Both the position numbers and the translations under genes were made by a program. A model generated the notes under the pieces. The model worked only from the letters and a program-made list of their open reading frames with translations. It ran no database searches and was not told the origin of the DNA. Shown piece by piece: positions 1 to 64,000 of a stretch of 64,000 nucleotides of DNA. The first letter of the stretch is position 1. The number at the start of each line of letters is the position of its first letter. Source of the DNA: Streptomyces sp. NRRL S-646 (GTDB taxonomy: Bacteria > Actinomycetota > Actinomycetes > Streptomycetales > Streptomycetaceae); NCBI RefSeq assembly GCF_000720765.1, contig NZ_JODC01000006.1:248001-312000 (forward strand), read 5' to 3'.

Positions 1-1112
1 TCTTTCGCGACCGCCTCGATGAGGTGCCAGGCGGCGCCGTGGAAGCCGCCGGCGACATAGCGGTCGGCCTCGCCCGTGAGGCGGTCGATGCCCTCGACGA
101 TGTCCCGGTCGGAGGTCTCCACCAGGCCGTCTGTGAACAGCATCAACACGTCACCGGGGCGGAGCGAGCCCTTCACGGGGTCGAACTGTGCGCCGTCGTA
201 CACACCCAGGAGCGGGCCCTCGGCCGCCTTCTCCTCCCAGCGGCCGCTGCCCGCGCTGAGCTGGAGGCCCGGCGGATGGCCCGCGGAGTAGAGCTCGTAG
301 TCGCCGGAGTCGAGGTCCAGGACCAGGTGGATCGAGGTCGCGAAACCCTCGTCCCAGTCCTGGCGGAGCAGATAGCCGTTGGCCGCCGGGAGGAACGCGT
401 GCGGGGGCAGGGAGCCGAGGAGGCCGCCGAACGCCCCGGACAGCAGCAGGGCGCGCGAGCCCGCGTCCATGCCCTTCCCGGAGACGTCAGTCAGGACGAC
501 CTCCATCGTGCGGCCGCCGTTGGTGCGGGCGGCGACCACGAAGTCGCCCGAGAACGACTGGCCGCCCGCCGGGCGCAGCGCCATCTCGCGGTGCCAGCCC
601 ATCGGCAGCGTCGGCAGCTTGCTCTGCACCCGGATGCGTTCGCGCAGGTCGAAGAGCATGGTGCCGCCGCGCCGCCAGGGCACGCCGACCCGGCTGCGGA
701 ACTGGGCGATGAGCAGACCGAAGAACCCGCAGGCGGCCACCACCAGCACGACGCCGGGGGTGACACGGGAAGGGCCCTCCGTGTAGGGCCCCAGTTTCAC
801 CGACTCCACGATCAGCGCCGTGGCCGCGGCCGCGTACAGACCGAGCAGGCTGGCGGGGCGCAGCAGCAGGCCACCGGCGACGATCGGGAGGACCAGTACG
901 GCCGGGGAGCACCACACGGAGTTGGCGAGCGTGACGGCGGCGATCAGCGGGACGGTGAGGAGCAGACCTGCGAGCGCGACCCAGTCCGAGCCGTCCCCGC
1001 GGAAGTAGTCCACGGCGCTTCTGCGCAGGCCGACACGGACCCGGTGCCACTGCATCTTCAACCGGGCCGTGAACGTCTCGGCTGCTGCGCGCCGCTCTCG
1101 TCCTGCTGCCAT
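1..1112 (-). CDS. PP2C/SpoIIE-family protein Ser phosphatase, membrane-anchored (3' end outside window)
   Basis: The reading frame starts at ATG 1112 and runs off the left edge, so at least 370 residues are present and the C-terminus is missing. About four hydrophobic segments (roughly residues 44-64, 70-86, 88-104, 120-138) precede a cytosolic SpoIIE-type phosphatase domain from about residue 165. Metal-binding motifs are visible as GGQSFSGDF (183-191) and TDVSGKGMDAG (208-218), and later SAGHPPGL and LFTDGLVE. Proteins of this class dephosphorylate anti-sigma-factor antagonists or other Ser/Thr phosphoproteins, and streptomycetes have dozens; the partner cannot be told here. It is divergent from the acetyltransferase at 1275. 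Confidence 0.9.
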   Translation of the reverse strand, partial: MAAGRERRAAAETFTARLKMQWHRVRVGLRRSAVDYFRGDGSDWVALAGLLLTVPLIAAVTLANSVWCSPAVLVLPIVAGGLLLRPASLLGLYAAAATALIVESVKLGPYTEGPSRVTPGVVLVVAACGFFGLLIAQFRSRVGVPWRRGGTMLFDLRERIRVQSKLPTLPMGWHREMALRPAGGQSFSGDFVVAARTNGGRTMEVVLTDVSGKGMDAGSRALLLSGAFGGLLGSLPPHAFLPAANGYLLRQDWDEGFATSIHLVLDLDSGDYELYSAGHPPGLQLSAGSGRWEEKAAEGPLLGVYDGAQFDPVKGSLRPGDVLMLFTDGLVETSDRDIVEGIDRLTGEADRYVAGGFHGAAWHLIEAVAK

Positions 1113-1183
1113 TAGTTCGGGACCCTATCCATCGGACCAGCTGCTTGGCACGGGAGGTCCCACTTGTCCCCCGTCCGAGGTTC

Positions 1184-1205
1184 AACTTCACAGTGAACTT
1201 CACAG
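1184..1205. promoter_or_regulatory. 12-bp-period direct repeat with embedded palindrome in divergent promoter region
   Basis: AACTTCACAG occurs twice with a 12-bp period (1184-1193 and 1196-1205). The junction makes a perfect palindrome TTCACAGTGAA (1187-1197). It sits between the divergent phosphatase (start 1112) and acetyltransferase (start 1275), so it could be an operator for either. The half-site resembles PhoP-box units (GTTCACC) but the period is 12 rather than 11, so I do not assign a regulator. Confidence 0.35.
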
Positions 1206-1274
1206 AAAGCCATTGCGGGTCCGCCAAGGCGAAATTCCCTCGCTCGTCCCGCAATGCCCTGGTAGGCATGGTTC

Positions 1275-2504
1275 ATGGGGACTGACTTGCGCGTACTGCG
1301 CCGGGAAGACTGGGACGAGTGGTACGACAACCTGATCCGCGCCTTCGGCGGGGTTCCGGAGTCGGCCGAGGAGCGGGCGCTGTGGCGTGAGCTCACCGAG
1401 ACGGACCGTTCCATCGGCGCATGGGACGGTGAGGCGTGTGTGGGCACGGCGGGCGCGTTCTCCTTCCGGCTGACCGTGCCCGGCGGGGCCGCGGTGCCCG
1501 CGGCGGGCGTGACCATGGTGTCCGTGGCCGCGACGCACCGGCGGCGCGGGGTGCTGACGTCCATGATGCGGCGCCAGTTGGACGACGTACGGTCGTGGGG
1601 CGAGCCGCTGGCCGTCCTGACGGCGTCCGAACCCGCGATCTACGGACGGTTCGGGTACGGCATCGGGACGTACCACGTCAACGCCGAGATCGACACGACG
1701 CGTGTACGGCTGTCCGTGCCGCCCGGCACCGATGACGTACGGCTGCGGTACGCCGAGCCGGCCGACGTACTCGACGCGTGTGAGGCGGTGTACGCCCAAC
1801 TGGTCGCGCGGCGGCCCGGGATGGTGGCGCGCGTTCCGGGCTGGGAGCGGCTGTGGGTGCTCGACCCGGAGAGCGAGCGGGACGGCGCCTCGCCGCTGCA
1901 GTGCGTGCTCGCGGAGCGGGACGGCGAGGTCGTCGGGTACGCACGCTTCCGGATCAATCGGGACTGGGAGCCGGCCGGGCCCAAGGGCCGGGTGCAGGCG
2001 CAGGACGTGGACGCGCTGGACCCGGCGGCGCACGCCGCGCTGTGGCGGTTCCTCTTCGACATCGACCTGACGTCGAAGGTGAGCGCGCGCGGGCGGCCGG
2101 TCGACGAGCCCTGGCAGCACATGGTGTCCGACGTCCGCCGCTGCTCGCTGCTGGTCCGGGACTCGCTGCACGTACGGCTGGTGGACGTCGGCGCCGCACT
2201 TCAGGCGCGCACGTATCAGGCGCCGGTGGACGTGGTGCTGGAGGTCGAGGACGCCTTCTGCCCCTGGAACGAGGGCCGTTGGCGGCTGACCGGCGACCCG
2301 AAGGGCGCGTCGTGCGAGCGTACGGCGGACGCAGCCGATCTCGCCCTGTCCGTACGGGAGTTGGGCTCGGCGTACCTCGGCGGTGTCCCGCTGGCGTCGC
2401 TGGCGGCGGCCGGCCGGGTGCGTGAGCTGCGCCAGGGCGCGCTGACGGAGGCGTCGCTCGCGTTGGGCTCGATGGTGGCGCCCTGGCTGCCGCACGGGTT
2501 CTAG
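1275..2504 (+). CDS. Eis-family GNAT N-acetyltransferase
   Basis: 409 residues, the normal length for the Eis family (tandem GNAT folds plus a sterol-carrier-like C-terminal domain). The acetyl-CoA loop is seen as VAATHRRRGVLTSMMRRQL (near residues 85-103) and the conserved tyrosine in AIYGRFGYG (about 122-130). The chain ends in Phe; in characterised Eis proteins the C-terminal carboxylate acts as catalytic base, so this intact end suggests an active enzyme. Eis enzymes acetylate amines of aminoglycosides and other polyamines; the natural substrate here is unknown. No strong ribosome-binding site is visible before ATG 1275. It converges on the glycosylase gene with only 7 bp between. Confidence 0.88.
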   Translation: MGTDLRVLRREDWDEWYDNLIRAFGGVPESAEERALWRELTETDRSIGAWDGEACVGTAGAFSFRLTVPGGAAVPAAGVTMVSVAATHRRRGVLTSMMRRQLDDVRSWGEPLAVLTASEPAIYGRFGYGIGTYHVNAEIDTTRVRLSVPPGTDDVRLRYAEPADVLDACEAVYAQLVARRPGMVARVPGWERLWVLDPESERDGASPLQCVLAERDGEVVGYARFRINRDWEPAGPKGRVQAQDVDALDPAAHAALWRFLFDIDLTSKVSARGRPVDEPWQHMVSDVRRCSLLVRDSLHVRLVDVGAALQARTYQAPVDVVLEVEDAFCPWNEGRWRLTGDPKGASCERTADAADLALSVRELGSAYLGGVPLASLAAAGRVRELRQGALTEASLALGSMVAPWLPHGF

Positions 2505-2511
2505 CGGCGCA

Positions 2512-3321
2512 TCAGCGCTGTTGGCAGGTGGGGCACCAGAAGAGGTTGCGGGCGGCGAGGTCGGCGGTGCGGATCTCGCCGGCGCAGATGTGGCAGGGCA
2601 GGGTGGCCCGGCGGTAGACGTACACCTCGCCGCCGTGGTCGTCGACGCGTGGCGGGCGGCCCATCGCCTCCGGGGTGTGTTCCGGGCGGACGGTGTCGAT
2701 GCGGTTGTGGCGGACGCCCTCGTGCATCAGCTCGACCAGGTCGGACCAGATCGCGTCCCACTCGGCCGGGGTGACGTCCTTGCCGGCGCGGTAGGGGTCG
2801 ATGCCGTGACGGAAGAGGACCTCGGCGCGGTAGACGTTGCCGACGCCTGCGATCACCTTCTGGTCCATGAGGAGGGCGGCGATCGTCGTACGGCTGCGGG
2901 TGATTCGTCGGTACGCCGTCTGCGGGTCGGCGTCGTCGCGCAGGGGATCGGGGCCGAGGCGGTCGTGTATCGCCTGCTTCTCGGTGTCCGTGATCAGGGC
3001 GCAGGTCGTGGGGCCGCGCAGGTCGACGTACGAGGTGGTGTTCGCGAGGCGGAGGCGGACGGTGTCCGTGGGCGGGGGTGCCGGTGCGTCGCCAAAGGTG
3101 ACCTTGCCGAAGAGGCCGAGGTGGATGTGGACCCAGTCGGTGTCGCGGAAGCCGAGGAAGAGGTGTTTGCCGTGGGCTTCGGTGTGGGTGAGTTCGGCGG
3201 TGTTGAGGAGTTCTGCGGCGTCGGAGAATTTGCCCTGGGGGCTGGTGACGTGGGGGTGGGTGCCGAGGAATTTTTTGGCGTAGTCCTTGGCCAGGCGGTG
3301 GATTGTGTGCCCCTCTGGCAC
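2512..3321 (-). CDS. Fpg/Nei-family DNA glycosylase/AP lyase (endonuclease VIII-like)
   Basis: 269 residues beginning MPEGHTIHR: after Met removal Pro1 is the Schiff-base nucleophile and Glu2 the catalytic acid, and PEGHTIHR is the Nei rather than Fpg start. The C-terminus carries a zinc finger C-x2-C-x16-C-x2-C, preceded by the helix-two-turn-helix region VIAGVGNVYRAEVLFR. It excises oxidised pyrimidines and nicks the abasic strand in base-excision repair. ATG 3321 follows a purine-rich GGAGCCACC-type leader. The rpiB gene lies upstream on the same strand, but 225 bp containing a dispersed repeat separate them, so an operon is doubtful. Confidence 0.93.
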   Translation of the reverse strand: MPEGHTIHRLAKDYAKKFLGTHPHVTSPQGKFSDAAELLNTAELTHTEAHGKHLFLGFRDTDWVHIHLGLFGKVTFGDAPAPPPTDTVRLRLANTTSYVDLRGPTTCALITDTEKQAIHDRLGPDPLRDDADPQTAYRRITRSRTTIAALLMDQKVIAGVGNVYRAEVLFRHGIDPYRAGKDVTPAEWDAIWSDLVELMHEGVRHNRIDTVRPEHTPEAMGRPPRVDDHGGEVYVYRRATLPCHICAGEIRTADLAARNLFWCPTCQQR

Positions 3322-3390
3322 GGTGGCTCCTGTTCCTCCGTGGGTGGGGGCGGGTGGGGGCCCGCGGCGGAGCCGCTGATGGATGTAGCT

Positions 3391-3543
3391 CGCCCCCGCC
3401 GCCCTTACCCGTTCCCATCCCCAGGGGCTGCCGCCCCTTCGGTCCCACCCAGGGGGCTCTGCCCCCTGGACCCCCTGTCGGCCTGAACGGCCTCGTCCTC
3501 AAACGCCGGACGGGCTGAAAAGCTCGGGGGCCGGACGGGCTGA
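3391..3543. repeat. Modular streptomycete intergenic repeat, copy 1
   Basis: Between the glycosylase and rpiB genes. One end carries a module reading CGCCCCCGCCGCCCTTACCC, then the hairpin CCAGGGGGCTCTGCCCCCTG, and the other end the core GTCCTCAAACGCCGGACGGG followed by a second GGCCGGACGGGCTGA. The same modules recur near 14562-14637, 45541-45716 and 59974-60154. All four copies lie immediately 3' of a gene, consistent with transcript ends. Confidence 0.75.
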
Positions 3544-3546
3544 GAA

Positions 3547-4032
3547 TTACTGCTGCGGGTGGTGGGGCGGGATGGGCGGCAGGTCGCCGGTTGTCTCGTA
3601 GGCCGCGAGCATGTCGATGCGGCGGATGTGGCGCTCGTCCTCGGAGAACGGGGTGCCCAGGAAGGTCTCGACGAACTTTGTCGCCTCCTCCTGCGTGTGC
3701 ATGCGTGCGCCCACCGCCACGACGTTGGCGTTGTTGTGCTGGCGGCCGAGGGAGGCCGTCTCCTCGCTCCAGGCGAGGGCCGCGCGGACGCCCTTGACCT
3801 TGTTCGCGGCGATCTGCTCGCCGTTGCCGGAGCCGCCGATCACGATGCCGAGGGAGTCGGGGTCCGCGGCCGTCCGCTCCGCGGCGCGGAGGCAGAAGGG
3901 CGGGTAGTCGTCCTGGGCGTCGTAGATGTGGGGGCCGCAGTCGACGGGGTCGTGGCCTGCCGCCTTGAGCCACTCGACGAGGTGGTTCTTGAGTTCGAAG
4001 CCCGCATGGTCGGAGCCGAGATACACGCGCAT
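3547..4032 (-). CDS. rpiB: Ribose-5-phosphate isomerase B (RpiB/LacAB family)
   Basis: 161 residues; starts MRVYLGSDHAGFELK, the phosphate/ring-opening region of RpiB. The active-site loop reads GGSGNGEQIAANK (about 65-77). Ser occupies the position of the E. coli-type catalytic Cys and Glu supplies the base, as in the mycobacterial enzyme class. HNNANVVAVGARM and the C-terminal RRIDMLAAYE region are family hallmarks. It interconverts ribose-5-phosphate and ribulose-5-phosphate in the pentose phosphate pathway. The His/Pro-rich tail (PPIPPHHPQQ) is a lineage decoration. Confidence 0.95.
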   Translation of the reverse strand: MRVYLGSDHAGFELKNHLVEWLKAAGHDPVDCGPHIYDAQDDYPPFCLRAAERTAADPDSLGIVIGGSGNGEQIAANKVKGVRAALAWSEETASLGRQHNNANVVAVGARMHTQEEATKFVETFLGTPFSEDERHIRRIDMLAAYETTGDLPPIPPHHPQQ

Positions 4033-4122
4033 GGTTCCGAGTGTGACATGGCTGTTTCCGGGCGGCAGCCTCGGGTCTCGGCCGGGAGAGAAGGGGGTCC
4101 AGCACAGCGGCCCCGACCAAGG

Positions 4123-4249
4123 AACCTCAAGTAAACCTCAAGTAACGATCTGGATTCAAAGGTTCACGAATTCCTTTGCCTCCGTTTCACTGGACCAACT
4201 CGTACGCGACCCGTACGGGACCGCTCACCCGGCGCAAAGGAATTCCCCC
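4123..4249 (+). promoter_or_regulatory. Structured 5' leader of amino-acid permease with alternative pairings over the ribosome-binding site
   Basis: GAATTCCTTTGC (4168-4179) is perfectly complementary to GCAAAGGAATTC (4234-4245), which contains the permease Shine-Dalgarno AAAGGA just before ATG 4250. An upstream CAAAGG (4157-4162) can instead pair with CCTTTG (4173-4178) inside the left arm, so the two pairings exclude each other. Upstream is a tandem 11-bp repeat AACCTCAAGTA (4123-4133, 4134-4144). The arrangement looks like an RBS-sequestering switch. No known riboswitch class is recognised and the transcription start is unknown. Confidence 0.5.
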
Positions 4250-5677
4250 ATGACTGGTCTCCAGGCCGGCCTCAAGAACCGCCATCTGTCGATGATCGCC
4301 ATCGGTGGCGTCATCGGCGCCGGCCTCTTCGTCGGCTCCAGCTCCGGTATCGCCACCGCGGGACCGGGCATCCTCCTGTCGTACGCCCTCGTCGGCACGC
4401 TCGTCGTCCTTGTGATGCGCATGCTCGGCGAGATGTCCGCCGCCAACCCGACCTCCGGCTCGTTCTCTGCGCACGCGGACCGGGCCCTCGGCCGCTGGGC
4501 CGGCTTCTCCATCGGCTGGCTCTACTGGTTCTTCTGGGTCGTGGTGCTCGCGGTGGAGGCCACCGCCGGGGCCAAGATCCTCGCGGGGTGGATGCCGGCC
4601 GTTCCGCAGTGGGGCTGGGCCCTCATCGTGATGGCGGTGCTGACCGCCACCAACCTCGTGTCGGTCGGTTCCTACGGCGAGTTCGAGTTCTGGTTCGCCG
4701 GGATCAAGGTCGTCGCGATCGGTGCGTTCATCGTGGTCGGCGGGCTCGCGGTCTTCGGTGTGCTGCCGGGCGTCGACAGCGACAAGGCCGGCCTGAGCAA
4801 CCTCACCGGCCACGGCGGCTTCCTGCCCCACGGGCCCGGCGCGATCCTCACCGGCGTACTGCTGGTCGTCTTCTCCTTCATGGGCAGTGAGATCGCGACG
4901 CTGGCGGCGGGTGAGTCGGAGGACCCGCAGCGGGCCGTCACCAAGTCGACCAACAGCATCATCTGGCGTATCGCGGTCTTCTACCTGGGCTCGATCTTCG
5001 TCGTCGTGACGCTGCTGCCGTGGAACGACCCGTCGATCAAGAAGCAGGGCTCCTACGTCGCGGCCCTCGACTCCCTGGGTATCGCGCACGCCGGTCAGAT
5101 CATGAACTTCATCGTGCTGACGTCGGTGCTGTCCTGTCTCAACTCGGGTCTGTACACGGCCTCCCGGATGGCCTTCTCGCTCGGTGAGCGGGGGGACGCG
5201 CCGAAGGCGTTCGCGAGGACGACCTCGCGGGGCGTTCCGATGGCCGCGATCCTCGCGTCCGTCGTCTTCGGGTTCGTCGCCGTGTTCTTCAACTACAAGT
5301 TCCCGGACTCGGTCTTCCTCTTCCTGGTCAACTCCAGTGGTGCGGTGGCCCTGTTCGTGTGGCTGGTCATCTGCTTCTCGCAGCTGCGGATGCGGAAGAT
5401 CATCCAGGCCGAGGCGCCGGAGAAGCTGGTCGTGAAGATGTGGCTGTACCCGTATCTGACCTGGGCGACGGCCGCGCTGATCGTGTTCGTGCTCGGTTAC
5501 ATGCTCACGGACACGGAGCACGACGGGCGCGAGACCGTGCTGCTGTCGCTGCTTGTCGCGGCGGTCGTGCTGGTCGTAGCCGTGGTGAAGGAGAAGGTGC
5601 GTGGGGGCGGCCGGGCGGTTGTCGCGGGCGCGTCCTCGGCGGCGGTGCAGGACCAGGGCAAGGTCAAGACCGGCTGA
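4250..5677 (+). CDS. APC-superfamily amino-acid permease (GABA/aromatic permease-like)
   Basis: 475 residues with about 12 membrane helices. The first helix carries GGVIGAGLFVGSS, the broken-helix substrate site of the amino-acid transporter family, after a short cytosolic LKNRHLSMIA. The loop FGEFEFWFAGIKV and the SEIATLAAGESEDP segment are typical of the GABA/proline/aromatic permease branch. It imports an amino acid by proton symport; the substrate is not predictable. ATG 4250 is chosen because homology starts there and AAAGGA lies 8 nt upstream. It is about 60 % similar by eye to the permease at 17070. The self-complementary leader suggests translational control. Confidence 0.9.
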   Translation: MTGLQAGLKNRHLSMIAIGGVIGAGLFVGSSSGIATAGPGILLSYALVGTLVVLVMRMLGEMSAANPTSGSFSAHADRALGRWAGFSIGWLYWFFWVVVLAVEATAGAKILAGWMPAVPQWGWALIVMAVLTATNLVSVGSYGEFEFWFAGIKVVAIGAFIVVGGLAVFGVLPGVDSDKAGLSNLTGHGGFLPHGPGAILTGVLLVVFSFMGSEIATLAAGESEDPQRAVTKSTNSIIWRIAVFYLGSIFVVVTLLPWNDPSIKKQGSYVAALDSLGIAHAGQIMNFIVLTSVLSCLNSGLYTASRMAFSLGERGDAPKAFARTTSRGVPMAAILASVVFGFVAVFFNYKFPDSVFLFLVNSSGAVALFVWLVICFSQLRMRKIIQAEAPEKLVVKMWLYPYLTWATAALIVFVLGYMLTDTEHDGRETVLLSLLVAAVVLVVAVVKEKVRGGGRAVVAGASSAAVQDQGKVKTG

Positions 5678-5702
5678 CCCCGGTGGTGTTGTGTGCGGCT
5701 GA

Positions 5703-5735
5703 GGGGCCTGCGGCGCTGTGAACGCCGCGGGCCCC
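5703..5735. terminator. Hairpin between convergent genes
   Basis: Inverted repeat GGGGCCTGCGGCG (5703-5715) / CGCCGCGGGCCCC (5723-5735) with one mismatch and a 7-nt loop. It sits between the converging permease and kinase genes, so it probably ends transcription in both directions. There is no long T-run. Confidence 0.6.
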
Positions 5736-5757
5736 TTGGCGTGCTCGCCACTCGGCT

Positions 5758-8073
5758 TCACAGCACCGTGAAGCTGTCCTTGACCCTGTCGTAGGTCCTG
5801 AGGGCATGGGTCTCGGTCTCCGGCTGGTACCAGGTGTTGATCTGGTACGACTTCCCGTCCTGGTCGAAGCCCAGTAGCCGGGCGTGCCAAGGGGTGCCCT
5901 TCAGGGTGAAGGTGTACTCCCAGACCACGGCCGGGTTGCCGCGGAACGTCGTCTTCTCCAGGCGGATCTTCCGGTAGTCCTGGCCCTGGTGGGCGTCCTG
6001 CTCCGACTTCTGCCAGGTCTCCATCAGGTCGCCGCGGGCGAGGGACGACTTGGCCACCAGCTCCTGTGTGCCGTCGGGGGACGTGTAGTGCACCTCCGCC
6101 CCCGTCTTCAGGTCCCGCCGCCAGCCCTGCGGCGGCGCCCACGCGAACCCGCCGGCCTCCCGGTGCGCGCCCGGGGGCAGGCTCTGCGGCCTGGACGTGC
6201 CCTCCACCGTGGGCGACGGGCTGCCGGCGGGTGTGGTGGCGGACGTCGTCGGTGATGTCGAGGAGCCTGCATGGTTCCCGCCGGGCGAGCCGGAGTTCGT
6301 CAGAAGGAGTACGGCGACCACGGCACCGGCCGCCACCAGACCGACGGCAGCCACGAGTACGGGACGGCGAGGGCTGCGGTGGGGGACGGCGGGGCCGGTG
6401 AGGAGTTCACCTTCGGGGGCGCGGAGGGGGTGGGGGCCCAGGGCGGGGCGGCTCTGCCGGGTGTTCGGGTAGGCGTCCGGGGGCGGCCCCTGGGGGCCCG
6501 GGTGCGCGACTGCTCCGGGGCCGGAGCCGTTGTGCTGCGCGGGCGGCTCGGTGACCTTGTGGGGGCGGATGAGGGAGACACCGGATCGCTGGGGTGCCGG
6601 GGGCGACGAATTGGCAACCGGGGGTGCGGAGTTGGCGGACGGGGTCTCGGAACGGACCTCCGAGCGCAGTTCGGAGGGGACTTCGGTGGAGGCGTTGGGG
6701 AGCTGCACCGGTACCGAGGGCGCGGGAGGTGTGGGGGGCGCTTGCGGAGACGGGGATGCCTTTGTCGCGGGTGTGGCGGGAGGTCGTTGTGCTGCCGTGT
6801 GGTGGTGCGGGGCCTCGGGGATGGTGGTCGGGGCCGGGGGGCGGTCCCGGCGGAGGTCGTGGGTGTCCGGCAGTTCTTGGGGTATCGCGTCCTCGACGGG
6901 GGCGGGCGCGGGTTGCCTGGGGTCGCGTGCGGCGCGTACCAGGCGGGTGTCCAGGTAGGCCGGGGTGGGCCCCTCGGTCGAGGCGGCGGGGGTGTCCAGG
7001 CCTCCGGGGGCGTCGGCCGCGCCGGGCTGCTCGGGCTCCGGCTCGGCTTCGGCACGCGCCGTTCCTTCGGCCGCAGTAGCACCGGACGAATTCGGGTCGG
7101 CGCCCTCGGCCGGTTCGGTCCCGGGTGGCTCCTGGGACTCGGACGGCACTTGCGTCGGCCGGCCGGACACCGTCCCCGCACCGAGCCCATCCTCCTCCGC
7201 TGCGCCATCGCCAACGGGGAGAGTCGGCGTAGGCGCCGGGTACGCGACCGGGCGTAGGGCCTCCTCCAGGTCGGGCAGGGACGGGCGGACCGAGGGGTCC
7301 TTCTCCAGCAGGGCTGCCAGGACATCGCGCAGGGGGCCTGCTGCGGCAGGGAGTGCGGGCTCCTCGTAGAGGACCGCGTGCAGTGTGGCCAGGGTCGTGT
7401 CGCGGGAGAAGGGGGAGCGGCCGCCCAGGGCCGCGCAGAGTGTCGCGCCCAGTGACCACACGTCCGACGGCGGGCCCTGGGGGCGGCCGGAGATGCGTTC
7501 GGGGGCCATGTAGTCGGGGGAGCCGACGAGCATGCCGACCATGGTGAGCGCCTTGGCGTCCTGGATCGCGGCGATGCCGAAGTCGGTGAGGACGATGCGC
7601 CGGCCGCTGCCCTCCACCAGGACGTTCCCCGGTTTGATGTCCCGGTGCAGGACACCGCGTGCATGCACCTGACGCAGCGCCGCCACCAGCCCGAGGCCGA
7701 TCCGCGCCGTCTCGCCCGGCCCCAGCGGCCCCTCCTCCACCATGATCCGTTCGAGGGAGCGGCCGACGACCAGCTCCATGACGATCCACAGGCGTTCGCC
7801 CTCGTCGACGACGTCGTAGACCCGCACGACGTTGGGATGGTCGATCCGGGCGGTGGCCCTGGCCTCCCGCAGTGTGCGTTCGCGGCGGGTGCGGGTGTCC
7901 TCCGCGTCCAGGCCGTCTATGCGCATCTCCTTGACGGCGACCGGGCGGTCGAGCATCTCGTCGGCGGCTCGCCACACCCGCCCCATTCCCCCCTGGCCGA
8001 TGCTTTCGACCAACCGATAGCGCCCCGTCACCAGCAACCCTGGAACTCCGCCGCTTCTCGCATTCCCCGGCAA
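5758..8073 (-). CDS. Receptor-type Ser/Thr protein kinase with extracellular C-terminal domain
   Basis: 771 residues. The kinase domain spans about 18-285, with glycine loop IGQGGMGRVW, ATP lysine in VAVKEM (K48), catalytic HRDIKPGN (143-150, D145), DFG (164-166) and activation-loop GSPDYMAPE. A Pro/Ala/Ser-rich linker of about 270 residues leads to one membrane helix (about 565-590). An extracellular domain of about 135 residues starts GGFAW and ends DSFTVL. That last domain is strongly similar to the C-terminus of the separate membrane protein at 51958. PASTA repeats are absent. The start at TTG 8073 is uncertain; a GTG about 15 codons in is possible. It is divergent from the LPKTG protein at 8246. 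Confidence 0.92.
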   Translation of the reverse strand: MPGNARSGGVPGLLVTGRYRLVESIGQGGMGRVWRAADEMLDRPVAVKEMRIDGLDAEDTRTRRERTLREARATARIDHPNVVRVYDVVDEGERLWIVMELVVGRSLERIMVEEGPLGPGETARIGLGLVAALRQVHARGVLHRDIKPGNVLVEGSGRRIVLTDFGIAAIQDAKALTMVGMLVGSPDYMAPERISGRPQGPPSDVWSLGATLCAALGGRSPFSRDTTLATLHAVLYEEPALPAAAGPLRDVLAALLEKDPSVRPSLPDLEEALRPVAYPAPTPTLPVGDGAAEEDGLGAGTVSGRPTQVPSESQEPPGTEPAEGADPNSSGATAAEGTARAEAEPEPEQPGAADAPGGLDTPAASTEGPTPAYLDTRLVRAARDPRQPAPAPVEDAIPQELPDTHDLRRDRPPAPTTIPEAPHHHTAAQRPPATPATKASPSPQAPPTPPAPSVPVQLPNASTEVPSELRSEVRSETPSANSAPPVANSSPPAPQRSGVSLIRPHKVTEPPAQHNGSGPGAVAHPGPQGPPPDAYPNTRQSRPALGPHPLRAPEGELLTGPAVPHRSPRRPVLVAAVGLVAAGAVVAVLLLTNSGSPGGNHAGSSTSPTTSATTPAGSPSPTVEGTSRPQSLPPGAHREAGGFAWAPPQGWRRDLKTGAEVHYTSPDGTQELVAKSSLARGDLMETWQKSEQDAHQGQDYRKIRLEKTTFRGNPAVVWEYTFTLKGTPWHARLLGFDQDGKSYQINTWYQPETETHALRTYDRVKDSFTVL

Positions 8074-8245
8074 TCCGCTGCACCCCCTCAGCCACCGAAA
8101 ATCTCTGAACTACCTCAATTACCTCGATCGCGCCCCGACTGAAACACAATGGTCACACTTCATGGCGTACCAGCATAGTGCGGAGAAATCTTGTGGTAGC
8201 TCTTCAAGTACTGCGAATTCAGGCGCAGCCAAGGGGGATGTGAAC

Positions 8246-8977
8246 ATGAGTTCTCGTCGCACGACGACCATCGCGGGATCGCTGGTCGCGGCATCTTTTT
8301 CGGCGGTGATGATCCTTTCCTGCACCGCCAGCGCGGACGACCAGGGGCCCGGCAGCAGCAAGGGGGGAAAGGCCGTCGACGAGGCACCGGCAGGTGTAAA
8401 GCTGACCACGCTCCTGCCCTCCAGGATCTCGGTCGACAATGGCTCGCAAAAAACGGCAATCACCGCCACCGTCAAGAACGAGGGGACCAAGGACAGCGGA
8501 AAGATCCAGCTTCTGGTCGTCGGTTTCGACGGCCTCACGGTCAAGAGCGTTCAAGGCTGCTCCCAGATTGACGGAAAGGATCTTCCGGCCGGCTCGAACA
8601 GCGGTTTCTCCTGCCCGATCGACAATCTCGCGGCCGGCAAGTCGAAGTCGTTCGCCGTCGACGCCACCTACGACCTGCGCAAGACCGGCAAGATCTGCCT
8701 GCCCGTGCAGTCCGGTGACGGGAAGAAGACGTACTGGCAGCAGGGACCGGTTCCGTTCGGTACGTCCAACCCGTCGCCGAACGCCCCGGCCACCCCGCTG
8801 CTCCTCGGCACCGACAACAAGCCGGTGGCCCCGGGCGGCAGCAGTGAGCTGCCCAAGACCGGTGTCGGGCGCGATGTCCTGCCGCTGGGCGCGGCGGGCG
8901 CGTCGCTGATCGTGGCCGGTGCGGCGGGGCTGTGGTGGTCCTCCCGGCGCCCGGCCCAGCAGCGGCTGCGCGGCTGA
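8246..8977 (+). CDS. LPXTG-type surface protein
   Basis: 243 residues. A signal peptide (about 1-32, ending TASA-DD) precedes a CARDB/adhesin-like beta-rich domain with two cysteine pairs (CSQ, SCP, CLP region). A C-terminal sorting signal follows: LPKTG at 202-206, a hydrophobic helix, and a basic tail ending QRLRG. It should be exported, cleaved by a sortase and attached to peptidoglycan. Streptomyces chaplins use LAXTG, so an LPKTG substrate implies a class able to accept proline. ATG 8246 is preferred over an upstream in-frame start because AAGGGGG lies 7-13 nt upstream and the signal peptide begins there. Function unknown. Confidence 0.8.
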   Translation: MSSRRTTTIAGSLVAASFSAVMILSCTASADDQGPGSSKGGKAVDEAPAGVKLTTLLPSRISVDNGSQKTAITATVKNEGTKDSGKIQLLVVGFDGLTVKSVQGCSQIDGKDLPAGSNSGFSCPIDNLAAGKSKSFAVDATYDLRKTGKICLPVQSGDGKKTYWQQGPVPFGTSNPSPNAPATPLLLGTDNKPVAPGGSSELPKTGVGRDVLPLGAAGASLIVAGAAGLWWSSRRPAQQRLRG

Positions 8978-9006
8978 GCACCCTCGCGCACACCGGTCGC
9001 CACTCC

Positions 9007-9045
9007 GCCCGCATAACCTGACGGCACATGTCAGGTTATGCGGGC
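9007..9045 (+). terminator. Perfect 16-bp hairpin after LPKTG gene
   Basis: GCCCGCATAACCTGAC (9007-9022) and GTCAGGTTATGCGGGC (9030-9045) are perfect inverted repeats with a 7-nt loop, 29 bp after the surface-protein stop. A factor-independent terminator without a U-tract is the likely role. It overlaps the apparent start of the pseudogene that follows, showing that the latter has no promoter or leader of its own. Confidence 0.75.
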
Positions 9046-9048
9046 ACG

Positions 9049-9518
9049 ATGCGTTTCGCATACACCGGGGCCGACGGTGATGAACTCGTCGCTCCGCTGC
9101 GGGAGTCGGGGCCCGCGCTCGCCGACTCCCTGCGGGAGATGCCGTATGCCGAGAACCACACGATCCACAGCGACCCGGACTTCCCGCATGCGTACTACGA
9201 GGACAGTGCGGTGCTGAGCGAGTTGGACGCGGTGAGGGCCGGTGACGTGCTCGCCGCCACCGGGCCGGATGCGGGCGGTCCGATGTGCGTTCTGCAGATC
9301 AACCACCTGGGCGGGACGCGGCGCGCGCGGTGCTGGATCCGGCGTTCGCGGTGCTCACCCCGGTCACGATCGGGCGTGCGCTCAACTTCGCCTTCGGTGC
9401 CGGGGACCGGACGGACGGGCTGTACGACGCCGGAATGCTGAAGAGGCTCGCCGGGCTGAAGGCGTCGTACGACCCGGCGAACCTCTTCCGCAGGAACTAC
9501 AGCCTCAGCGCTTGTTGA
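9049..9518 (+). pseudogene. Remnant of FAD-linked oxidase (BBE-type), truncated and frameshifted
   Basis: The first frame reads MRFAYTGADGDELVAPLRES... to QINHLGG (about 9049-9315), matching the middle of FAD-dependent berberine-bridge-like oxidoreductases. Just after QINHLGG the homology jumps to another frame, RAVLDPAFAVLTPVTIGRAL onward, ending with the characteristic YDPANLFRRNY C-terminus (about 9320-9518). The entire N-terminal FAD-binding half is absent. A deletion of the 5' part and a frameshift near 9315-9330 have destroyed the gene. It overlaps the 3' end of bioY by 14 bp. Confidence 0.8.
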
Positions 9519-10083
9519 CGAGCTTCCAGGCGGTGGGCATGACGCCCATCGCCAGGGCGGCCTTGAGGGCGTCGCCGATCAGGAACGGCGTGAGGCCGGC
9601 CGCGATCGCGGCGGACGCGGACATGTCGGCGGCATAGGCCAGGTACGGGACGCCGACGGCGTAGATGATCGCCTCGCCGAGCAGCATCGTGCCCGCCATG
9701 CGCAGCACGGAGCGGTCGGCGCCGCGGCGGGCCAGGGCGCCCACCACGGTGGAGGCGAGGAGCATGCCGAGGATGTAGCCGAAGGAGACGGAGACACCGG
9801 AGCTGCCGCCCGCGAACCACGGCACACCGGCGAGTCCGGCCAGCGCGTACAGCACGAGCGAGGCCAGGCCGCGGCTCGCGCCGAGCGTCGTGCCGACCAG
9901 CAGCGCGGCGAAGGTCTGGCCGGTCACCGGCACCGGGGAGCCCGGGACGGGGACGGAGATCTGAGCCGCGAGGCCGGTGAGCGCGGCGCCGCCGAGCACG
10001 AGTGCCACGTCCCGGACGCGGGACGCGGGGAGCAGGTCGGCGAGGACCTCGCGGGGGCGGGCGGTGACGGCGGCGGTGCTCAT
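9505..10083 (-). CDS. bioY: Biotin transporter S component BioY
   Basis: 192 residues with about six membrane helices. Diagnostic segments are ISVPVPGSPVPVTGQTFA, the GLAGVPWFAGG loop, and SFGYILGML. BioY binds biotin in the membrane and works with an energy-coupling module (BioM/BioN or a shared ECF module); neither gene is adjacent, so it presumably shares a module encoded elsewhere. ATG 10083 begins MSTAAVTARP; an in-frame ATG 29 codons upstream would add a segment with no family match. Confidence 0.92.
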   Translation of the reverse strand: MSTAAVTARPREVLADLLPASRVRDVALVLGGAALTGLAAQISVPVPGSPVPVTGQTFAALLVGTTLGASRGLASLVLYALAGLAGVPWFAGGSSGVSVSFGYILGMLLASTVVGALARRGADRSVLRMAGTMLLGEAIIYAVGVPYLAYAADMSASAAIAAGLTPFLIGDALKAALAMGVMPTAWKLVNKR

Positions 10084-10507
10084 TGGGGACTCCGCGGGTG
10101 ACGGGGACATGCTGGGACACGGTGACGCTATCCCAGCGGCCTGGAGCCGATCACCGTCAGCGGTCGACAAAGGCTGGAACGCGGGCTTGGTGGGCTCCGG
10201 ACAAACAGTGCTGGTTACACGGGGTTTCGCGTGATACCGGTCACTGAGGCAGGGAGGCCGTGCTCACCTGGCAGGAGGCGGGCAGGCCTGTAGGGTCTCA
10301 CCAAATGAATCCTAGTGGTCTGGCCGGATTCACCTTCTCTGGCCTACCCTTCGAGCCATGGTTGCCCAGGCCCGGAACTTCACGTCGCGTCGCTATGTCG
10401 ACCTGCGACGCCAGGGTGCTGCCACCTGTCGCCGTCCGGTGTGAGGCGGGCCGCGGCGCGCCTCGACCTCCGAGACGTGTCGGCCCCGTTCCCGAGGACG
10501 GTCTCCC
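10084..10507. other. Divergent intergenic region bioY / ROK regulator
   Basis: 424 bp without a convincing gene. It contains an imperfect inverted repeat GGTTACACG...CGTGATACC around 10213-10239 near bioY. A possible -10-like TAGGGT lies at 10291-10296, and the perfect repeat TGAATCC/GGATTCA (10306-10332) is annotated separately. The region must hold the bioY promoter and that of the ROK gene. Confidence 0.5.
10306..10332. promoter_or_regulatory. Candidate operator upstream of ROK regulator
   Basis: Perfect 7-bp inverted repeat TGAATCC (10306-10312) and GGATTCA (10326-10332) with a 13-bp spacer. It lies just downstream of a possible -10 TAGGGT (10291-10296), a position suited to autorepression by the ROK protein encoded 175 bp further on. 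This is inference from symmetry and location only. Confidence 0.35.
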
Positions 10508-11695
10508 ATGCCCTCTGCCCTGGCATCCACCCTTGCGTCCCCTTCCACTTCCACCCGCCGCCGGACCAGCGCGAGCGTCGTGCTGCGGTCCGTTCTGGAG
10601 CACGGCCCGGTGGCCCGCAGCACCATCGCCCGGCTGACCGGTCTTTCGCCGGCGTCGGTGACGGACTACTGCGCCCGATTCACCGAACTGGGCCTGATCC
10701 GCGAGTCCGCCGTGCCCCGGCGGTCGAACGGGGTGGGCCGCCCGCACGTCCCCGTCGACCTGGACGACTCCCGGTTCGTGGTCGGCGGGGTGCATGTGGC
10801 GGTGCCGTACACCACGGTCGCGCTGCTCGATCTGCGCGGCCGGGTGGTGGCGCGGCGCGAGCTGAAGCACGAGCGCACCGATCCCGGGTGGGTGCTGGCC
10901 CGGGCCGCCGAGGAGCTCGGGGCGCTGCTGGCCGGCAACCCCCGTTGCCGAGCTCTCGGTGTCGGCGTGGCCGTCGGCGGCTGGGTGGACCGGGAGTCCG
11001 GGACCGTCGTGGAGCACGCGCTGCTCGGCTGGCGGGACGTTGCGGTGCGGGAGGTGCTCGGCGCGCGCACCGGGCTGCCGGTTCATGTGGACGGCCACGC
11101 GCGGGCGCTGGTCAACGCGGAGCGGCTGTTCGGGCGGGCGCGGGGCGGCGGAAGCATGCTGCATCTGTTCGTCGGCAACGTCGTCGACGCGGCCTTCGCC
11201 ACCCACGACGAGGTGCACCACGGGCCCCGCTCCCAGGCCGGCGCCATCGCGCATCTGCCGGTGCCGGGCGGCACGGAGCCCTGCGCCTGCGGGCGGACCG
11301 GCTGCCTGCAGGCCGAGTTGAGCGAGCGGACGCTGTGCCGGCGGGCGCGGGAGGCGGGCGTCACCGACGGTGTGAATCCGATGCACGTGGTCGCGGCGGC
11401 CGCCGCGGACGATCCGGAGGCCGTACGGCTGCTGGTGGAGCGGGCGGGCGCCATCGGGCGGGCGGCGCGGCTGCTGCTGGATGTGCTGAATCCGGAGACG
11501 GTGGTCGTGACGGAGGTCGGGATCATTCACCGGGAGGACTGCCTGAACGCGTTGCGCGAAGGGGTCGGCGACGAGCGGGCGGCTGCCGTCGTACCGACGA
11601 GTTTTCCGGATTCGGTGCTCGCGGTGGCGGGCGGTTCGGTGGCCCTCGACGTGCTCTACCGGGATCCGCTGGCCGCTCGACCTGAGGCTATTTAA
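10508..11695 (+). CDS. ROK-family transcriptional regulator
   Basis: 395 residues. An N-terminal winged helix-turn-helix (about 20-65, RSTIARLTGLSPASVTDYCA) is followed by the ROK/ribokinase-like fold. The zinc motif is intact as CACGRTGC. The ATP-binding DxGxT of sugar kinases is not preserved (GGVHVAVPYTTVAL), so it is a regulator and not a kinase. ROK repressors respond to small ligands, usually sugars or their phosphates. Its position directly upstream of, and co-oriented with, the sulfonate-type operon suggests it controls that operon, although a 250-bp leader with its own small ORF separates them. Confidence 0.88.
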   Translation: MPSALASTLASPSTSTRRRTSASVVLRSVLEHGPVARSTIARLTGLSPASVTDYCARFTELGLIRESAVPRRSNGVGRPHVPVDLDDSRFVVGGVHVAVPYTTVALLDLRGRVVARRELKHERTDPGWVLARAAEELGALLAGNPRCRALGVGVAVGGWVDRESGTVVEHALLGWRDVAVREVLGARTGLPVHVDGHARALVNAERLFGRARGGGSMLHLFVGNVVDAAFATHDEVHHGPRSQAGAIAHLPVPGGTEPCACGRTGCLQAELSERTLCRRAREAGVTDGVNPMHVVAAAAADDPEAVRLLVERAGAIGRAARLLLDVLNPETVVVTEVGIIHREDCLNALREGVGDERAAAVVPTSFPDSVLAVAGGSVALDVLYRDPLAARPEAI

Positions 11696-11712
11696 TTCAG
11701 AATCGCGGAATA

Positions 11713-11718
11713 TTGACA
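11713..11718 (+). promoter_or_regulatory. TTGACA, candidate -35 element of the sulfur operon
   Basis: TTGACA lies 18 bp after the ROK gene stop. With normal spacing, transcription would start near 11746-11750, making the short ORF at 11750 leaderless or nearly so. The -10 is poor (CAGGAA/GGAACA), so the assignment is tentative. Confidence 0.4.
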
Positions 11719-11749
11719 GGGCTCGCCACCGGCCAGGAACATCGTACTC

Positions 11750-11788
11750 ATGAGCCCGATCGTGAGCTGTCGCACCCTTTGTTGCTGA
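11750..11788 (+). CDS. 12-residue Cys-rich leader peptide, candidate cysteine-responsive attenuator
   Basis: ATG 11750 opens MSPIVSCRTLCC and stops at TGA 11786-11788. Three of twelve codons are Cys, and the last two sense codons are TGT TGC. AGGAA lies 11 nt upstream. A small inverted repeat ACACG/CGTGT (11788-11803) begins at the stop codon. It is followed by about 115 nt of C/T-rich RNA with several CTCC blocks that could pair with the GGAG (11936-11939) of the substrate-binding protein. Polycysteine short ORFs act as cysteine-sensing attenuators before sulfur operons in mycobacteria. Here stalling at Cys codons when cysteine is scarce would be expected to raise expression of the transporter. 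Existence of the peptide is unproven. Confidence 0.55.
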   Translation: MSPIVSCRTLCC

Positions 11789-11946
11789 CACGTTGCCGCG
11801 TGTGAAGCGCTCATTTCCTCCTGCGTAAATACCGCGCGAATTCCCTCCCCCTGGCGTTCTCCTGCCGGAATTCCGTCTGCGCTCTTCCCCTCCGCGCTCC
11901 CCTCTTTTCCTGCGCTCCTCCCCTCTGAACCTCACGGAGTCCTGCC

Positions 11947-13014
11947 ATGCATTCCTCTGCCGTGCCGGGTGTCGACCGACGGCTCTTTCTCACCTCAGTG
12001 CTCGGTGCCGCAGCCGGTGTCGCCGGTCTGAGCGGCTGCGCGGGCGGCAGTGCATCCGCCGACAGCAAAGGCGTCTCGACCGCGCCGCTCGCCGACAGGG
12101 TCCCGGCCGGTACGAGCCTGAAGATCGCCTCGTATCAGAACACGGAGCAACTCCAGTTCAGGTTGGCCAAGTTGGGCGGCCTGCCGTTCAAGGTGTCGAG
12201 CTGGTTGAACATCGGCGCCGGTCCGGACGTGATCAACGCTTTCCGCGCCAAATCCCTGGACGTCGCCAACAACGCGGGAATCCCGCCGATCCAGGCGCAC
12301 TACCAGGGCTTCGACGCGAAGATCGTCGCAATCAACATCACCCGCAAGCCGAATTACCTCTTCGCCACCAAGCCCGGCAGCGACATCCGGTCGGTCGCCG
12401 ACTTCAAGGGCAGGAAACTCGCCTTCTCGCAGGGCCAGGCCCAAGGTGTCGTACTCCTGCGGGCGCTGAAGAAGGCGGGACTCAAGTACGACGAGGTCGA
12501 CCTCGTCCCGCTGACCAGCAACCAGTTCCTGACCGCCCTGCAGTCCGGCCAGGTGGACATCGCACCGCTCCCCAACCAGCAGGCGCCCGCCTATCTGGGG
12601 CAGTACGAGTCCAAGGGCGCCCACGCCATCACCACGGACGTCGTCGACCTCCTCAACCTGCTGTGGGCACCGACCTCCGTGCTCAACGACCCCGCGAAGG
12701 CCGCCGCGGTCGCCGCGTACATCCCGTACTGGGCCAAGGGCCAGGTCTGGACGTACGAGAACCCCGACGCCTGGAACGAGGAGTTCTACGTCAAGACGCA
12801 GAACCTGACCCTCGCGCAGGCCCGCGGCATCAGCAAGCTCGCCAACAAGCCGTTGTTCCCGCCGAGTTGGGGCGAAGCGATCAAGTGGGAGCAGGAGACC
12901 GCCGATCTGCTGGCGGAGGGCGGCTTCGTGAAGAAGTTCGACGTCTCCTCGCTCTTCGACCACCGCTTCGAGTCCATCGCCGCCAAGGCCGTGCCGGCGG
13001 AGTACCGGAGGTGA
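11947..13014 (+). CDS. ABC transporter substrate-binding lipoprotein, sulfonate/taurine (SsuA-like)
   Basis: 355 residues. The N-terminus is RRLFLTSVLGAAAGVAG followed by lipobox LSGC, giving a lipid-anchored Cys near residue 29; the twin Arg may allow Tat export. The mature part is the type-2 periplasmic fold of the SsuA/TauA/NrtA group (LKIASYQNTEQLQFRLAKLG, and GAGPDVINAF marking the ligand region). It captures an organosulfonate for import. GGAG lies 7 nt before ATG 11947. It is first in a tight operon: the permease starts 5 bp after it, then the ATPase. Nitrate or another oxyanion cannot be excluded, but the downstream desulfonation enzymes favour sulfonates. Confidence 0.88.
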   Translation: MHSSAVPGVDRRLFLTSVLGAAAGVAGLSGCAGGSASADSKGVSTAPLADRVPAGTSLKIASYQNTEQLQFRLAKLGGLPFKVSSWLNIGAGPDVINAFRAKSLDVANNAGIPPIQAHYQGFDAKIVAINITRKPNYLFATKPGSDIRSVADFKGRKLAFSQGQAQGVVLLRALKKAGLKYDEVDLVPLTSNQFLTALQSGQVDIAPLPNQQAPAYLGQYESKGAHAITTDVVDLLNLLWAPTSVLNDPAKAAAVAAYIPYWAKGQVWTYENPDAWNEEFYVKTQNLTLAQARGISKLANKPLFPPSWGEAIKWEQETADLLAEGGFVKKFDVSSLFDHRFESIAAKAVPAEYRR

Positions 13015-13019
13015 CCGCC

Positions 13020-13865
13020 GTGACCACCACCACGACCGCCGCACCCCCGGTGCAGGCTAGGGAACAGGCCCATCCGGTACGGCGCCGCCGCCGCGGCCTC
13101 TCCCCCGGCAGGCGCCTGCCCGCCTCCAGGCTGATCGGCCCCGCCCTCCTCCTCGCCCTGTGGGCCGCCGCCTCGGCCGCCGGACAGCTCGACCCGGGCG
13201 CGATCCCCGCGCCCTGGACGGTGCTGCGGACCGCCGGCCGCCTGTGGAGCGCCGGGACGCTGCCCACGGACATCCTGACCTCCCTCGAACGGGCCGCGTA
13301 CGGCTTCGCGATCGGCCTCGCGGCCGGGGTCGTCCTGGCGCTGGCCGCCGGCCTCAGCCGGGTCGGCGAGGCGCTGATCGACGGGACCGTGAACCTCAAC
13401 CGGGCGATCCCGACGCTCGGCCTGATCCCGCTGTTCATCCTCTGGCTGGGCATCGGCGAGACGTTCAAGATCGCGATCATCGCGATCGTCGTCTACGTCC
13501 CGATCTATCTGAACACGCACTCCGCGCTGTCCGGCATCGACAGCCGCTATGTCGAACTCGCCGAGGTGCAGGGGCTCTCCCGCTTCCGGTTCATCCGCCA
13601 GATCGTCGTCCCCGGCGCCCTGCCCGGGTTCTTCGTGGGACTCCGGCTCGGGGTGACCGGCTCCTGGCTGGGCCTGGTGGTTCTTGAGCAGATCAACGCC
13701 ACCAGCGGACTCGGCTACATGATGTTCCAGGCCCAGAACTACGGCCAGTCCGACGTCATCCTCGTGGGACTGCTCGTCTACGGGATCTTCGGCCTGGTCT
13801 CCGACAGCGCGGTCCGTCTCATCGAACGGAGGGTGCTGTCATGGCGCCGCACACTGAGCAGCTGA
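13020..13865 (+). CDS. ABC transporter permease, sulfonate type (SsuC-like)
   Basis: 281 residues with six membrane helices and the EAA loop near residues 180-200 (ELAEVQGLSRFRFIRQIVVP), which contacts the ATPase. Family: TauC/SsuC/NrtB. Two GTG starts are possible (13011 and 13020). GGAGG at 13007-13011 fits only the second (8 nt), so 13020 is chosen. The N-terminal 40 residues are basic and proline-rich and longer than usual. The 3' end overlaps the ATPase gene by 25 bp. Confidence 0.9.
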   Translation: MTTTTTAAPPVQAREQAHPVRRRRRGLSPGRRLPASRLIGPALLLALWAAASAAGQLDPGAIPAPWTVLRTAGRLWSAGTLPTDILTSLERAAYGFAIGLAAGVVLALAAGLSRVGEALIDGTVNLNRAIPTLGLIPLFILWLGIGETFKIAIIAIVVYVPIYLNTHSALSGIDSRYVELAEVQGLSRFRFIRQIVVPGALPGFFVGLRLGVTGSWLGLVVLEQINATSGLGYMMFQAQNYGQSDVILVGLLVYGIFGLVSDSAVRLIERRVLSWRRTLSS

Positions 13866-14557
13866 CCCGGCCCGCCGTCCAACTCCGGGGCCTTACACGG
13901 TCGTTCGAGGGGCGTACCGTCCTCGACGGCATTGACCTCGACCTCCCGGCGGGGCAGTTCACGGCGCTGCTCGGGCACAGCGGCTCCGGCAAGAGCACGC
14001 TGCTGCGGGCGATCGCGGGGCTGGACCACAAGGTCGTCGGCAGCGGGCAGCTCACTGCACCGGAGAAGGTGTCCGTGGTCTTCCAGGACTCCCGGCTGCT
14101 GCCCTGGCGGCGGGTCCTGGACAACGTACTCCTCGGCCTGGACGGCAAGGACGCCGAGCAGAAGGGCCGCGCGGCCCTCGCCGAGGTGGGCCTCGCCGGC
14201 CGGGAGCGGGCCTGGCCGAGCGAGCTTTCCGGCGGGGAGGCCCAGCGGGCGGCGCTGGCGCGGTCGCTGGTCCGTGAGCCCGAACTGCTGCTGGCCGATG
14301 AGCCGTTCGGGGCACTGGACGCACTGACGCGCATCAAGATGCACGCGCTGCTGCAAGAGCTGTGGCGGCGGCATCAGCCGTCGGTGCTGCTCGTCACGCA
14401 TGACGTGGACGAGGCGATCGTGCTCGCCGAGCGGGTGCTTGTGCTCGACGCCGGGGGCGTCGCTCTCGATCTGGCCATCGAGCGGGGTGCGGCTGCGCGC
14501 GGCGAGTACCGGGAACGGTTGCTGGCGGCGTTGGGGGTGACCGAAGGCCTGGAGTGA
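13841..14557 (+). CDS. ABC transporter ATP-binding protein, sulfonate type (SsuB-like)
   Basis: 238 residues. Walker A is GHSGSGKS, the Q-loop is in VVFQDSRLLPW (the FQD..LLPW form of SsuB/TauB), the signature is LSGGEAQRAALAR, Walker B LLLADEPFGALDA, and the switch His is in LLVTHDVDEA. It energises the importer formed with the preceding permease and lipoprotein. Start ATG 13841 lies within the permease gene, implying translational coupling. Confidence 0.93.
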   Translation: MAPHTEQLTRPAVQLRGLTRSFEGRTVLDGIDLDLPAGQFTALLGHSGSGKSTLLRAIAGLDHKVVGSGQLTAPEKVSVVFQDSRLLPWRRVLDNVLLGLDGKDAEQKGRAALAEVGLAGRERAWPSELSGGEAQRAALARSLVREPELLLADEPFGALDALTRIKMHALLQELWRRHQPSVLLVTHDVDEAIVLAERVLVLDAGGVALDLAIERGAAARGEYRERLLAALGVTEGLE

Positions 14558-14561
14558 CCGG

Positions 14562-14637
14562 CCTCGGGGGCTGCCGCCCCCGAACCCCCGCTTTCGGCCC
14601 TTAAGGGGCCTCGTCCTCAGACGCCGGACGGGCTGAA
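14562..14637. repeat. Modular intergenic repeat, copy 2
   Basis: The block contains GGGGGCTGCCGCCCCCGAAC, then the core GTCCTCAGACGCCGGACGGG with one base changed from copy 1. It lies in the 137-bp gap between the ATPase and the monooxygenase. If it acts as a transcript end, the two downstream enzymes would need partial read-through or their own promoter. Confidence 0.7.
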
Positions 14638-14694
14638 ATGCCGCGACCGGCAGCCCACAAGTCCGCCTCCGACAAGCCCTCCCAAAGGACAACC

Positions 14695-16035
14695 ATGCCC
14701 CGCCAGCTCCACCTCAACGCCTTCCTCATGAACACCGGCCATCACGAAGCCTCCTGGCGGCTTCCCGAAAGCGATCCGTACGCGCACGTCGAGCTGGGCC
14801 ACTATGTGCGGCTCGCCCGGATCGCCGAACGCGGCACCTTCGACTCGCTCTTTCTCGCCGACGGGCCGCAGTTGTGGGGCAGTCTCGCCCAGCGTCCCGC
14901 GGGCGCCCTGGAGCCGCTGACCCTGCTGACCGCGCTGGCGACGGCCACCGAGCACATCGGGCTGATCGCCACCGCCTCCACCTCGTACAACTCCCCCTAC
15001 AACCTGGCCCGCAAGTTCGCCTCCCTGGACATCATCAGCGGCGGCCGGGCGGGCTGGAACATCGTCACCACGGCGGGTGCCGAGGCCGCGCGCAACTTCG
15101 GTCTGGAGCACGAGCCCGCCCACGCGGACCGGTACGCCCGCGCCGCCGAGTTCCTCGACGTGGCGCTGAAGCTCTGGGACAGCTGGGAGGACGACGCCGT
15201 CGTCGGCGACAAGGCGGCCGGCGTCTGGGGCGACGACACGAAGATCCATCCGCCTCGGCACCAGGGGACGTACTTCAGCGTCGAGGGCGCGCTCAATGTG
15301 CCCCGTTCGCCGCAGGGTTACCCGCTCCTCGTGCAGGCGGGTTCGAGCGAGGACGGGAAGGCGTTCGCGGCGCGGTACGCGGAGGCGGTGTTCACCGCGC
15401 AGCAGACCCTGGCCGACGCCCAGGCCTTCTACGCCGACCTCAAGTCCCGTACGGCGGCGGCCGGCCGGGATCCCGGGCACATCAAGGTGCTGCCCGGGAT
15501 CGTGCCGGTCATCGGGTCGACGGAGGCCGAGGCGCGGGCGAACGAGCAGGTCCTGGAGGACCACATCGTGTACACGCACGGCGTGGACCGGCTGGAGCGG
15601 CTTCTCCAACTCCCGCAGGGGGCACTGGAGCTGGACGCCCGGCTGCCGTCCGACCTGCCGCCGGAGGACGCGATCGAGGGTGCCAAGAGCCGCTACACGC
15701 TCGTCGTCGAACTCGCCCGGCGCGAGCGCCTCACCGTCCGGCAGCTGATCGGCCGGCTCGGCGGCGGACGCGGCCACCTCACCTTCGCCGGCACGCCCGA
15801 GCAGGTCGCCGACGCGATCGAGACGTGGTTCACGCAGGGCGCCGCCGACGGGTTCAACATCATGCCCGCCGTGCTGCCCTCCGGGCTCGAGACCTTCGTC
15901 GACCAGGTCGTCCCGATCCTCCGCGCCCGCGGTCTGCTCCGGAACGAGTACGGCCCCCGCCAGACCCTCCGGGAGCGCTACGGCCTCCCCCGCCCCGCCA
16001 ACCAGTACGCCCCTCAGGAACCCGCCCTCGTCTGA
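14695..16035 (+). CDS. Flavin-dependent monooxygenase, NtaA/SnaA/DszA family (organosulfur or sulfonate desulfurisation)
   Basis: 446 residues, LLM-class bacterial luciferase-like fold. Family marks include LHLNAFLMNTGHHEASWR at the start, ARIAERGTFDSLFLADG, the substrate loop TASTSYNSPYNLARKFASLD, and SGGRAGWNIVTT followed by ARNFG. Members use reduced FMN from a separate reductase to cleave nitrilotriacetate, dibenzothiophene sulfone or other C-S/C-N bonds. Placement behind a sulfonate importer and before a TauD-like dioxygenase suggests release of sulfite from imported organosulfur. No flavin reductase gene is nearby. AAAGGA lies before ATG 14695, so upstream in-frame codons are discounted. 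Confidence 0.88.
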   Translation: MPRQLHLNAFLMNTGHHEASWRLPESDPYAHVELGHYVRLARIAERGTFDSLFLADGPQLWGSLAQRPAGALEPLTLLTALATATEHIGLIATASTSYNSPYNLARKFASLDIISGGRAGWNIVTTAGAEAARNFGLEHEPAHADRYARAAEFLDVALKLWDSWEDDAVVGDKAAGVWGDDTKIHPPRHQGTYFSVEGALNVPRSPQGYPLLVQAGSSEDGKAFAARYAEAVFTAQQTLADAQAFYADLKSRTAAAGRDPGHIKVLPGIVPVIGSTEAEARANEQVLEDHIVYTHGVDRLERLLQLPQGALELDARLPSDLPPEDAIEGAKSRYTLVVELARRERLTVRQLIGRLGGGRGHLTFAGTPEQVADAIETWFTQGAADGFNIMPAVLPSGLETFVDQVVPILRARGLLRNEYGPRQTLRERYGLPRPANQYAPQEPALV

Positions 16036-16050
16036 AAGGACCGACCACCA

Positions 16051-16956
16051 GTGCCAGGCATCGAAATCCAGAAGGTGACCGCCCACATCGGCGCCCGCAT
16101 CTCCGGCGTCGACATCTCCAAGCCGCTCGACGAGGAGACGGCCGCCGCGATCCGCGAGGCCCTCAATGCCCACAAGGCGCTCGTCTTCGACGACGTGAAC
16201 CTCGACGACGCCGGACAGCAGGCTTTCGTCCGCCACTTCGGTGACGTCACCACCGCCCACCCGACGGTCTCCTCCGTGGACGGCGTCCCGAACGTCCTGC
16301 CCGTCGACAGTGAGCGCGGCCGCGCCGCCAACCACTGGCACACGGACGTCACCTTCGTCCTCAACCCGCCGCAGGCCAGCACCCTGCGCAGCATCACGAT
16401 CCCGCCGTACGGCGGAGAGACCCTGATCGCCGACTCGGCGGCCGCCTACCGCCAACTCCCCGAGTCGCTGCGCCAGTTGGCGGACACTCTGTGGGCGGAG
16501 CACACCAACGACTACGACTACGCCGTACCGGAGGAGGAGCTCGACGAGCAGCAGGCCGCCCAGCGCGCCCAGTTCACGTCGATCAAGTACCGCACCGTCC
16601 ACCCCGTGGTGCGCGTGCACCCGCTGACCGGTGAGCGCGGGCTGTTCATCGGCGGGTTCGCACAGCGCGTCGTCGGCCTGTCGCCGGGCGAGTCGCGCAA
16701 GATCCTCGACCTGCTCCAGGCCTATGTCACCCGGCCGGAGAACATCCTGCGCCACCGCTGGTCGGAGAACCAGCTCGTCCTGTTCGACAACCGCATCACG
16801 CAGCACTACGCCGTCGACAACTACGACGGCCTGCCGCGCCGCCTGCACCGCGTGACCGTCGCCGGTGACGTCCCGGTCGGCATCGAGGGCAAGGAGAGCT
16901 ACTCGATCGAGGGCGACGCCTCGCACTACACATCCGTGGCATCCGTAGCCGCATAG
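16051..16956 (+). CDS. TauD/TfdA-family Fe(II)/2-oxoglutarate dioxygenase (taurine or alkyl-sulfate type)
   Basis: 301 residues. The iron triad is H97-x-D99 in HWHTD and H252 in ITQHYAVDNY, with the 2-oxoglutarate Arg at R267 in RRLHRV. The family hydroxylates the carbon next to a sulfonate or sulfate ester, releasing sulfite or sulfate plus an aldehyde. It starts at GTG 16051 with GAAAGGA upstream, 15 bp after the monooxygenase, and is the last gene of the sulfur operon. Two chemically different desulfurising enzymes in one operon suggest a broad sulfur-scavenging range. Confidence 0.88.
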   Translation: MPGIEIQKVTAHIGARISGVDISKPLDEETAAAIREALNAHKALVFDDVNLDDAGQQAFVRHFGDVTTAHPTVSSVDGVPNVLPVDSERGRAANHWHTDVTFVLNPPQASTLRSITIPPYGGETLIADSAAAYRQLPESLRQLADTLWAEHTNDYDYAVPEEELDEQQAAQRAQFTSIKYRTVHPVVRVHPLTGERGLFIGGFAQRVVGLSPGESRKILDLLQAYVTRPENILRHRWSENQLVLFDNRITQHYAVDNYDGLPRRLHRVTVAGDVPVGIEGKESYSIEGDASHYTSVASVAA

Positions 16957-16987
16957 TCACACCATGTAGCGGTAGTGTCCGGATAAT

Positions 16988-17021
16988 GGGCAGCCTCTCC
17001 TCCTGACCGGAGAGGCTGCCC
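16988..17021 (+). terminator. Perfect 13-bp hairpin ending the sulfur operon
   Basis: GGGCAGCCTCTCC (16988-17000) pairs with GGAGAGGCTGCCC (17009-17021) across an 8-nt loop. A T5 run follows at 17034-17038 inside a second small GGGC...GCCC stem. It lies 32 bp after the dioxygenase stop. Confidence 0.8.
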
Positions 17022-17069
17022 AGACTGTGGGCGTTTTTGCCCATCTCATGGACTGGACGAGCCGCGCCC

Positions 17070-18452
17070 ATGCCCAGCAGCACCACCGAGGTCGAGTCGC
17101 CGCCGCAGGCGGACGCCGACGCCACCCTGTCCCACGGCCTCAAGCAGCGCCACCTGTCGATGATCGCCCTCGGCGGGGTCATCGGCGCCGGTCTGTTCGT
17201 AGGCTCCGGCGCGGGTATCGCCGCCGCCGGACCTTCCATCGTCGTCGCCTACACGCTCTCCGGCCTCCTCGTGATGCTGGTGATGCGGATGCTGGGCGAG
17301 ATGTCGGCCGCGTATCCGTCGTCGGGTTCGTTCTCGGCGCATGCGGAACGGGCGATCGGGCCATGGGCGGGCTTCACCGCCGGCTGGTCCTTCTGGGTGC
17401 TCCTGTGCACGGCCGTCGGCCTGGAGGGCATCGGTGCCGCGAAGATCGTGACGGGCTGGCTGCCGCACACACCCGAGTGGGGCTGGGTGGCCCTGTTCAT
17501 GGTCGTGTTCTGTGTCGCGAACCTGGCCGCCGTGAAGAACTTCGGCGAGTTCGAGTTCTGGTTCGCGGCCCTGAAGGTCGGGGCGATCAGCCTGTTCCTG
17601 GTGCTGGGCGTACTCGCCATCGCGGGCGTGCTCCCCGGCACGGACTCCCCGGGTACGGCGAACCTGACCGAGTTCCTGCCCAACGGCAGCGAGGGCCTGA
17701 TCGTCGGCGTGCTCGCCTCGATCTTCGCCTACGGCGGCCTGGAGACCGTCACCATCGCGGCGGCCGAGTCGCAGGACCCGGTGCGGGGCGTGGCGAGCGC
17801 CGTCCGTACGGCGATGTGGCGCATCGCGCTCTTCTACATCGGCTCGATGGCGGTCATCGTGACGCTCGTCCCCTGGGACTCGAAGGAGGTCGTCGAGAAG
17901 GGCCCGTACGTCGCCGCCCTCGACCACCTCGGCATCCCGGGCGCCGGGCAGCTCATGAACGTGGTCGTCCTGGTCGCCCTGCTCTCCGCCATGAACGCCA
18001 ACATCTACGGCTCCTCGCGCATCGCGTACTCGCTGGTGGAGCGGGGGCAGGGGCCGAAGGCGCTGGGCCGGGTGTCGGGCGGGGTCCCGCGGATCGCCGT
18101 ACTGGCGTCGTCGGTGTTCGGCTTCGTATGCGTGGTCCTGAGCTACTGGCGCCCGGACGACGTCTTCCCCTGGCTGCTGAACATGATCGGCGCGGTGATC
18201 CTGGTCGTCTGGGCCTTCATCGCGGTCAGCCAGCTGCGGTTGCGTGCCCGGCTGAACCGGGAGGCGCCCGAGAAGCTGGTCGTACGGATGTGGGCGTTCC
18301 CGTGGCTGACCTGGGTGGCGCTGGCGGGCATGGTGGCGATCTTCGTCCTGATGGCCCGGGAGCCCGGCACCCGGGTGCAGCTCTACTACACCGGCGGGAT
18401 GACGGCCGTGCTGGCGGCGGTGGGATACGCCTGGCAGCGGGCCAGGCGCTGA
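17070..18452 (+). CDS. APC-superfamily amino-acid permease
   Basis: 460 residues, about 12 membrane helices, with GGVIGAGLFVGSGAG in helix 1 and the same FGEFEFWFAALKVG loop as the permease at 4250, making them paralogues. The amino-acid substrate is unpredictable. ATG 17070 (MPSSTTEVES) is preferred; an in-frame TTG 11 codons earlier lies inside the terminator tail of the previous operon. No strong ribosome-binding site is visible. It is a monocistron bounded by hairpins at 16988 and 18472. Confidence 0.9.
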   Translation: MPSSTTEVESPPQADADATLSHGLKQRHLSMIALGGVIGAGLFVGSGAGIAAAGPSIVVAYTLSGLLVMLVMRMLGEMSAAYPSSGSFSAHAERAIGPWAGFTAGWSFWVLLCTAVGLEGIGAAKIVTGWLPHTPEWGWVALFMVVFCVANLAAVKNFGEFEFWFAALKVGAISLFLVLGVLAIAGVLPGTDSPGTANLTEFLPNGSEGLIVGVLASIFAYGGLETVTIAAAESQDPVRGVASAVRTAMWRIALFYIGSMAVIVTLVPWDSKEVVEKGPYVAALDHLGIPGAGQLMNVVVLVALLSAMNANIYGSSRIAYSLVERGQGPKALGRVSGGVPRIAVLASSVFGFVCVVLSYWRPDDVFPWLLNMIGAVILVVWAFIAVSQLRLRARLNREAPEKLVVRMWAFPWLTWVALAGMVAIFVLMAREPGTRVQLYYTGGMTAVLAAVGYAWQRARR

Positions 18453-18471
18453 CGACGGCCGCCGCATCGCG

Positions 18472-18503
18472 AAGAAGCCCCCGTGTACACACGGGGGCTT
18501 CTT
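18472..18503 (+). terminator. 15-bp perfect hairpin after permease
   Basis: AAGAAGCCCCCGTGT and its exact complement ACACGGGGGCTTCTT form a stem at 18472-18503 with a minimal loop, followed by GTTGTTA. It starts 20 bp after the permease stop and ends 15 bp before the Nur box of the next gene. Confidence 0.85.
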
Positions 18504-18518
18504 GTTGTTAGCGTGTAG

Positions 18519-18535
18519 TTGCAAGTCACTTGCAA
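18519..18535 (+). promoter_or_regulatory. Nur box (nickel-responsive Fur-family operator) before sodF-type gene
   Basis: TTGCAA-GTCAC-TTGCAA matches exactly the TTGCAA-N5-TTGCAA form described for Nur boxes in Streptomyces coelicolor. It lies 24 bp before the ATG at 18560. Ni-bound Nur represses the iron superoxide dismutase when nickel is available for the nickel enzyme. Confidence 0.85.
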
Positions 18536-18559
18536 TAAGAGTTCCGGAGGGGGACCCCC

Positions 18560-19201
18560 ATGCCCGTCTACACGCTTCCTGACCTGCCGTACGACTACTC
18601 CGCACTCGCGCCCGTGATCAGTCCCGAGATCATCGAGCTGCACCACGACAAGCACCATGCCGCATATGTGAAGGGCGCCAACGACACGCTGGAGCAGCTC
18701 GCGGAGGCGCGGGACAAGGAGTCGTGGGCGGCGGTCAACGGGCTGGAGAAGAACCTGGCCTTCCATCTGTCCGGGCACATCCTGCACAGCATCTACTGGC
18801 AGAACATGACGGGTGACGGCGGAGGTGAGCCGCTGGCGGCGGACGGCGTGGGTGAACTCGCGGACGCGATCGCCGAGTCCTTCGGGTCGTTCGCGGGCTT
18901 CCGGACGCAGCTGTCGAAGGCCGCCGCGACCACGCAGGGCTCGGGCTGGGGAGTCCTCGCGTACGAGCCGCTGAGCGGTCGGCTCGTCGTCGAGCAGGTC
19001 TACGACCACCAGGGCAATGTCGGCCAGGGCTCGGTGCCGATTCTCGTCTTCGACGCCTGGGAGCACGCCTTCTACCTCCAGTACCGCAACCAGAAGGTGG
19101 ACTTCGTCGAGGCCATGTGGCGGGTGGTCAACTGGCAGGACGTGGCGCGGCGTTACGAGGCGGCCAGGTCCCGCGCGGATGTCTTGCTGCTGGCGCCGTA
19201 A
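18560..19201 (+). CDS. sodF: Iron/manganese superoxide dismutase (SodF type)
   Basis: 213 residues. Metal ligands are visible at H28 (IELHHDKHH), H76 (ILHSIYW), and D165 and H169 ([10 protein letters not shown]). It disproportionates superoxide in the cytosol. In streptomycetes the iron enzyme backs up the nickel enzyme, and the Nur box directly upstream fits that role. GGAGG lies 8 nt before ATG 18560. Sequence alone cannot separate Fe from Mn preference; the Nur control argues for Fe. Monocistronic. Confidence 0.95.
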
Positions 19202-19265
19202 GGCATACATGAAGCGTCCTGCTCGTGATCGTCTTCTCACCTTTCACGGGGCAGGCGGATGAAGA

Positions 19266-19308
19266 GGAAGGCCCTCGCGAGGACGTGACTCGCCAGGGCC
19301 TTCCTTTT
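19266..19308 (+). terminator. Classical terminator after sodF
   Basis: GGAAGGCCCT-C-GCGAG, a 7-nt loop, then CTCGC-C-AGGGCCTTCC, followed immediately by TTTT (19305-19308). The stem is long and the U-tract present, a textbook intrinsic terminator. Confidence 0.9.
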
Positions 19309-19322
19309 GTCATGCCTCGGGT

Positions 19323-19365
19323 CTTCCCGGCCATGCCGGCCGCCTCTGTCGGCATGGCCGGGAAG
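19323..19365. promoter_or_regulatory. Second perfect 15-bp inverted repeat, role unclear
   Basis: CTTCCCGGCCATGCC (19323-19337) and GGCATGGCCGGGAAG (19351-19365) flank a 13-nt loop. It has no T-tract and lies only 15 bp after the sodF terminator, so it may be an operator or mRNA structure for the esx-like operon. Confidence 0.4.
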
Positions 19366-19515
19366 GCCCGCTTGACAACAGTCGCCCGGGGCCCGCGGCC
19401 TGCCGCTTTCGTCACCGTTCCGCAACAGGCATGAACCGCCCCGGCAGGTGCCCCGTAGAGCCGGGTGTGAGCGGCCGAGCGGCCGCGGCGATCCGGAACG
19501 AGAGAAGGAACCGAC

Positions 19516-19815
19516 ATGGCCGGCGGCAACATCAAGATCAGCCCGGACGAGATGCGGGAGGCGTCGACCTGGCTGCAGCACCAGAAGGAACTGATGCAGC
19601 AGAGCCTCCACGAGGCCAACACCAAGATGGACGAGATGGTCGAGGCGGCCTACGCGACGCCGGGCTCCGAGAGCAAGTTCCGTCCGTTCTGGGAGGAGTA
19701 CAAGAACGGCACCGAGAAGGCGATCGAGGGCCTTCAGGGCGTCAGCGAGTTCATCAAGCAGGTTGCCGACGCGTTCGTCGACACCGACGACCAGACGTCC
19801 GGCGCCATCGGCTGA
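19516..19815 (+). CDS. WXG100/ESAT-6-like small secreted protein
   Basis: 99 residues, predicted to be two helices joined near residues 45-52. The turn reads YATPGSESKF rather than W-x-G, but length, helix pattern and the downstream partner fit the WXG100 superfamily. Such proteins form antiparallel dimers recognised by EccC-type ATPases and are exported by type VII systems. GAGAAGGAA precedes ATG 19516. It is the first gene of a four-gene rightward operon whose last member carries a type VII secretion-signal-like N-terminus. Confidence 0.75.
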   Translation: MAGGNIKISPDEMREASTWLQHQKELMQQSLHEANTKMDEMVEAAYATPGSESKFRPFWEEYKNGTEKAIEGLQGVSEFIKQVADAFVDTDDQTSGAIG

Positions 19816-19891
19816 CTTCTCGGTCACGGCCGGGTTCCGTGGCGTTCCGGTGCCACGGAACCCGGCCTGTGCGGGGAGAGAAAGGGGCGCC

Positions 19892-20182
19892 ATGTCGCGC
19901 ATTCACATACCGGTGGACGAACTCGCCGACACCATGGCCGCGCTGCAGGACATCCGCGAACGGATCAGCAAGACCGCGAAGTTGAGCAATGTCGGTTCGG
20001 ACGACGATGTGGGCGACTCCCATCTGATCTCGGCCGTCAACGGCTTCGACCACGCATGGTCGGCCGGCCACGAACGGGTCCAGGAGAACGTGGACACGTT
20101 CAAGAAGGCCGCGCAGGGCATCGTCGACAACTTCACCGACACGGACAACGAAGCTGCAAAGGCTATGGATGAACCCGCTTGA
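19892..20182 (+). CDS. WXG100-like partner protein
   Basis: 96 residues, all-helical, containing NGFDHAWSAGHERVQENVD where WSAG is a WxG-like turn. It probably pairs with the 99-residue protein upstream. ATG 19892 follows GAGAAAGGGG and is preferred over an in-frame start 43 codons upstream. It overlaps the next gene by 14 bp. No cleavable signal peptide, as expected for the family. Confidence 0.72.
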   Translation: MSRIHIPVDELADTMAALQDIRERISKTAKLSNVGSDDDVGDSHLISAVNGFDHAWSAGHERVQENVDTFKKAAQGIVDNFTDTDNEAAKAMDEPA

Positions 20183-20897
20183 GGTACAGGACGGGGACGG
20201 GCGGCCGCGGCTGCTGCCTTCCGATGAGCGGCCGTCGGGCGCTCCGGCGCGCTACACGCTGAGTTACCCGTCCAGTTGGTCGCACCTCGACCTGGACCCG
20301 AACACCAGGGATGTGGCGATCCGGCGCCGCATCGAGGAGCAGGCGAAGGGCGTGGAGGTCGAGCGCGAGCGGGTGGACGCCCTGATCCGGGAGACCCGCA
20401 AGAGCGCGCGCGAAGCCTACGCCCAGGGCGCCCTGCAGGTCGGCTACCTGCTCGGGTTCCTCGCGGACGGCAGCACGCTGAACGCCACGGCGATGGTGCT
20501 GCGGACCCGGATCCCCGAGGGCGAGCCGACCGACCTGCCGCAGATGATGCTCGCCGCGGGCATGCAGAACAGCCGGACCTCGGTCGGACGGGGTACCGAC
20601 CTGAACCGCGTGGAGATCATGGAACTGCCCGAGGTGGGCAGCGTGGGGCGGATGACCTCGCTCGAGGACTTCGACTACTTCGGGCAGGCCACGATCCGCA
20701 CCGCCGTGCACCAGGTGGTGATCCCCGTGCCGTCGAGCCGGGACCTGATGATCCTCGCCAGTACGACGCCCAACATCAGCTTGGCGGAGAAGTTCTTCGA
20801 GGTGTTCGACGCCGTCGCCGGGACCTTCCGGTTCCACGACCCCGAGGACCCTCCCCAGGACGCCGTCGCCGTCGCCGGCGCCGAGAACGAGAAGTGA
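20169..20897 (+). CDS. Conserved protein of WXG100/type VII-like locus, function unknown
   Basis: 242 residues, soluble, no signal or membrane segment. A helical, charged stretch (about 50-90, RRRIEEQAKGVEVERERVDA) is followed by a mixed alpha/beta domain with a hydrophobic core (QVGYLLGFLADGSTLNATAMVL) and a C-terminal region AEKFFEVFDAVAGTFRFHDP. I recognise no characterised family. The overlap with the WXG100 partner gene and 9-bp gap to the putative effector suggest a chaperone-like or adaptor role comparable to EspG-type proteins, but this is only context. The start at ATG 20169 has AAAGG 7 nt upstream. Confidence 0.7.
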   Translation: MNPLEVQDGDGRPRLLPSDERPSGAPARYTLSYPSSWSHLDLDPNTRDVAIRRRIEEQAKGVEVERERVDALIRETRKSAREAYAQGALQVGYLLGFLADGSTLNATAMVLRTRIPEGEPTDLPQMMLAAGMQNSRTSVGRGTDLNRVEIMELPEVGSVGRMTSLEDFDYFGQATIRTAVHQVVIPVPSSRDLMILASTTPNISLAEKFFEVFDAVAGTFRFHDPEDPPQDAVAVAGAENEK

Positions 20898-20906
20898 GGG
20901 CGGGAC

Positions 20907-22085
20907 ATGGCACGGCCACCGCAGGCCGACTGGGAATCGGTGTTCGGCTTCTCGTCGGACCCGACACCCGGCGACCCGGAGATTCTTGAGAAACTCGCCT
21001 CGGAATACCGGTCCATCTCCAACGACGCCCAGTCCGCCCACTCCGTCGTCGCCCGGCTGGACTCCGACGAGCTCGGCGAGGGCAAGTCCATGGAGGCGCT
21101 GCGGACGCAGCTCAAGGAACTGCCCACACAGGTGGGCAAGCTCCAGTCGTCCTACGAGGCGGCCGCCGACGCGGTCGCGAAGTACGCCCTCCGCCTGAGG
21201 GACAGCCAGGACCAGGCGGACCGGGCGCTGGAAAGGGGCCGCGAGGCGAAACAACGGCTGGACTCGGCCATCGCGGTGGCGTCCGCGGCGAGCGCCCACC
21301 TGAAGAGCCTCGACAACGCGCAGGCCCCGCCCCCCGACGACGAGGCGGCCCGGAGCAACGCCCGGCGTGCCCTGGCCGATGCGCAGCAGGCGGACCAGTC
21401 CGCCGCGCAGTCCGTCGAGTCGGCTCAGGCGGATCTGGAGGCCGCCCGGCTGCTGGCCCTCGACGCGCAGGAACTCCGCACGTCCGACGCGGGGGTGGCC
21501 AAGCGCGAGCTGGAGGAGGCCGAGGGCGAGGCGGTCAAGGGGAAGAGCTTCTGGGACAAGATCGGGGACATCCTGAACCAGGTCTTCTCCATCATCGGAA
21601 CCGTTCTCGGCGTCATCGCCATGTTCGTCGCCGGCCCCATCGGCGTCGCTCTCGCCATCGGCGCTGTCATCTTCGGAGCCGCTTCGCTGGGCCTCACCAT
21701 CGCGAAGGGGGCCGATACCGGGCACTGGGACATCGTGGGCATCGTCCTGGGAGTGGTGGGGCTCGCCGCGGGCGGGATCGCCGTCTTCGCCGGTAAGGGC
21801 ATCGGCGCCCTGGGGAAGGTCGGCCTGGGGCAGTGGATCAAGAACCTCTTCAAGAAGTGGTATCCGTCGGAGGTCTTCACGGCGCCACCGGTGATCGAGC
21901 TCGACCTCATCGGAGGGGGAGCCAGTGTCATCATCCCGCCCACCGTGGTGGTCGGTGGCCGGCCGGCGCTGTCGACGCTGGACGGCATCCTGAACGGGCT
22001 GGGGCTCCTCACCGGCATCGGCGGCCTCATCTACGGGCCCATCGAGTTCACCGGGAACGCGCCGGGCGGGTCTGTGGACGCGTGA
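20907..22085 (+). CDS. Putative type VII-secreted effector with T7SS signal-like domain and glycine-rich hydrophobic region
   Basis: 392 residues. The N-terminus DWESVFGFSSDPTPGDPE, followed by a helix, matches the actinobacterial putative T7SS secretion-signal domain. Residues about 30-210 are helical/coiled-coil and rich in Ala, Gln and charged residues (WXG/LXG-like). Two or three hydrophobic glycine-rich segments follow (about 225-265, 275-300). The last part is IELDLIGGGASVIIPPTVVV and then another hydrophobic stretch. No nuclease, peptidase or NADase motif is recognised. It could be a membrane-inserting toxin or a structural envelope protein; no obvious immunity gene follows. Confidence 0.6.
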   Translation: MARPPQADWESVFGFSSDPTPGDPEILEKLASEYRSISNDAQSAHSVVARLDSDELGEGKSMEALRTQLKELPTQVGKLQSSYEAAADAVAKYALRLRDSQDQADRALERGREAKQRLDSAIAVASAASAHLKSLDNAQAPPPDDEAARSNARRALADAQQADQSAAQSVESAQADLEAARLLALDAQELRTSDAGVAKRELEEAEGEAVKGKSFWDKIGDILNQVFSIIGTVLGVIAMFVAGPIGVALAIGAVIFGAASLGLTIAKGADTGHWDIVGIVLGVVGLAAGGIAVFAGKGIGALGKVGLGQWIKNLFKKWYPSEVFTAPPVIELDLIGGGASVIIPPTVVVGGRPALSTLDGILNGLGLLTGIGGLIYGPIEFTGNAPGGSVDA

Positions 22086-22129
22086 GGCCGTTCGCCGGGC
22101 TCCGGGCCGTGAGCCGCAGTCACGGCACC

Positions 22130-22188
22130 GTCCACGGATCGAGGGCTCCCGCCGGCGTCACCGGCGGGAGCCCTCGATCCGTGTGGAC
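22130..22188. terminator. 23-bp perfect hairpin between convergent genes
   Basis: CACGGATCGAGGGCTCCCGC... at 22133-22155 pairs perfectly with 22161-22183 over a 5-nt loop, and GTCCAC flanks extend it across a 2-nt bulge. It separates the effector-like gene from the converging eccC gene and should stop transcription both ways. Confidence 0.85.
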
Positions 22189-22194
22189 GACCGG

Positions 22195-25100
22195 TCAGTC
22201 CACGGCCCTCGGGAGCACCGTCTCCGGGACCTGGACGGTGCGCAGCACGCCGTCGCCCAGGTGCAGGATCGCCCGGCCCGGGCGGGTCGCGCCCAGGCGG
22301 CTGCGGGGCACCTTGACGCCGATGAGCTCGCCGTCGCTCATGTTCTGCGGCTTCAGCAGCAGTCCGCACCGGTGGCGGCGGGCCTCGGTGTGCCAGCCGG
22401 AGAACCCGGAGGAGAGCCGGTCGGTCTGACCGGCGATCACCAGGCCTTGGCGGGTCTCGGTACCGGACTTGGCGATCCGGGTGAGGACGGACTCGGCCCT
22501 CGTCTTCAGCAGCAGGTCGCCGTCGTCCAGGAGCACCACCGCCCCCTTCGGCGAGGACGTCAGTGCCTCTTCCAGCGCGATGGGGTCGAGGTCGGACTCG
22601 TCGAACACCGCGAGGACCCCGGGCCGTCCGGCGAGGCGGCGCAACGGCGACCTGGCGGGCGCACCGACGACGACGGGCATCCCGACCGACAGCAGCGACA
22701 GTGCCAGCGTCGCCAGGACGGTGCTGCGGCCCGAGCGGGCGGGGCCGGCGACGAGGAAGGTCGGCGTGAGGCCGAAGTCCGGTCCGAACGCGGCGAGTTC
22801 GTCGCCGCCGACACCGGCCAGGGCCCAGCGTGCGGACTTCAGCGGCTGCGGCACGTACCGGACCGCCTCCTGCCAGGTGAGCCGGTCCGGGAGGGTGTCG
22901 ACGCGGAACGGCCGGGTGGCGGCCGGCAGGTGGTCCGCATGCCGGCGGCACTGCTCGGCGATCCGCTGGAGCGCCACGGCCTGCGCCTGGCCCCCCGGGT
23001 CGTCCGTGAGGAGCGCGATCTGCACCTCCGCCTTGTCGGCGGCGCGGAAGGCGCGGCCCGGCGGGATCTCGTCGGGCACGTTCCGCTGGGTGATCCCGAT
23101 CATGCCGTACTCGGACTTCTCGTTCAGCTTCAGCACGAGCTTGTCCTCGGTGGAGCCGTTGACCCGGCTGGAGAACAGCGCCCGGTCGCCGGTCACTATC
23201 AGGTGGATGCCGACGCTCCCGCCGTCCCGGAGCAGGGTCAGCACGGCATTCAGCAGGTTCCCGGCGTCGTACTCGCCGAGCTGCTTGTCGAAGACCTCCC
23301 ACCGGTCGATGAAGAGCACGATGTGCGGCGGCCGTTCGCCCTCCGGCAGGCTGCGGCGCAGCTCCGGCAGGTCGGCACTGCCGTGGGCGGCGAGCAGCTC
23401 CTGGCGCCGGGCGAGCTCCGCCGTCAGCCGGGCGAGCAGCCGGGCCACCCGGTCGGGCTGGGTGCGCTGGGTGACGGCGCCGCAGTGCGGCAGCCCCTCC
23501 ATCGCCAGCAGGGCGCCGTTGCCGCAGTCGATGCCGTACATGTGCAGCCGGTCCGGGGCGTGGGCGTGGGCCAGGGTGCCGGCGATGGTGCGCAGCGTCT
23601 GCGACCTGCCCTGCCGGGGCGAGCCGATGATGTGCAGGTGCCCGAGCGTGGCGGGGTCGATCACCAGGGGGCGCCGGGCCTGTTGGGCGGGCAGGTCCAC
23701 CACGCCGTACGCGACGGGCGCGAGGTCGTAGTCCGAGGGCGGGGCCGGCGGCAGTTCGCCGATGACCAGTTGCTCGGGCAGCGGCGGCAGCCAGGGGCTG
23801 TGCTGCGCGGGGATGCCCATCTCCCGGTCCGCCTCGCGGATCGCCGTGACGAGTCCGGTGAGGTCGGTCTCCACCTCGGCGGGGGCGGCCGCGGCGCGGG
23901 GCCGCGGCGGGAGCGGTTCGCCGAGCCGCTCCCAGCCGACCACCACCGCCCAGGGGGCCGGCAGCGAGCTCGCGGCGGCGCCGGGCCGACGGCCGCCGAC
24001 CCGTCCGGACTGGAACGGCACAAGGGAGTTCTGGCCCAGGCGCACGTAGGCGCGGCCCGGTGTGCTCTGCGAGATCGACGCGGCCTCGGGGGAGTTGAGG
24101 ACGTCCTGGCTCTCGCCGGCGTCCGTCACCCGGAGCGCGATACGCAGATTGGTGTTGGCGCGGATCTCCGAGGAGACGACACCACTGGGGCGCTGCGTCG
24201 CCAGGATCAGGTGGATGCCGAGGCTTCGGCCCCGCTGCGCGATGTTGACCAGGCCCTTCACGAAGTCCGGCAGATCACGCACCATCGAGGCGAACTCGTC
24301 GATGACGATGAGCAGCCGGGGCATCGGTGTGCGGCCGGCCGGGTTGCGCTCCAGCAGCTCGACGTAGTCCTCGATGTCCTTGGCACCGGCCTCGGCGAGG
24401 ACGTGCTCGCGCCGGGTGAGTTCCGCCGTCAGCGACACCAGGGCCCGCTCGACGAGGTGGGCGTCGAGGTCGGTGACCATGCCGACGGTGTGCGGCAGGT
24501 CCACGCAGTCCTTGAACGCCGAGCCGCCCTTGTAGTCGACGAGGACGAACGTCATCGCGTCCGGACGGTTCGCCACCGCCAGCGAGGCGACCAGCGTCTG
24601 AAGGAGTTCGGACTTGCCGGATCCGGTGGTACCGGCGACCAGCGCGTGCGGGCCGTCGCGCCGCAGGTCCAGGAAGAACGGGCCGTCCAGGGAGACGCCG
24701 ACGGCCGCCCGGGTCGAGCGGCCCCCGGCCGCCCAGCGCGCCCGGACACCGGCGGCCTGCGGCGGGTCGAGGGCGAGCACGTCGAGCAGCCGCGCGGCAC
24801 CGGGGAGCACCGCGGCCTCCTCGTCGGCCCCGCCCGGGTCCCGCAGCGGGCCCATCGCCCGGGCCAGCGAACGGCACCAGTCCAGCGACACGCCGTCGGG
24901 CCGGATGCCGCCGATGGTGCCCTTCCCGGAGCGTCCCAACCGCACGGTTCCGCCGGGTTCCTCGACGACGACGGCGTGACACTCCTCGGGCAGCAGCCGC
25001 TCCTCGGCGTCCAGGCAGACCGCGCGGACGCCGACGGACGGTCCGTCGCGCAGGATCTGCGCCACGCCGGGCAGCGAACGCAGCCTGCGGGCCCCGTCGA

Positions 25101-26583
25101 GGACGACGAGAACGTCGGGTCCGCCGGGCCGGCCGCGGCGGTCCTCCCCTCCGGCGCGCTCGGCGATCAGCGCGGCCAGTTCGGCGACCCGCCGGGCGCA
25201 GCTCTCCGTGCCGTAGCCGATGCTGGCCGGGATGTCGCCGGACTTCTTGCGCACGTGCGGCAGCCAGCGCAGCCAGGACCAGCCGTCCCGGCCCGGACCG
25301 CCGGCCGTCAGCAGGTGGATCTGGAGGTCACGGGGGCTGTGCAGGACGGCGGCCTGGGCGACCGCCCACCGTGCCACGGCGCGCGCGGCCGGGCCCTCGC
25401 CGGCGATGCCCAGCACGTCGTGCTCGCGCAGCGCGACGGTCACCGGGACGTCGTACGCGGTCCACGGGTCCTGGCGGCGGTGTTCGTCCTTGGTCGGGTC
25501 CTGGAGCACCACGTCGGAGGGCAGGTCTGCGGTCCCGATGCGCAGTTCCAGGAAGTCGGCGTCCGTGGTGCGGCGTTCCCACAGGCGGCGCCGGGGGCCG
25601 ACGGCGGTCAGGACGACCTCGGCCGGGTCCGGGAAACCGCGGCGCCGGGCGGTGCGTTCGGCCGCCAGGGCCTGCTTCGCGTCGCCCTCGATACGTGCCT
25701 TCTTCTCCTTGTAGGCGGCGACCGCATCCGAGTGGGACTGGCGTCCGCTGCGCCGGTTCACCAGGTAGTTGCCGAGGATCGCGACCGGGGAGAGCAGCCC
25801 GAACAGCAGCATCGACATGCGGCCGAAGACCAGCGCGCCCGCCCCCGCCATCACCAGCGGCGCGGCCGCGGTGATCCACGGCATCGGGCGGGCGGCGGGC
25901 GCCACGGGCGGGGAGGGCAGGACGAAGCGGGTGGCGTTCACCGGCGGCCGCAGCCGCGGCGGCCTGTTGTAGTCCTGGCCCGCGCCGTCCTCCGACGGCT
26001 GCAGGGCCGCGTCCGGCCGTTGCGGCAGGGCGAGTTCGAACAGGCTGCCGCCGACGAGGAGCTGTTCGCCGACCGCCCAGGCGGTGGGCTCGGCGAGGTC
26101 CTCGCGGTCCAGTTGCAGGGGGCCGCCGTCCGCGGACTCGTCGGGTGCCACCCGGCAGCGCCCCCCGGGGCCCACCGTCAGGACGGCGAACGGACGGTCC
26201 GGCACGGTGCCCAGCACCTGGGCGGTCCCGTCGTTCGCCAGCCCGATCCGGTACTCGCCGATGCCGAGCCGGCGCACCGCGCCCGCCCCGGTCCCACCGA
26301 CCGTACGGACCTCCACCAGCCCGTCCGGTTCGGCCGACGAGGTGCCCGCCGGGCGGCCCAGGCCGACGACGGCCGCGTGGTGCAGCGGCGCGTCCCGCAG
26401 CGTCAGGTCCGCCGGCAGCAGCCGGTCGCCGGCGTACAGACCGAGGCCCTCCGGGGGCCGGTGGACGCCGCCCGCCTCGGCCAGCGCCGCCGCGACGGCG
26501 CTCAGGGGCGTGTCGGGGTCGGCGTCGAGGTGGACGTCGAACGCGTCACCGTCCCCCTCCACCACGGTCAACATCAACGACAC
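22195..26583 (-). CDS. EccC/EssC-type FtsK/SpoIIIE secretion ATPase with three ATPase modules
   Basis: 1462 residues. An N-terminal beta-rich, FHA-like region (about 1-190, EssC style) precedes two membrane helices (about 235-275) and a conserved helical linker. ATPase 1 has a canonical Walker A, GTTGSGKS (651-658), and Walker B LLIVIDEF (757-764). ATPase 2 (GSPRQGRS, 987-994) and ATPase 3 (GPARSGRS, 1280-1287) have Arg in place of the Walker A Lys and weak Walker B motifs, so only the first looks catalytic. Such proteins recognise WXG100 substrates and drive type VII export. GTG 26583 is chosen because GGAGG lies 7 nt upstream and homology starts there. No EccB, EccD, EccE or MycP gene is present in the window. 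Confidence 0.9.
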   Translation of the reverse strand: MSLMLTVVEGDGDAFDVHLDADPDTPLSAVAAALAEAGGVHRPPEGLGLYAGDRLLPADLTLRDAPLHHAAVVGLGRPAGTSSAEPDGLVEVRTVGGTGAGAVRRLGIGEYRIGLANDGTAQVLGTVPDRPFAVLTVGPGGRCRVAPDESADGGPLQLDREDLAEPTAWAVGEQLLVGGSLFELALPQRPDAALQPSEDGAGQDYNRPPRLRPPVNATRFVLPSPPVAPAARPMPWITAAAPLVMAGAGALVFGRMSMLLFGLLSPVAILGNYLVNRRSGRQSHSDAVAAYKEKKARIEGDAKQALAAERTARRRGFPDPAEVVLTAVGPRRRLWERRTTDADFLELRIGTADLPSDVVLQDPTKDEHRRQDPWTAYDVPVTVALREHDVLGIAGEGPAARAVARWAVAQAAVLHSPRDLQIHLLTAGGPGRDGWSWLRWLPHVRKKSGDIPASIGYGTESCARRVAELAALIAERAGGEDRRGRPGGPDVLVVLDGARRLRSLPGVAQILRDGPSVGVRAVCLDAEERLLPEECHAVVVEEPGGTVRLGRSGKGTIGGIRPDGVSLDWCRSLARAMGPLRDPGGADEEAAVLPGAARLLDVLALDPPQAAGVRARWAAGGRSTRAAVGVSLDGPFFLDLRRDGPHALVAGTTGSGKSELLQTLVASLAVANRPDAMTFVLVDYKGGSAFKDCVDLPHTVGMVTDLDAHLVERALVSLTAELTRREHVLAEAGAKDIEDYVELLERNPAGRTPMPRLLIVIDEFASMVRDLPDFVKGLVNIAQRGRSLGIHLILATQRPSGVVSSEIRANTNLRIALRVTDAGESQDVLNSPEAASISQSTPGRAYVRLGQNSLVPFQSGRVGGRRPGAAASSLPAPWAVVVGWERLGEPLPPRPRAAAAPAEVETDLTGLVTAIREADREMGIPAQHSPWLPPLPEQLVIGELPPAPPSDYDLAPVAYGVVDLPAQQARRPLVIDPATLGHLHIIGSPRQGRSQTLRTIAGTLAHAHAPDRLHMYGIDCGNGALLAMEGLPHCGAVTQRTQPDRVARLLARLTAELARRQELLAAHGSADLPELRRSLPEGERPPHIVLFIDRWEVFDKQLGEYDAGNLLNAVLTLLRDGGSVGIHLIVTGDRALFSSRVNGSTEDKLVLKLNEKSEYGMIGITQRNVPDEIPPGRAFRAADKAEVQIALLTDDPGGQAQAVALQRIAEQCRRHADHLPAATRPFRVDTLPDRLTWQEAVRYVPQPLKSARWALAGVGGDELAAFGPDFGLTPTFLVAGPARSGRSTVLATLALSLLSVGMPVVVGAPARSPLRRLAGRPGVLAVFDESDLDPIALEEALTSSPKGAVVLLDDGDLLLKTRAESVLTRIAKSGTETRQGLVIAGQTDRLSSGFSGWHTEARRHRCGLLLKPQNMSDGELIGVKVPRSRLGATRPGRAILHLGDGVLRTVQVPETVLPRAVD

Positions 26584-26653
26584 GAAACGTCCTCCAGCCT
26601 GCGTGAACGGGGGCCACGGGAGTGCTGCTCGTCGGCTCCCGGGCCACTGACAT

Positions 26654-26727
26654 GGCCTACGGGGCCGGCCCGAGGATGGTTCACGAACACGCCGGTGAAC
26701 CATCCGCGGGCGGGCCCCGTAGTGGCC
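26654..26727. repeat. Long inverted repeat between divergent eccC and membrane-protein genes
   Basis: A 74-bp near-palindrome. The inner arms GGATGGTTCAC (26674-26684) and GTGAACCATCC (26695-26705) are perfect around a 10-nt loop. Outer arms around TACGGGGCC...GGCCCCGTA extend the stem to about 30 bp with three or four mismatches. It sits about 70 bp before eccC and 95 bp before the gene at 26823, so it could be a shared operator, an extragenic palindrome or an mRNA-end structure. Confidence 0.6.
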
Positions 26728-26822
26728 TTTGGGTGCACGATGCCGCGGCTTCGCCGCGCCGCCGCCCCCGCCTGTGACCGTCCCGGCTCCGTCGCCGGGG
26801 CGTCCCGACAAGGAGTCAGAAG

Positions 26823-27755
26823 ATGATCTGGTACGTCCTGGCCGTGGTGCTGGGGCTGGCGCTGATCGGGGCGGTGGCCGCGCTGGTCGTCACCGAGTGG
26901 CGGGCTCGCCCGCCGAAGCCCGTCGCCGCCTCGGCCGCCGTCGTGGGACGGCAGGCACTGGACGTGGTCGACGCGGGCCTGCGCCGGCTGACGGCCGAGT
27001 GCCGGCGCTCCGGCCGGTCGCTGCCGGACCTGTACGCCGTCGTCTACTCCGGCGAGCGGCTCGCACTGCTGCTGGCCGGTGCGGACGAGTCCGCCCCCGC
27101 GCCCTGGACCGCCGAGGCGGACGGCGAGCGCTGGACGGCCTCGCCCGACGACCTGCACCGCCCCGGTCCGGAGGGCGAGCAGGCGCTGCCGTACGCGCTG
27201 ACGGTGACCATCGGGCTGGACGGGCCCGAGCGGGTGCTGGTCGACCTCTCCCGGGCGACGGGGCCGATCTCCGTGACGGGCCCGGACGAGGAGGTGCGCA
27301 GCCTGGTGCGGTCCCTCGTCGTCGAGACGCTCTCCGGCCCGGTGGGCGCCCTCGCCGAGGTCACCCTGGTGGGATCCCTGGCCGACGACGGGCTGGTGAC
27401 CGGCGACGGGCGGCGCAGCTCGCGTCTGCACACCGCAGCCACCCTGGAGGAGGCGTTCGCCAAGGCGGCCCCGGGCCGGCCCGGGTCCGATGCGGCCGAC
27501 GTCACCCAGGTCACCTGGGTGATCGACGGCAGCAGGCGGACCGCCGTCAAGGACGAGGCGCCGCATCTGTTCGTCGTGGACGCCTCGCAGCTCCCGCAGC
27601 AGGAAGGGGCGTTGAACGCTCTGCGGCGCGGCGACGCGCTGCTGGTGGTCGGCGCGGCACCCGCGGGATGGCGCTGGCGGACCGAGGCCGGCGGCTCGCT
27701 CGACACCGGACCGCTCGGCCTGGAGATCACCCGGCATGCGGGGCGTTTCGCATGA
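26823..27755 (+). CDS. Single-pass membrane protein next to eccC, function unknown
   Basis: 310 residues. An N-terminal helix (about 3-23, WYVLAVVLGLALIGAVAALV) anchors a cytosolic or extracellular domain of about 285 residues. That domain is acidic, alpha/beta in pattern, with no recognisable catalytic motif. Its orientation, divergent from eccC, and shared intergenic palindrome suggest it belongs to the secretion locus, possibly as an accessory or substrate-recognition subunit standing in for missing Ecc components. AAGGAG precedes ATG 26823. It converges on the sigma-factor gene with only 3 bp between the stops. Confidence 0.65.
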   Translation: MIWYVLAVVLGLALIGAVAALVVTEWRARPPKPVAASAAVVGRQALDVVDAGLRRLTAECRRSGRSLPDLYAVVYSGERLALLLAGADESAPAPWTAEADGERWTASPDDLHRPGPEGEQALPYALTVTIGLDGPERVLVDLSRATGPISVTGPDEEVRSLVRSLVVETLSGPVGALAEVTLVGSLADDGLVTGDGRRSSRLHTAATLEEAFAKAAPGRPGSDAADVTQVTWVIDGSRRTAVKDEAPHLFVVDASQLPQQEGALNALRRGDALLVVGAAPAGWRWRTEAGGSLDTGPLGLEITRHAGRFA

Positions 27756-27758
27756 GTC

Positions 27759-28427
27759 TCAGCCGGCCTCGCGGTCCAGGCCGTCCACGTGCAGCCCGCG
27801 GCGGTGCAGCGCCTCCCGCAGGGCGCGGGCGGCATAGTACGTCCGCGACTTGACCGTGCCCGGCGGAACGCCGAGGACCTCGGCCGTCTGGTTGACGCTG
27901 CGCCCCAGGTAGTGCACGTGCAGCAGGACCTCGCGCTGCGCCGGCCGCAGATCCCGCATCGCCTCGACGAGTACCAGGGAGGTGAGGACGTGGTCCACTT
28001 CGTCGGAGACCGGCAGGTGGACGAGTTCCGGGTCGCCGTCCTCCGGTGGCCGGGCCTGACGGGCCCGGTGGCCGTCGATGACGAGATTGCGCAACACGGT
28101 GAACAGCCACGGTCGCGCCGAGTCATCGGTCGGGTCGATCTCCTCGGCGTGCCGCCAGGCGCGTATCGCGACCTCCTGGAGGATGTCCTCGGCGCGGTGC
28201 CAGTCACCCTCCAGCCGCCGCGCGGCGAACTGCAGCAGTGCGGTGCCGTGGAAGTGGTAGAGGGCTCTGAGGAAGTCGTCGGGGCGGGGTTCCACCGGGG
28301 CGGGACGGGGTATCCGGTCCCCGCTCGAAGTGCTGGCCGGCAAAGGCCTGTTCCTCTCCGGTCGTCTGTCGTGCGCGCCGTGCGGCGTGTCCGCCGGCCT
28401 GCGGCGGTGCACCCGCCCCGGTGTCAC
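27759..28427 (-). CDS. ECF RNA polymerase sigma factor
   Basis: 222 residues. Sigma region 2 spans about 52-120 (LQFAARRLEGDWHRAEDILQ, ARPWLFTVLRNLVIDGHRAR) and region 4 about 145-210 (LRPAQREVLLHVHYLGRSVN, LGVPPGTVKSRTYYAARALR). The first 45 residues are basic and Pro-rich and may not be translated; a TTG near codon 29 is an alternative start. GTG 28427 lies 2 bp after the stop of the LamG-protein gene, so translation is probably coupled. No anti-sigma gene is adjacent unless the LamG membrane protein serves that role. Confidence 0.87.
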   Translation of the reverse strand: MTPGRVHRRRPADTPHGAHDRRPERNRPLPASTSSGDRIPRPAPVEPRPDDFLRALYHFHGTALLQFAARRLEGDWHRAEDILQEVAIRAWRHAEEIDPTDDSARPWLFTVLRNLVIDGHRARQARPPEDGDPELVHLPVSDEVDHVLTSLVLVEAMRDLRPAQREVLLHVHYLGRSVNQTAEVLGVPPGTVKSRTYYAARALREALHRRGLHVDGLDREAG

Positions 28428-28429
28428 CG

Positions 28430-29194
28430 TCAGTGCGGCTCGCGGGAGGACAGGGACCGGACCTCTCGGGACGTCAGTTCCCGCTGGTAGATGTGCACGT
28501 CGGCGATGTCGCCCTGCCAGTAGTCGGCCGGCTTCCCGTTGAACCTGGCGCGTCCGATCACCACGTCACCGGTGGGCTCCACGTCGCTGGTGGCCACCCT
28601 GCTTCCCGCCAGCCGACCGTCGACGTAGAGCCGCATCAGGTGGTCGCTCTGGCGGTAGGTGCCCGTGAGGTGGTACCAGCGGCCGGACTGCGGCTTCCCG
28701 GCCGCCTCTGCGAGGGTGCGGGCACCGGAGAAGCTGAACGCGAAGCTGTGGTCCGACCCGGAGTACTGGAGGAAGAACGTGCTGGCCCCGTCGCCGTCCT
28801 CGGACACCGCGGTGTGGAAGGCGTCCATGTCGTCGGCGGTGAGCCGCACCCGTGCGGCGACCGAGTAGTCCTTGCCCCGGGTGTCGAGCCGGGAGCCGGT
28901 CTCGGCGTATCCGCTGGTGCCGTCCAGCTGCAGGGCGCCGCCCGTGGGACCGTCGGCCCACTGCGTGCCGCCACGGGTCACGGCGTCGTGCTGTCCCGCC
29001 TTCGCGGTGCCGGACCGGTGCAGGGGCCACCACCCGACGCCGCGCAGCGCCCCGGCGCCCGGACCGGAGACGGCCCGCTTCGCCCCGGCCTGCTGCTGCC
29101 CGGATCCCTGGGCGCGCACCAGGTGCACGACGACAAAGGCCAGCGCGACGGCCAGTACGGTGATCGCTGTGATGAGCGACCATCTGCGCTTCAT
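28430..29194 (-). CDS. Membrane-anchored LamG/concanavalin-like domain protein, co-transcribed with ECF sigma factor
   Basis: 254 residues. MKRR plus a hydrophobic helix (about 5-24) forms a signal anchor. A LamG jelly-roll domain occupies about 55-245, with ALQLDGTSGYAETGSRLD, YSVAARVRLT, RWYHLTGTYRQSDHLMRLYV and the C-terminal GDIADVHIYQREL strand. LamG domains bind glycans or proteins outside the cell. Placement directly upstream of, and coupled to, an ECF sigma gene suggests a surface sensor or a product of the same regulon; no cytosolic sigma-binding domain is visible. ATG 29194 follows GGGGAGA; an in-frame start 23 codons upstream lacks a ribosome-binding site. Confidence 0.78.
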   Translation of the reverse strand: MKRRWSLITAITVLAVALAFVVVHLVRAQGSGQQQAGAKRAVSGPGAGALRGVGWWPLHRSGTAKAGQHDAVTRGGTQWADGPTGGALQLDGTSGYAETGSRLDTRGKDYSVAARVRLTADDMDAFHTAVSEDGDGASTFFLQYSGSDHSFAFSFSGARTLAEAAGKPQSGRWYHLTGTYRQSDHLMRLYVDGRLAGSRVATSDVEPTGDVVIGRARFNGKPADYWQGDIADVHIYQRELTSREVRSLSSREPH

Positions 29195-29473
29195 GAGTCT
29201 CCCCGAGACGTAAGGCGTAGATGTATCACTGTAGATCACATGTACGACCGGAAAGCGGCTCACCCCATGCCGTACTTGCCTATCGGCAGTTACGGTCCGA
29301 TGAACTCCCGTTCATAGTCGGCCAGTTGCACTCGCACCACGCAGGCGGGCCTACTGGTCCGGTCCCCGTTGCGGGGGCGAATCCCGCAGGGGCGGAGCCC
29401 GGAGCGGGCGGCTTCAGACGTGACAACTCGCCGACTGCGGTCCGCCGTTCACGTCGAGCCCTGCCGTGTGCGG

Positions 29474-30082
29474 CTACGCGCAGGGCACGTTGAGCGACAG
29501 CAGCGCCGTGTGCTCCCCGTCGATACGGATCTCACTCACCGCCGTGTTGCGCAACTGCGGGAAGACTCGGCGGTATTCAGCCAGGGGGATGTGCAGCAGG
29601 GAGCACAGCACCAGCCGGAGCAGCGTGTTGTGGGCGACGACGAGGACGCGCTGACCGTCGTGGGCGGCGGCGACACGGCGCAGGGCCGCCGCACCCCGGG
29701 CAGCCGCCGCGAGCGGATCCTCCGCGCCCGGGAAGGGATGCGCCACCGGGTCCGCGCGGAAGGCCTCCGCCGCCTTCGGGTCCTCGGCCGCGAACTCGGC
29801 AAGGGTACGGCCCTCCACCCCCCCGAAGTCGCATTCCCGCAGGTCGGGTTCACGGTGCGGGGTGAGGTCGAGGGCGCGGCAGGCGGGTTCGGCGGTGGCG
29901 ATCGCGCGGGAGACGGTGGACGTCCAGATCGCGTCGACGGGACGGGCGGCGGCCCAGCGGCCGAGGGCCTCGGCCTGGGCGCGGCCGGTCTCGGTGAGGG
30001 CGACGTCGCTCACGCCCGCGTAACGGTTCTCGGCGTGCCAGACGGTCTGGCCGTGGCGGGCCAGCAGGAGGGTGGTGCTCAT
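29474..30082 (-). CDS. Histidine phosphatase superfamily (phosphoglycerate mutase-like)
   Basis: 202 residues. The catalytic ARHGQT (R9-H10) near the N-terminus, the second Arg in SRAIATAE, the acidic residue in LRECDFGGVEGRT and the late His in VVAHNTLLRL complete the active site. It dephosphorylates a small phosphometabolite. It is 82 bp downstream of the FGGY kinase on the same strand and probably co-transcribed, so it may act on a sugar phosphate of that pathway. ATG 30082 is chosen as the RHG motif is normally within 12 residues of the start. Confidence 0.88.
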   Translation of the reverse strand: MSTTLLLARHGQTVWHAENRYAGVSDVALTETGRAQAEALGRWAAARPVDAIWTSTVSRAIATAEPACRALDLTPHREPDLRECDFGGVEGRTLAEFAAEDPKAAEAFRADPVAHPFPGAEDPLAAAARGAAALRRVAAAHDGQRVLVVAHNTLLRLVLCSLLHIPLAEYRRVFPQLRNTAVSEIRIDGEHTALLSLNVPCA

Positions 30083-30164
30083 GGAACGGTCCATCCGTGC
30101 GGGGGCGGGAAGCTGCGCGTGCACATCGCAGCCGACCGGGGCGGGGCCGGGTCGTGCCGCGTGC

Positions 30165-31616
30165 TCATGAGCCCGCAGTATCCCGGCCGAGGCGCTCGTG
30201 CGCGTGTGCCGCCACGGGTGGCGGCAGCCAGCCCCGTGCCGCCAGTTCGTCGACCAGACGGGCGTACGGCTCGGCGAACAGGGCCGTACGGTCGGGGCGG
30301 GGTTCGAGGACGGTGTGGATGCGGACCATGCGGTCGGCCACGTCCGTCAGGGGGCCCGAGCCCGTTCCGTGGGCGGCCAGGGCGGCCATGCCGAGGGCCG
30401 GTTCGGTCTGCTCCGGTACGCGGGCGGGGCGGCCGAGGATGTCGGCGCGGAGCCGGTTCCAGTACGGGCTGCGGGCGGCGCCGCCGGTGAAGGTGAGCGG
30501 GCCGTCCATCGGGGCGCCCAGGTGGTGCAGGTAGTCCAGGCAGAGGCGCTCGGCGAAGGCGACGCCCTGCAGCAGCGCGGCCCACAGGTCGGCCTCCCCC
30601 TCGGGTTCGCCCAGGACCAGGGCGGAGGCCTGCGGCGCCAGGAACGGGAACCGCTCGCCGGGCGACACCAGGGGGTACGCCACCGCACCCGAGGGCTCAT
30701 GGGCGGCCGCGCGTGCGTCCATCGCGGCCGGGTCGGCGCCCGCGAAGGCGGCGGTCAGCACCCCCGCCCCCACGCTGGACGCCCCGCCGGGCAGCCAACT
30801 CCCATCCGGTGCACGGTGGTTGTAGACCACTCCGGTGGGATCGTGGACGGGCGTCCGGGAAGCCCCCTTCAGCACCAGCGTCGTGCCGAGCACCGAGTTC
30901 CAGGAACCCGGGCGCAGCGCCCCGGACGCGATCTGCGCCGCGCAACCGTCGGTCATCCCGGCGATCACCGGGGTACCCACCGGGATGCCGGTGGCGTCCG
31001 CGGCGGCCGGGCAGACCTCGCCGAGCCGGGTGCCGGGCCGTACGACCTCGGGCAGTGCGGGCGCCCCGGGGATGTCCGGCCAGGCGTCGCCCTCCACGTC
31101 GTAGGCCGTCTTGAGGGCATGGCTGGAGTCGGTGGGGACGGGGCGGCCGACGAGTTCGGCGGCGACGAGGTCCGGCTGGTGGGTGATGCGGCCCTGCCCA
31201 TGGGCGCGCAGGAGCCACAGCGCCTTCGGCAGCCCCCACGTGTTCTGCACCATGAGCCCCGCCCCCCGCAGCCGCTCCGCCTCGGCCCAGGCACGCCCGT
31301 CGTCGTACATCAGCGCGGGGCTCACCGGCCGCCCCGCCGCATCCGTCAGCAGCACGGTCCCGGATGTCCCGCACACCGCGAGCCCGCCGATACGGGACGG
31401 CGGCCCGTCCTTGAGGTCCTTGAAGGCGCCCCGGCAAGCCGCGCACACCGCCGTCCACCACTCCCCCGGATCCTGCTCGTGCCGCACCCCGTCGCGCATC
31501 CCCGCCAAGGGGGCCGAACCGGCACCGAGGACCGTGCCGTCGGCGGCGACGAGCAGCACCCGGACGCTCTGCGTGCCCAGGTCGATCCCCAGCCACGCCT
31601 CGCCCTCGTATCCCAT
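30165..31616 (-). CDS. FGGY-family carbohydrate kinase (xylulokinase-like)
   Basis: 483 residues. The N-terminal ATPase-fold motif is WLGIDLGTQSVRVLLVAADG; the catalytic Asp region is VIAGMTDGCAAQ and the C-terminal phosphate-binding region LTFTGGAARSPYWNRLRADI. It phosphorylates a sugar or polyol with ATP. It is divergent from the ABC-transporter operon starting at 31790, whose 173-bp control region it shares, and is followed by a histidine phosphatase. A second, distinct FGGY kinase closes the rightward operon at 39027. Substrate not assignable. Confidence 0.9.
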   Translation of the reverse strand: MGYEGEAWLGIDLGTQSVRVLLVAADGTVLGAGSAPLAGMRDGVRHEQDPGEWWTAVCAACRGAFKDLKDGPPSRIGGLAVCGTSGTVLLTDAAGRPVSPALMYDDGRAWAEAERLRGAGLMVQNTWGLPKALWLLRAHGQGRITHQPDLVAAELVGRPVPTDSSHALKTAYDVEGDAWPDIPGAPALPEVVRPGTRLGEVCPAAADATGIPVGTPVIAGMTDGCAAQIASGALRPGSWNSVLGTTLVLKGASRTPVHDPTGVVYNHRAPDGSWLPGGASSVGAGVLTAAFAGADPAAMDARAAAHEPSGAVAYPLVSPGERFPFLAPQASALVLGEPEGEADLWAALLQGVAFAERLCLDYLHHLGAPMDGPLTFTGGAARSPYWNRLRADILGRPARVPEQTEPALGMAALAAHGTGSGPLTDVADRMVRIHTVLEPRPDRTALFAEPYARLVDELAARGWLPPPVAAHAHERLGRDTAGS

Positions 31617-31726
31617 CCGGACCTCCCACGGATCTCGACCCGGGATGTGAACTTCTCACTCTGCACTGAGATTTTCGCGTGCGCGAGGGATTGACGGCCA
31701 CCTTCCGCCGTTACACCCTCTGTTAG

Positions 31727-31738
31727 CGAGTCGACTCG
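31727..31738. promoter_or_regulatory. Candidate DeoR-type operator in divergent promoter
   Basis: CGAGTCGACTCG is a perfect 12-bp palindrome in the 173 bp between the divergent kinase (31616) and transporter (31790) genes. It is flanked by TGTTAG and GTGTTAAC. A TTGACG at 31691-31696 could be a -35. The DeoR protein encoded in the rightward operon is the likely binder. Confidence 0.4.
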
Positions 31739-31789
31739 ACGTGTTAACCCACACAGCGCACCGGGCCCAACCCCACCCGGAGGTCACGG

Positions 31790-33211
31790 ATGGACACGCA
31801 CGTGCACGACCGCCGACGCTTCCTCGCCCTCACCGCCGGGGCCGCCGCCACCCCGTTGCTCGCGGCCTGCGGTGCCGGCTTCGGCAGCGACGACAAGAAG
31901 AGCGACGGCTCGGCCGCGGACGACGTCACCGGCTCCTTCGACTGGAAACGGGAGAAGGACCAGACGGTGAAGGCGCTGCTCAACAAGCATCCGTACACAG
32001 ACGCCCTGATCGCCGACCTGAAGTCCTTCACCGCGAAGACCGGCATCAGGGTCGAGTACGACGTCTTCCCCGAGGACAACTACTTCGACAAGCTCACCGT
32101 GGACCTGTCCAGCGGACGCGCCTCGTACGACGTCTTCATGCTCGGCGCCTACATGGTGTGGCAGTACGGGCCGCCCGGCTGGCTCGAAGACCTCGGACCG
32201 TGGATGCGCAACTCCTCGGCCACCGGCGCCGAATGGGACCAGGCGGACTTCTTCCCCAATCTCCTCCAGGCCGACCAGTGGTCGCTGAAGGCAGGCGCTC
32301 CGCTCGGCCAGGGCGGGCAGTACGCACTGCCGTGGGGCTGGGAGACGAACGTCGTCGCCTACAACACCGAGGTGTTCGGCAGGCTCGGCCTCAAACCGGC
32401 CGAGTCCTTCGACGAGTTGCGCGAGATCGCCGGCGTCATCAAGCGGAAGGCCCCGGCGGCAGGCTACGACGGCATGTACGGAATCGCCGTACGAGGCTCC
32501 CGCAGCTGGGCCACGATCCACCCCGGTTTCATGACCATGTACGCCCGCAACGGCCTGCACGACTTCACCGTGCACGGCGGGAAGTTGAAACCCGCGATGA
32601 ACACGCCGGAGGCCATCGCCTTCACCCGGGACTGGGCGGGCATGGTCAAACAGGGCGGGCCGCCGTCGTGGACGTCGTACACCTGGTACCAGTGCTCCAG
32701 CGACCTCGGCGCGAAGAAGGCGGGCATGCTCTTCGACGCCGACACCGCGGCCTACTTCCAGGCCGTCGCCGGTGCCAGTCCGGCCTCCGGGAAGATCGCC
32801 TTCCATCCCGGGCCGAAGGGCCCGAACGGCTCCCTCGCCACCAACATGTGGATCTGGTCGCTCGGCATGAACGCCAAGAGCAGGAAGAAGAGCGCCAGTT
32901 GGCTCTTCCTGCAGTGGGCGACCGGCAAGGAGCACCTGCGCAAGGCCGCCGTCACCGGCAACCACATCGACCCCGTGCGGAAGTCGATCAGCCAGGACGC
33001 GGCGTACAAGGACAAGATGAAGCACCTGCCCGGCTTCATCGAGACCTTCGAGACCGTCGTCGACCAGACGAAGATCCAGTTCACCCCGCAGGCACAGTTC
33101 TTCGACGCGACCACCAGCTGGGCCGCGGCCCTCCAGGAGATCTACGGCGGCCAGAACGCGAAGTCGGTGCTGAACGGGCTGGCGGGCGACCTCGCCTCCA
33201 AGGTGGGCTGA
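31790..33211 (+). CDS. ABC transporter extracellular solute-binding lipoprotein (carbohydrate type, family 1)
   Basis: 473 residues. The signal DRRRFLALTAGAAATPLLAA ends in lipobox LAAC (Cys near residue 27), with a twin-Arg pattern suggesting Tat export. The mature protein has the malto-oligosaccharide/glycerol-3-phosphate-type fold (FTAKTGIRVEYDVFPEDNYF, then YDVFMLGAYMVWQYG). Trp and Tyr are frequent, as in sugar-binding clefts. It delivers a carbohydrate or polyol to the two permeases that follow. First gene of the rightward operon; GGAGG lies well placed before ATG 31790. Confidence 0.9.
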   Translation: MDTHVHDRRRFLALTAGAAATPLLAACGAGFGSDDKKSDGSAADDVTGSFDWKREKDQTVKALLNKHPYTDALIADLKSFTAKTGIRVEYDVFPEDNYFDKLTVDLSSGRASYDVFMLGAYMVWQYGPPGWLEDLGPWMRNSSATGAEWDQADFFPNLLQADQWSLKAGAPLGQGGQYALPWGWETNVVAYNTEVFGRLGLKPAESFDELREIAGVIKRKAPAAGYDGMYGIAVRGSRSWATIHPGFMTMYARNGLHDFTVHGGKLKPAMNTPEAIAFTRDWAGMVKQGGPPSWTSYTWYQCSSDLGAKKAGMLFDADTAAYFQAVAGASPASGKIAFHPGPKGPNGSLATNMWIWSLGMNAKSRKKSASWLFLQWATGKEHLRKAAVTGNHIDPVRKSISQDAAYKDKMKHLPGFIETFETVVDQTKIQFTPQAQFFDATTSWAAALQEIYGGQNAKSVLNGLAGDLASKVG

Positions 33212-33217
33212 GCAGCG

Positions 33218-34099
33218 ATGGGCTGGCGGCTCACCCTGCGACCGTACTTCCTGATCGTCCCCGCGCTGCTGCTGACCTGCGGGATCCTCTACCCGTTCGG
33301 GCTCGGGCTCTACTACACGCTGTTCGACTTCTCGGCGAGCAAACCGCAGCCGGACATGGTGCGGTTCGAGAACTACCGGACCGTCTTCACACAGGACGCC
33401 TTCTGGAACTCCGCGTGGGTGACGGTGTTGTACGCCGTCGGGGCCGCTGCCGTCGAGACCGTGCTCGGGGTCGCCGTCGCCCTGCTGCTGCACCGCTGCT
33501 CGCTCGTCGGGCGGGTACTGGAGAAGATCCTCATCCTGCCGCTGATGATCGCCCCGGTGATCGCGGCGATCATGTGGAAGCTGATGCTCCAGCCGTCGGT
33601 GGGGGTGGTGAACCACCTGCTGAAACCCTTCGGGCTGGGGGGAGTCCAGTGGACGGACACCCCGACCGGGGCGCTGCTGTCGTCGATCGCCGTGGACGTC
33701 TGGGTCTACACCCCGTTCGTGGCGATCCTCGCCCTGGCCGGTCTGCGGTCGCTGCCCACCTCCCCGTTCGAGGCGGCGGCCGTGGACGGCGCGGGCTGGT
33801 GGTACACCTTCCGGCGGCTGACGCTGCCCATGCTGTGGCCGTACGTCCTGGTCGCGGTGATCTTCCGGTTCATGGACTCGCTGAAGGTGTTCGACATCAT
33901 CTACGCCCTGACGGAGGGCGGGCCGGGCGACTCGACCGTCGTCCTGCAGATCCGCGCCTATCTGGAGGCGATCCGCTTCCAGCGCTACAGCTTCGGGATC
34001 AGCTACACGATCGTGCTGTGGGCCGTGGTGTACCTGGCCGCGATGGTGCTCGTACGCCATCTCGGCAAGATCCAGCGAAAGGCGGCCGAGGCGAAATGA
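33218..34099 (+). CDS. ABC transporter permease, MalF/UgpA type
   Basis: 293 residues with six helices. The EAA loop is FEAAAVDGAGWWYTFRRLTL (about 186-205). RPYFLIVPALLLTCGILYPF is helix 1 and a phenylalanine-rich periplasmic loop follows. It starts 6 bp after the lipoprotein gene and overlaps the second permease by 4 bp (ATGA), so the two should be made in equal amounts as a heterodimer. Confidence 0.92.
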   Translation: MGWRLTLRPYFLIVPALLLTCGILYPFGLGLYYTLFDFSASKPQPDMVRFENYRTVFTQDAFWNSAWVTVLYAVGAAAVETVLGVAVALLLHRCSLVGRVLEKILILPLMIAPVIAAIMWKLMLQPSVGVVNHLLKPFGLGGVQWTDTPTGALLSSIAVDVWVYTPFVAILALAGLRSLPTSPFEAAAVDGAGWWYTFRRLTLPMLWPYVLVAVIFRFMDSLKVFDIIYALTEGGPGDSTVVLQIRAYLEAIRFQRYSFGISYTIVLWAVVYLAAMVLVRHLGKIQRKAAEAK

Positions 34100-34926
34100 C
34101 CGTCAGAAAACGCCTGCTCGGATGGCTGGCGGATCTCGCCCTCATCCTCTACTTCCTCTTCGCGCTCTTCCCGGTCGCCTGGATGGTGATCCTCTCCCTG
34201 AAGCCCGCGAACGAGCTCTTCAGCACCTACTTCTCCTTCACCCCGACCCTCGACGGCTACCGCACCGTGCTCGGTGACAGCGAGGGCATCCCCTTCGTGC
34301 GGTTCTTCGTGAACAGCCTGGTCGTGTCGGTGGGGGCGGTCGTGCTGTCCCTCGTCGTCGGGCTTCCGGCGGCGTACGCGTCGGCGCGCTGGCGGTTCAA
34401 GGGCTCCGAGAACCTGATGTTCACACTGCTGTCGTTCCGCTTCGCGCCCGAACTGACCGTGATCATCCCGCTGTTCGTGCTGTACCAGAAGCTCGGGCTG
34501 TTCGACACCTACGTCGGCATGATCTGGGTGCTGCAGCTCGTCACACTGCCGCTCATCGTGTGGATCATGCGGTCCTACTTCGCCGATCTGACCCCCGAGC
34601 TGGAGCAGGCGGCCCTGCTGGACGGCTACACGCGCAAGCAGGCCTTCTTCAAGGTCGCTCTGCCGCTGGTCAAGCCGGGCATCGCGGCGGTGTCACTGCT
34701 GGCCTTCATCTTCGCCTGGAACAACTTCGTGTTCCCTCTCATCCTCACCTCCAACGAGGCTCAGACCGTGACCGTCGGCGCGCTGTCCTTCCTCGGCGGG
34801 GACCGGCCCAAGTACAACCTCACGGCCGCGGCCGCGCTGGTGTCGGTCGTACCACCGCTGCTGCTGGCCCTCACCATTCAGCGGTATCTGGTGCGGGGGC
34901 TGTCGTTCGGGGCGGTGAAGTCGTGA
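34096..34926 (+). CDS. ABC transporter permease, MalG/UgpE type
   Basis: 276 residues, six helices, EAA loop LEQAALLDGYTRKQAFFKVA near residues 170-189. ATG 34096 lies in an ATGA overlap with the first permease and its stop overlaps the GTG of the ATPase gene by 4 bp. It completes the membrane channel of the carbohydrate importer. Confidence 0.93.
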   Translation: MTVRKRLLGWLADLALILYFLFALFPVAWMVILSLKPANELFSTYFSFTPTLDGYRTVLGDSEGIPFVRFFVNSLVVSVGAVVLSLVVGLPAAYASARWRFKGSENLMFTLLSFRFAPELTVIIPLFVLYQKLGLFDTYVGMIWVLQLVTLPLIVWIMRSYFADLTPELEQAALLDGYTRKQAFFKVALPLVKPGIAAVSLLAFIFAWNNFVFPLILTSNEAQTVTVGALSFLGGDRPKYNLTAAAALVSVVPPLLLALTIQRYLVRGLSFGAVKS

Positions 34927-36008
34927 TCGGGCTGCGCGGGATCCGGAAGACGTACGGGAGGATCACAGCCCTGGACGGGCTCGAACTGGACGTCCGGGAG
35001 GGCGAGTTCTTCTGTCTGCTCGGTCCGTCCGGTGCGGGCAAGACGACGACCCTGAAAACCGTCGCCGGGCTCGAACACCCCGACTCCGGCACGGTCGAGC
35101 TCGACGGCAAGGACATGCGGGGCGTGGAGCCCTACGACCGGGGCGTGGCGATGTGCTTCGAGAGCTACGCCCTCTACCCGCACCGTTCGGCGTACGACAA
35201 CCTCGCCTCCCCGCTGCGCTCACCCCGCCACCGCCTGCCCGCCGCCGAGGCCCGCGACCGTATCGGCGCCATCGCCGAACTCCTCGGTATCAGCGGTCTG
35301 TTGGACCGCCCGGTGGGTCAGCTGTCCAACGGGCAGCGGCAGCGCGTCGCGCTCGGCCGCGTCCTGGTCCGCCCCGCCCGTGCCTTCCTCCTCGACGAGC
35401 CGCTCTCCCACCTCGACGCGAAACTGCGCCAGCAGATGCGCGCCGAGCTGAAGGCGATCGGCGCCGTGCAGCACACGACCACCCTCTACGTCACCCATGA
35501 CTCCGTCGAGGCCCTGGCGCTCGGCGACCGGATCGGGGTGATCCGGAACGGGCGGATCGTGCAGACGGGGACGCGGGAGGAGATCTGGTACCAGCCGTAC
35601 GACACCGAGGTGGCCCGGGCCTTCGGGCGGCCGCGGATCAATCTGCTGCCGGGGACGGTGACGGAGGACGGCAGCTTCCGCTCGGCCGACGGGAAGGTGG
35701 AGCTGCCGGTGCGCGCGCAGGCGCGGGCCGGCACGGACGTCCTGGTCGGCGTGCGCCCCCGGGATCTGTTCCTGACCGGCCCGGGACACGAGCTGACCGG
35801 CACCGTCTATGTCACCGAGGTGCTCGGCCGGTCCGTCGAGGTGACCGTCCGGCTCGGCGAGCAGCATGTGTCGCTGGTCGCCCCGCGCGCCGACACGACC
35901 GGACTGCGGCCCGACGATCCGGTACGGCTGACGGTCCGGCCTGAGAACCTGCTGCTGTTCGAGGCCGACGGGCCGCAGGGTCCAGGACGACTGATCGGGA
36001 CACGATGA
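34923..36008 (+). CDS. ABC transporter ATP-binding subunit 1 of carbohydrate importer (Q-loop Glu variant)
   Basis: 361 residues, UgpC/MalK-like with a C-terminal OB/TOBE regulatory domain from about residue 235. Walker A is GPSGAGKT, Walker B FLLDEPLSHLD, and the switch His is in YVTHDSVEA. Two core motifs are altered: the Q-loop reads CFESYALYP, with Glu instead of Gln, and the signature reads LSNGQRQ instead of LSGGQ. GTG 34923 overlaps the permease stop. A second ATPase gene lies at 36825, so the transporter probably carries two different ATPases. Confidence 0.9.
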   Translation: MIGLRGIRKTYGRITALDGLELDVREGEFFCLLGPSGAGKTTTLKTVAGLEHPDSGTVELDGKDMRGVEPYDRGVAMCFESYALYPHRSAYDNLASPLRSPRHRLPAAEARDRIGAIAELLGISGLLDRPVGQLSNGQRQRVALGRVLVRPARAFLLDEPLSHLDAKLRQQMRAELKAIGAVQHTTTLYVTHDSVEALALGDRIGVIRNGRIVQTGTREEIWYQPYDTEVARAFGRPRINLLPGTVTEDGSFRSADGKVELPVRAQARAGTDVLVGVRPRDLFLTGPGHELTGTVYVTEVLGRSVEVTVRLGEQHVSLVAPRADTTGLRPDDPVRLTVRPENLLLFEADGPQGPGRLIGTR

Positions 36009-36847
36009 GCAGCAACAGCAGCAGCAGCGGTGGCAGCGCACACCAGCAGGGGCCCGCGGCCCGGCAGTCCGCCATGGCCGAGCAGGTCCTGGCCGACGGT
36101 TCGGCGACCGCGGCGGAGCTCGCCGAGCGGTTCGGGGTGAGCCTGATGACCATCCACCGGGACCTCGACGAGCTCGAACGGCAGGGCCTCGTCAGGAAGT
36201 TCAGGGGCGGGGTGACGGCCCAGCCGTCGGGTGTGTTCGAGTCGAACGTGCAGTACCGGCTGAAGACCATGCGGCCGGAGAAGGCCGCCGTCGCCGAGCA
36301 GGCGCTGAGGTCGATAGAGCCCGGCATGGCGATCATGCTGGACGACTCCACCTCCACCCTGGAGATAGCCCGCAGGCTGCGCCTCGGTGAGATCACCCCG
36401 CTGACGGTCGTCACCAACTTCCTGGAGGCGATCAACCTGCTCGCCGACCAGCGGGGCATCCATCTGATGGCCCTCGGCGGCGATTACGACCCGCTGCACT
36501 CGTCCTTCCTCGGGGTGTCCTGCGTGGAGGCGGTGCAGTCGCTCCGCGTGGACGTGTGCTTCGCGTCGACGTCCGCCGTGCACGGGGGTTACGCCTACCA
36601 CCAGGAGCAGCACATCGTGTCGGTGAAGCGGGCGATGCTCGACTCGGCCGCCCGCAACGTCCTGCTGATCGACCACACCAAGCTCGCCCGGACCGCCCTG
36701 CACCGGGTCGTCCCGCTCTCCCACTTCGACCTGCTCCTCGTGGACGACGGAGCGTCGGCCGAGGCGCTGCGGGACCTGGACGAGCACAAGGTCACCTATC
36801 AAGTCTGCGCGACGAGGGGCGGCGATGACCGAGCTGGAGCTACGTGA
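36005..36847 (+). CDS. DeoR/GlpR-family transcriptional regulator
   Basis: 280 residues. The Ser/Gly-rich start is followed by the DeoR winged HTH at about 24-75 (ATAAELAERFGVSLMTIHRD, ELERQGLVRKFRGG). The C-terminal sensor has the ribose-isomerase-like fold (LDDSTSTLEIARRL, VVTNFLEAINLLA, ALGGDYDP, LIDHTKLARTAL) that binds phosphorylated sugars. It likely represses this catabolic operon until a kinase product appears. Its gene is inserted between the two ATPase genes with 4-bp and 23-bp overlaps, tying regulator and transporter synthesis together. Confidence 0.92.
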   Translation: MSSNSSSSGGSAHQQGPAARQSAMAEQVLADGSATAAELAERFGVSLMTIHRDLDELERQGLVRKFRGGVTAQPSGVFESNVQYRLKTMRPEKAAVAEQALRSIEPGMAIMLDDSTSTLEIARRLRLGEITPLTVVTNFLEAINLLADQRGIHLMALGGDYDPLHSSFLGVSCVEAVQSLRVDVCFASTSAVHGGYAYHQEQHIVSVKRAMLDSAARNVLLIDHTKLARTALHRVVPLSHFDLLLVDDGASAEALRDLDEHKVTYQVCATRGGDDRAGAT

Positions 36848-37904
36848 TCTGCGCAAGACCTACCGGTCGCGGGGCCGCCCGGCCGTGGACGCCGTACGCG
36901 GCATGGATCTCGCGCTGCACTCCGGGGAACTGCTCGGGCTGCTCGGCCCGTCCGGCTGCGGCAAGTCCACCACCCTGCGGATGATCGCCGGCCTCGAGAC
37001 GGTGACCGGCGGGGACATCCTGGTGGACGGCGCCTCGGTGGTCGCGCTGCCGGCGCAGCGCCGCAACATCGGCGTCGCCTTCGAGAACTACGCGCTGTAT
37101 CCGCCGCTGACGGTGGCGGAGAACCTGGCCTTCGGGCTGAAGGCACGCAGAAAGCGGCACCGTAAGGACGTCGACCGCAAGGTCACCGAGATCGCCGAAC
37201 GCGTCGACCTCACCGGCATCCTCGACGCCCGCCCGGCAGGCCTGTCCAGCGGCCAGAAACAGCGTGTCTCCCTGGCCCGCGCGCTCGTCCGCGAACCGGA
37301 CGTACTGCTCCTCGACGAGCCCCTCTCCCACCTGGACGCCGCCCAGCGGGACACCACCCGCCGTGAACTCAAGCGCATCCAGCGGGACCTGGGGCACACC
37401 ACCATCCTGGTCACGCACGACCAGGAGGAGGCCCTCTCCCTCGCCGACCGGATCGCCGTGATGAAGGACGGCGTCATCCAGCAGCTCGGCACGCCCTACG
37501 AGATCTACGACAGCCCTGCCAACCTCTTCGTCGCGGATTTCGTCGGCGAACCCGCCATCAACCTGCTGCCCGGCATCGCGGCCGCGGACGGCCACGCCCG
37601 TCTCTCGGGCTCGGTGCGGATCGCGCTGCCGGTGCCGGTGGCGGAGGGCCGCGCGGTCGTGGTCGGCGTCCGCCCGGAGGACCTGCGCCTCACCGGCGGC
37701 GAGGGCATGCCCGCCAAGGTCGTCGCCCACGAGCCGCTCCTGGAGGCGGGCATCGCCACCCTCGCCCTCGACGGCGTGGAACACGCCCTCGTCGTCCTCA
37801 CCGGCCCCGAGGTGCGCCTCACCCATCACGAGCGGGTCCGTGTCACCGCCGATCCCGGCCACACCCATGTCTTCGACGCCGAGACAGGAGACTCCCTGCG
37901 ATGA
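36825..37904 (+). CDS. ABC transporter ATP-binding subunit 2 of carbohydrate importer (Q-loop Glu variant)
   Basis: 359 residues, same MalK/UgpC-like architecture. Walker A is GPSGCGKS, Walker B LLLDEPLSHLD, switch His LVTHDQEEA. Like its neighbour it has Glu at the Q-loop (AFENYALYP), and the signature is LSSGQKQ. The pairing resembles importers with two distinct ATPases such as the glycerol transporter GlpSTPQV of rhizobia. Start ATG 36825 lies inside the regulator gene; the stop overlaps the dehydrogenase gene by 4 bp. Confidence 0.9.
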   Translation: MTELELRDLRKTYRSRGRPAVDAVRGMDLALHSGELLGLLGPSGCGKSTTLRMIAGLETVTGGDILVDGASVVALPAQRRNIGVAFENYALYPPLTVAENLAFGLKARRKRHRKDVDRKVTEIAERVDLTGILDARPAGLSSGQKQRVSLARALVREPDVLLLDEPLSHLDAAQRDTTRRELKRIQRDLGHTTILVTHDQEEALSLADRIAVMKDGVIQQLGTPYEIYDSPANLFVADFVGEPAINLLPGIAAADGHARLSGSVRIALPVPVAEGRAVVVGVRPEDLRLTGGEGMPAKVVAHEPLLEAGIATLALDGVEHALVVLTGPEVRLTHHERVRVTADPGHTHVFDAETGDSLR

Positions 37905-38923
37905 GCGAACCCGTGCGTGTCGTCGCCGCCGGCGACCACTTCATCCTGCCGTCGCTCATCACAGCGGCGGTCCGCCATGAACTCGCCTGTGAAGTACGTG
38001 AGTTGACCCTCGGCTGGCCACTGGAACCCTTTGGCCCGGTGGCCGAGGTGACGGAGGCCAGCGACGCCGAGGACGAGCTGATCGACGCGCTCACCGGGGC
38101 ACAGGTGCTGGTCACCCAGATGGGACCGGTGACGGAGCGCGTCCTGGACGCCTGCCCGGACCTGCGGCTGGTGGTCGTGTGCCGGGGCGGCCCGGTCAAC
38201 GTCAACCTGGACGCGGCCAAACGGCACGACGTCCGTGTCTGCTTCGCTCCCGGCCGCAACGCCGCCGCCACCGCCGAGTTCACCGTCGGCCTGATGCTGG
38301 CGGCCCTGCGGCGCATCCCGCAGGCCCACAACCTCCTGGCGGGACAGGGCAGTTGGCAGGGGGCGACGTACTACACGTACGAACACAGCGGACTGGAGCT
38401 GGAGGACCTGCCGGTCGGGCTCGTCGGTTACGGGGCCGTCGGCAGCCGGGTCGCTCGGGCGCTGTGTGCGTTCGGGGCGCAGGTGATGGTCTACGACCCG
38501 TATGTGCGGGGTGAGATCCACGGGCTGCGGGTGTCTTCGCTCGACGAACTTCTGCGGCGGTCCCGGGTGATCACTCTGCACGCGCGGCTCACCGACGAGA
38601 CCCGGGGGCTGATCGGTGCGGGTGAACTGGCGTTGCTGCCGCGGGGCGCGGTCGTCGTGAACGCCGCCCGCGGGGCATTGCTGGACGAGGAGGCGCTGTG
38701 CGACGCGCTGGAGAGTGGGGGGGTGTCGGCGGCGGCGCTCGATACGTTCGAGCAGGAGCCGGTGCCGGCGGCGTCACGGCTGTTCGGGCTGGGCGAGCGG
38801 GTGGTGATGACCCCTCATCTGGGCGGGGCTTCGCGGGCGGTGGCGGAGAAGGCGGCACGGATCGCTGCCGCGGAAGTGGGGCGGTGGGTGCGAGGGGAGT
38901 CGCTCGCGCACGCGTTGACGTGA
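37901..38923 (+). CDS. D-isomer-specific 2-hydroxyacid dehydrogenase (PGDH-like)
   Basis: 340 residues. The Rossmann motif is GLVGYGAVGSRVARA with an acidic residue ending the second strand (VYDPYV), favouring NAD. The catalytic triad is Arg in NAARGALLDEE, Glu in DTFEQEPVP and His in MTPHLGGAS. It oxidises or reduces a 2-hydroxyacid, perhaps a phosphorylated aldonate made from the imported substrate. It overlaps the ATPase gene by 4 bp (ATGA). SerA is unlikely because there is no C-terminal ACT domain. Confidence 0.88.
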   Translation: MSEPVRVVAAGDHFILPSLITAAVRHELACEVRELTLGWPLEPFGPVAEVTEASDAEDELIDALTGAQVLVTQMGPVTERVLDACPDLRLVVVCRGGPVNVNLDAAKRHDVRVCFAPGRNAAATAEFTVGLMLAALRRIPQAHNLLAGQGSWQGATYYTYEHSGLELEDLPVGLVGYGAVGSRVARALCAFGAQVMVYDPYVRGEIHGLRVSSLDELLRRSRVITLHARLTDETRGLIGAGELALLPRGAVVVNAARGALLDEEALCDALESGGVSAAALDTFEQEPVPAASRLFGLGERVVMTPHLGGASRAVAEKAARIAAAEVGRWVRGESLAHALT

Positions 38924-38960
38924 GTGCCGCAATGGGTCGTTGTTTGTCTGCCCCGCCGTT

Positions 38961-39000
38961 GTGGCTGGTCGCGCAGTTCCCCGCGCCCCTTTAGGGGCGC
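38961..39000. repeat. Common streptomycete intergenic repeat with GCGCCCCT hairpin
   Basis: GTGGCTGGTCGCGCAGTTCC followed by CCGCGCCCCT-TT-AGGGGCGC. I recognise this sequence as a repeat widespread in Streptomyces chromosomes. The last part folds as an 8-bp hairpin (38983-39000). It lies in the 103-bp gap between the dehydrogenase and the second kinase and may attenuate read-through. Confidence 0.65.
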
Positions 39001-39026
39001 TGCCGAACCGCAAGGGAGACTCGCTT

Positions 39027-40451
39027 ATGTATGTCGGAATCGACGTAGGAACGTCCATGGTGAAGGCCGCCGCGTTCGACCGCGAAGGTCGTGAACTCGG
39101 TGTCGAGGCGCGGCCCGTAGGGCTTGCCCTGCATGGTGGTGTCGTCGAGCAGGACATGGAGGAGGTGTACGCGGCTGTCGTCGGCGTGCTGCAGGAGCTG
39201 ACGGCGCGTGTGCCCGAACCCGTCGAGCTCGCCGGGCTGACCGGCCAGGGTGACGGCGTCTGGCTGGTGGACAAGGAGGGCCGCCCCGTCCGCCCCGCGG
39301 CGTCCTGGATGGACGGGCGGGCGCATGAGCTGCTCGATCAGTGGCTGGCGGACGGGACCTTCGAGACGGTGTTCCGGCGGACGGGGAGTGCCATGTTCCC
39401 GGGGTGTCCGGGGCCGTTGCTGGCCTGGCTCGACCGGTACGAACCGAGGTCCCTGGACGCGGCGGCCACGGCCCTGTACTGCAAGGACATGGTCTTCCGG
39501 CGGCTGACGGGAGCGCCGGTGACGACGGATGTGTCGGACGCGTCGATGCCGTTCCTCGACCCGCGGACGCGGACGTACGACAACCGGGTGGTGGAGCTGC
39601 TGGGGCTGACCCATCGCCGTGGTCTGCTGGCTCCCGTCGGCGACCCGATCGCGACGGCCGAGGCGCGCGGCGAGGGCCTGCCGGCCGGCATCCGGCTGGC
39701 GAACGGCCCGTACGACCTCCCGGCGTGCGCGCTCGGCGCGGGTGTCACGACCCCGGGGGACGGTCTGCTCATCGTCGGCACCTGCCTGGCCAGCCTGGTG
39801 GCCACGACCGATCTCGACCTGACCGGCGAGCCGGCCGGTCTGTACATCTCCACCGACCGTCCCGGTCACTGGCTGCGTGCCATGCCCGCGATGGTCGGCA
39901 CAGCCGCCCTGGACTGGATGCTGTCGACGACCGGCGTGCACCACGAGGAGGTCGACGGCCTGCTCGCCGGGACCCCGCCCGGTGCGAACGGCGTCCGCGT
40001 CCTGCCGTACTTCGCCCCCTCCGGCGAGCGCGCCCCGTTCGTCGAACCCCGTCTGCGTGCCGAACTCACCGGCGTCTCCCTGGAGTCGACGAAGGGCGAC
40101 CTGATCCGCGCGACCTGCGAGGGCATCGGGTACGCCGCCCGCCACTGTCTGGAGGCGGCAGGCCTGACGGGCTCGCTGGCCGTCTGCGGCGGGGGAACGC
40201 GCAGCCCTGCCTGGATGCGGCTGCTCGCCGATGTCCTGGGGCGGCCGTTGCGGGTCGTCGAGGGTGAAGTGGGGGCGCGGGGTGCGGTGTTGGCGGCGGC
40301 GGAGCGGTACGGGGTCGCACTGGACGCGGCGGCGTGGACCGAGCCGACGGCGGTCGTGGAGCCGGACGCGGGCCGGGCGGCGTTCTACGCGAAGGCCTAC
40401 GGGGACCATCTGGCGCGGCTGGCGGAGGCGCGGGGAAGGGCGCGGGCGTGA
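39027..40451 (+). CDS. FGGY-family carbohydrate kinase, second of cluster
   Basis: 474 residues. Starts MYVGIDVGTSMVKAAAFDRE; the catalytic Asp is in NGPYDLPACALGAGV and the C-terminal nucleotide-binding loop is LAVCGGGTRSPAWMRLLADV. It is only distantly similar to the kinase at 30165, so the two probably act on different intermediates or enantiomers. ATG 39027 has AAGGGA 9 nt upstream. The distant gap after the dehydrogenase contains a repeat, so it may be expressed at a lower level than the transporter genes. AI-2-kinase-like or xylulokinase-like function cannot be decided. Confidence 0.88.
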   Translation: MYVGIDVGTSMVKAAAFDREGRELGVEARPVGLALHGGVVEQDMEEVYAAVVGVLQELTARVPEPVELAGLTGQGDGVWLVDKEGRPVRPAASWMDGRAHELLDQWLADGTFETVFRRTGSAMFPGCPGPLLAWLDRYEPRSLDAAATALYCKDMVFRRLTGAPVTTDVSDASMPFLDPRTRTYDNRVVELLGLTHRRGLLAPVGDPIATAEARGEGLPAGIRLANGPYDLPACALGAGVTTPGDGLLIVGTCLASLVATTDLDLTGEPAGLYISTDRPGHWLRAMPAMVGTAALDWMLSTTGVHHEEVDGLLAGTPPGANGVRVLPYFAPSGERAPFVEPRLRAELTGVSLESTKGDLIRATCEGIGYAARHCLEAAGLTGSLAVCGGGTRSPAWMRLLADVLGRPLRVVEGEVGARGAVLAAAERYGVALDAAAWTEPTAVVEPDAGRAAFYAKAYGDHLARLAEARGRARA

Positions 40452-40554
40452 ACGACGCACCACCGGGACCCGACGATTTCGGGGGCGCGATCGCCGAGTA
40501 CGCGCTGTAATACCGCCTGTGAGTCGACGCGGTGGTGTTCGCGAGGAGGCGTTG

Positions 40555-40782
40555 ATGACGAGAACCCGGGCGTGCCCGACCTGCGGGACGATGCAGGAGT
40601 TCCGGAAGCTGGACGACGCCGAACGGGCGGCCGTCCGGGAGAAAAAGGGGGACCGCCACTATGTGGACGACCTCTGGCGCTGCACTGCCGTCGGCTGTCT
40701 GACGTACTTCCCCGCCGGACACCTGAGCGAGCGCGGCCTCCTCCCCGAGAAGTTCCGCAAGGAGGAGGCCGACCCCGTCTGA
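40555..40782 (+). CDS. Small zinc-ribbon protein, function unknown
   Basis: 75 residues with CPTCG near the N-terminus and a second pair at CTAVGC (C46/C51), forming a likely zinc ribbon. A charged helix (KLDDAERAAVREKKGDRH) lies between. GCGAGGAGG precedes ATG 40555. Its stop is 3 bp from the stop of the converging DsbA-family gene. No partner or function is evident; nucleic-acid or protein binding is typical of such folds. Confidence 0.7.
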   Translation: MTRTRACPTCGTMQEFRKLDDAERAAVREKKGDRHYVDDLWRCTAVGCLTYFPAGHLSERGLLPEKFRKEEADPV

Positions 40783-40785
40783 GCC

Positions 40786-41451
40786 CTACAGGTTGCTGAA
40801 GTCCGGACCCGCCGTCCGGGTCCGCTTGATCTCGTAGAAGCCGGGGACCGAGGCCACCGCGAGGGTGCCGTCCCAGAGGCGGGCGGCTTCCTCGCCCTTG
40901 GGGGCCGGGGTGACGACCGGGCCGAAGAAGGCGATCTGCTCGCCGTCGGGGCCGGGTACCGCGATGACGGGGGTGCCGACGTCCTGACCGACCTTGTCGA
41001 TGCCCTCCTTGTGGGAGGCGCGCAGCTCGGCGTCGAACTCGAAGTCCTTCTGGTCGAAGTACTCGATCAGGTCGGCGGGCAGGCCGACGTCCGCGAGGGC
41101 GCCTTCGACAGCCTCGCGCGTCGGGCCCTGGCCCTCGTTGTGGATACGGGTGCCGAGCGCGGTGTACAGCGGGCCGAGGATGTCGGAGCCGTGCTTCTGC
41201 CAGGCAGCGGTGACCACCCGGATCGGCTGCCAGGCCTTGGTCTCCAGCAGCTCGCGGTACTCCTCGGGCAGCTCGTCGATCTTGGGCTCGTTGAGCACCG
41301 CGAGGCTCATGATGTGCCAGCGGACCTCGATGTTCCGGACCTTCTCCACCTCCAGCACCCACCGGGAGGTCATCCAGGCCCAGGGGCACAGCGGGTCGAA
41401 CCAGAAGTCGACGGGCGTCTTCGCGGCGGAGCTGCTCGCGGTCTCGGACAT
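40786..41451 (-). CDS. DsbA-family mycothiol-dependent nitroreductase-like protein (Rv2466c family)
   Basis: 221 residues. A thioredoxin-fold start FWFDPLCPWAWMTSRW places a single active-site Cys at C22 in CPWA, where the mycobacterial protein is described with CPWC. The cis-Pro region is VGTPVIAVPG and the helical insert lies about 60-130. Members reduce nitro compounds or mixed disulfides using mycothiol. With one Cys it would rely on mycothiol for resolution. ATG 41451 follows AGGAGAGCC. Divergent from aminopeptidase N. Confidence 0.82.
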   Translation of the reverse strand: MSETASSSAAKTPVDFWFDPLCPWAWMTSRWVLEVEKVRNIEVRWHIMSLAVLNEPKIDELPEEYRELLETKAWQPIRVVTAAWQKHGSDILGPLYTALGTRIHNEGQGPTREAVEGALADVGLPADLIEYFDQKDFEFDAELRASHKEGIDKVGQDVGTPVIAVPGPDGEQIAFFGPVVTPAPKGEEAARLWDGTLAVASVPGFYEIKRTRTAGPDFSNL

Positions 41452-41588
41452 GGCTCTCCTAGGAAAAGGGTCGTTTCAGCCCGCAACAACAGCCCTGCCC
41501 GTCCCCATTCCCGAGTGCCCGGTGCCAGTGCCCCATGGCAGGATCAGCCCTGTCCACATACCGAACACCAGCCGAGGGAGCGCTGCCC

Positions 41589-44168
41589 GTGCCCGGTGAG
41601 AACCTGACCCGCGACGAGGCCCGGGAGCGGGCCGCCCTGCTGTCCGTCGACGGGTACGACGTGTCCCTCGACCTGCGTACGGCGGTGGGGGAAGGGGACG
41701 GGGACGGTCCGCGCACCTTCCGGTCCGTCACCACGATCCGCTTCCGCAGCAGCGAACCCGGCGCCGCCACCTTCGCCGACCTGATCGCGCCGAGCGTGAC
41801 CTCCGTCTCACTCAACGGGAGGGATCTCGACCCGGGTGAGGTCTTCGACGGCTCCCGGCTCCACCTGGAGGACCTCGCCGCCGAGAACGAGCTGGTCGTC
41901 GACGCGCAGTGCGCCTACTCCCGCACCGGCGAGGGCCTGCACCGCTTCGTCGACCCGGAGGACGGCGAGGTGTACCTGTACACCCAGTACGAGCCGGCCG
42001 ACTCCCGCCGGGTCTTCGCCAACTTCGAGCAGCCGGACCTCAAGGCCCCGTACCGCTTCGAGGTGCGGGCGCCGGAGGGCTGGACGGTCTGGAGCAACGG
42101 GGTCGGCGAGCAGGCGGACGGGGTGTGGAGGTTCGCGGAGACGAAGCCGATCTCCACCTACATCACGTGCGTGGTGGCGGGCCCGTACCACTACGTCACG
42201 GACTCCTACGAGCGGACCTTCGAGGACGGTACGCGGCTTGAGATCCCCCTCGGCGCCCTGTGCCGCAAGGGTCTGGCGCCCTACTTCGACTCGGACGACG
42301 TCTTCCTCGTCACCAAGCAGGGCCTGGACTTCTTCCACGACCACTTCGACTACCCGTACCCCTTCGGGAAGTACGACCAGGCGTTCGTCCCCGAGTACAA
42401 CCTCGGCGCGATGGAGAACCCGGGGCTGGTCACGTTCCGCGAGGAGTTCATTTTCCGCGGCAAGGTCACGCGGGCCTCGTACGAGGGACGGGCCAACGTC
42501 ATCCTGCACGAGATGGCGCACATGTGGTTCGGCGACCTGGTCACCATGGTGTGGTGGGACGACCTGTGGCTGAAGGAGTCCTTCGCGGACTTCATGGGCA
42601 CGTTCGCGAACGTCGGCGCGACCCGTTTCACCGACGCCTGGATCACCTTCGCCAACCGCCGCAAGGCCTGGGCGTACCGAGCCGACCAGCTGCCCTCCAC
42701 CCACCCGATCACCGCGGACATCCGCGACCTGCAGGACGCGAAGCTCAACTTCGACGGCATCACGTACGCCAAGGGTGCGTCCGTGCTGAAGCAGCTGGTG
42801 GCGTACGTCGGGCAGGACGCGTTCCTGGAGGGTGCGCGGCGCTACTTCAAGCGGAACGCGTACGGCAGCACGCGCCTCGGCGATCTGCTGTCGGTGCTGG
42901 AGGAGACCAGCGGACGGGACATGGGCGCCTGGGCGCGGAAGTGGCTGCAGACGGCCGGCGTCAACTCCCTCACCCCGCAGGTGCTGCTGGACGCGGAGGG
43001 GCGGGTCGACGAGCTGGCGGTGCTCCAGGAGGCCGCCGAGTCGTACCCCGAGCTGCGGCCGCACCGGGTGGCGGTCGGCCTGTACCGGCGCACGGCCGAG
43101 GGCGCGCTGGAGCGGTACGCGCGGGTCGAGGCGGACGTCGACGGACCGCGTACGGTCGTGGCGGAGCTGGCGGGTGCCCAGGCGCCGGAGCTGGTCCTCG
43201 TCAACGACGACGACCTCACGTACTGCAAGACCCGCTTCGACGACACCTCGCTGGCCACGCTGCGCGAGCACCTCGGTGCGATCACCGACCCGCTGGCCCG
43301 CGCCCTGTGCTGGTCGGCGCTGTGGAACCTCACCCGGGACGCGCTGCTGCCCGCCGCCGACTTCGTGGACCTGGTGACGCGCTTCGCGCGCCGCGAGTCC
43401 GACATCGGCGTCCTGCAGATGCTGCACGCCTGGGCGAACTCGGCGCTGGTCAACTATGCGGCGCCGGCCTGGCGGCAGACCGGCGAGCGGCTGCTGGCCG
43501 AGGTCGCCCTGCGGGATCTGCGGGCGGCCGAGCCGGGCAGCGAGCAGCAGCTGGCCTGGGCCCGTTTCCTCGCGACGGTGGCGGCCGGCCCGGACGAACT
43601 GGCGCTGCTGCGCGGCCTCTTGGACGGTACGGAGAAGGTCGACGGTCTTGAGGTGGACCAGGAGCTGCGCTGGGCGTTCCTGGAGCCGCTGGCCTCGCAC
43701 GGGGCCGTGGACGAGACGGTGCTGGCTGCCGAGCTGGCCCGCGACGACACGGCGTCCGGCAAGCGCCACCAGGTCCGCTGTCTGGCCGCCCGCCCCTCCG
43801 AGGCGGTGAAGGCGCAGGCCTGGGCGCAGGTGGTGGAGTCGGACGCGCTGTCCAACGCCCTGGTGGAGGCGACGATCGCGGGCTTCGCGCAGCCCTCGCA
43901 GCGGGAGCTGATCGCGCCGTACGCCCCGAAGTACTTCGCGGTGATCGAGCGGGTGTGGCGGGAGCGGTCGATCCAGATCGGCATGGACGTGGTCCGGGGG
44001 CTGTTCCCGTCCTACCCGACGGAGCAGGGCGCTCAGGCGACGCTGGACGCGACGGACGCGTGGCTCGCCGCCCACGAGGACGCGGCGCCGGCGCTGCGCA
44101 GGCTGGTCCTTGAGGCGCGCGACGACCTGGCGCGGGCGCTGCGGGCCCAGGCTTTGGCCAACGGTTGA
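41589..44168 (+). CDS. pepN: Aminopeptidase N, M1 family zinc metallopeptidase (paralogue 1)
   Basis: 859 residues. The exopeptidase motif is GAMENPGLVTFRE, zinc site HEMAHMWFGDLV with the third ligand in LKESFADF 18 residues later, and the transition-state Tyr in the C-terminal half of the catalytic domain. An ERAP1-like helical C-terminal domain (about 530-855) closes the cleft. It removes N-terminal residues from peptides in the cytosol. GTG 41589 (VPGENLTRDEA) is chosen because it matches the start of the second copy at 60253 and GAGGGAG lies 9 nt upstream. Confidence 0.95.
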   Translation: MPGENLTRDEARERAALLSVDGYDVSLDLRTAVGEGDGDGPRTFRSVTTIRFRSSEPGAATFADLIAPSVTSVSLNGRDLDPGEVFDGSRLHLEDLAAENELVVDAQCAYSRTGEGLHRFVDPEDGEVYLYTQYEPADSRRVFANFEQPDLKAPYRFEVRAPEGWTVWSNGVGEQADGVWRFAETKPISTYITCVVAGPYHYVTDSYERTFEDGTRLEIPLGALCRKGLAPYFDSDDVFLVTKQGLDFFHDHFDYPYPFGKYDQAFVPEYNLGAMENPGLVTFREEFIFRGKVTRASYEGRANVILHEMAHMWFGDLVTMVWWDDLWLKESFADFMGTFANVGATRFTDAWITFANRRKAWAYRADQLPSTHPITADIRDLQDAKLNFDGITYAKGASVLKQLVAYVGQDAFLEGARRYFKRNAYGSTRLGDLLSVLEETSGRDMGAWARKWLQTAGVNSLTPQVLLDAEGRVDELAVLQEAAESYPELRPHRVAVGLYRRTAEGALERYARVEADVDGPRTVVAELAGAQAPELVLVNDDDLTYCKTRFDDTSLATLREHLGAITDPLARALCWSALWNLTRDALLPAADFVDLVTRFARRESDIGVLQMLHAWANSALVNYAAPAWRQTGERLLAEVALRDLRAAEPGSEQQLAWARFLATVAAGPDELALLRGLLDGTEKVDGLEVDQELRWAFLEPLASHGAVDETVLAAELARDDTASGKRHQVRCLAARPSEAVKAQAWAQVVESDALSNALVEATIAGFAQPSQRELIAPYAPKYFAVIERVWRERSIQIGMDVVRGLFPSYPTEQGAQATLDATDAWLAAHEDAAPALRRLVLEARDDLARALRAQALANG

Positions 44169-44209
44169 TCCGCCCGTGACCGTTACGGAATCCGGTCAAT
44201 AACACCCGT

Positions 44210-44245
44210 AACCCCTGGTCCGACCCGAACGGACCAGGGGTTTTC
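44210..44245 (+). terminator. 13-bp perfect hairpin after pepN paralogue 1
   Basis: AACCCCTGGTCCG (44210-44222) pairs with CGGACCAGGGGTT (44230-44242) over a 7-nt loop, followed by TT. It starts 42 bp after the pepN stop. Confidence 0.85.
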
Positions 44246-44356
44246 CATGCCCTATCGGCATCCGAACAAGCGTCCTTTAGTGCCACCTTGTCCGTTTTTG
44301 TCGACGAGCGTGTAACAGCGGTTAGAGGACGGTTCCAGCGCGGAAAACCCCCCGGC

Positions 44357-45403
44357 ATGAACCACAACACCCCGCTCCCCCCGGCCTCCCCCCGCCCCCT
44401 CCGTCACCTCGCCGAGGTGCACCGCCGCGTTCTGACGACGGCTCAGCTCCGGGCGCACGGCGTCTCGTCCGCGGAGATGACCGAGCAGTGCCGCACCGGC
44501 GGCCCCTGGCAGCAGTTCCTCCCGGGCGTCTTCCTGCTCCACCCGGGCCCGCCGACCAGCGAGGAGCGGCTGCACGCGGTGCTGATGTACGCGGCGCGCG
44601 AGTCGACACCCGGAGTACCGTCGCAGCCGGGCGCGGAGGAACCCCACCGACCGGTCTACGCAGAGGCGATGATCACGGGCCTGGCCGCCCTGACCCTGCA
44701 CGGCTTCACCTCCGCACCGCCGCTGCTGTCCCTGGAGAAGATCGACGTCCTGGTCCCCCGGCTGCGGCGGCTCCGCTCGGCGGGCTGCGCACGGGTCGTC
44801 CGCACGCACGCACTGCCGACTCCCCAGCAGGTGACGGGAGTTCCGATCGCGCCGGTGCCGCGCGCCCTGGCCGACGCGGTCTCGGAACTGGCGGACGCGG
44901 GCGCGGTCCGCCGGCTGCTGACGGAGGCGGTACGCGCCGGCCACTGCGAACCGGCGTCGGTGGTACGGGCGTTGAACCAGGCGAAGCTGCTCAGCCGCCC
45001 GCACGTGGTGGACGCGGTGGACTCCCTGCTGGCCGAGGGCCGCGCCATCGCGGAGGACCGCCTGTACCGGATGGTCCACGACTACGGCCTGCCCGACCCG
45101 GTCTGGAACGTGGACCTCCGTCTGCCGGGCGGCCCCCACCTCGGCGGCCTCGACGCGTACTGGCCGGAGCAGGCGGTGGCCGTGGAGCTGGACACCCGGG
45201 CCCCGCGGCAGGACGAGGACGCGCTGTGGTCCGAATACGCCCGCAAGCGGGAGCACTTGGAGCGGCTCGGGATCACGGTCGTGCACATCACCCCGAAGAA
45301 GCTCCGCGACTCGATGGAACAACAGGCGGCGGTCGTCCGCACGGCGCTGATGGCGTCCGGGGACCGGGAGCCCGCCGCGTATGTCGTGGTGCTGCCCCGG
45401 TAG
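44357..45403 (+). CDS. AbiEi-antitoxin-like / DUF559 endonuclease-fold protein
   Basis: 348 residues. The N-terminus (about 15-60, HRRVLTTAQLRAHGVSSAEM) is an AbiEi-type winged helix. A middle region GLAALTLHGFTSAPPLLS and LPTPQQVTGVPIAPVPRALA resembles AbiEi repressors. The C-terminus (about 260-330, GGLDAYWPEQAVAVELDTRA, EYARKREHLERLGITVVHIT) is a DUF559/Vsr-like restriction-endonuclease fold with a conserved acidic residue and ELD. Such fusions are common in actinobacteria and lack a neighbouring AbiEii toxin, as here. Function unproven. ATG 44357 is preferred over an upstream in-frame start lacking homology; TTGTCG near 44300 and TAGAGG may form its promoter. Confidence 0.7.
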   Translation: MNHNTPLPPASPRPLRHLAEVHRRVLTTAQLRAHGVSSAEMTEQCRTGGPWQQFLPGVFLLHPGPPTSEERLHAVLMYAARESTPGVPSQPGAEEPHRPVYAEAMITGLAALTLHGFTSAPPLLSLEKIDVLVPRLRRLRSAGCARVVRTHALPTPQQVTGVPIAPVPRALADAVSELADAGAVRRLLTEAVRAGHCEPASVVRALNQAKLLSRPHVVDAVDSLLAEGRAIAEDRLYRMVHDYGLPDPVWNVDLRLPGGPHLGGLDAYWPEQAVAVELDTRAPRQDEDALWSEYARKREHLERLGITVVHITPKKLRDSMEQQAAVVRTALMASGDREPAAYVVVLPR

Positions 45404-45432
45404 TGACGGACCGGGGCGGGACCAGGAGGGGA

Positions 45433-45467
45433 GAGGAGGGGCCACCGAGTGCCGGTGGCCCCTCCTC
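45433..45467. terminator. 15-bp hairpin
   Basis: GAGGAGGGGCCACCG (45433-45447) pairs exactly with CGGTGGCCCCTCCTC (45453-45467) around a 5-nt loop. It lies 29 bp after the AbiEi/DUF559-like gene. Confidence 0.8.
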
Positions 45468-45540
45468 GTGCACCGTCAGGAGGCCGGCGACCTCATCGGC
45501 TCCGGCTCGGGTACGAGGTCGTACGGGTAGTCGTTTTTCT

Positions 45541-45716
45541 CGCCCCCGCCGCCCCTTCCCGTCCCGGGGCCGGCCCCCGGACCCCCGCTCCTCAAACGCC
45601 GGAGGGGCTGAGTTTTTCAGCCCGTCCGGCGTTTGAGGACGAGGCCGTTCAGGCCGAAAGCGGGGGTCTGGGGGCGGCAGCCCCCAGGGTCGGGACGGGA
45701 AGGGGCGGCGGGGGCG
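45541..45716. repeat. Giant palindromic copy of the modular intergenic repeat, copy 3
   Basis: Outer arms 45541-45566 and 45691-45716 are perfect 26-bp inverted repeats starting CGCCCCCGCCGCCCCTTCCC. Inner arms TCCTCAAACGCCGGA (45589-45603) and TCCGGCGTTTGAGGA (45625-45639) plus GGGCTGA/TCAGCCC close on a GTTTT loop. This is two half-copies of the repeat facing each other, between converging genes, and could form a 176-nt hairpin. Confidence 0.8.
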
Positions 45717-45743
45717 GGGAAGCTTCCGCTCGAGTCGGAGGCC

Positions 45744-46952
45744 CTACCGCGGCTCCGGGAGGGCCGGGCTCGTGGCGGTGCCTGCGGCCACCCAGTCGAG
45801 GAGGGTGGCGTACGACGCGATCATGCGGGTGCGGCTGAAGCGTTCGCGGCTGGCCGCAAGAGCTGGTGCGAGGTCGGCCCGGGCGGCTGCCGCCTCCCCC
45901 CACGCCGCCGCGATGGCTTGCGCGTCCGGCGGCGTGACGAAGCCGTGGCCCGCCACGATCGCCGCACTGTCGCCGACGTCCGTGGCAACCGGCACCGCCC
46001 CGCACATCATGCCCTCGACCAGGCACAGCGGGGCCGCCTCACCCCAGGAGGAGGTCAGCGCGACGACATCGGCACCGGCGTACACCGACTCCATGTCGTG
46101 CCGGACGCCGAGCAGGTGGACGCGGTCCCTCAAGGTCCGCTGCGGCCCGAAAGCGGCCTCGATGTCCGCCTCCAGCCCCGGGTTCGACCGTGTCATGCCC
46201 GCGCCGCACATCAGCACATGCCCCTCTGGTTCCCGGCCCAGCCACTCCCGCGCCGCCCGCAGGAACAGCGGGACGTTCTTCATCGCGTCGTAGCGGGCCG
46301 CGAAGACGACCACCGGTGCCATGGCAGGGATGTCGAGGGAGGTGCGCACCGCCAGGCGGCGGGCCGCGTCGGGGCGGAAGCGGAGCAGGTCCACGCCGTT
46401 CGGGATGACGTGCAGCAGCTCGGCCGGGATCCCGGCGGCCTCGTACGCGGCCCGTGTCGACTCCGCGCAGCACACGCACGCCACCACCCTGCCGTCGGCG
46501 ATGGCGGCCTTCAGCTCGTCGAGGGCCGGCCCCTGGTTCTCCGGGTCGGAGCGGTGCAGGCAGACCACGACGGGGCGGCGCGGCAGGCCCGCCTGGTTCA
46601 GGAGGCGCAGGGGCTGTTCCTTCAGGGAGAGGATCACATCCGCGTCCGCCGTCGCCCGCGCCGTGTCGGCCAGCTCCGGTCCTGTGAAGGTGGCCGGATC
46701 ACCGCTTGCGGGGAAGACCCGGCCCAGGGAGGTGACACCCACCCCGGCCGCGGTCAGCGACCGGTAGCAGGCGTCGTCCTCCATGCGCTGCCGGGTGGCC
46801 TCGCGGTGCACCTCGCCATGGAGGCTCAGCACGCGATGCTGCTGGTCACCCTCCTGAAGTCCGAGTACGACGTCACTGTGAACGATCCGGGCACCGCCGG
46901 AGAAGAAACCCTCGTAGACCGAGAGCACGTGCAGTCCGCGCCTTGTGCGCAT
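45744..46952 (-). CDS. GT4-family glycosyltransferase
   Basis: 402 residues, GT-B fold. The N-terminal domain has VLSVYEGFFSGGARIVHSDV. The C-terminal domain starts near VIPNGVDLLRFRPD (the usual GT4 hinge) with VVFAARYDAMKNVPLFLRAA. The donor site E-x7-E is seen around SSWGEAAPLCLVEGMMCGA, followed by PVATDVGDSAAIV. It transfers a sugar from an activated donor to an unknown envelope or secreted acceptor. ATG 46952 is chosen; a TTG 7 codons upstream is an alternative. No other polysaccharide gene is adjacent. Confidence 0.87.
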   Translation of the reverse strand: MRTRRGLHVLSVYEGFFSGGARIVHSDVVLGLQEGDQQHRVLSLHGEVHREATRQRMEDDACYRSLTAAGVGVTSLGRVFPASGDPATFTGPELADTARATADADVILSLKEQPLRLLNQAGLPRRPVVVCLHRSDPENQGPALDELKAAIADGRVVACVCCAESTRAAYEAAGIPAELLHVIPNGVDLLRFRPDAARRLAVRTSLDIPAMAPVVVFAARYDAMKNVPLFLRAAREWLGREPEGHVLMCGAGMTRSNPGLEADIEAAFGPQRTLRDRVHLLGVRHDMESVYAGADVVALTSSWGEAAPLCLVEGMMCGAVPVATDVGDSAAIVAGHGFVTPPDAQAIAAAWGEAAAARADLAPALAASRERFSRTRMIASYATLLDWVAAGTATSPALPEPR

Positions 46953-47252
46953 ACGACCACCCGCCTTGCACAAATCGAGCCATCCCCGTGGAGTGCGGGT
47001 TAGCCGATATGAGGCGGCATGGACGTTTCGTACGGATGAACCCGGCGTCTCGAATCCGAGTCCGCTGGATTACCGGACGGTCTGCCTCATCCGGTACGAC
47101 GGGCGCGTCCGGCATCGCCGAGAAGACCCCCGCCTTGACCTGCCAGTCCTCGAACACCGCACGGAACAACTGGTGCACCACAGCCTCCTTGGTCTGTTTC
47201 TCACTGCCCTTCGACGGTAGGGAGAAATGGCTCGCTGCTACCGTCCAATGGC
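46953..47252. other. 300-bp divergent region with a possible vestigial gene start
   Basis: Between the glycosyltransferase and the MocR gene. On the minus strand an AAGGAGG (47190-47184) precedes GTG 47178 and the reading VHQLFRAVFEDWQVKAG, which resembles the N-terminus of cytosolic serine O-acetyltransferases. The similarity then ceases, and the frame runs into the glycosyltransferase gene. I treat it as a possible relic, not a gene. On the plus strand TACCGT (47239-47244) could be a -10 giving a leaderless MocR transcript. Confidence 0.35.
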
Positions 47253-48692
47253 ATGCCGGAATCACAGACCAATCCGCGGATGTCGCAGACCAACCTGGCG
47301 GGCGATCTCCTGCTCCATCTGGGGCAGGCCGCCGACGGACCGCTGCACGAACGGGTGAAGCGCGCGCTGCGTTCGGCGATCAGGGACGGCCGTATCGAGG
47401 TGGGCACCGCCCTGCCGCCGAGCCGCCGGCTCGCCGCCGACCTCGGCTGTTCGCGCTGGGCGGTGACCGAGGCGTTCGGCCAGCTCGTCGCAGAGGGATA
47501 TCTGGAAGCCCGGACCGGTTCCGCCACCCGGGTGCGCTGGTCGGGCAGTTCCGACGCCGACGCCGCCCGGCGCGCGCCGCAGCACGCTCCGGTGGCCCGC
47601 TACGACCTGGCCCCGGGCCTGCCGGACCTGCGGGCGTTTCCGCGGCGCCGGTGGGCCGACGCGGTCCGCGCACAGGTGACGACCGTGGCGTTCACGGAGC
47701 TCGGCTACCCGCCGCCCGGCGGCCACCTCCGGCTCAGACGGCTGCTCGCCGAGTACCTGGGCCGCTCCCGCGGCGTCTCCGCGGCCCCGCAGGACGTGAC
47801 GGTGTGCACGAGCGTGACCGACGGAGTGCGCCGCTTCTGCCAGGCCCTGCGCGCCCGCGGCATCACCGCCGTCGGCTGCGAGGAGCCGGGCTGGACCCGG
47901 CTGCGCGAGGTGATCCGCGCCGCGGGCCTGGACGTGGTGCCGATACGCGCGGACGGGGGCGGCCTGCGCACGGACGAGCTCGCCGGATACACCGGTCTGA
48001 GGGCCGTGCTGGCGTCTCCGGCGCACCAGTTCCCGCTGGGTACCGTGCTCGCCCCCGAGCGGCGCGCGGCCCTGCTGCACTGGGCCCGCGAGGTGGACGG
48101 CGTCGTACTGGAGGACGACTACGACGCCGAGTTCCGCTACGACCGCCGGCCGGTCGCGAGCCTGCAGGGCATGGACCCGTCCCGGGTCGTCCTGTTCAAG
48201 TCGCTCAGCAAGATCCTCTCCCCCGCTCTCGGCATCGGATGGATCGTGGCGCCCGCCCGCTGGACCGAGCACCTGCACAGGACCGACCAGACGGCGACCC
48301 AGCCCCCGCCCCTCGACCAGCTGGCCTTCGCCGACCTGCTGGAATCAGGCGCCTACGACCGTCATCTGCGGGCCTGCCGCAAGCGCTACCGCGACCGCCG
48401 CGACACCCTCGTCCGGGCCCTCGCCGACCAGCTGCCCGACTCCCCGGTCTCCGGCATCGCGGCCGGCCTCCATCTCCTCCTGCGGCTGCCCGCCGACGTG
48501 GACCCGCCGGCAGTGGTCAGGGCGGCGGCCGCCCGATCGCTGCGCGTGGCCGACCTCGCCGCCTATCACGCCACCGAGGACCACGCCGACCACGGCCTGG
48601 TCCTCGGGTACGGCAATCTCGCGGACGGCGCGGTGGAGGCGGCGGTGGCCCAGCTGCGCGCCGCGATCGAGGAGGGCCGTCAGCGGTCCTGA
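47253..48692 (+). CDS. MocR/PdxR-family regulator (GntR wHTH fused to aminotransferase domain)
   Basis: 479 residues. The GntR-type winged helix occupies about 28-95 (RSAIRDGRIEVGTALPPSRR, LGCSRWAVTEAFGQLVAEGY). The fold-type-I aminotransferase domain (about 115-475) has LGYPPPGGHLRLRRLLAEYL, Asp and Tyr in LEDDYDAEFRYDR, and the PLP lysine K320 in FKSLSKILSPALGIGW. MocR proteins sense PLP or an amine and regulate vitamin B6, GABA or other amine genes. Two ATG starts (47253, 47280) are possible; neither has a Shine-Dalgarno, suggesting a leaderless message. The 3' end overlaps the converging beta-lactamase-like gene by 13 bp. Confidence 0.9.
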   Translation: MPESQTNPRMSQTNLAGDLLLHLGQAADGPLHERVKRALRSAIRDGRIEVGTALPPSRRLAADLGCSRWAVTEAFGQLVAEGYLEARTGSATRVRWSGSSDADAARRAPQHAPVARYDLAPGLPDLRAFPRRRWADAVRAQVTTVAFTELGYPPPGGHLRLRRLLAEYLGRSRGVSAAPQDVTVCTSVTDGVRRFCQALRARGITAVGCEEPGWTRLREVIRAAGLDVVPIRADGGGLRTDELAGYTGLRAVLASPAHQFPLGTVLAPERRAALLHWAREVDGVVLEDDYDAEFRYDRRPVASLQGMDPSRVVLFKSLSKILSPALGIGWIVAPARWTEHLHRTDQTATQPPPLDQLAFADLLESGAYDRHLRACRKRYRDRRDTLVRALADQLPDSPVSGIAAGLHLLLRLPADVDPPAVVRAAAARSLRVADLAAYHATEDHADHGLVLGYGNLADGAVEAAVAQLRAAIEEGRQRS

Positions 48693-49849
48693 CCGCCGCA
48701 GAACTCCGCCTCGACCACGTCCTTGCTGTTGTCCGCCCAGTCCCCGTTGAAGTTGTACGCGAGGGAGTGCCGGCCGTCCGCGGTGGTCAGTGCCAGGGAG
48801 AGCGAGCCGTGGATGCCGCCGTCGTGGCCCCACACGTGCACTTCACGGCCGTTGCAGGAAAGAGGGACATCGGCGATGCCCAGGCCGTAGCCGCCCTTCG
48901 TCCCGGCGCTCTGCCGCACCGTGGTCTTCATCTCCTTCAGCTGGTGCGGAGGCAGGAGCCGGCCGGTGAGCAGGGCCGAGTAGAAGCGGATCAGGTCGGC
49001 CGAGTCCGAGATCATCTCGCCTGAGCCGTAGGCGATGGCGGGGTTGAGCGTGGTGACGTCGTACGTCGGGCCCGTCGTCGACTCCGCGAGCTTGGAGTAG
49101 GCGCGGCTGCTGGGCTGCGGGACGGTGACCCGGGTGCCGGGGACCGAGGTGCCGGTCAGATGGAGCGGCCCGATGATGCGGTCGCGGATCTCCTCGCCGT
49201 ACGGACGGCCCGTGGCCTTCTCGATCACCATCGCGGCCAGCAGGTAGTTGGTGTTGGAGTACTTCCAGGAGGTGCCCGGTGCGAAGTCCGGCTTGTGGGA
49301 CATCGCGATCGCCAGCAGGTCCGCCGGGGACTTGCGGTCGTAACGGTGCTTGAAGAAGCCGTCCTTGAGGAAGTACGTGCGGCCGAACTCGTCGTCCGCG
49401 GTGTAGTTGAAGATGCCGCTTGTGTGATTGAGGAGCCGGCGGAGCGTGATGGCGCGTCCGTCGTGCCCGTGACCGCGGACGGCTCCGGGCAGCCACTTCT
49501 CCACGGTGTCGTCCAGCGACAGCCGCCCCTCCGCCTCCAGTTGGAGCAGCACGGTGGACACGAAGGTCTTGGTGATGCTGCCCACGCGGTAGCGGTCATC
49601 GGCCGAACGCGGCTTGCCCGTCCTGAGGTTCCCCACGCCCGCGGTCGTCGACCAGGTGCCGTGCGCGTCCTTCGCGGTGAGCGTCACTCCGGGCACACCG
49701 AGCTTCACCGCGGCCTCGACGGCCCGCTGGGTCGCCCCGTGGCCTTCGGCCCCTCTGGCGGACGCGGTGGCGAGCGCGGGTGCGGCCAGGGCCGCGGACA
49801 GTGCGACAGCCGTCGCCGCGACCAGAGTCGTACGTATGCCTGCGTTCAT
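48680..49849 (-). CDS. Secreted serine beta-lactamase/D-Ala-D-Ala carboxypeptidase-like protein (class C fold)
   Basis: 389 residues with a Sec signal peptide (about 1-32, ALAAPALATASA). SxxK is S91-x2-K94 in VGSITKTFV, YxN is Y197-S-N199 in SWKYSNTNY, and the third motif HxG is in VWGHDGG. It is expected to act on peptidoglycan stem peptides or a beta-lactam or ester outside the cell. ATG 49849 has GGGGGAGA 6 nt upstream. The C-terminus retains a single Cys (EFCGG). A true beta-lactamase is less likely than a peptidase or esterase. Confidence 0.88.
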   Translation of the reverse strand: MNAGIRTTLVAATAVALSAALAAPALATASARGAEGHGATQRAVEAAVKLGVPGVTLTAKDAHGTWSTTAGVGNLRTGKPRSADDRYRVGSITKTFVSTVLLQLEAEGRLSLDDTVEKWLPGAVRGHGHDGRAITLRRLLNHTSGIFNYTADDEFGRTYFLKDGFFKHRYDRKSPADLLAIAMSHKPDFAPGTSWKYSNTNYLLAAMVIEKATGRPYGEEIRDRIIGPLHLTGTSVPGTRVTVPQPSSRAYSKLAESTTGPTYDVTTLNPAIAYGSGEMISDSADLIRFYSALLTGRLLPPHQLKEMKTTVRQSAGTKGGYGLGIADVPLSCNGREVHVWGHDGGIHGSLSLALTTADGRHSLAYNFNGDWADNSKDVVEAEFCGGQDR

Positions 49850-49952
49850 GTCGGTCTCCCCCATCTGGCTCGGTGCTGAACCGAGTCGGTCGAGGGAGCA
49901 GACCCGGCCCGCAGTGCGAAGGTTGATGCACCGCGAGCCGGTTGAGCAGCTT

Positions 49953-51704
49953 TCAGCCCTTCTTCAGGACCAGCTCCGTGTTGCGGTCGTTCGGGTCGCC
50001 GCCCAGGGTCGCACTGGCGCCGGGGGCGTTGTACGACAGCTCGCGGTAGAGGGCGGCCAGGCCCGTCTGGGTGAGGTCGGCGAAGTCCGTGCGGTGCGGG
50101 GCCGCGGACTCGACGAGGGTGGTGAACAGGGAGAGCGTGCCGTCCTTGTTGTCGGTGATCTCGATGACGCGGGCCAGCTGCGGGTAGTCCACGTGGGACG
50201 CGGTGGAGATCTCCCAGAAGGAACGGCCGCCGGAGGCCTGGTGCGGCGTGATGTCGTTGCGGTGGATGTGGCCGTTCACCCAGGCGAGGACGTTGGAGTG
50301 GCTGCCGAGGAGGGCGATGACCTCCTGGCCGCCGTGCCGCCGCTCGTTCGGGCGTGCCGGGTCCACGATGCCCGTGTTGTCCATCGTCTTGCTGGTGTGG
50401 TGGCTGAAGACGATGACGTGCGAGTCCTTGTTGTCCTTCAGCTGCTTGTCGAGCCACTTCAACTGGGCGGTGCCGATGGAGCCTTCGTAGTGGCCGCCCG
50501 GGTCGGTGGTGTCGAGGCTGATGCCGATGACGTCGTCGGAGATGCGGAAGGTGTAGTACTGGGTGCCCGCCTCCAGGTTGGCGGTCGAGTAGCCGTGCCC
50601 GACCGGGCCCACACCGCGGTACGCCGGGTCGAGGTGGGCCTTGAGGTAGTCGGCCGGGGTGTAGGGGGCCCGGCTCTCGTCCGCGGTGACCGAACGCATG
50701 TCGCGCGCGTGGGCCTTGAGCAGGTCCCGGAAGGCCGTGCCCTTCGGGTCGTTGCCGCTCTTGATGTGGTCCTGCAGCTTCTTCGCCTCGGAGGCGGACA
50801 GCGACATCAGCTTCTTGCCGCCGACCGCGTACTCGGCGAGCCAGGAGTCGCCGTGGCCGTAGCAGCCGAGCGGCATGGCGTCGTGGTTGCCGACCGTGGA
50901 GTACCACGGCAGGTTCAGGCCGGGGCTGCGGACCTCGCGGATCGCGGCGGCCAGGAAGCCCTGCAGATGCGGGAAGCCGAGCTGCTTGTCGCCGTCGCGG
51001 ACGGTGGAGTCGGGCTGCCAGTACAGCTTGAGGCCGCTGTTCTGGACGCCCTCGTAGTGACGAGGGTCACCCGAGTTGGGGCGGATCTTCCCGCCGCTCA
51101 TGATCTTCAGGAACCAGTCGAGCTCGGACTTGGCGTTGTTGTCCGTGTTGTCGCCGGTGGTCATCGCGAAGTGCAGCGGGGAGCCGGTGACGGGGGCGCC
51201 GCGCAGCGCGTTGATCCGTTCGACCAGCGAGATCGCGCCCTGCACGGTCAGCGCCTCGTGCGGGCGCCACGAGTGCTTGTCCGTGGAGCGCAGGTACTCC
51301 AGGCGCATCGGGTGCTGGGAGTCGATCAGGTGCAGGTCGGTGAGCTGTACGAACGCGGCGAGCGCGGTACGGCGGCCGGCGCGGCCCGACTTGGGGGCGG
51401 CGAGCTCGCTGCGCACGACCCGGGACCAGCCGGGGCCGTCGGCGAGGCGGCGGTAGCCGGAGGAGGTGCGCGGGGCGGCGACCGTGGCGAGGGTGGTGCC
51501 CTTGGTGTAGGGCGCGAGGGGGGCGGCCGGGGCCTTGCGGGACTGCGCCACGACCTTGGTGGTGTCGGTGGTGGCGGCCTGGCTGTCGGTGGGCCGCAGG
51601 GCGTAGCCGACGCCTGCGGAGACGGCCGCCGCGCCGGTGGCGGCGAGGACGGTACGGCGGTTGACCGCCGGGATGGCGGCGGCGACAGTGCGTATGCGCG
51701 ACAT
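49953..51704 (-). CDS. Tat-exported metallophosphoesterase
   Basis: 583 residues. The Tat signal NRRTVLAATGAAAVSAGVG lies near residues 15-35. Metal-binding motifs are QLTDLHLID, MTTGDNTDN, TVGNHDAMP, FSHHTSK and NGHIHRND, the calcineurin-like di-metal set. The long form matches the secreted family found in Streptomyces and Propionibacterium. It hydrolyses a phosphoester outside the cell; the substrate is unknown. ATG 51704 has GGGGAGA upstream; an in-frame start 44 codons earlier lacks it. Its unregulated-looking 250-bp upstream region shows no clear PHO box. Confidence 0.9.
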   Translation of the reverse strand: MSRIRTVAAAIPAVNRRTVLAATGAAAVSAGVGYALRPTDSQAATTDTTKVVAQSRKAPAAPLAPYTKGTTLATVAAPRTSSGYRRLADGPGWSRVVRSELAAPKSGRAGRRTALAAFVQLTDLHLIDSQHPMRLEYLRSTDKHSWRPHEALTVQGAISLVERINALRGAPVTGSPLHFAMTTGDNTDNNAKSELDWFLKIMSGGKIRPNSGDPRHYEGVQNSGLKLYWQPDSTVRDGDKQLGFPHLQGFLAAAIREVRSPGLNLPWYSTVGNHDAMPLGCYGHGDSWLAEYAVGGKKLMSLSASEAKKLQDHIKSGNDPKGTAFRDLLKAHARDMRSVTADESRAPYTPADYLKAHLDPAYRGVGPVGHGYSTANLEAGTQYYTFRISDDVIGISLDTTDPGGHYEGSIGTAQLKWLDKQLKDNKDSHVIVFSHHTSKTMDNTGIVDPARPNERRHGGQEVIALLGSHSNVLAWVNGHIHRNDITPHQASGGRSFWEISTASHVDYPQLARVIEITDNKDGTLSLFTTLVESAAPHRTDFADLTQTGLAALYRELSYNAPGASATLGGDPNDRNTELVLKKG

Positions 51705-51957
51705 GGCGCGATCTCCCCGAGTGGCAACGCGTCGGCAGTGGTCGCGGGCTGTTTCGCTGTCGCGAACAACCCGCTCGTACTGGATGGTTGGCACCGGGAA
51801 TGACCTGCACATGAACGAGACGGCAACGGGCAACACCGATCACCGTACGTGGATCTTGGGCCACCCTGTGCGTTCACGACCGCTCGTCGGGCGGCCGGGG
51901 GGCGGTCACTCCGTGTTCATCTTCCGGGGTAGTGAAGCTATCCCGCAGGACGTTCGC

Positions 51958-52785
51958 TCAGAGGACGGTGAAGCTGTCCCGGACTGCGGCGTAGGTGTCG
52001 AGAGCCCGGGGTTCGATCTTCGGGTGGTACCAGGTGTTGATCTGGTACGACTTGCCGTTCGCGTCGAAGCCGAGGAGCACGGCACGCCAACGGACGCCGC
52101 TGAGGGTGAAGGTGTATTCCCAGAGAACCGCGGGCCAGCCCTCGAACCGGGCCTCCTCGAGTTGGATCTTCTGGTAGCCCTGGCCTTGGCGGGCGTTCTT
52201 CTCCGAGTCCCTCCAGGTCTTCATCAGGTCTCCGCGGGCGCGGGAGGACTTGGCCACGATCTCCTGATCGCCGCTCGGTGAGGTGTAGTGCACCTCCGCG
52301 CCGGTCTTCACGTCGCGATGCCAGCCCTTGGGGGTCACCCACGCAAAGCCACCGGGCTCCCGGTGCGCACCCGGCGGAGGGGTCCGCCTCGGAGCACCGC
52401 CGATCTCGACGGGTGTGGTCACCTGCTCCTGCGACGCGCGATGGAAGGAGACACCGAAAACGGTGACGCCGACGAACACCGCGGCCAGCGCCCAACTGAC
52501 CATGCCCCGGCTTCTGTCGCGCCTGGGCACACCAGCTCCGCCCTCGTCACCCGAATCGAGCGTGTAGTACACCGTGGACTGCGGCGAATCCCGTTCCGCG
52601 ACCTCCTGCTCCGAGCCCTCCGCCCCGGCCCGCTCCCGCCCCACCGCCTCCACGTCCAGCAGCGACGCCACATACCGCCGCCACAACGGCAGATCCCGCC
52701 GCCGCCCCTGAACGATCAGCCGGTCCCACGCATCCGGGCTGGAATCCGTCAGTGAGGCCCAGTAGCGCTGTGCCAGCCTCGTCAT
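51958..52785 (-). CDS. Membrane protein with extracellular domain homologous to the Ser/Thr kinase C-terminus
   Basis: 275 residues. A cytosolic part (about 1-105, starting MTRLAQRYWASLTDSSPDAW) is followed by one helix (about 110-130, MVSWALAAVFVGVTVFGV) and an extracellular domain of about 135 residues from GGFAWVTPKGWHRDVKTGAE to DSFTVL. That domain aligns without gaps to the end of the kinase at 5758: GAEVHYTSP, VAKSS-ARGDLM-TW, VLWEYTFTL, GKSYQINTWY are shared. No enzymatic motif. ATG 52785 overlaps the stop of the preceding small membrane protein (ATGA). Confidence 0.8.
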   Translation of the reverse strand: MTRLAQRYWASLTDSSPDAWDRLIVQGRRRDLPLWRRYVASLLDVEAVGRERAGAEGSEQEVAERDSPQSTVYYTLDSGDEGGAGVPRRDRSRGMVSWALAAVFVGVTVFGVSFHRASQEQVTTPVEIGGAPRRTPPPGAHREPGGFAWVTPKGWHRDVKTGAEVHYTSPSGDQEIVAKSSRARGDLMKTWRDSEKNARQGQGYQKIQLEEARFEGWPAVLWEYTFTLSGVRWRAVLLGFDANGKSYQINTWYHPKIEPRALDTYAAVRDSFTVL

Positions 52786-53201
52786 GACTCCAGCACCTCC
52801 GAGCCACCCGGTACGGCCGGGGCGGCGTCCCCGGTCGCGGGGCCCGGCGGGGCGGGCGGGCCGCTTCCGCCCAGTACCGCCTGCAGGGTTCGCGCGCTGC
52901 CCAGCTGCCTGAGCAGGGCAGGCGCCGAGGCCCCCACCGCGACCGTCGCCAGCGCCCCCGTCAGCTGTGGGTGGAAGATCCACCCGGCGCCCGCGCCCAG
53001 CGACAGCCGGGTCAGCGCGGCCAGGGCGTCGGACGGCGGGTCGATGTACTTGTCGAGGCGCGGAAGACGGTCGCGCCGCCGGTTCTTCGCCAGCGCGCGA
53101 TGCCGGGCCGTCTGCCAGGCCGCGATCCGCCCGTAGAAGACGACGATCTCCACGACAAGGCCGCCCAGTGCGCCGTATGTGATGGACGCGTTCCACTCCA
53201 T
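52782..53201 (-). CDS. Small two-helix membrane protein, partner of the sensor-domain protein
   Basis: 139 residues. Helix 1 is about 7-28 (ITYGALGGLVVEIVVFYGRI), followed by a basic loop (ARHRALAKNRRRDRLPRLDK) and a second hydrophobic stretch (about 70-95, AGAGWIFHPQLTGALATVAV). The C-terminal tail is Pro/Gly-rich. No family recognised. The 4-bp overlap with the next gene implies a complex with the kinase-domain-like membrane protein. Confidence 0.7.
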   Translation of the reverse strand: MEWNASITYGALGGLVVEIVVFYGRIAAWQTARHRALAKNRRRDRLPRLDKYIDPPSDALAALTRLSLGAGAGWIFHPQLTGALATVAVGASAPALLRQLGSARTLQAVLGGSGPPAPPGPATGDAAPAVPGGSEVLES

Positions 53202-53308
53202 GGCCGTCCCCCTCGGCGATGGCGCCGTTCAGCTCGACCCAGCATCCCAGACGGGGCATTGATCCGGGAGAGAGATGACATGGAACCCATACGGGCATAC
53301 GGCCCTTG

Positions 53309-53770
53309 TCAGTCTTCGGAAGTCACCGTCACCCGCCCCGCCACCGGCCGCTCCCGCCAGAGCGCCAGCCCCACGTCGACGAGTCCGACCCGCCGTAGCC
53401 CGGGCACCGTCTCCAGAGGGTGCCAGGCCGCCATGTCCGTCGAGCCGCCGACCTCGTGGCGGAGTTCGCCGCCGGTCACCCGCCCCTCGTACACGAGCCG
53501 TACGCCGTGATGGTCGACGGACCGTCCGAAGCGGCGCCGGGCGGTGCGGCGGATCGAGTTCACGCCGAGGAGGGCGGTGAGGTCCACGCGGTAGCCGGTC
53601 TCCTCCTCCACCTCCCTCAGGGCGGCGTCGTAGGGGTCCTCGCCGTGCTCCACGCCGCCGCCGGGCAGGGTCCACTCGGGGCGGCCCAGGTCGTCGATCC
53701 AGCGGGCAAGCAGGAGCTGGTCGTCGCGGACACATATGGCGTAGGCCGCCACCCTCAATTTCCTGCGCAC
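53309..53770 (-). CDS. NUDIX hydrolase
   Basis: 153 residues. The Nudix box is complete: GGGVEHGEDP then REVEEETGY (G-x5-E-x7-REVEEETGY) at about 38-60. It hydrolyses nucleoside diphosphates linked to another moiety; RWIDDLGRPEWTLPGG is typical of the MutT-like branch. Start GTG 53770. It stands alone, 107 bp before the small membrane protein gene on the same strand. Confidence 0.88.
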   Translation of the reverse strand: MRRKLRVAAYAICVRDDQLLLARWIDDLGRPEWTLPGGGVEHGEDPYDAALREVEEETGYRVDLTALLGVNSIRRTARRRFGRSVDHHGVRLVYEGRVTGGELRHEVGGSTDMAAWHPLETVPGLRRVGLVDVGLALWRERPVAGRVTVTSED

Positions 53771-53952
53771 GTAGGGACGTTAGTCCGGATCCGCCGGATC
53801 ATTTGGCACTATTGGGGACTCATCCCCGTAAAGAGCATCGGGGGTTTTCCCCATGCGTCCATATCGTTTCGGTCAACGCTTCCCAAACAACTGTCCCCTG
53901 GGTAAAGCTGTGCGCTCGTCCGGCACAGAAATCTTCACTCCTAGGGATGCCG

Positions 53953-56900
53953 ATGACCCTCACCCCCCTCAGACCCGTGGCCCGAATAGCCGTGGCCGCC
54001 GGTCTCGTCGCCGCGCTCTCCGCGGCCGGGCCGATACCCATGGCCTTCTCCGCCGACGCGCCGTCCCCGGGCTCCACCGCCCCCTCGGACGGCAGCGTCA
54101 AGTCCGCGCAGAAAAAGCTCGGTTCCGACGACGCGGACCTGCTCGCCGAGGCCAAGGCCGACGGCGACAAGAACGTCACGATGATGATCGCCACCGCCCC
54201 GGGGCAGACCGAGCAGGTCGCCGGGAAGCTGGACGCGGTCAAGGGCGGCTCCGTCGGCCGGACCTACGACAAGCTCGGTTACGTCCGCGCCACCGTCCCC
54301 ACCTCGCAGGCGGACGCGGCCATCGCCGCCGCCGCGAAGCTCTCCTCCGTGCACGGCATCGACCTGCGCGAGGAGATACCGCTGGACGACCCGAGCGCGA
54401 CGAGCGGCTCCAAGTCGGCGTCGGGCACGGCCGGTTACCCGGCTCCCGACAAGAACACGCCCGCCGAGAACCCGTACAACCCGTCCTTCGAGACGGGCGC
54501 CGTCGACTTCGTGAAGGACCACCCGAAGGCGGACGGCCGCGGCGTCACCATCGGCATCCTGGACTCCGGCGTCGACCTCGGCCACCCCGCGCTGCAGAAG
54601 ACCACCACCGGTGAGCGGAAGATCGTCGACTGGGTGACGGCGACCGACCCGATCCTCGACAGCGACGCCACCTGGCGCCCGATGGTGACCGCGGTCTCCG
54701 GGCCCACCTTCACCTACGGCGGCAGGACCTGGACGGCGCCCGCCGGGTCGTACCAGGTCAGCACCTTCAGCGAGGCCGCCACCGCGGGCGGCGACGCGAA
54801 GGGCGACGCCAACCGGGACGGGGACACCACGGACAAGTGGGGCGTCCTCTACGACGCCGCCGCCGGGACCGTCCGCGTCGACCTGAACAACAACAACGAC
54901 TTCAGCGACGACGAGCCGATGAAGCCGTACAAGGACGGGTTCCAGGTCGGCTACTTCGGCACCGACAACCCGTCGACCGACGTCGTGGAGCGCCAGCCGT
55001 TCGTCGTGCAGATCCGCAAGGACGTGCCGATGGACCCGTTCGGCGGCGACTGGGTCGGCAAGAAGGCCGACTTCGTCAACATCGGTGTCATCGAGTCCGA
55101 GCACGGCACGCACGTCGCCGGCATCACCGCCGCCAACGGTCTGTTCGGCGGGAAGATGAACGGCGCGGCCCCCGGCGCGAAGATCGTCTCGTCCCGCGCC
55201 TGCACCTGGACCGGCGGCTGCACCAACGTCGCGCTCACCGAGGGCATGATCGACCTCGTCGTGAACCGCGGTGTCGACATCGTCAACATGTCCATCGGCG
55301 GCCTCCCGGCCCTCAACGACGGCAACAACGCACGCGCCGAGCTGTACACGCGCCTCATCGACACGTACGGCGTGCAGCTGGTGATCTCGGCGGGCAACTC
55401 CGGCCCGGGCGCGAACACCATCGGCGACCCCGGTCTCGCCGACAAGGTGATCTCCGTCGGCGCCGCCATCTCGAAGGCGACCTGGGCGTCCAACTACGGC
55501 TCCGCCGTCGAGAAGAAGTACGCGATGATGCCCTTCTCCTCCCGCGGCCCGCGTGAGGACGGCGGCTTCACGCCGACCCTGGTCGCGCCGGGTGCCGCGA
55601 TCAACACCACCCAGACCTGGCTGCCGGGCTCCCCGGTCGCCGAGTCGGGCTACTCGCTGCCGGCCGGCTACTCCATGCTGCAGGGCACGTCCATGGCCTC
55701 CCCGCAGGCGACGGGCGCCAGCGCGCTGCTGCTGTCGGCCGCCAAGCAGAAGCACATCGAGCTCAAGCCCGCGACCCTGCGCACGGCTCTCACCTCGACC
55801 GCCCACCACATCAAGGGCGTTCAGGCATACGAGGAGGGCGCGGGCCGCATCGACATCGTCGACGCCTGGGACGCGATCCGCGACGGTGCCACGTCTCACG
55901 ACGCTGTGCTCAATAACTACGCCGTCAAGGCGCCGGTCGACACCGCGCTCGACCAGGCGCTGAAGACGCCGGGCTTCGGCACCGGCCTGTACGACCGCGA
56001 GGGCGGCCTCAAGGTGGGTGACAGGAAGACGTACGACGTCACGATCACCCGGACCTCCGGCTCCGAGAAGGCGGTCTGGCACGAGCTGAGCATCGAGAAC
56101 AACGCCGGTGACACCTTCCGGATCGTCGGCAAGGACTGGGTGAAGCTGCCGCTGAACCAGCCGGTCACCGTCAAGGTGCAGGCGAAGCCGAGGTCCGCGG
56201 GCATCAAGAGCGCGATCCTCGACGTCGACGACCCGAGGACCGAGGGCGTCGACAAGCAGATCCTCGCCACGGTCGTGGTCTCGACGCCGGTGAAGTACAC
56301 CTTCACCGCCTCGGACACGGTGCAGCGCAACAGCACGCAGTCGTACTTCGTGACCGTGCCCGAGGGCGCCAAGTCGCTGGAGGTCGCGATGGGCGGGCTG
56401 GCGGACAAGAGCCAGACCCGGTTCATCGCCATCCACCCGTACGGCACCCCGGTCGACAACACCGGCACCCCGTACTGCTACCCGAACTACCTCGACGGCA
56501 ACGGCTGCAAGCCCGACGTGCGTTCCTACGCGGACCCGCAGGCCGGCGTCTGGGAGATCGAGGTCGAGTCGCGCCGTACGTCGCCGCTGCTCGACAACCC
56601 GTACAAGCTGGACGTCGCCGTCCTCGGCGCGGCCTTCGACCCGCAGACCGTGACCGTCCCCGAGGCCAAGGTCGGTAGCCCGGCCGCCGTCTCCTGGAAG
56701 GTGACGAACAAGCTCGCCGCGCTCGACGGCAAGCTGGTCGGCGGCCCGCTCGGCTCGTCCAAGACGGCCCGCCCGACCATCAAGCAGGGCGAGACGCAGA
56801 CCACCACGGTCGAGGTGCCCGCGGGCGCCAAGTCGCTGGACGTCGCGATCGGCAATGTGTCGGACGCGTCCGCCGACCTCGACCTGACGGTGAAGAACGC

Positions 56901-57255
56901 GGCCGGCACGGTCGTCGGCACCTCCGCCGACGGCGACTCGGAGGAGGCGGTCTCCATCGCCTCGCCCGCCGCCGGTACGTACACCATCGAGGTCGCGGGC
57001 TACTCGGTCCCGTCCGGCTCCACCGCCTACGACTACCGGGACGTCTTCTTCTCCGCGGCCCTGGGCACCGTCACCGTCGACGAGTCGGTGCCGGTGAAGC
57101 TCGGCACGGGCGACTCCGCGACCGTCTCGGGCAGCGTCACCGCCGCGGCGGCCGCTCCTGAGGGCCGAGAGTTCTTCGGCCAGGTCCAGCTGGTGAACGC
57201 ACACGGCACGGCCGCGGGCACCGGCAGCGTGAAGATCGAGAAGGTCACTCCGTAG
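53953..57255 (+). CDS. Secreted subtilisin-family (S8) serine peptidase, TPPII-like with long Asp-His insertion
   Basis: 1100 residues. A Sec signal of about 30 residues is followed by an I9-like pro-region (about 60-145). The catalytic triad is D204 (GILDSGVDLGHP), H384 (EHGTHVAGI) and S580 (GTSMASPQA). Asp and His are 180 residues apart, versus about 35 in simple subtilases; the insert includes a Ca-binding-looking VDLNNNNDFSDDEPM, as in tripeptidyl-peptidase II-like enzymes. The C-terminal 450 residues are beta-rich domains, one prepeptidase-like. Start ATG 53953 has AGGGA 5-6 nt upstream; ATG 53947 is an alternative. It degrades extracellular protein. Confidence 0.9.
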   Translation: MTLTPLRPVARIAVAAGLVAALSAAGPIPMAFSADAPSPGSTAPSDGSVKSAQKKLGSDDADLLAEAKADGDKNVTMMIATAPGQTEQVAGKLDAVKGGSVGRTYDKLGYVRATVPTSQADAAIAAAAKLSSVHGIDLREEIPLDDPSATSGSKSASGTAGYPAPDKNTPAENPYNPSFETGAVDFVKDHPKADGRGVTIGILDSGVDLGHPALQKTTTGERKIVDWVTATDPILDSDATWRPMVTAVSGPTFTYGGRTWTAPAGSYQVSTFSEAATAGGDAKGDANRDGDTTDKWGVLYDAAAGTVRVDLNNNNDFSDDEPMKPYKDGFQVGYFGTDNPSTDVVERQPFVVQIRKDVPMDPFGGDWVGKKADFVNIGVIESEHGTHVAGITAANGLFGGKMNGAAPGAKIVSSRACTWTGGCTNVALTEGMIDLVVNRGVDIVNMSIGGLPALNDGNNARAELYTRLIDTYGVQLVISAGNSGPGANTIGDPGLADKVISVGAAISKATWASNYGSAVEKKYAMMPFSSRGPREDGGFTPTLVAPGAAINTTQTWLPGSPVAESGYSLPAGYSMLQGTSMASPQATGASALLLSAAKQKHIELKPATLRTALTSTAHHIKGVQAYEEGAGRIDIVDAWDAIRDGATSHDAVLNNYAVKAPVDTALDQALKTPGFGTGLYDREGGLKVGDRKTYDVTITRTSGSEKAVWHELSIENNAGDTFRIVGKDWVKLPLNQPVTVKVQAKPRSAGIKSAILDVDDPRTEGVDKQILATVVVSTPVKYTFTASDTVQRNSTQSYFVTVPEGAKSLEVAMGGLADKSQTRFIAIHPYGTPVDNTGTPYCYPNYLDGNGCKPDVRSYADPQAGVWEIEVESRRTSPLLDNPYKLDVAVLGAAFDPQTVTVPEAKVGSPAAVSWKVTNKLAALDGKLVGGPLGSSKTARPTIKQGETQTTTVEVPAGAKSLDVAIGNVSDASADLDLTVKNAAGTVVGTSADGDSEEAVSIASPAAGTYTIEVAGYSVPSGSTAYDYRDVFFSAALGTVTVDESVPVKLGTGDSATVSGSVTAAAAAPEGREFFGQVQLVNAHGTAAGTGSVKIEKVTP

Positions 57256-57272
57256 CCAGTGGTACGGCGGTG

Positions 57273-57305
57273 AGGGCGGGCGTCCGTATGGGCGCCCGCC
57301 CTTTC
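57273..57305 (+). terminator. Terminator between subtilase and convergent gene
   Basis: AGGGCGGGCG (57273-57282) pairs with CGCCCGCCCT (57293-57302) and is followed by TT then CTC, 17 bp after the peptidase stop and just before the converging stop at 57313. Confidence 0.8.
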
Positions 57306-57312
57306 TCGTGTC

Positions 57313-58020
57313 TCATCCGCAGGTGACGTGGGCCGACTCGGACAGTGCCTTGGTGAGCCGGGCGCGTTCGCCGGCGATCGACTTCTCGCCGACGAGCACA
57401 CGGTCCGGGGTGGCCGCATGCTGCGGGACGCCCACCAGAATGTGGTCGCCCTTGTGGAGGGCCTTCTGCAGGACGCCTTCGTCGATCACGAGGGTCAGCT
57501 CCTGCTTGGACTTCTCCGGTTTGTACGAGCGGGTCACGTGCAGGGTGATCCGCTCCTGCTCGGCGCCCGGGGGCACCGGCTCCACCCGGGTGACCTCGCC
57601 CTCGGCGACCAGGCGGGTGCACGCGAGGTAGCCGGAGCTGGAGAACGGGGAGCGGACAGCCGAGTCCGCCTTGGCGCCCGAAGCGCTGCCGGAGTCCTCG
57701 TTCGCGCCGCCCCCGGCCTGCGACACCAGCCAGCCCATCCCCGCCAGCACCCCCGCGACTGCGGCCACCGCGACCGTGCCGAAGGCGAACCTGCGCACCG
57801 GGCGCCAGTCCCGGGGCGCCCGTACCCTCGCGGGTGCCCGCTCCGGCCGTGGCCCCTCGGCCAGCGCGTCCCCGATGATGCCGAGCTGCTGCCGCAGCAG
57901 GGCGAGGTCGGTCTCGGCCTTGCGGTGCTCGGCGCGGAAGGCGTCGTCGGCCTCGTCGGGGAGCCGCTCGCCGGTGATCGCGGCCATCAGCGCATCGACG
58001 CTGTTGTGTTCGGCGGTCAT
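57313..58020 (-). CDS. Membrane protein co-transcribed with ECF sigma factor, likely anti-sigma factor
   Basis: 235 residues. A cytosolic N-terminus of about 75 residues (SVDALMAAITGERLPDEADD) lacks the HxxxCxxC zinc motif. One membrane helix follows (about 77-100, FGTVAVAAVAGVLAGMGWLV), then an extracellular domain of about 130 residues with two Cys (ACTRL and the terminal TCG). It starts 1 bp after the sigma stop, which is the usual place for the cognate anti-sigma factor. The same family also occurs as CU044-type membrane proteins of unknown role. Confidence 0.75.
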   Translation of the reverse strand: MTAEHNSVDALMAAITGERLPDEADDAFRAEHRKAETDLALLRQQLGIIGDALAEGPRPERAPARVRAPRDWRPVRRFAFGTVAVAAVAGVLAGMGWLVSQAGGGANEDSGSASGAKADSAVRSPFSSSGYLACTRLVAEGEVTRVEPVPPGAEQERITLHVTRSYKPEKSKQELTLVIDEGVLQKALHKGDHILVGVPQHAATPDRVLVGEKSIAGERARLTKALSESAHVTCG

Positions 58021-58021
58021 C

Positions 58022-58549
58022 TCACACCACCTCGTCCTCGTGCAGGCGGGCGCGCAGTGCCCGTACCGCCGTGTGCAGCCTGCTCTTGACCGTGCCCTCC
58101 GGGATGCCGAGCTCGTCGGCTATCGAGCGGACGGGCAGGTCGGCGTAGAAGCGGAGGACGAGGACCTGGCGCTGGGAGTCCGGGAGCTCGTCTAGCCCCT
58201 GGGCGACGGCCAGGGAGAGCACGCTGGTGTCCTCCCCCGACGGGTGCTCCAGCTGGCGCAGGGAGGCGAGCCGCTCGCCGATCCGCTCCTGGCGGCGTTT
58301 GGACCGGTGCCAGTCCATGGCCAGGTTGGAGGCGACGACGGCCGCCCATGCGGAGACGTCGCGCGGGGCCTCGTACCCCTTCGCCGCCCGCTCCAGCAGC
58401 CGCAGACGGACCTGCTGCACCCCGTCCGGCAGGTCCGTCTGCGGCACCCCGCCCAGCGCGAGCACCGCCCGCACCCGACGTTCCTGAGCCGCGTCCAGAG
58501 GATCGCCATGATCGTCCTCCTGGCCACGGCGGGCCTTTCTGCGCAGCAC
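58022..58549 (-). CDS. ECF RNA polymerase sigma factor
   Basis: 175 residues. Region 2 lies at about 25-85 (VQQVRLRLLERAAKG, VSAWAAVVASNLAMDWHRSK) and region 4 at about 110-165 (LPDSQRQVLVLRFYADLPVR, LGIPEGTVKSRLHTAVRALR). GTG 58549 is the start; the first 20 residues are basic and may be optional. A good ECF-type promoter lies just upstream, so it probably transcribes its own gene and that of the membrane protein. Confidence 0.9.
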   Translation of the reverse strand: MLRRKARRGQEDDHGDPLDAAQERRVRAVLALGGVPQTDLPDGVQQVRLRLLERAAKGYEAPRDVSAWAAVVASNLAMDWHRSKRRQERIGERLASLRQLEHPSGEDTSVLSLAVAQGLDELPDSQRQVLVLRFYADLPVRSIADELGIPEGTVKSRLHTAVRALRARLHEDEVV

Positions 58550-59872
<1,323 letters not shown>

Positions 59873-60252
59873 GGCCTCCTGACCTCGTAGAGGAAACAGC
59901 CGTACTCGACGGCCCGGACGTGGACGAGCGCCACGGACGGGTCGTCGAATGCGTTACGGAAGGCACGCTTCTTCGCCCGCGCCGCCCCTACCCGTCCCAT
60001 CCCCAGGGGCTGCCGTCAGCCCCGCCGGGGCTCCGCCCCGGGCCTCCGTTCCTCGCTTTCAGGCCACCGGCCGGCATCGATCAGCCCGTCCGGCGTTTGA
60101 GGACGAGGCCCCTTCAGGGCCGAAGCGGGGGGCGGGGGGCGGCAGCCCCCGGGATGCGCGAGCCGCAGCGGATCATCGGGATAACCCTCGTCGCCCTCCC
60201 CACGGTCCCGTGGAAGGATGGCTGAACCGACACATGACGAGGAGATGACCGC
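59873..60252. other. 380-bp intergenic region asd / pepN paralogue 2
   Basis: The first 100 bp are unremarkable, the middle (59974-60154) is a copy of the modular repeat, and the last 100 bp contain the promoter of the second aminopeptidase, with an AAGGAT at about 60214-60219 as possible -10. No gene is supported. Confidence 0.6.
59974..60154. repeat. Modular intergenic repeat, copy 4
   Basis: One end reads CGCCCGCGCCGCCCCTACCC and GTCCCATCCCCAGGGGCTGC as in copy 1. The other end carries the inverted core CCCGTCCGGCGTTTGAGGAC and GGGGGGCGGCAGCCCCCGGG. Left and right modules come from opposite orientations as in the palindromic copy 3. Confidence 0.7.
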
Positions 60253-62823
60253 GTGCCTGGCACAAACCTGACCCGCGAAGAGGCGCAGCAGAGGGCGAAG
60301 CTGCTCACCGTTGACTCGTACGAGATCGATCTCGACCTCTCCGGCGCGCAGGAGGGCGGCACCTACCGGTCCGTGACGACGGTACGCTTCGACGTGGCCG
60401 AAAACGGCGCCGAGTCCTTCATCGACCTGGTGGCCCCGGCCGTCCACGAGGTGACGCTGAACGGCGACGCCCTCGACCCCGCCGAGCTCTTCAAGGACTC
60501 GCGGATCGCCCTGCCGGGACTGCTGGAGGGCCGTAACATCCTCCGGATCGTCGCCGACTGCGCCTACACCAACACGGGTGAGGGGCTGCACCGTTTCGTC
60601 GACCCCGTCGACCAACAGGCTTATCTCTACACCCAGTTCGAGGTCCCGGACGCCCGTCGTGTGTTCGCGTCGTTCGAGCAGCCCGACCTCAAGGCGACCT
60701 TCCAGTTCACGGTGAAGGCGCCCTCCGGCTGGACCGTCATCTCCAACTCGCCGACGCCCGAGCCCAAGGACGACACCTGGGTCTTCGAGCCGACGCCGCG
60801 GATCTCGTCGTACATCACGGCGCTCATCGTCGGCCCGTACCACTCCGTGCACAGCGTGTACGAGAAGGACGGGCAGAGCGTGCCGCTGGGCATCTACTGC
60901 CGGCCCTCGCTCGCCGAGTTCCTCGACTCCGACGCGATCTTCGAGGTCACGCGGCAGGGCTTCGAGTGGTTCCAGGAGAAGTTCGACTACGCGTACCCGT
61001 TCAAGAAGTACGACCAGCTGTTCGTGCCGGAGTTCAACGCGGGCGCGATGGAGAACGCCGGTGCGGTGACCATCCGGGACCAGTACGTGTTCCGCTCCAA
61101 GGTCACCGACGCGTCGTACGAGCTGCGCGCGGAGACCATCCTGCACGAGCTGGCGCACATGTGGTTCGGCGACCTGGTCACCATGGAGTGGTGGAACGAC
61201 CTGTGGCTGAACGAGTCGTTCGCCACCTACACCTCCATCGCCTGCCAGGCGTACCACCCCCAGTCGCGCTGGCCGCACTCCTGGACCACGTTCGCCAACT
61301 CCATGAAGACGTGGGCCTACCGGCAGGACCAGCTGCCCTCCACCCACCCGATCATGGCCGAGATCCGCGATCTCGACGACGTGCTGGTGAACTTCGACGG
61401 CATCACGTATGCCAAGGGCGCCTCCGTCCTCAAGCAGCTCGTCGCGTACGTGGGCATGGACGAGTTCTTCGGGGGCGTGCAGGCGTACTTCAAGCGTCAC
61501 GCGTACGGCAACACCCGCCTGTCCGACCTGCTGGGCGCGCTGGAGGAGACCTCCGGCCGCGACCTGAAGAACTGGTCGGAGAAATGGCTCCAGACCGCCG
61601 GCATCAACATCCTCCGTCCCGAGATCGAGACGGACGCCGCCGGTGTCGTCACCTCCTTCGCCATCCGCCAGGAGGCCCCGGCGCTCCCCGCGGGCGCGAA
61701 GGGCGAGCCGACCCTCCGCCCGCACCGCATCGCGGTCGGCCTGTACGAACTCGACGACGACAGCGGCAAGCTGGTCCGCGACGAGCGCATCGAGCTGGAC
61801 GTCGACGGTGAACTGACCGCCGTACCGCAGCTGGTGGGCAAGCGCCGCCCGGCCGTCGTCCTGCTCAACGACGACGACCTGTCGTACGCCAAGGTCCGCC
61901 TCGACGAGCAGTCGCTGGCGTTCGTCACCGAGCACCTGGGCGACTTCGAGTCGTCCCTCCCGCGTGCCCTGTGCTGGGCCTCCGCCTGGGACATGACGCG
62001 GGACGCGGAGCTCGCGACCCGCGACTACCTCTCGCTGGTCCTGTCGGGCATCGGCAAGGAGTCCGACATCGGTGTCGTGCAGTCGCTGCACCGCCAGGTG
62101 AAGCTGGCGATCGACCTGTACGCCGACCCGGCCGCCCGCGAGGCCCTGCTCACCCGCTGGACCGACGCCACGCTGGCCCATCTGCGCGCGGCCGAGGCGA
62201 GCAGCGACCACCAGCTGGCCTGGGCGCGGGCGTTCGCGGCGACCGCGAGGACGCCGGAGCAGCTGGACCTGCTGGAGGCCCTGCTGGACGGTTCGCAGAC
62301 GATCGAGGGGCTGGCCGTCGACACGGAGCTGCGCTGGGCGTTCGTGCAGCGGCTGGCGGCGGTCGGCCGCTACGACGAGACCGAGATCGCCGGCGAGTAC
62401 GAGCGGGACAGGACCGCCGCGGGCGAGCGCCATGCGGCCGGCGCCCGTGCGGCCCGGCCGACCCCGGAGGCGAAGGCGGAGGTCTGGGCGCAGGTCGTCG
62501 AGTCCGACAAGCTGCCGAACGCCGTCCAGGAGGCGGTCATCGGCGGCTTCGTCCAGACCGACCAGCGCGAGCTGCTCGCCCCGTACACCGAGAAGTACTT
62601 CGAGGTGGTCAAGGACGTCTGGGACTCCCGCTCGCACGAGATCGCCCAGCAGATCGCGGTCGGCCTCTACCCGGCCGTCCAGGTGTCCCAGGAGACCCTG
62701 GACAGGACGGACGCCTGGCTCTCCTCCGCCGAGCCCGGCGCGGCCCTGCGCCGCCTGGTCTCGGAGTCCCGCTCGGGGGTCGAGCGCGCGCTGAGGGCAC
62801 AGGCGGCAGACGCGGAGGCGTAG
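60253..62823 (+). CDS. pepN: Aminopeptidase N, M1 family (paralogue 2)
   Basis: 856 residues, co-linear with the paralogue at 41589 along the whole length. The motifs are GAMENAGAVTIRD and HELAHMWFGDLV, with the third zinc ligand in NESFATY. The start VPGTNLTREEAQ at GTG 60253 parallels the other copy; GAGGAGATGACC is upstream. It has the same predicted activity, cytosolic N-terminal residue removal, and is one of two near-equivalent M1 peptidases within 16 kb. Confidence 0.95.
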   Translation: MPGTNLTREEAQQRAKLLTVDSYEIDLDLSGAQEGGTYRSVTTVRFDVAENGAESFIDLVAPAVHEVTLNGDALDPAELFKDSRIALPGLLEGRNILRIVADCAYTNTGEGLHRFVDPVDQQAYLYTQFEVPDARRVFASFEQPDLKATFQFTVKAPSGWTVISNSPTPEPKDDTWVFEPTPRISSYITALIVGPYHSVHSVYEKDGQSVPLGIYCRPSLAEFLDSDAIFEVTRQGFEWFQEKFDYAYPFKKYDQLFVPEFNAGAMENAGAVTIRDQYVFRSKVTDASYELRAETILHELAHMWFGDLVTMEWWNDLWLNESFATYTSIACQAYHPQSRWPHSWTTFANSMKTWAYRQDQLPSTHPIMAEIRDLDDVLVNFDGITYAKGASVLKQLVAYVGMDEFFGGVQAYFKRHAYGNTRLSDLLGALEETSGRDLKNWSEKWLQTAGINILRPEIETDAAGVVTSFAIRQEAPALPAGAKGEPTLRPHRIAVGLYELDDDSGKLVRDERIELDVDGELTAVPQLVGKRRPAVVLLNDDDLSYAKVRLDEQSLAFVTEHLGDFESSLPRALCWASAWDMTRDAELATRDYLSLVLSGIGKESDIGVVQSLHRQVKLAIDLYADPAAREALLTRWTDATLAHLRAAEASSDHQLAWARAFAATARTPEQLDLLEALLDGSQTIEGLAVDTELRWAFVQRLAAVGRYDETEIAGEYERDRTAAGERHAAGARAARPTPEAKAEVWAQVVESDKLPNAVQEAVIGGFVQTDQRELLAPYTEKYFEVVKDVWDSRSHEIAQQIAVGLYPAVQVSQETLDRTDAWLSSAEPGAALRRLVSESRSGVERALRAQAADAEA

Positions 62824-62846
62824 CCACCCGCAGGAGTACGTGAACG

Positions 62847-62875
62847 AGGGCGCCCGGTGTCACACCGGGCGCCCT
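62847..62875. terminator. 14-bp perfect hairpin between convergent genes
   Basis: AGGGCGCCCGGTGT (62847-62860) and ACACCGGGCGCCCT (62862-62875) with a single-base centre; TTCCTC follows. It is shared by pepN paralogue 2 and the converging SDR gene. Confidence 0.85.
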
Positions 62876-62890
62876 TCCTCGTTCCCGCGC

Positions 62891-63649
62891 TCAGCGCGCG
62901 ATCATCCCGCCCGTCACGTTGACGAACGTGCCGGTGATGCCGCCCGCGTGGTCCGAGGCGAGGAAGACGGCGGTGGCGGCCACCTCGGCGAGGGTGGGGT
63001 TGCGGTGTGTCATGCGCATCCCGGCGAGGTTGGCGACGATGCCCTGGACGGCGGCTTCGTCGATGGCCGGGTTGACCGCGGAGAGCTTCTCGACGGTGAA
63101 GGTCTCGGGCACCCCGGCCGCCCACAGGCCGACGGCGCGCACCCCGCGCGGACCGCACTCCACGGCCAGGTTGCGGACGAGCGTGTCGATGGCGGCGTCG
63201 GCGGGCCCCGTGCCGCCCATCATCGGGCTGCCGTGCGCGGAGCCGCTGTTGAGGGTGAGGATCACGCCGGAGCCACGCTCGGCCATGCGGCGGGCGGCGC
63301 CGCGGGCGGTGATGAAGTTGGCGCGGACACCGCCCAGCACGGGCCGCATGAAGTCGTCCACGGGCATGTCGGTGAGCGGGGCGCCCTGCACATCACCGCG
63401 GGTGACGAGGTTGAACGAGATGTCGACGTCGCCGACGCCCGCGAGGTGCTCTTCGACGGCCGCCTCGTCGAGGGCGTCCACGACGGCCACCTCGGCGTCC
63501 TTGATGTCGGCGGCCACGGCCTCCAGCGTCTTGCGGGCCCGTCCGACCAGGTGGACGCGTGCGCCCTCGGCGGCGAAGGCGCGGGCGACCGCACCGCCGA
63601 TGGAGCCGCCGGCGCCGTACACGATCGCGGTCTTGTCGCTGAGCAGCAT
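62891..63649 (-). CDS. SDR-family protein with degenerate catalytic motif
   Basis: 252 residues. The cofactor loop is IVYGAGGSIGGAVARAF (9-25), followed by VGRARKTLEAV, consistent with NADP binding, and the C-terminus GITGTFVNVTGGM is family-typical. The usual Y-x3-K is absent: the position reads T147-G-P-A-D151 (GGTGPADAAID), although the Ser strand LTLNSGSA is present. It may be a non-catalytic or mechanistically altered member. ATG 63649 has GAGGAG 6 nt upstream; an in-frame start 23 codons further up is weaker. The neighbour upstream is a sigma-factor tail. Confidence 0.85.
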   Translation of the reverse strand: MLLSDKTAIVYGAGGSIGGAVARAFAAEGARVHLVGRARKTLEAVAADIKDAEVAVVDALDEAAVEEHLAGVGDVDISFNLVTRGDVQGAPLTDMPVDDFMRPVLGGVRANFITARGAARRMAERGSGVILTLNSGSAHGSPMMGGTGPADAAIDTLVRNLAVECGPRGVRAVGLWAAGVPETFTVEKLSAVNPAIDEAAVQGIVANLAGMRMTHRNPTLAEVAATAVFLASDHAGGITGTFVNVTGGMIAR

Positions 63650-63724
63650 GGTGATCTCCTCGGTAGGGGTGTTCCGTGTCGGTCGGTCATACAGACGCAC
63701 CGCGCCCCGATCACTCATCGGTGC

Positions 63725-64000
63725 TCACAGCCGCAGTGGCAGTCCGAAGGCCGGGAACAGATGCGGTTCGAAGGACGTGATCTCCACGATCCGGTCGTCG
63801 GCGTCGAAGCGCAGGACGTCGAGGACCTGGGCGCGGTGGACGTGCGTACCGGGTCTGCGGACGTAACCGCCCGCCGCGAGCTGCCCGTTGGCGCGGGCGG
63901 GCAGGTGGCGCCAGTGGCCGAAGAACATGGGGGACGCCGGGTCGAGGGTGGGGCGCAGGAACTCGACGAGGGCGTCCCGGCCGGTGAACCAGAACGGGTT
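63725..64000 (-). CDS. C-terminal fragment of SnoaL-tailed ECF sigma factor (5' end outside window)
   Basis: 92 residues visible, beginning NPFWFTGRDALVEFLRPTL and ending PHLFPAFGLPLRL. The reading GHWRHLPARANGQLAAGGYV, then FDADDRIVEITSFEPHLFPA, is the SnoaL/NTF2-like tail found at the end of large ECF sigma factors of streptomycetes. The sigma regions 2 and 4 would lie beyond the right edge, so a stand-alone SnoaL-like protein remains possible. Stop is 75 bp before the SDR start; the two may be co-transcribed. Confidence 0.65.
   Translation of the reverse strand, partial: NPFWFTGRDALVEFLRPTLDPASPMFFGHWRHLPARANGQLAAGGYVRRPGTHVHRAQVLDVLRFDADDRIVEITSFEPHLFPAFGLPLRL

Follow-up and report, generated by a model that had tools for sequence, protein, structure and literature searches.

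The question raised by this locus was whether a short open reading frame (ORF) that ends in two Cys codons, and lies before a putative sulfonate operon of Streptomyces sp. NRRL S-646, serves as a cysteine-gauging attenuator. The stretch of DNA analyzed, referred to here as the window, comprises 64,000 nucleotides (contig NZ_JODC01000006.1, positions 248,001 to 312,000), and all coordinates are counted from its first nucleotide. The preferred reading, to which a probability of about 0.7 was given, is that the leader would act as a cysteine-gauging attenuator of an organosulfur operon; that it responds to cysteine is what we infer from its sequence.

Leader ORF and downstream operon

The ORF, the genes behind it and those before it are as follows:
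11750 to 11788, plus strand: leader ORF, MSPIVSCRTLCC-stop (ATG at 11750, TGA at 11786-11788)
11780 to 11785, plus strand: terminal Cys codons UGU-UGC of the leader ORF, the presumed sensing pair
11768 to 11770, plus strand: further Cys codon (UGU) of the leader ORF
11947 to 13014, plus strand: SsuA-like (NMT1) substrate-binding protein (SBP), first operon gene (Pfam NMT1)
13020 to 13865, plus strand: ABC permease (Pfam BPD_transp_1)
13841 to 14557, plus strand: ABC ATPase (Pfam ABC_tran)
14638 to 16035, plus strand: NtaA/DmoA-family FMN-dependent monooxygenase (TIGR03860, 547.9 bits, above the cut-off of 279.7)
16051 to 16956, plus strand: TauD-family dioxygenase (Pfam TauD)
10508 to 11695, plus strand: ROK-family protein, probable regulator (Pfam ROK, 105.7 bits)
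10358 to 10444, plus strand: putative leader peptide, MVAQARNFTSRRYVDLRRQGAATCRRPV-stop, the second in the window, before the ROK gene

The leader peptide MSPIVSCRTLCC has 12 residues, with the two Cys codons at its end. The operon had been assigned to sulfur acquisition in the first-pass annotation, and this was borne out by the presence of SsuA-like, NtaA/DmoA-family and TauD-family genes, some of which score below equivalog cut-offs. Since the SBP reached 102.1 bits against TIGR01728 (SsuA; cut-off 163.5) and the TauD-family protein 221.8 bits against the NCBIfam taurine dioxygenase model (equivalog cut-off 313), "sulfonate operon" is a good inference and not an assignment.

The N-terminus of the ROK protein matched MarR_2 and HTH_IclR, below their cut-offs. 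The MVAQARNFTSRRYVDLRRQGAATCRRPV leader is preceded by TACCCT, with 7 nt to the ATG, and its sensing Cys codon is UGU; it matched NF042934, the NCBI model of a "putative leader peptide", with an E-value of 0.00012 and 21.6 bits (cut-off 27; E-value 0.014 in the genome search). The ROK regulator and the operon may both be gauged by cysteine.

Conservation of the leader

Conservation was scored in the best 80 of 95 relatives of the SBP gene, taken from one scan of named genomes. A short leader was found in 71 of the 80 and a longer form in 8; in the remaining relative (L061) the ORF and promoter were lost and the remnant TGTTGCTGA is all that stays. The core of the short leader in the 71 relatives is S/H/Y/T-C-R-T/A-x-C-C (one, L078, ends in CR), and the eight longer leaders end in R-T-L/R-C-C, except for L079, which ends in CR.

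Codons were compared in 72 short leaders (the 71 relatives and the window's own; an artefact ORF of L068 was left out), numbered back from the stop. Cys-3 was TGT in 72/72, Cys-7 was TGT in 71/72, Cys-2 was TGC in 70/72 and the Arg codon was CGC in all 72, while codon −4 could be L, F, S, H, V or I. Two Cys codons ended 71 of the 72 (UGU-UGC in 70, UGU-UGU in L069), with UGU-CGC in L078. The comparison of orthologous leaders proposed in the first-pass annotation thus found the terminal Cys codons kept and the adjacent residues drifting. The leader ORF is real and conserved.

The leader was also sought by pattern in 295 Streptomyces genomes, 108 of which were matched by a wider pattern; from its matches, 66 of TGYCGC[AG]CNNNNTGTTGYTGAC were picked by hand. 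Sixty-four of these lay at most 900 nt upstream of SBP genes (75 genes with at least 75% identity in the 295 genomes), and the exact pattern was absent at 11 of the 75. This placement goes beyond chance. The other two matches precede a TauD-family gene (Pfam TauD). The distance from the leader stop to the SBP match was 85-272 nt (395 in L073, Ns included). A pattern applied to the genome of the window, TGYTGYTGACN{0,12}GCG, was rejected as too loose (111 matches against 51 in the control).

At the two loci before a TauD-family gene (L170 and L171, genomes G286 and G077) the leader stands directly before that gene and no SBP match was found at E ≤ 1e-60, as if the leader stays with the last operon gene.

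RNA between the leader and the first operon gene

The elements considered downstream of the Cys codons were:
11768 to 11790, plus strand: predicted hairpin H0, UGUCGCA (11768-11774) with UGC (11783-11785) and GACA (11787-11790)
11798 to 11810, plus strand: predicted hairpin H2, GCGU (11798-11801) with GCGC (11807-11810)
11789 to 11935, plus strand: C/U-rich, G-poor stretch from the leader stop to the ribosome-binding site (RBS), a possible Rho-loading region
11936 to 11939, plus strand: GGAG, RBS of the SBP gene

The C/T-rich composition noted in the first-pass annotation was confirmed by counting: 11789-11935 holds C 65, T 40, G 27 and A 15 of 147. Its C-G skew of 0.41 was reached by 27 of 12772 intervals of the same length (0.25%; 10-nt steps, both strands, the stretch's own overlaps included). 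After the stop, C exceeded G in 71/71 leaders (mean C 0.39, G 0.22; mean skew 0.28), and C-richness was moderate, being in the top 5% of same-locus intervals in 45 of these and outside it in 26. Of the other 13 leaders read in this genome (see below), 5 reached the top 5% of C-skew, and the leader of the ROK gene had a skew of 0.02. No intrinsic terminator was predicted in the window; a loose hairpin followed by UUUU was present in 9/71 leaders, with differing sequences, so that a conserved intrinsic terminator was not found. A search of 9000-16000 with Rfam models (E ≤ 5) gave four matches, each of which scored under the gathering threshold and lay outside the leader.

Two ways in which a halted ribosome could act on this RNA were weighed. 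In translational attenuation of the mycobacterial type, the leader would mask the SBP RBS, and stalling of a ribosome at the Cys codons would expose it. Such a mechanism is described for Mycobacterium smegmatis in passages of PMC13236596 and PMC9031893, and in folds predicted from thermodynamics the GGAG was mostly paired (mean unpaired 0.107, 71 leaders). However, dinucleotide-shuffled leaders paired it about as well (0.105 against 0.113 unpaired, lower in 40/64; 12 shuffles each), and removal of the part that the ribosome would cover changed the unpaired value only from 0.107 to 0.119, with 9/71 rising and 2 falling by more than 0.05. The masking of GGAG by CTCC blocks, which had been suggested for this leader, is therefore not upheld, and release of the RBS by a stalled ribosome is possible but rather unlikely. 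As masking hardly differed from that in shuffled leaders, no intrinsic terminator was found and C exceeds G after the stop, Rho is weakly favored over RBS masking.

Classical transcription attenuation of the 1-2-3-4 kind would have H0 (1:2), H1 (2:3) and H2 (3:4) alternate with the position of the ribosome. The three hairpins do overlap in that order along the window sequence, a ribosome placed at Cys-7 leads the window to fold H1, and H0 and H2 are conserved. H0, which has one bulged U and overlaps the last Cys codon and the stop, was paired in 96.0% of cells of a 64-row alignment (L019, L068, L073, L079, the long forms and six duplicates left out), with neither two-sided changes nor covariation, and its five core pairs were in the minimum free energy (MFE) fold of the ORF plus 50 nt in 66/72 leaders. 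H2 was paired in 93.8% of cells in the same 64 rows, also with no two-sided changes. By contrast, H1 was paired in 63.4% of cells: the hairpin at the stop that the first-pass annotation had reported is weakly kept and was dropped as a conserved element. With the ribosome further on, H2 was missing from the window's own blocked MFE folds and present in some relatives'. It has four pairs and no U-run, and in the window no terminator-like site was found; together with the scarcity of the loose hairpins with UUUU, this makes the 1-2-3-4 scheme improbable, and its classical terminator form was rejected. Visual inspection of some MFE folds had suggested long-range pairing of the leader with the SBP signal-peptide codons; this was also rejected, as L007 at least has no partner.

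H0 bears on codon choice. In the short form, UGU at Cys-7 would follow from it, its U pairing with the A of UGA; UGU at Cys-3 is not explained by H0, because Cys-3 lies in the loop.

Probable promoter and transcript start, and a conserved palindrome

Upstream of the ORF, the following were recognized:
11713 to 11718, plus strand: −35 box TTGACA, each column conserved in at least 71/72 leaders
11737 to 11742, plus strand: putative −10 element GAACAT (xAxxxT), separated from the ATG by 7 nt
11692 to 11711, plus strand: imperfect palindrome TTAATTCAGAA-N3-C-N-GAAT, immediately 5′ of the −35 box

Short leaders have a distance of 37 nt from TTGACA to the ATG (in L041, shifted by 1 nt, it is 36); one set of short leaders was defined with a spacing of 36-37 nt, and another count of the spacing was free of that condition. 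The xAxxxT element ends 8 nt before the ATG, with A at −12 and T at −8 each in 71/72 leaders; GAACAT was exact in 54 of the 72, and the spacer sequence drifts. A scan of the window for the sigma-70 consensus gave no call at this promoter, the −10 element fitting the consensus poorly. Judging by the fixed promoter geometry, transcription would begin on the AUG or next to it, which would make the ORF leaderless, as is probable, and the first in the transcript. In passages of PMC8079986, most described leader peptides of S. lividans are called leaderless. The AGGAA given in the first-pass annotation is present at 11735-11739; as a Shine-Dalgarno sequence it was rejected, since it overlaps the putative −10 element and SD-like motifs (AGGA, GGAG, GAGG or GGAA) were absent from 9/72 leaders.

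Few parts of the region are as conserved as the palindrome, 17 of its 20 columns (−58 to −39) being at least 95% identical in the 72 leaders, and a search of this genome for the palindrome joined to TTGAC gave a single site at up to 3 mismatches. It could be an operator, to which the ROK protein may bind. Control by this palindrome only, at the level of transcription and with an incidental ORF, would leave the codon-level constraint in the ORF unaccounted for; such control is also compatible with attenuation, and as a sole explanation it is very improbable. Slightly less probable still is an ORF that boosts downstream translation by re-initiation or ribosome delivery and senses no cysteine, a general idea already published for leader genes (PMC4833913); it leaves unexplained the conserved Cys codons with drifting neighbors, the UGU bias and the 85-272 nt between stop and SBP match.

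Proposed mechanism

The ORF, its Cys codons, the choice of UGU, the promoter geometry and the link to the operon are conserved. Sensing, the direction of the response and the step that cuts expression are proposed as follows. Transcription would start at or next to the leader AUG, as the promoter spacing suggests; a ribosome would load on the AUG and reach the terminal UGU-UGC. With sufficient Cys-tRNA it would pass to the UGA and leave; the C-rich RNA would then be exposed and expression cut, most likely, though this is weakly held, by Rho that loads ahead of the SBP gene. With Cys-tRNA in short supply the ribosome would halt at UGU and cover the stop-proximal RNA, and the operon would stay on. 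The ORF would be a short relative of the actinobacterial R-x-H-V-D-L-x-R...C leaders, with UGU-UGC-UGA kept and the middle absent. A soil genus may thereby tie organosulfur scavenging to cysteine supply.

Related leader peptides and the UGU codon

The first-pass annotation had suggested that such control would extend the mycobacterial mechanism to another genus and gene set; for Streptomyces this is not new in kind, as such leaders are already curated by NCBI as NF042934. At E ≤ 1e-4 this model matched 21/21 Streptomyces genomes and, in the class, 131/197 genomes and 61/90 genera, against 0/14 control genomes; at the looser limit of the genome search 10/14 control genomes also matched, none over the cut-off. 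The genome studied here has 8 matches over the cut-off and 5 weaker candidates. In the window, NF042934 gave no match to 11750-11788 up to E 10 (150 of 378 candidates scored), nor did NF042933 (Ms5788A; 150 of 150 candidates scored), and neither model matched 11720-11785 read through (22 aa) in hmmscan. Because neither model matches, the window leader, which resembles the NF042934/NF042933 family, is classed as a variant and not as a member.

Thirteen other leaders were read in this genome, with a doubtful fourteenth (L127). Sulfur-type genes, as judged by best match, follow 7 of the 13: cysteine dioxygenase, a ThiS-family protein with cysteine synthase, a NirA/sulfite-reductase-type enzyme, an SsuC-type permease, SfnG, a rhodanese and a TauD-type dioxygenase. 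A DmoA-like monooxygenase, a flavin reductase, another permease, a GST-like protein, a periplasmic-binding protein and the window's ROK gene follow the others. SfnG, cysteine synthase and the Pfam matches of CDO, ThiS and rhodanese were over the cut-off; the other NCBIfam best matches were below.

The sensing Cys codon, taken at the last column of the profile, was TGT in 108/108 distinct leaders sampled from the family (L112-L124, L176-L304): 12 from this genome, 28 from other Streptomyces, 38 from further Streptomyces (of 40 stretches) and 30 that came out of the class search and include a few Streptomyces. In this genome the profile ends on Cys in 12/13 leaders, with TGT in all 12. The count leaves out L196 (misframed near a contig end) and L289, L291 and L120 (column 19 not Cys). 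When the first Cys after codon 12 was taken instead, the ratio was 24 TGT to 5 TGC, whereas at the last column all 28 valid loci had TGT. Ms5788A-type leaders had UGU at the corresponding Cys in 30/30 loci, many of which are the same places. As the samples lean to best-scoring matches and are related, a binomial figure would overstate the result.

Elsewhere in the same peptides, Cys was TGC in 43/48 at column 12 and in 30/38 at column 17, and conserved residues varied synonymously (Asp GAC 88, GAT 20; Leu CTG 62, CTC 42; Arg with five codons). UGU makes up 6-16% of background Cys codons: 5/81 in SBP genes, 2/17 in window genes, 372/2766 in the 80 loci, 13/165 in genus loci and 44/281 in class loci. 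What is new here is the invariance of UGU at the sensing Cys codon. In the amino-acid motif the constraint appears to lie on the peptide, and at the sensing position on the codon itself.

Decoding of UGU by tRNA-Cys(GCA) relies on a G-U wobble, and the obvious hypothesis is that slower decoding of UGU makes a more sensitive gauge. Our tentative general proposal, which we hold at somewhat less than even odds, is that cysteine attenuators of Actinomycetes read a wobble-decoded UGU at a fixed place, the codon and not only the amino acid setting the threshold and R-x-H-V-D-L-x-R acting through the nascent peptide, and that the Streptomyces sulfonate leader is a stripped version with the UGU kept and the motif lost. 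The invariant UGU makes tuning of attenuation by codon choice testable by one silent change. Among the top-listed papers in searches of open-licence PMC literature, none dealt with a UGU rule or with a cysteine leader before a sulfonate operon of Streptomyces.

In RxHVDLxR (profile columns 6-13) the codons drift synonymously and the amino acids are conserved, a hint that the nascent peptide may have a function in addition to that of the Cys codon. In the window subtype, which is without RxHVDLxR, the motif is apparently dispensable.

Short and long forms

The short form would descend from the long one. In profile searches, the long-form leader of L044, VPLTKCRVVDLMRVARTRCC, aligned with the NF042933 Ms5788A model (E-value 0.0082, 15.8 bits, cut-off 45), and the upstream leader of L061 matched NF042934 with an E-value of 0.00037, below the cut-off; the long form of L068 matched none of the NCBIfam models. 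In the SBP tree, in which the outgroup is very distant and the root unsure, the eight long forms fell into one supported clade of 10 rows nested among short forms, together with the remnant L061 and the short-form L069. This nesting would seem to count against a long ancestor, or at least not for one. The tree and the missing NCBIfam match of L068 slightly lowered our confidence in the best explanation, a long ancestor being less supported.

L069 has a short leader inside the long-form clade, and its first Cys codon is TGC, as in long forms, which suggests an independent in-frame deletion.

Comparison with known systems

Mycobacterial polycysteine leaders are reportedly the subject of work by Canestrari in 2020. 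Like these and the Ms5788A leaders of NF042933, the window leader is a short ORF that finishes in Cys codons; it differs in having two terminal Cys codons only, and in that RBS masking is unsupported.

Cys leader peptides of cys/cbs operons were reported in Mycobacterium, P. acnes and B. longum (Seliverstov 2005; PMC1262725). In the passages of that paper on cysteine, the leaders have, as here, Cys codons beside the stop and no terminator hairpin, and pyrimidine-rich stretches, comparable to the C/U-rich stretch of the window, are weakly suggested as Rho sites; Streptomyces is not named in those passages and the operon differs from that of the window. Passages of PMC8632094 describe uORFC-8-2 before cysS in Rhodobacterales, which resembles the window leader in its tandem Cys codons within a short ORF and in the attenuation proposed for it, and is unlike it in having an intrinsic terminator and a predominance of UGC, and in belonging to another phylum and another gene. 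In passages of PMC4633059, Cys-rich leaderless uORFs are conserved and ribosome occupancy is shown at one locus of M. smegmatis; Cys-rich ORFs of M. tuberculosis and their codon G/C use are treated in passages of PMC9094748.

The metL methionine leader of S. lividans published in PMC8079986, MSTTSDRTPATEATTTPGARCMCRRMCAF, which precedes metNIQ, contains three Cys codons and may be a cysteine sensor too.

The leaders of NF042934 share with the window leader a short actinobacterial ORF, a terminal Cys and a frequent place before sulfur-type genes; they differ from it by RxHVDLxR, which the window peptide does without.
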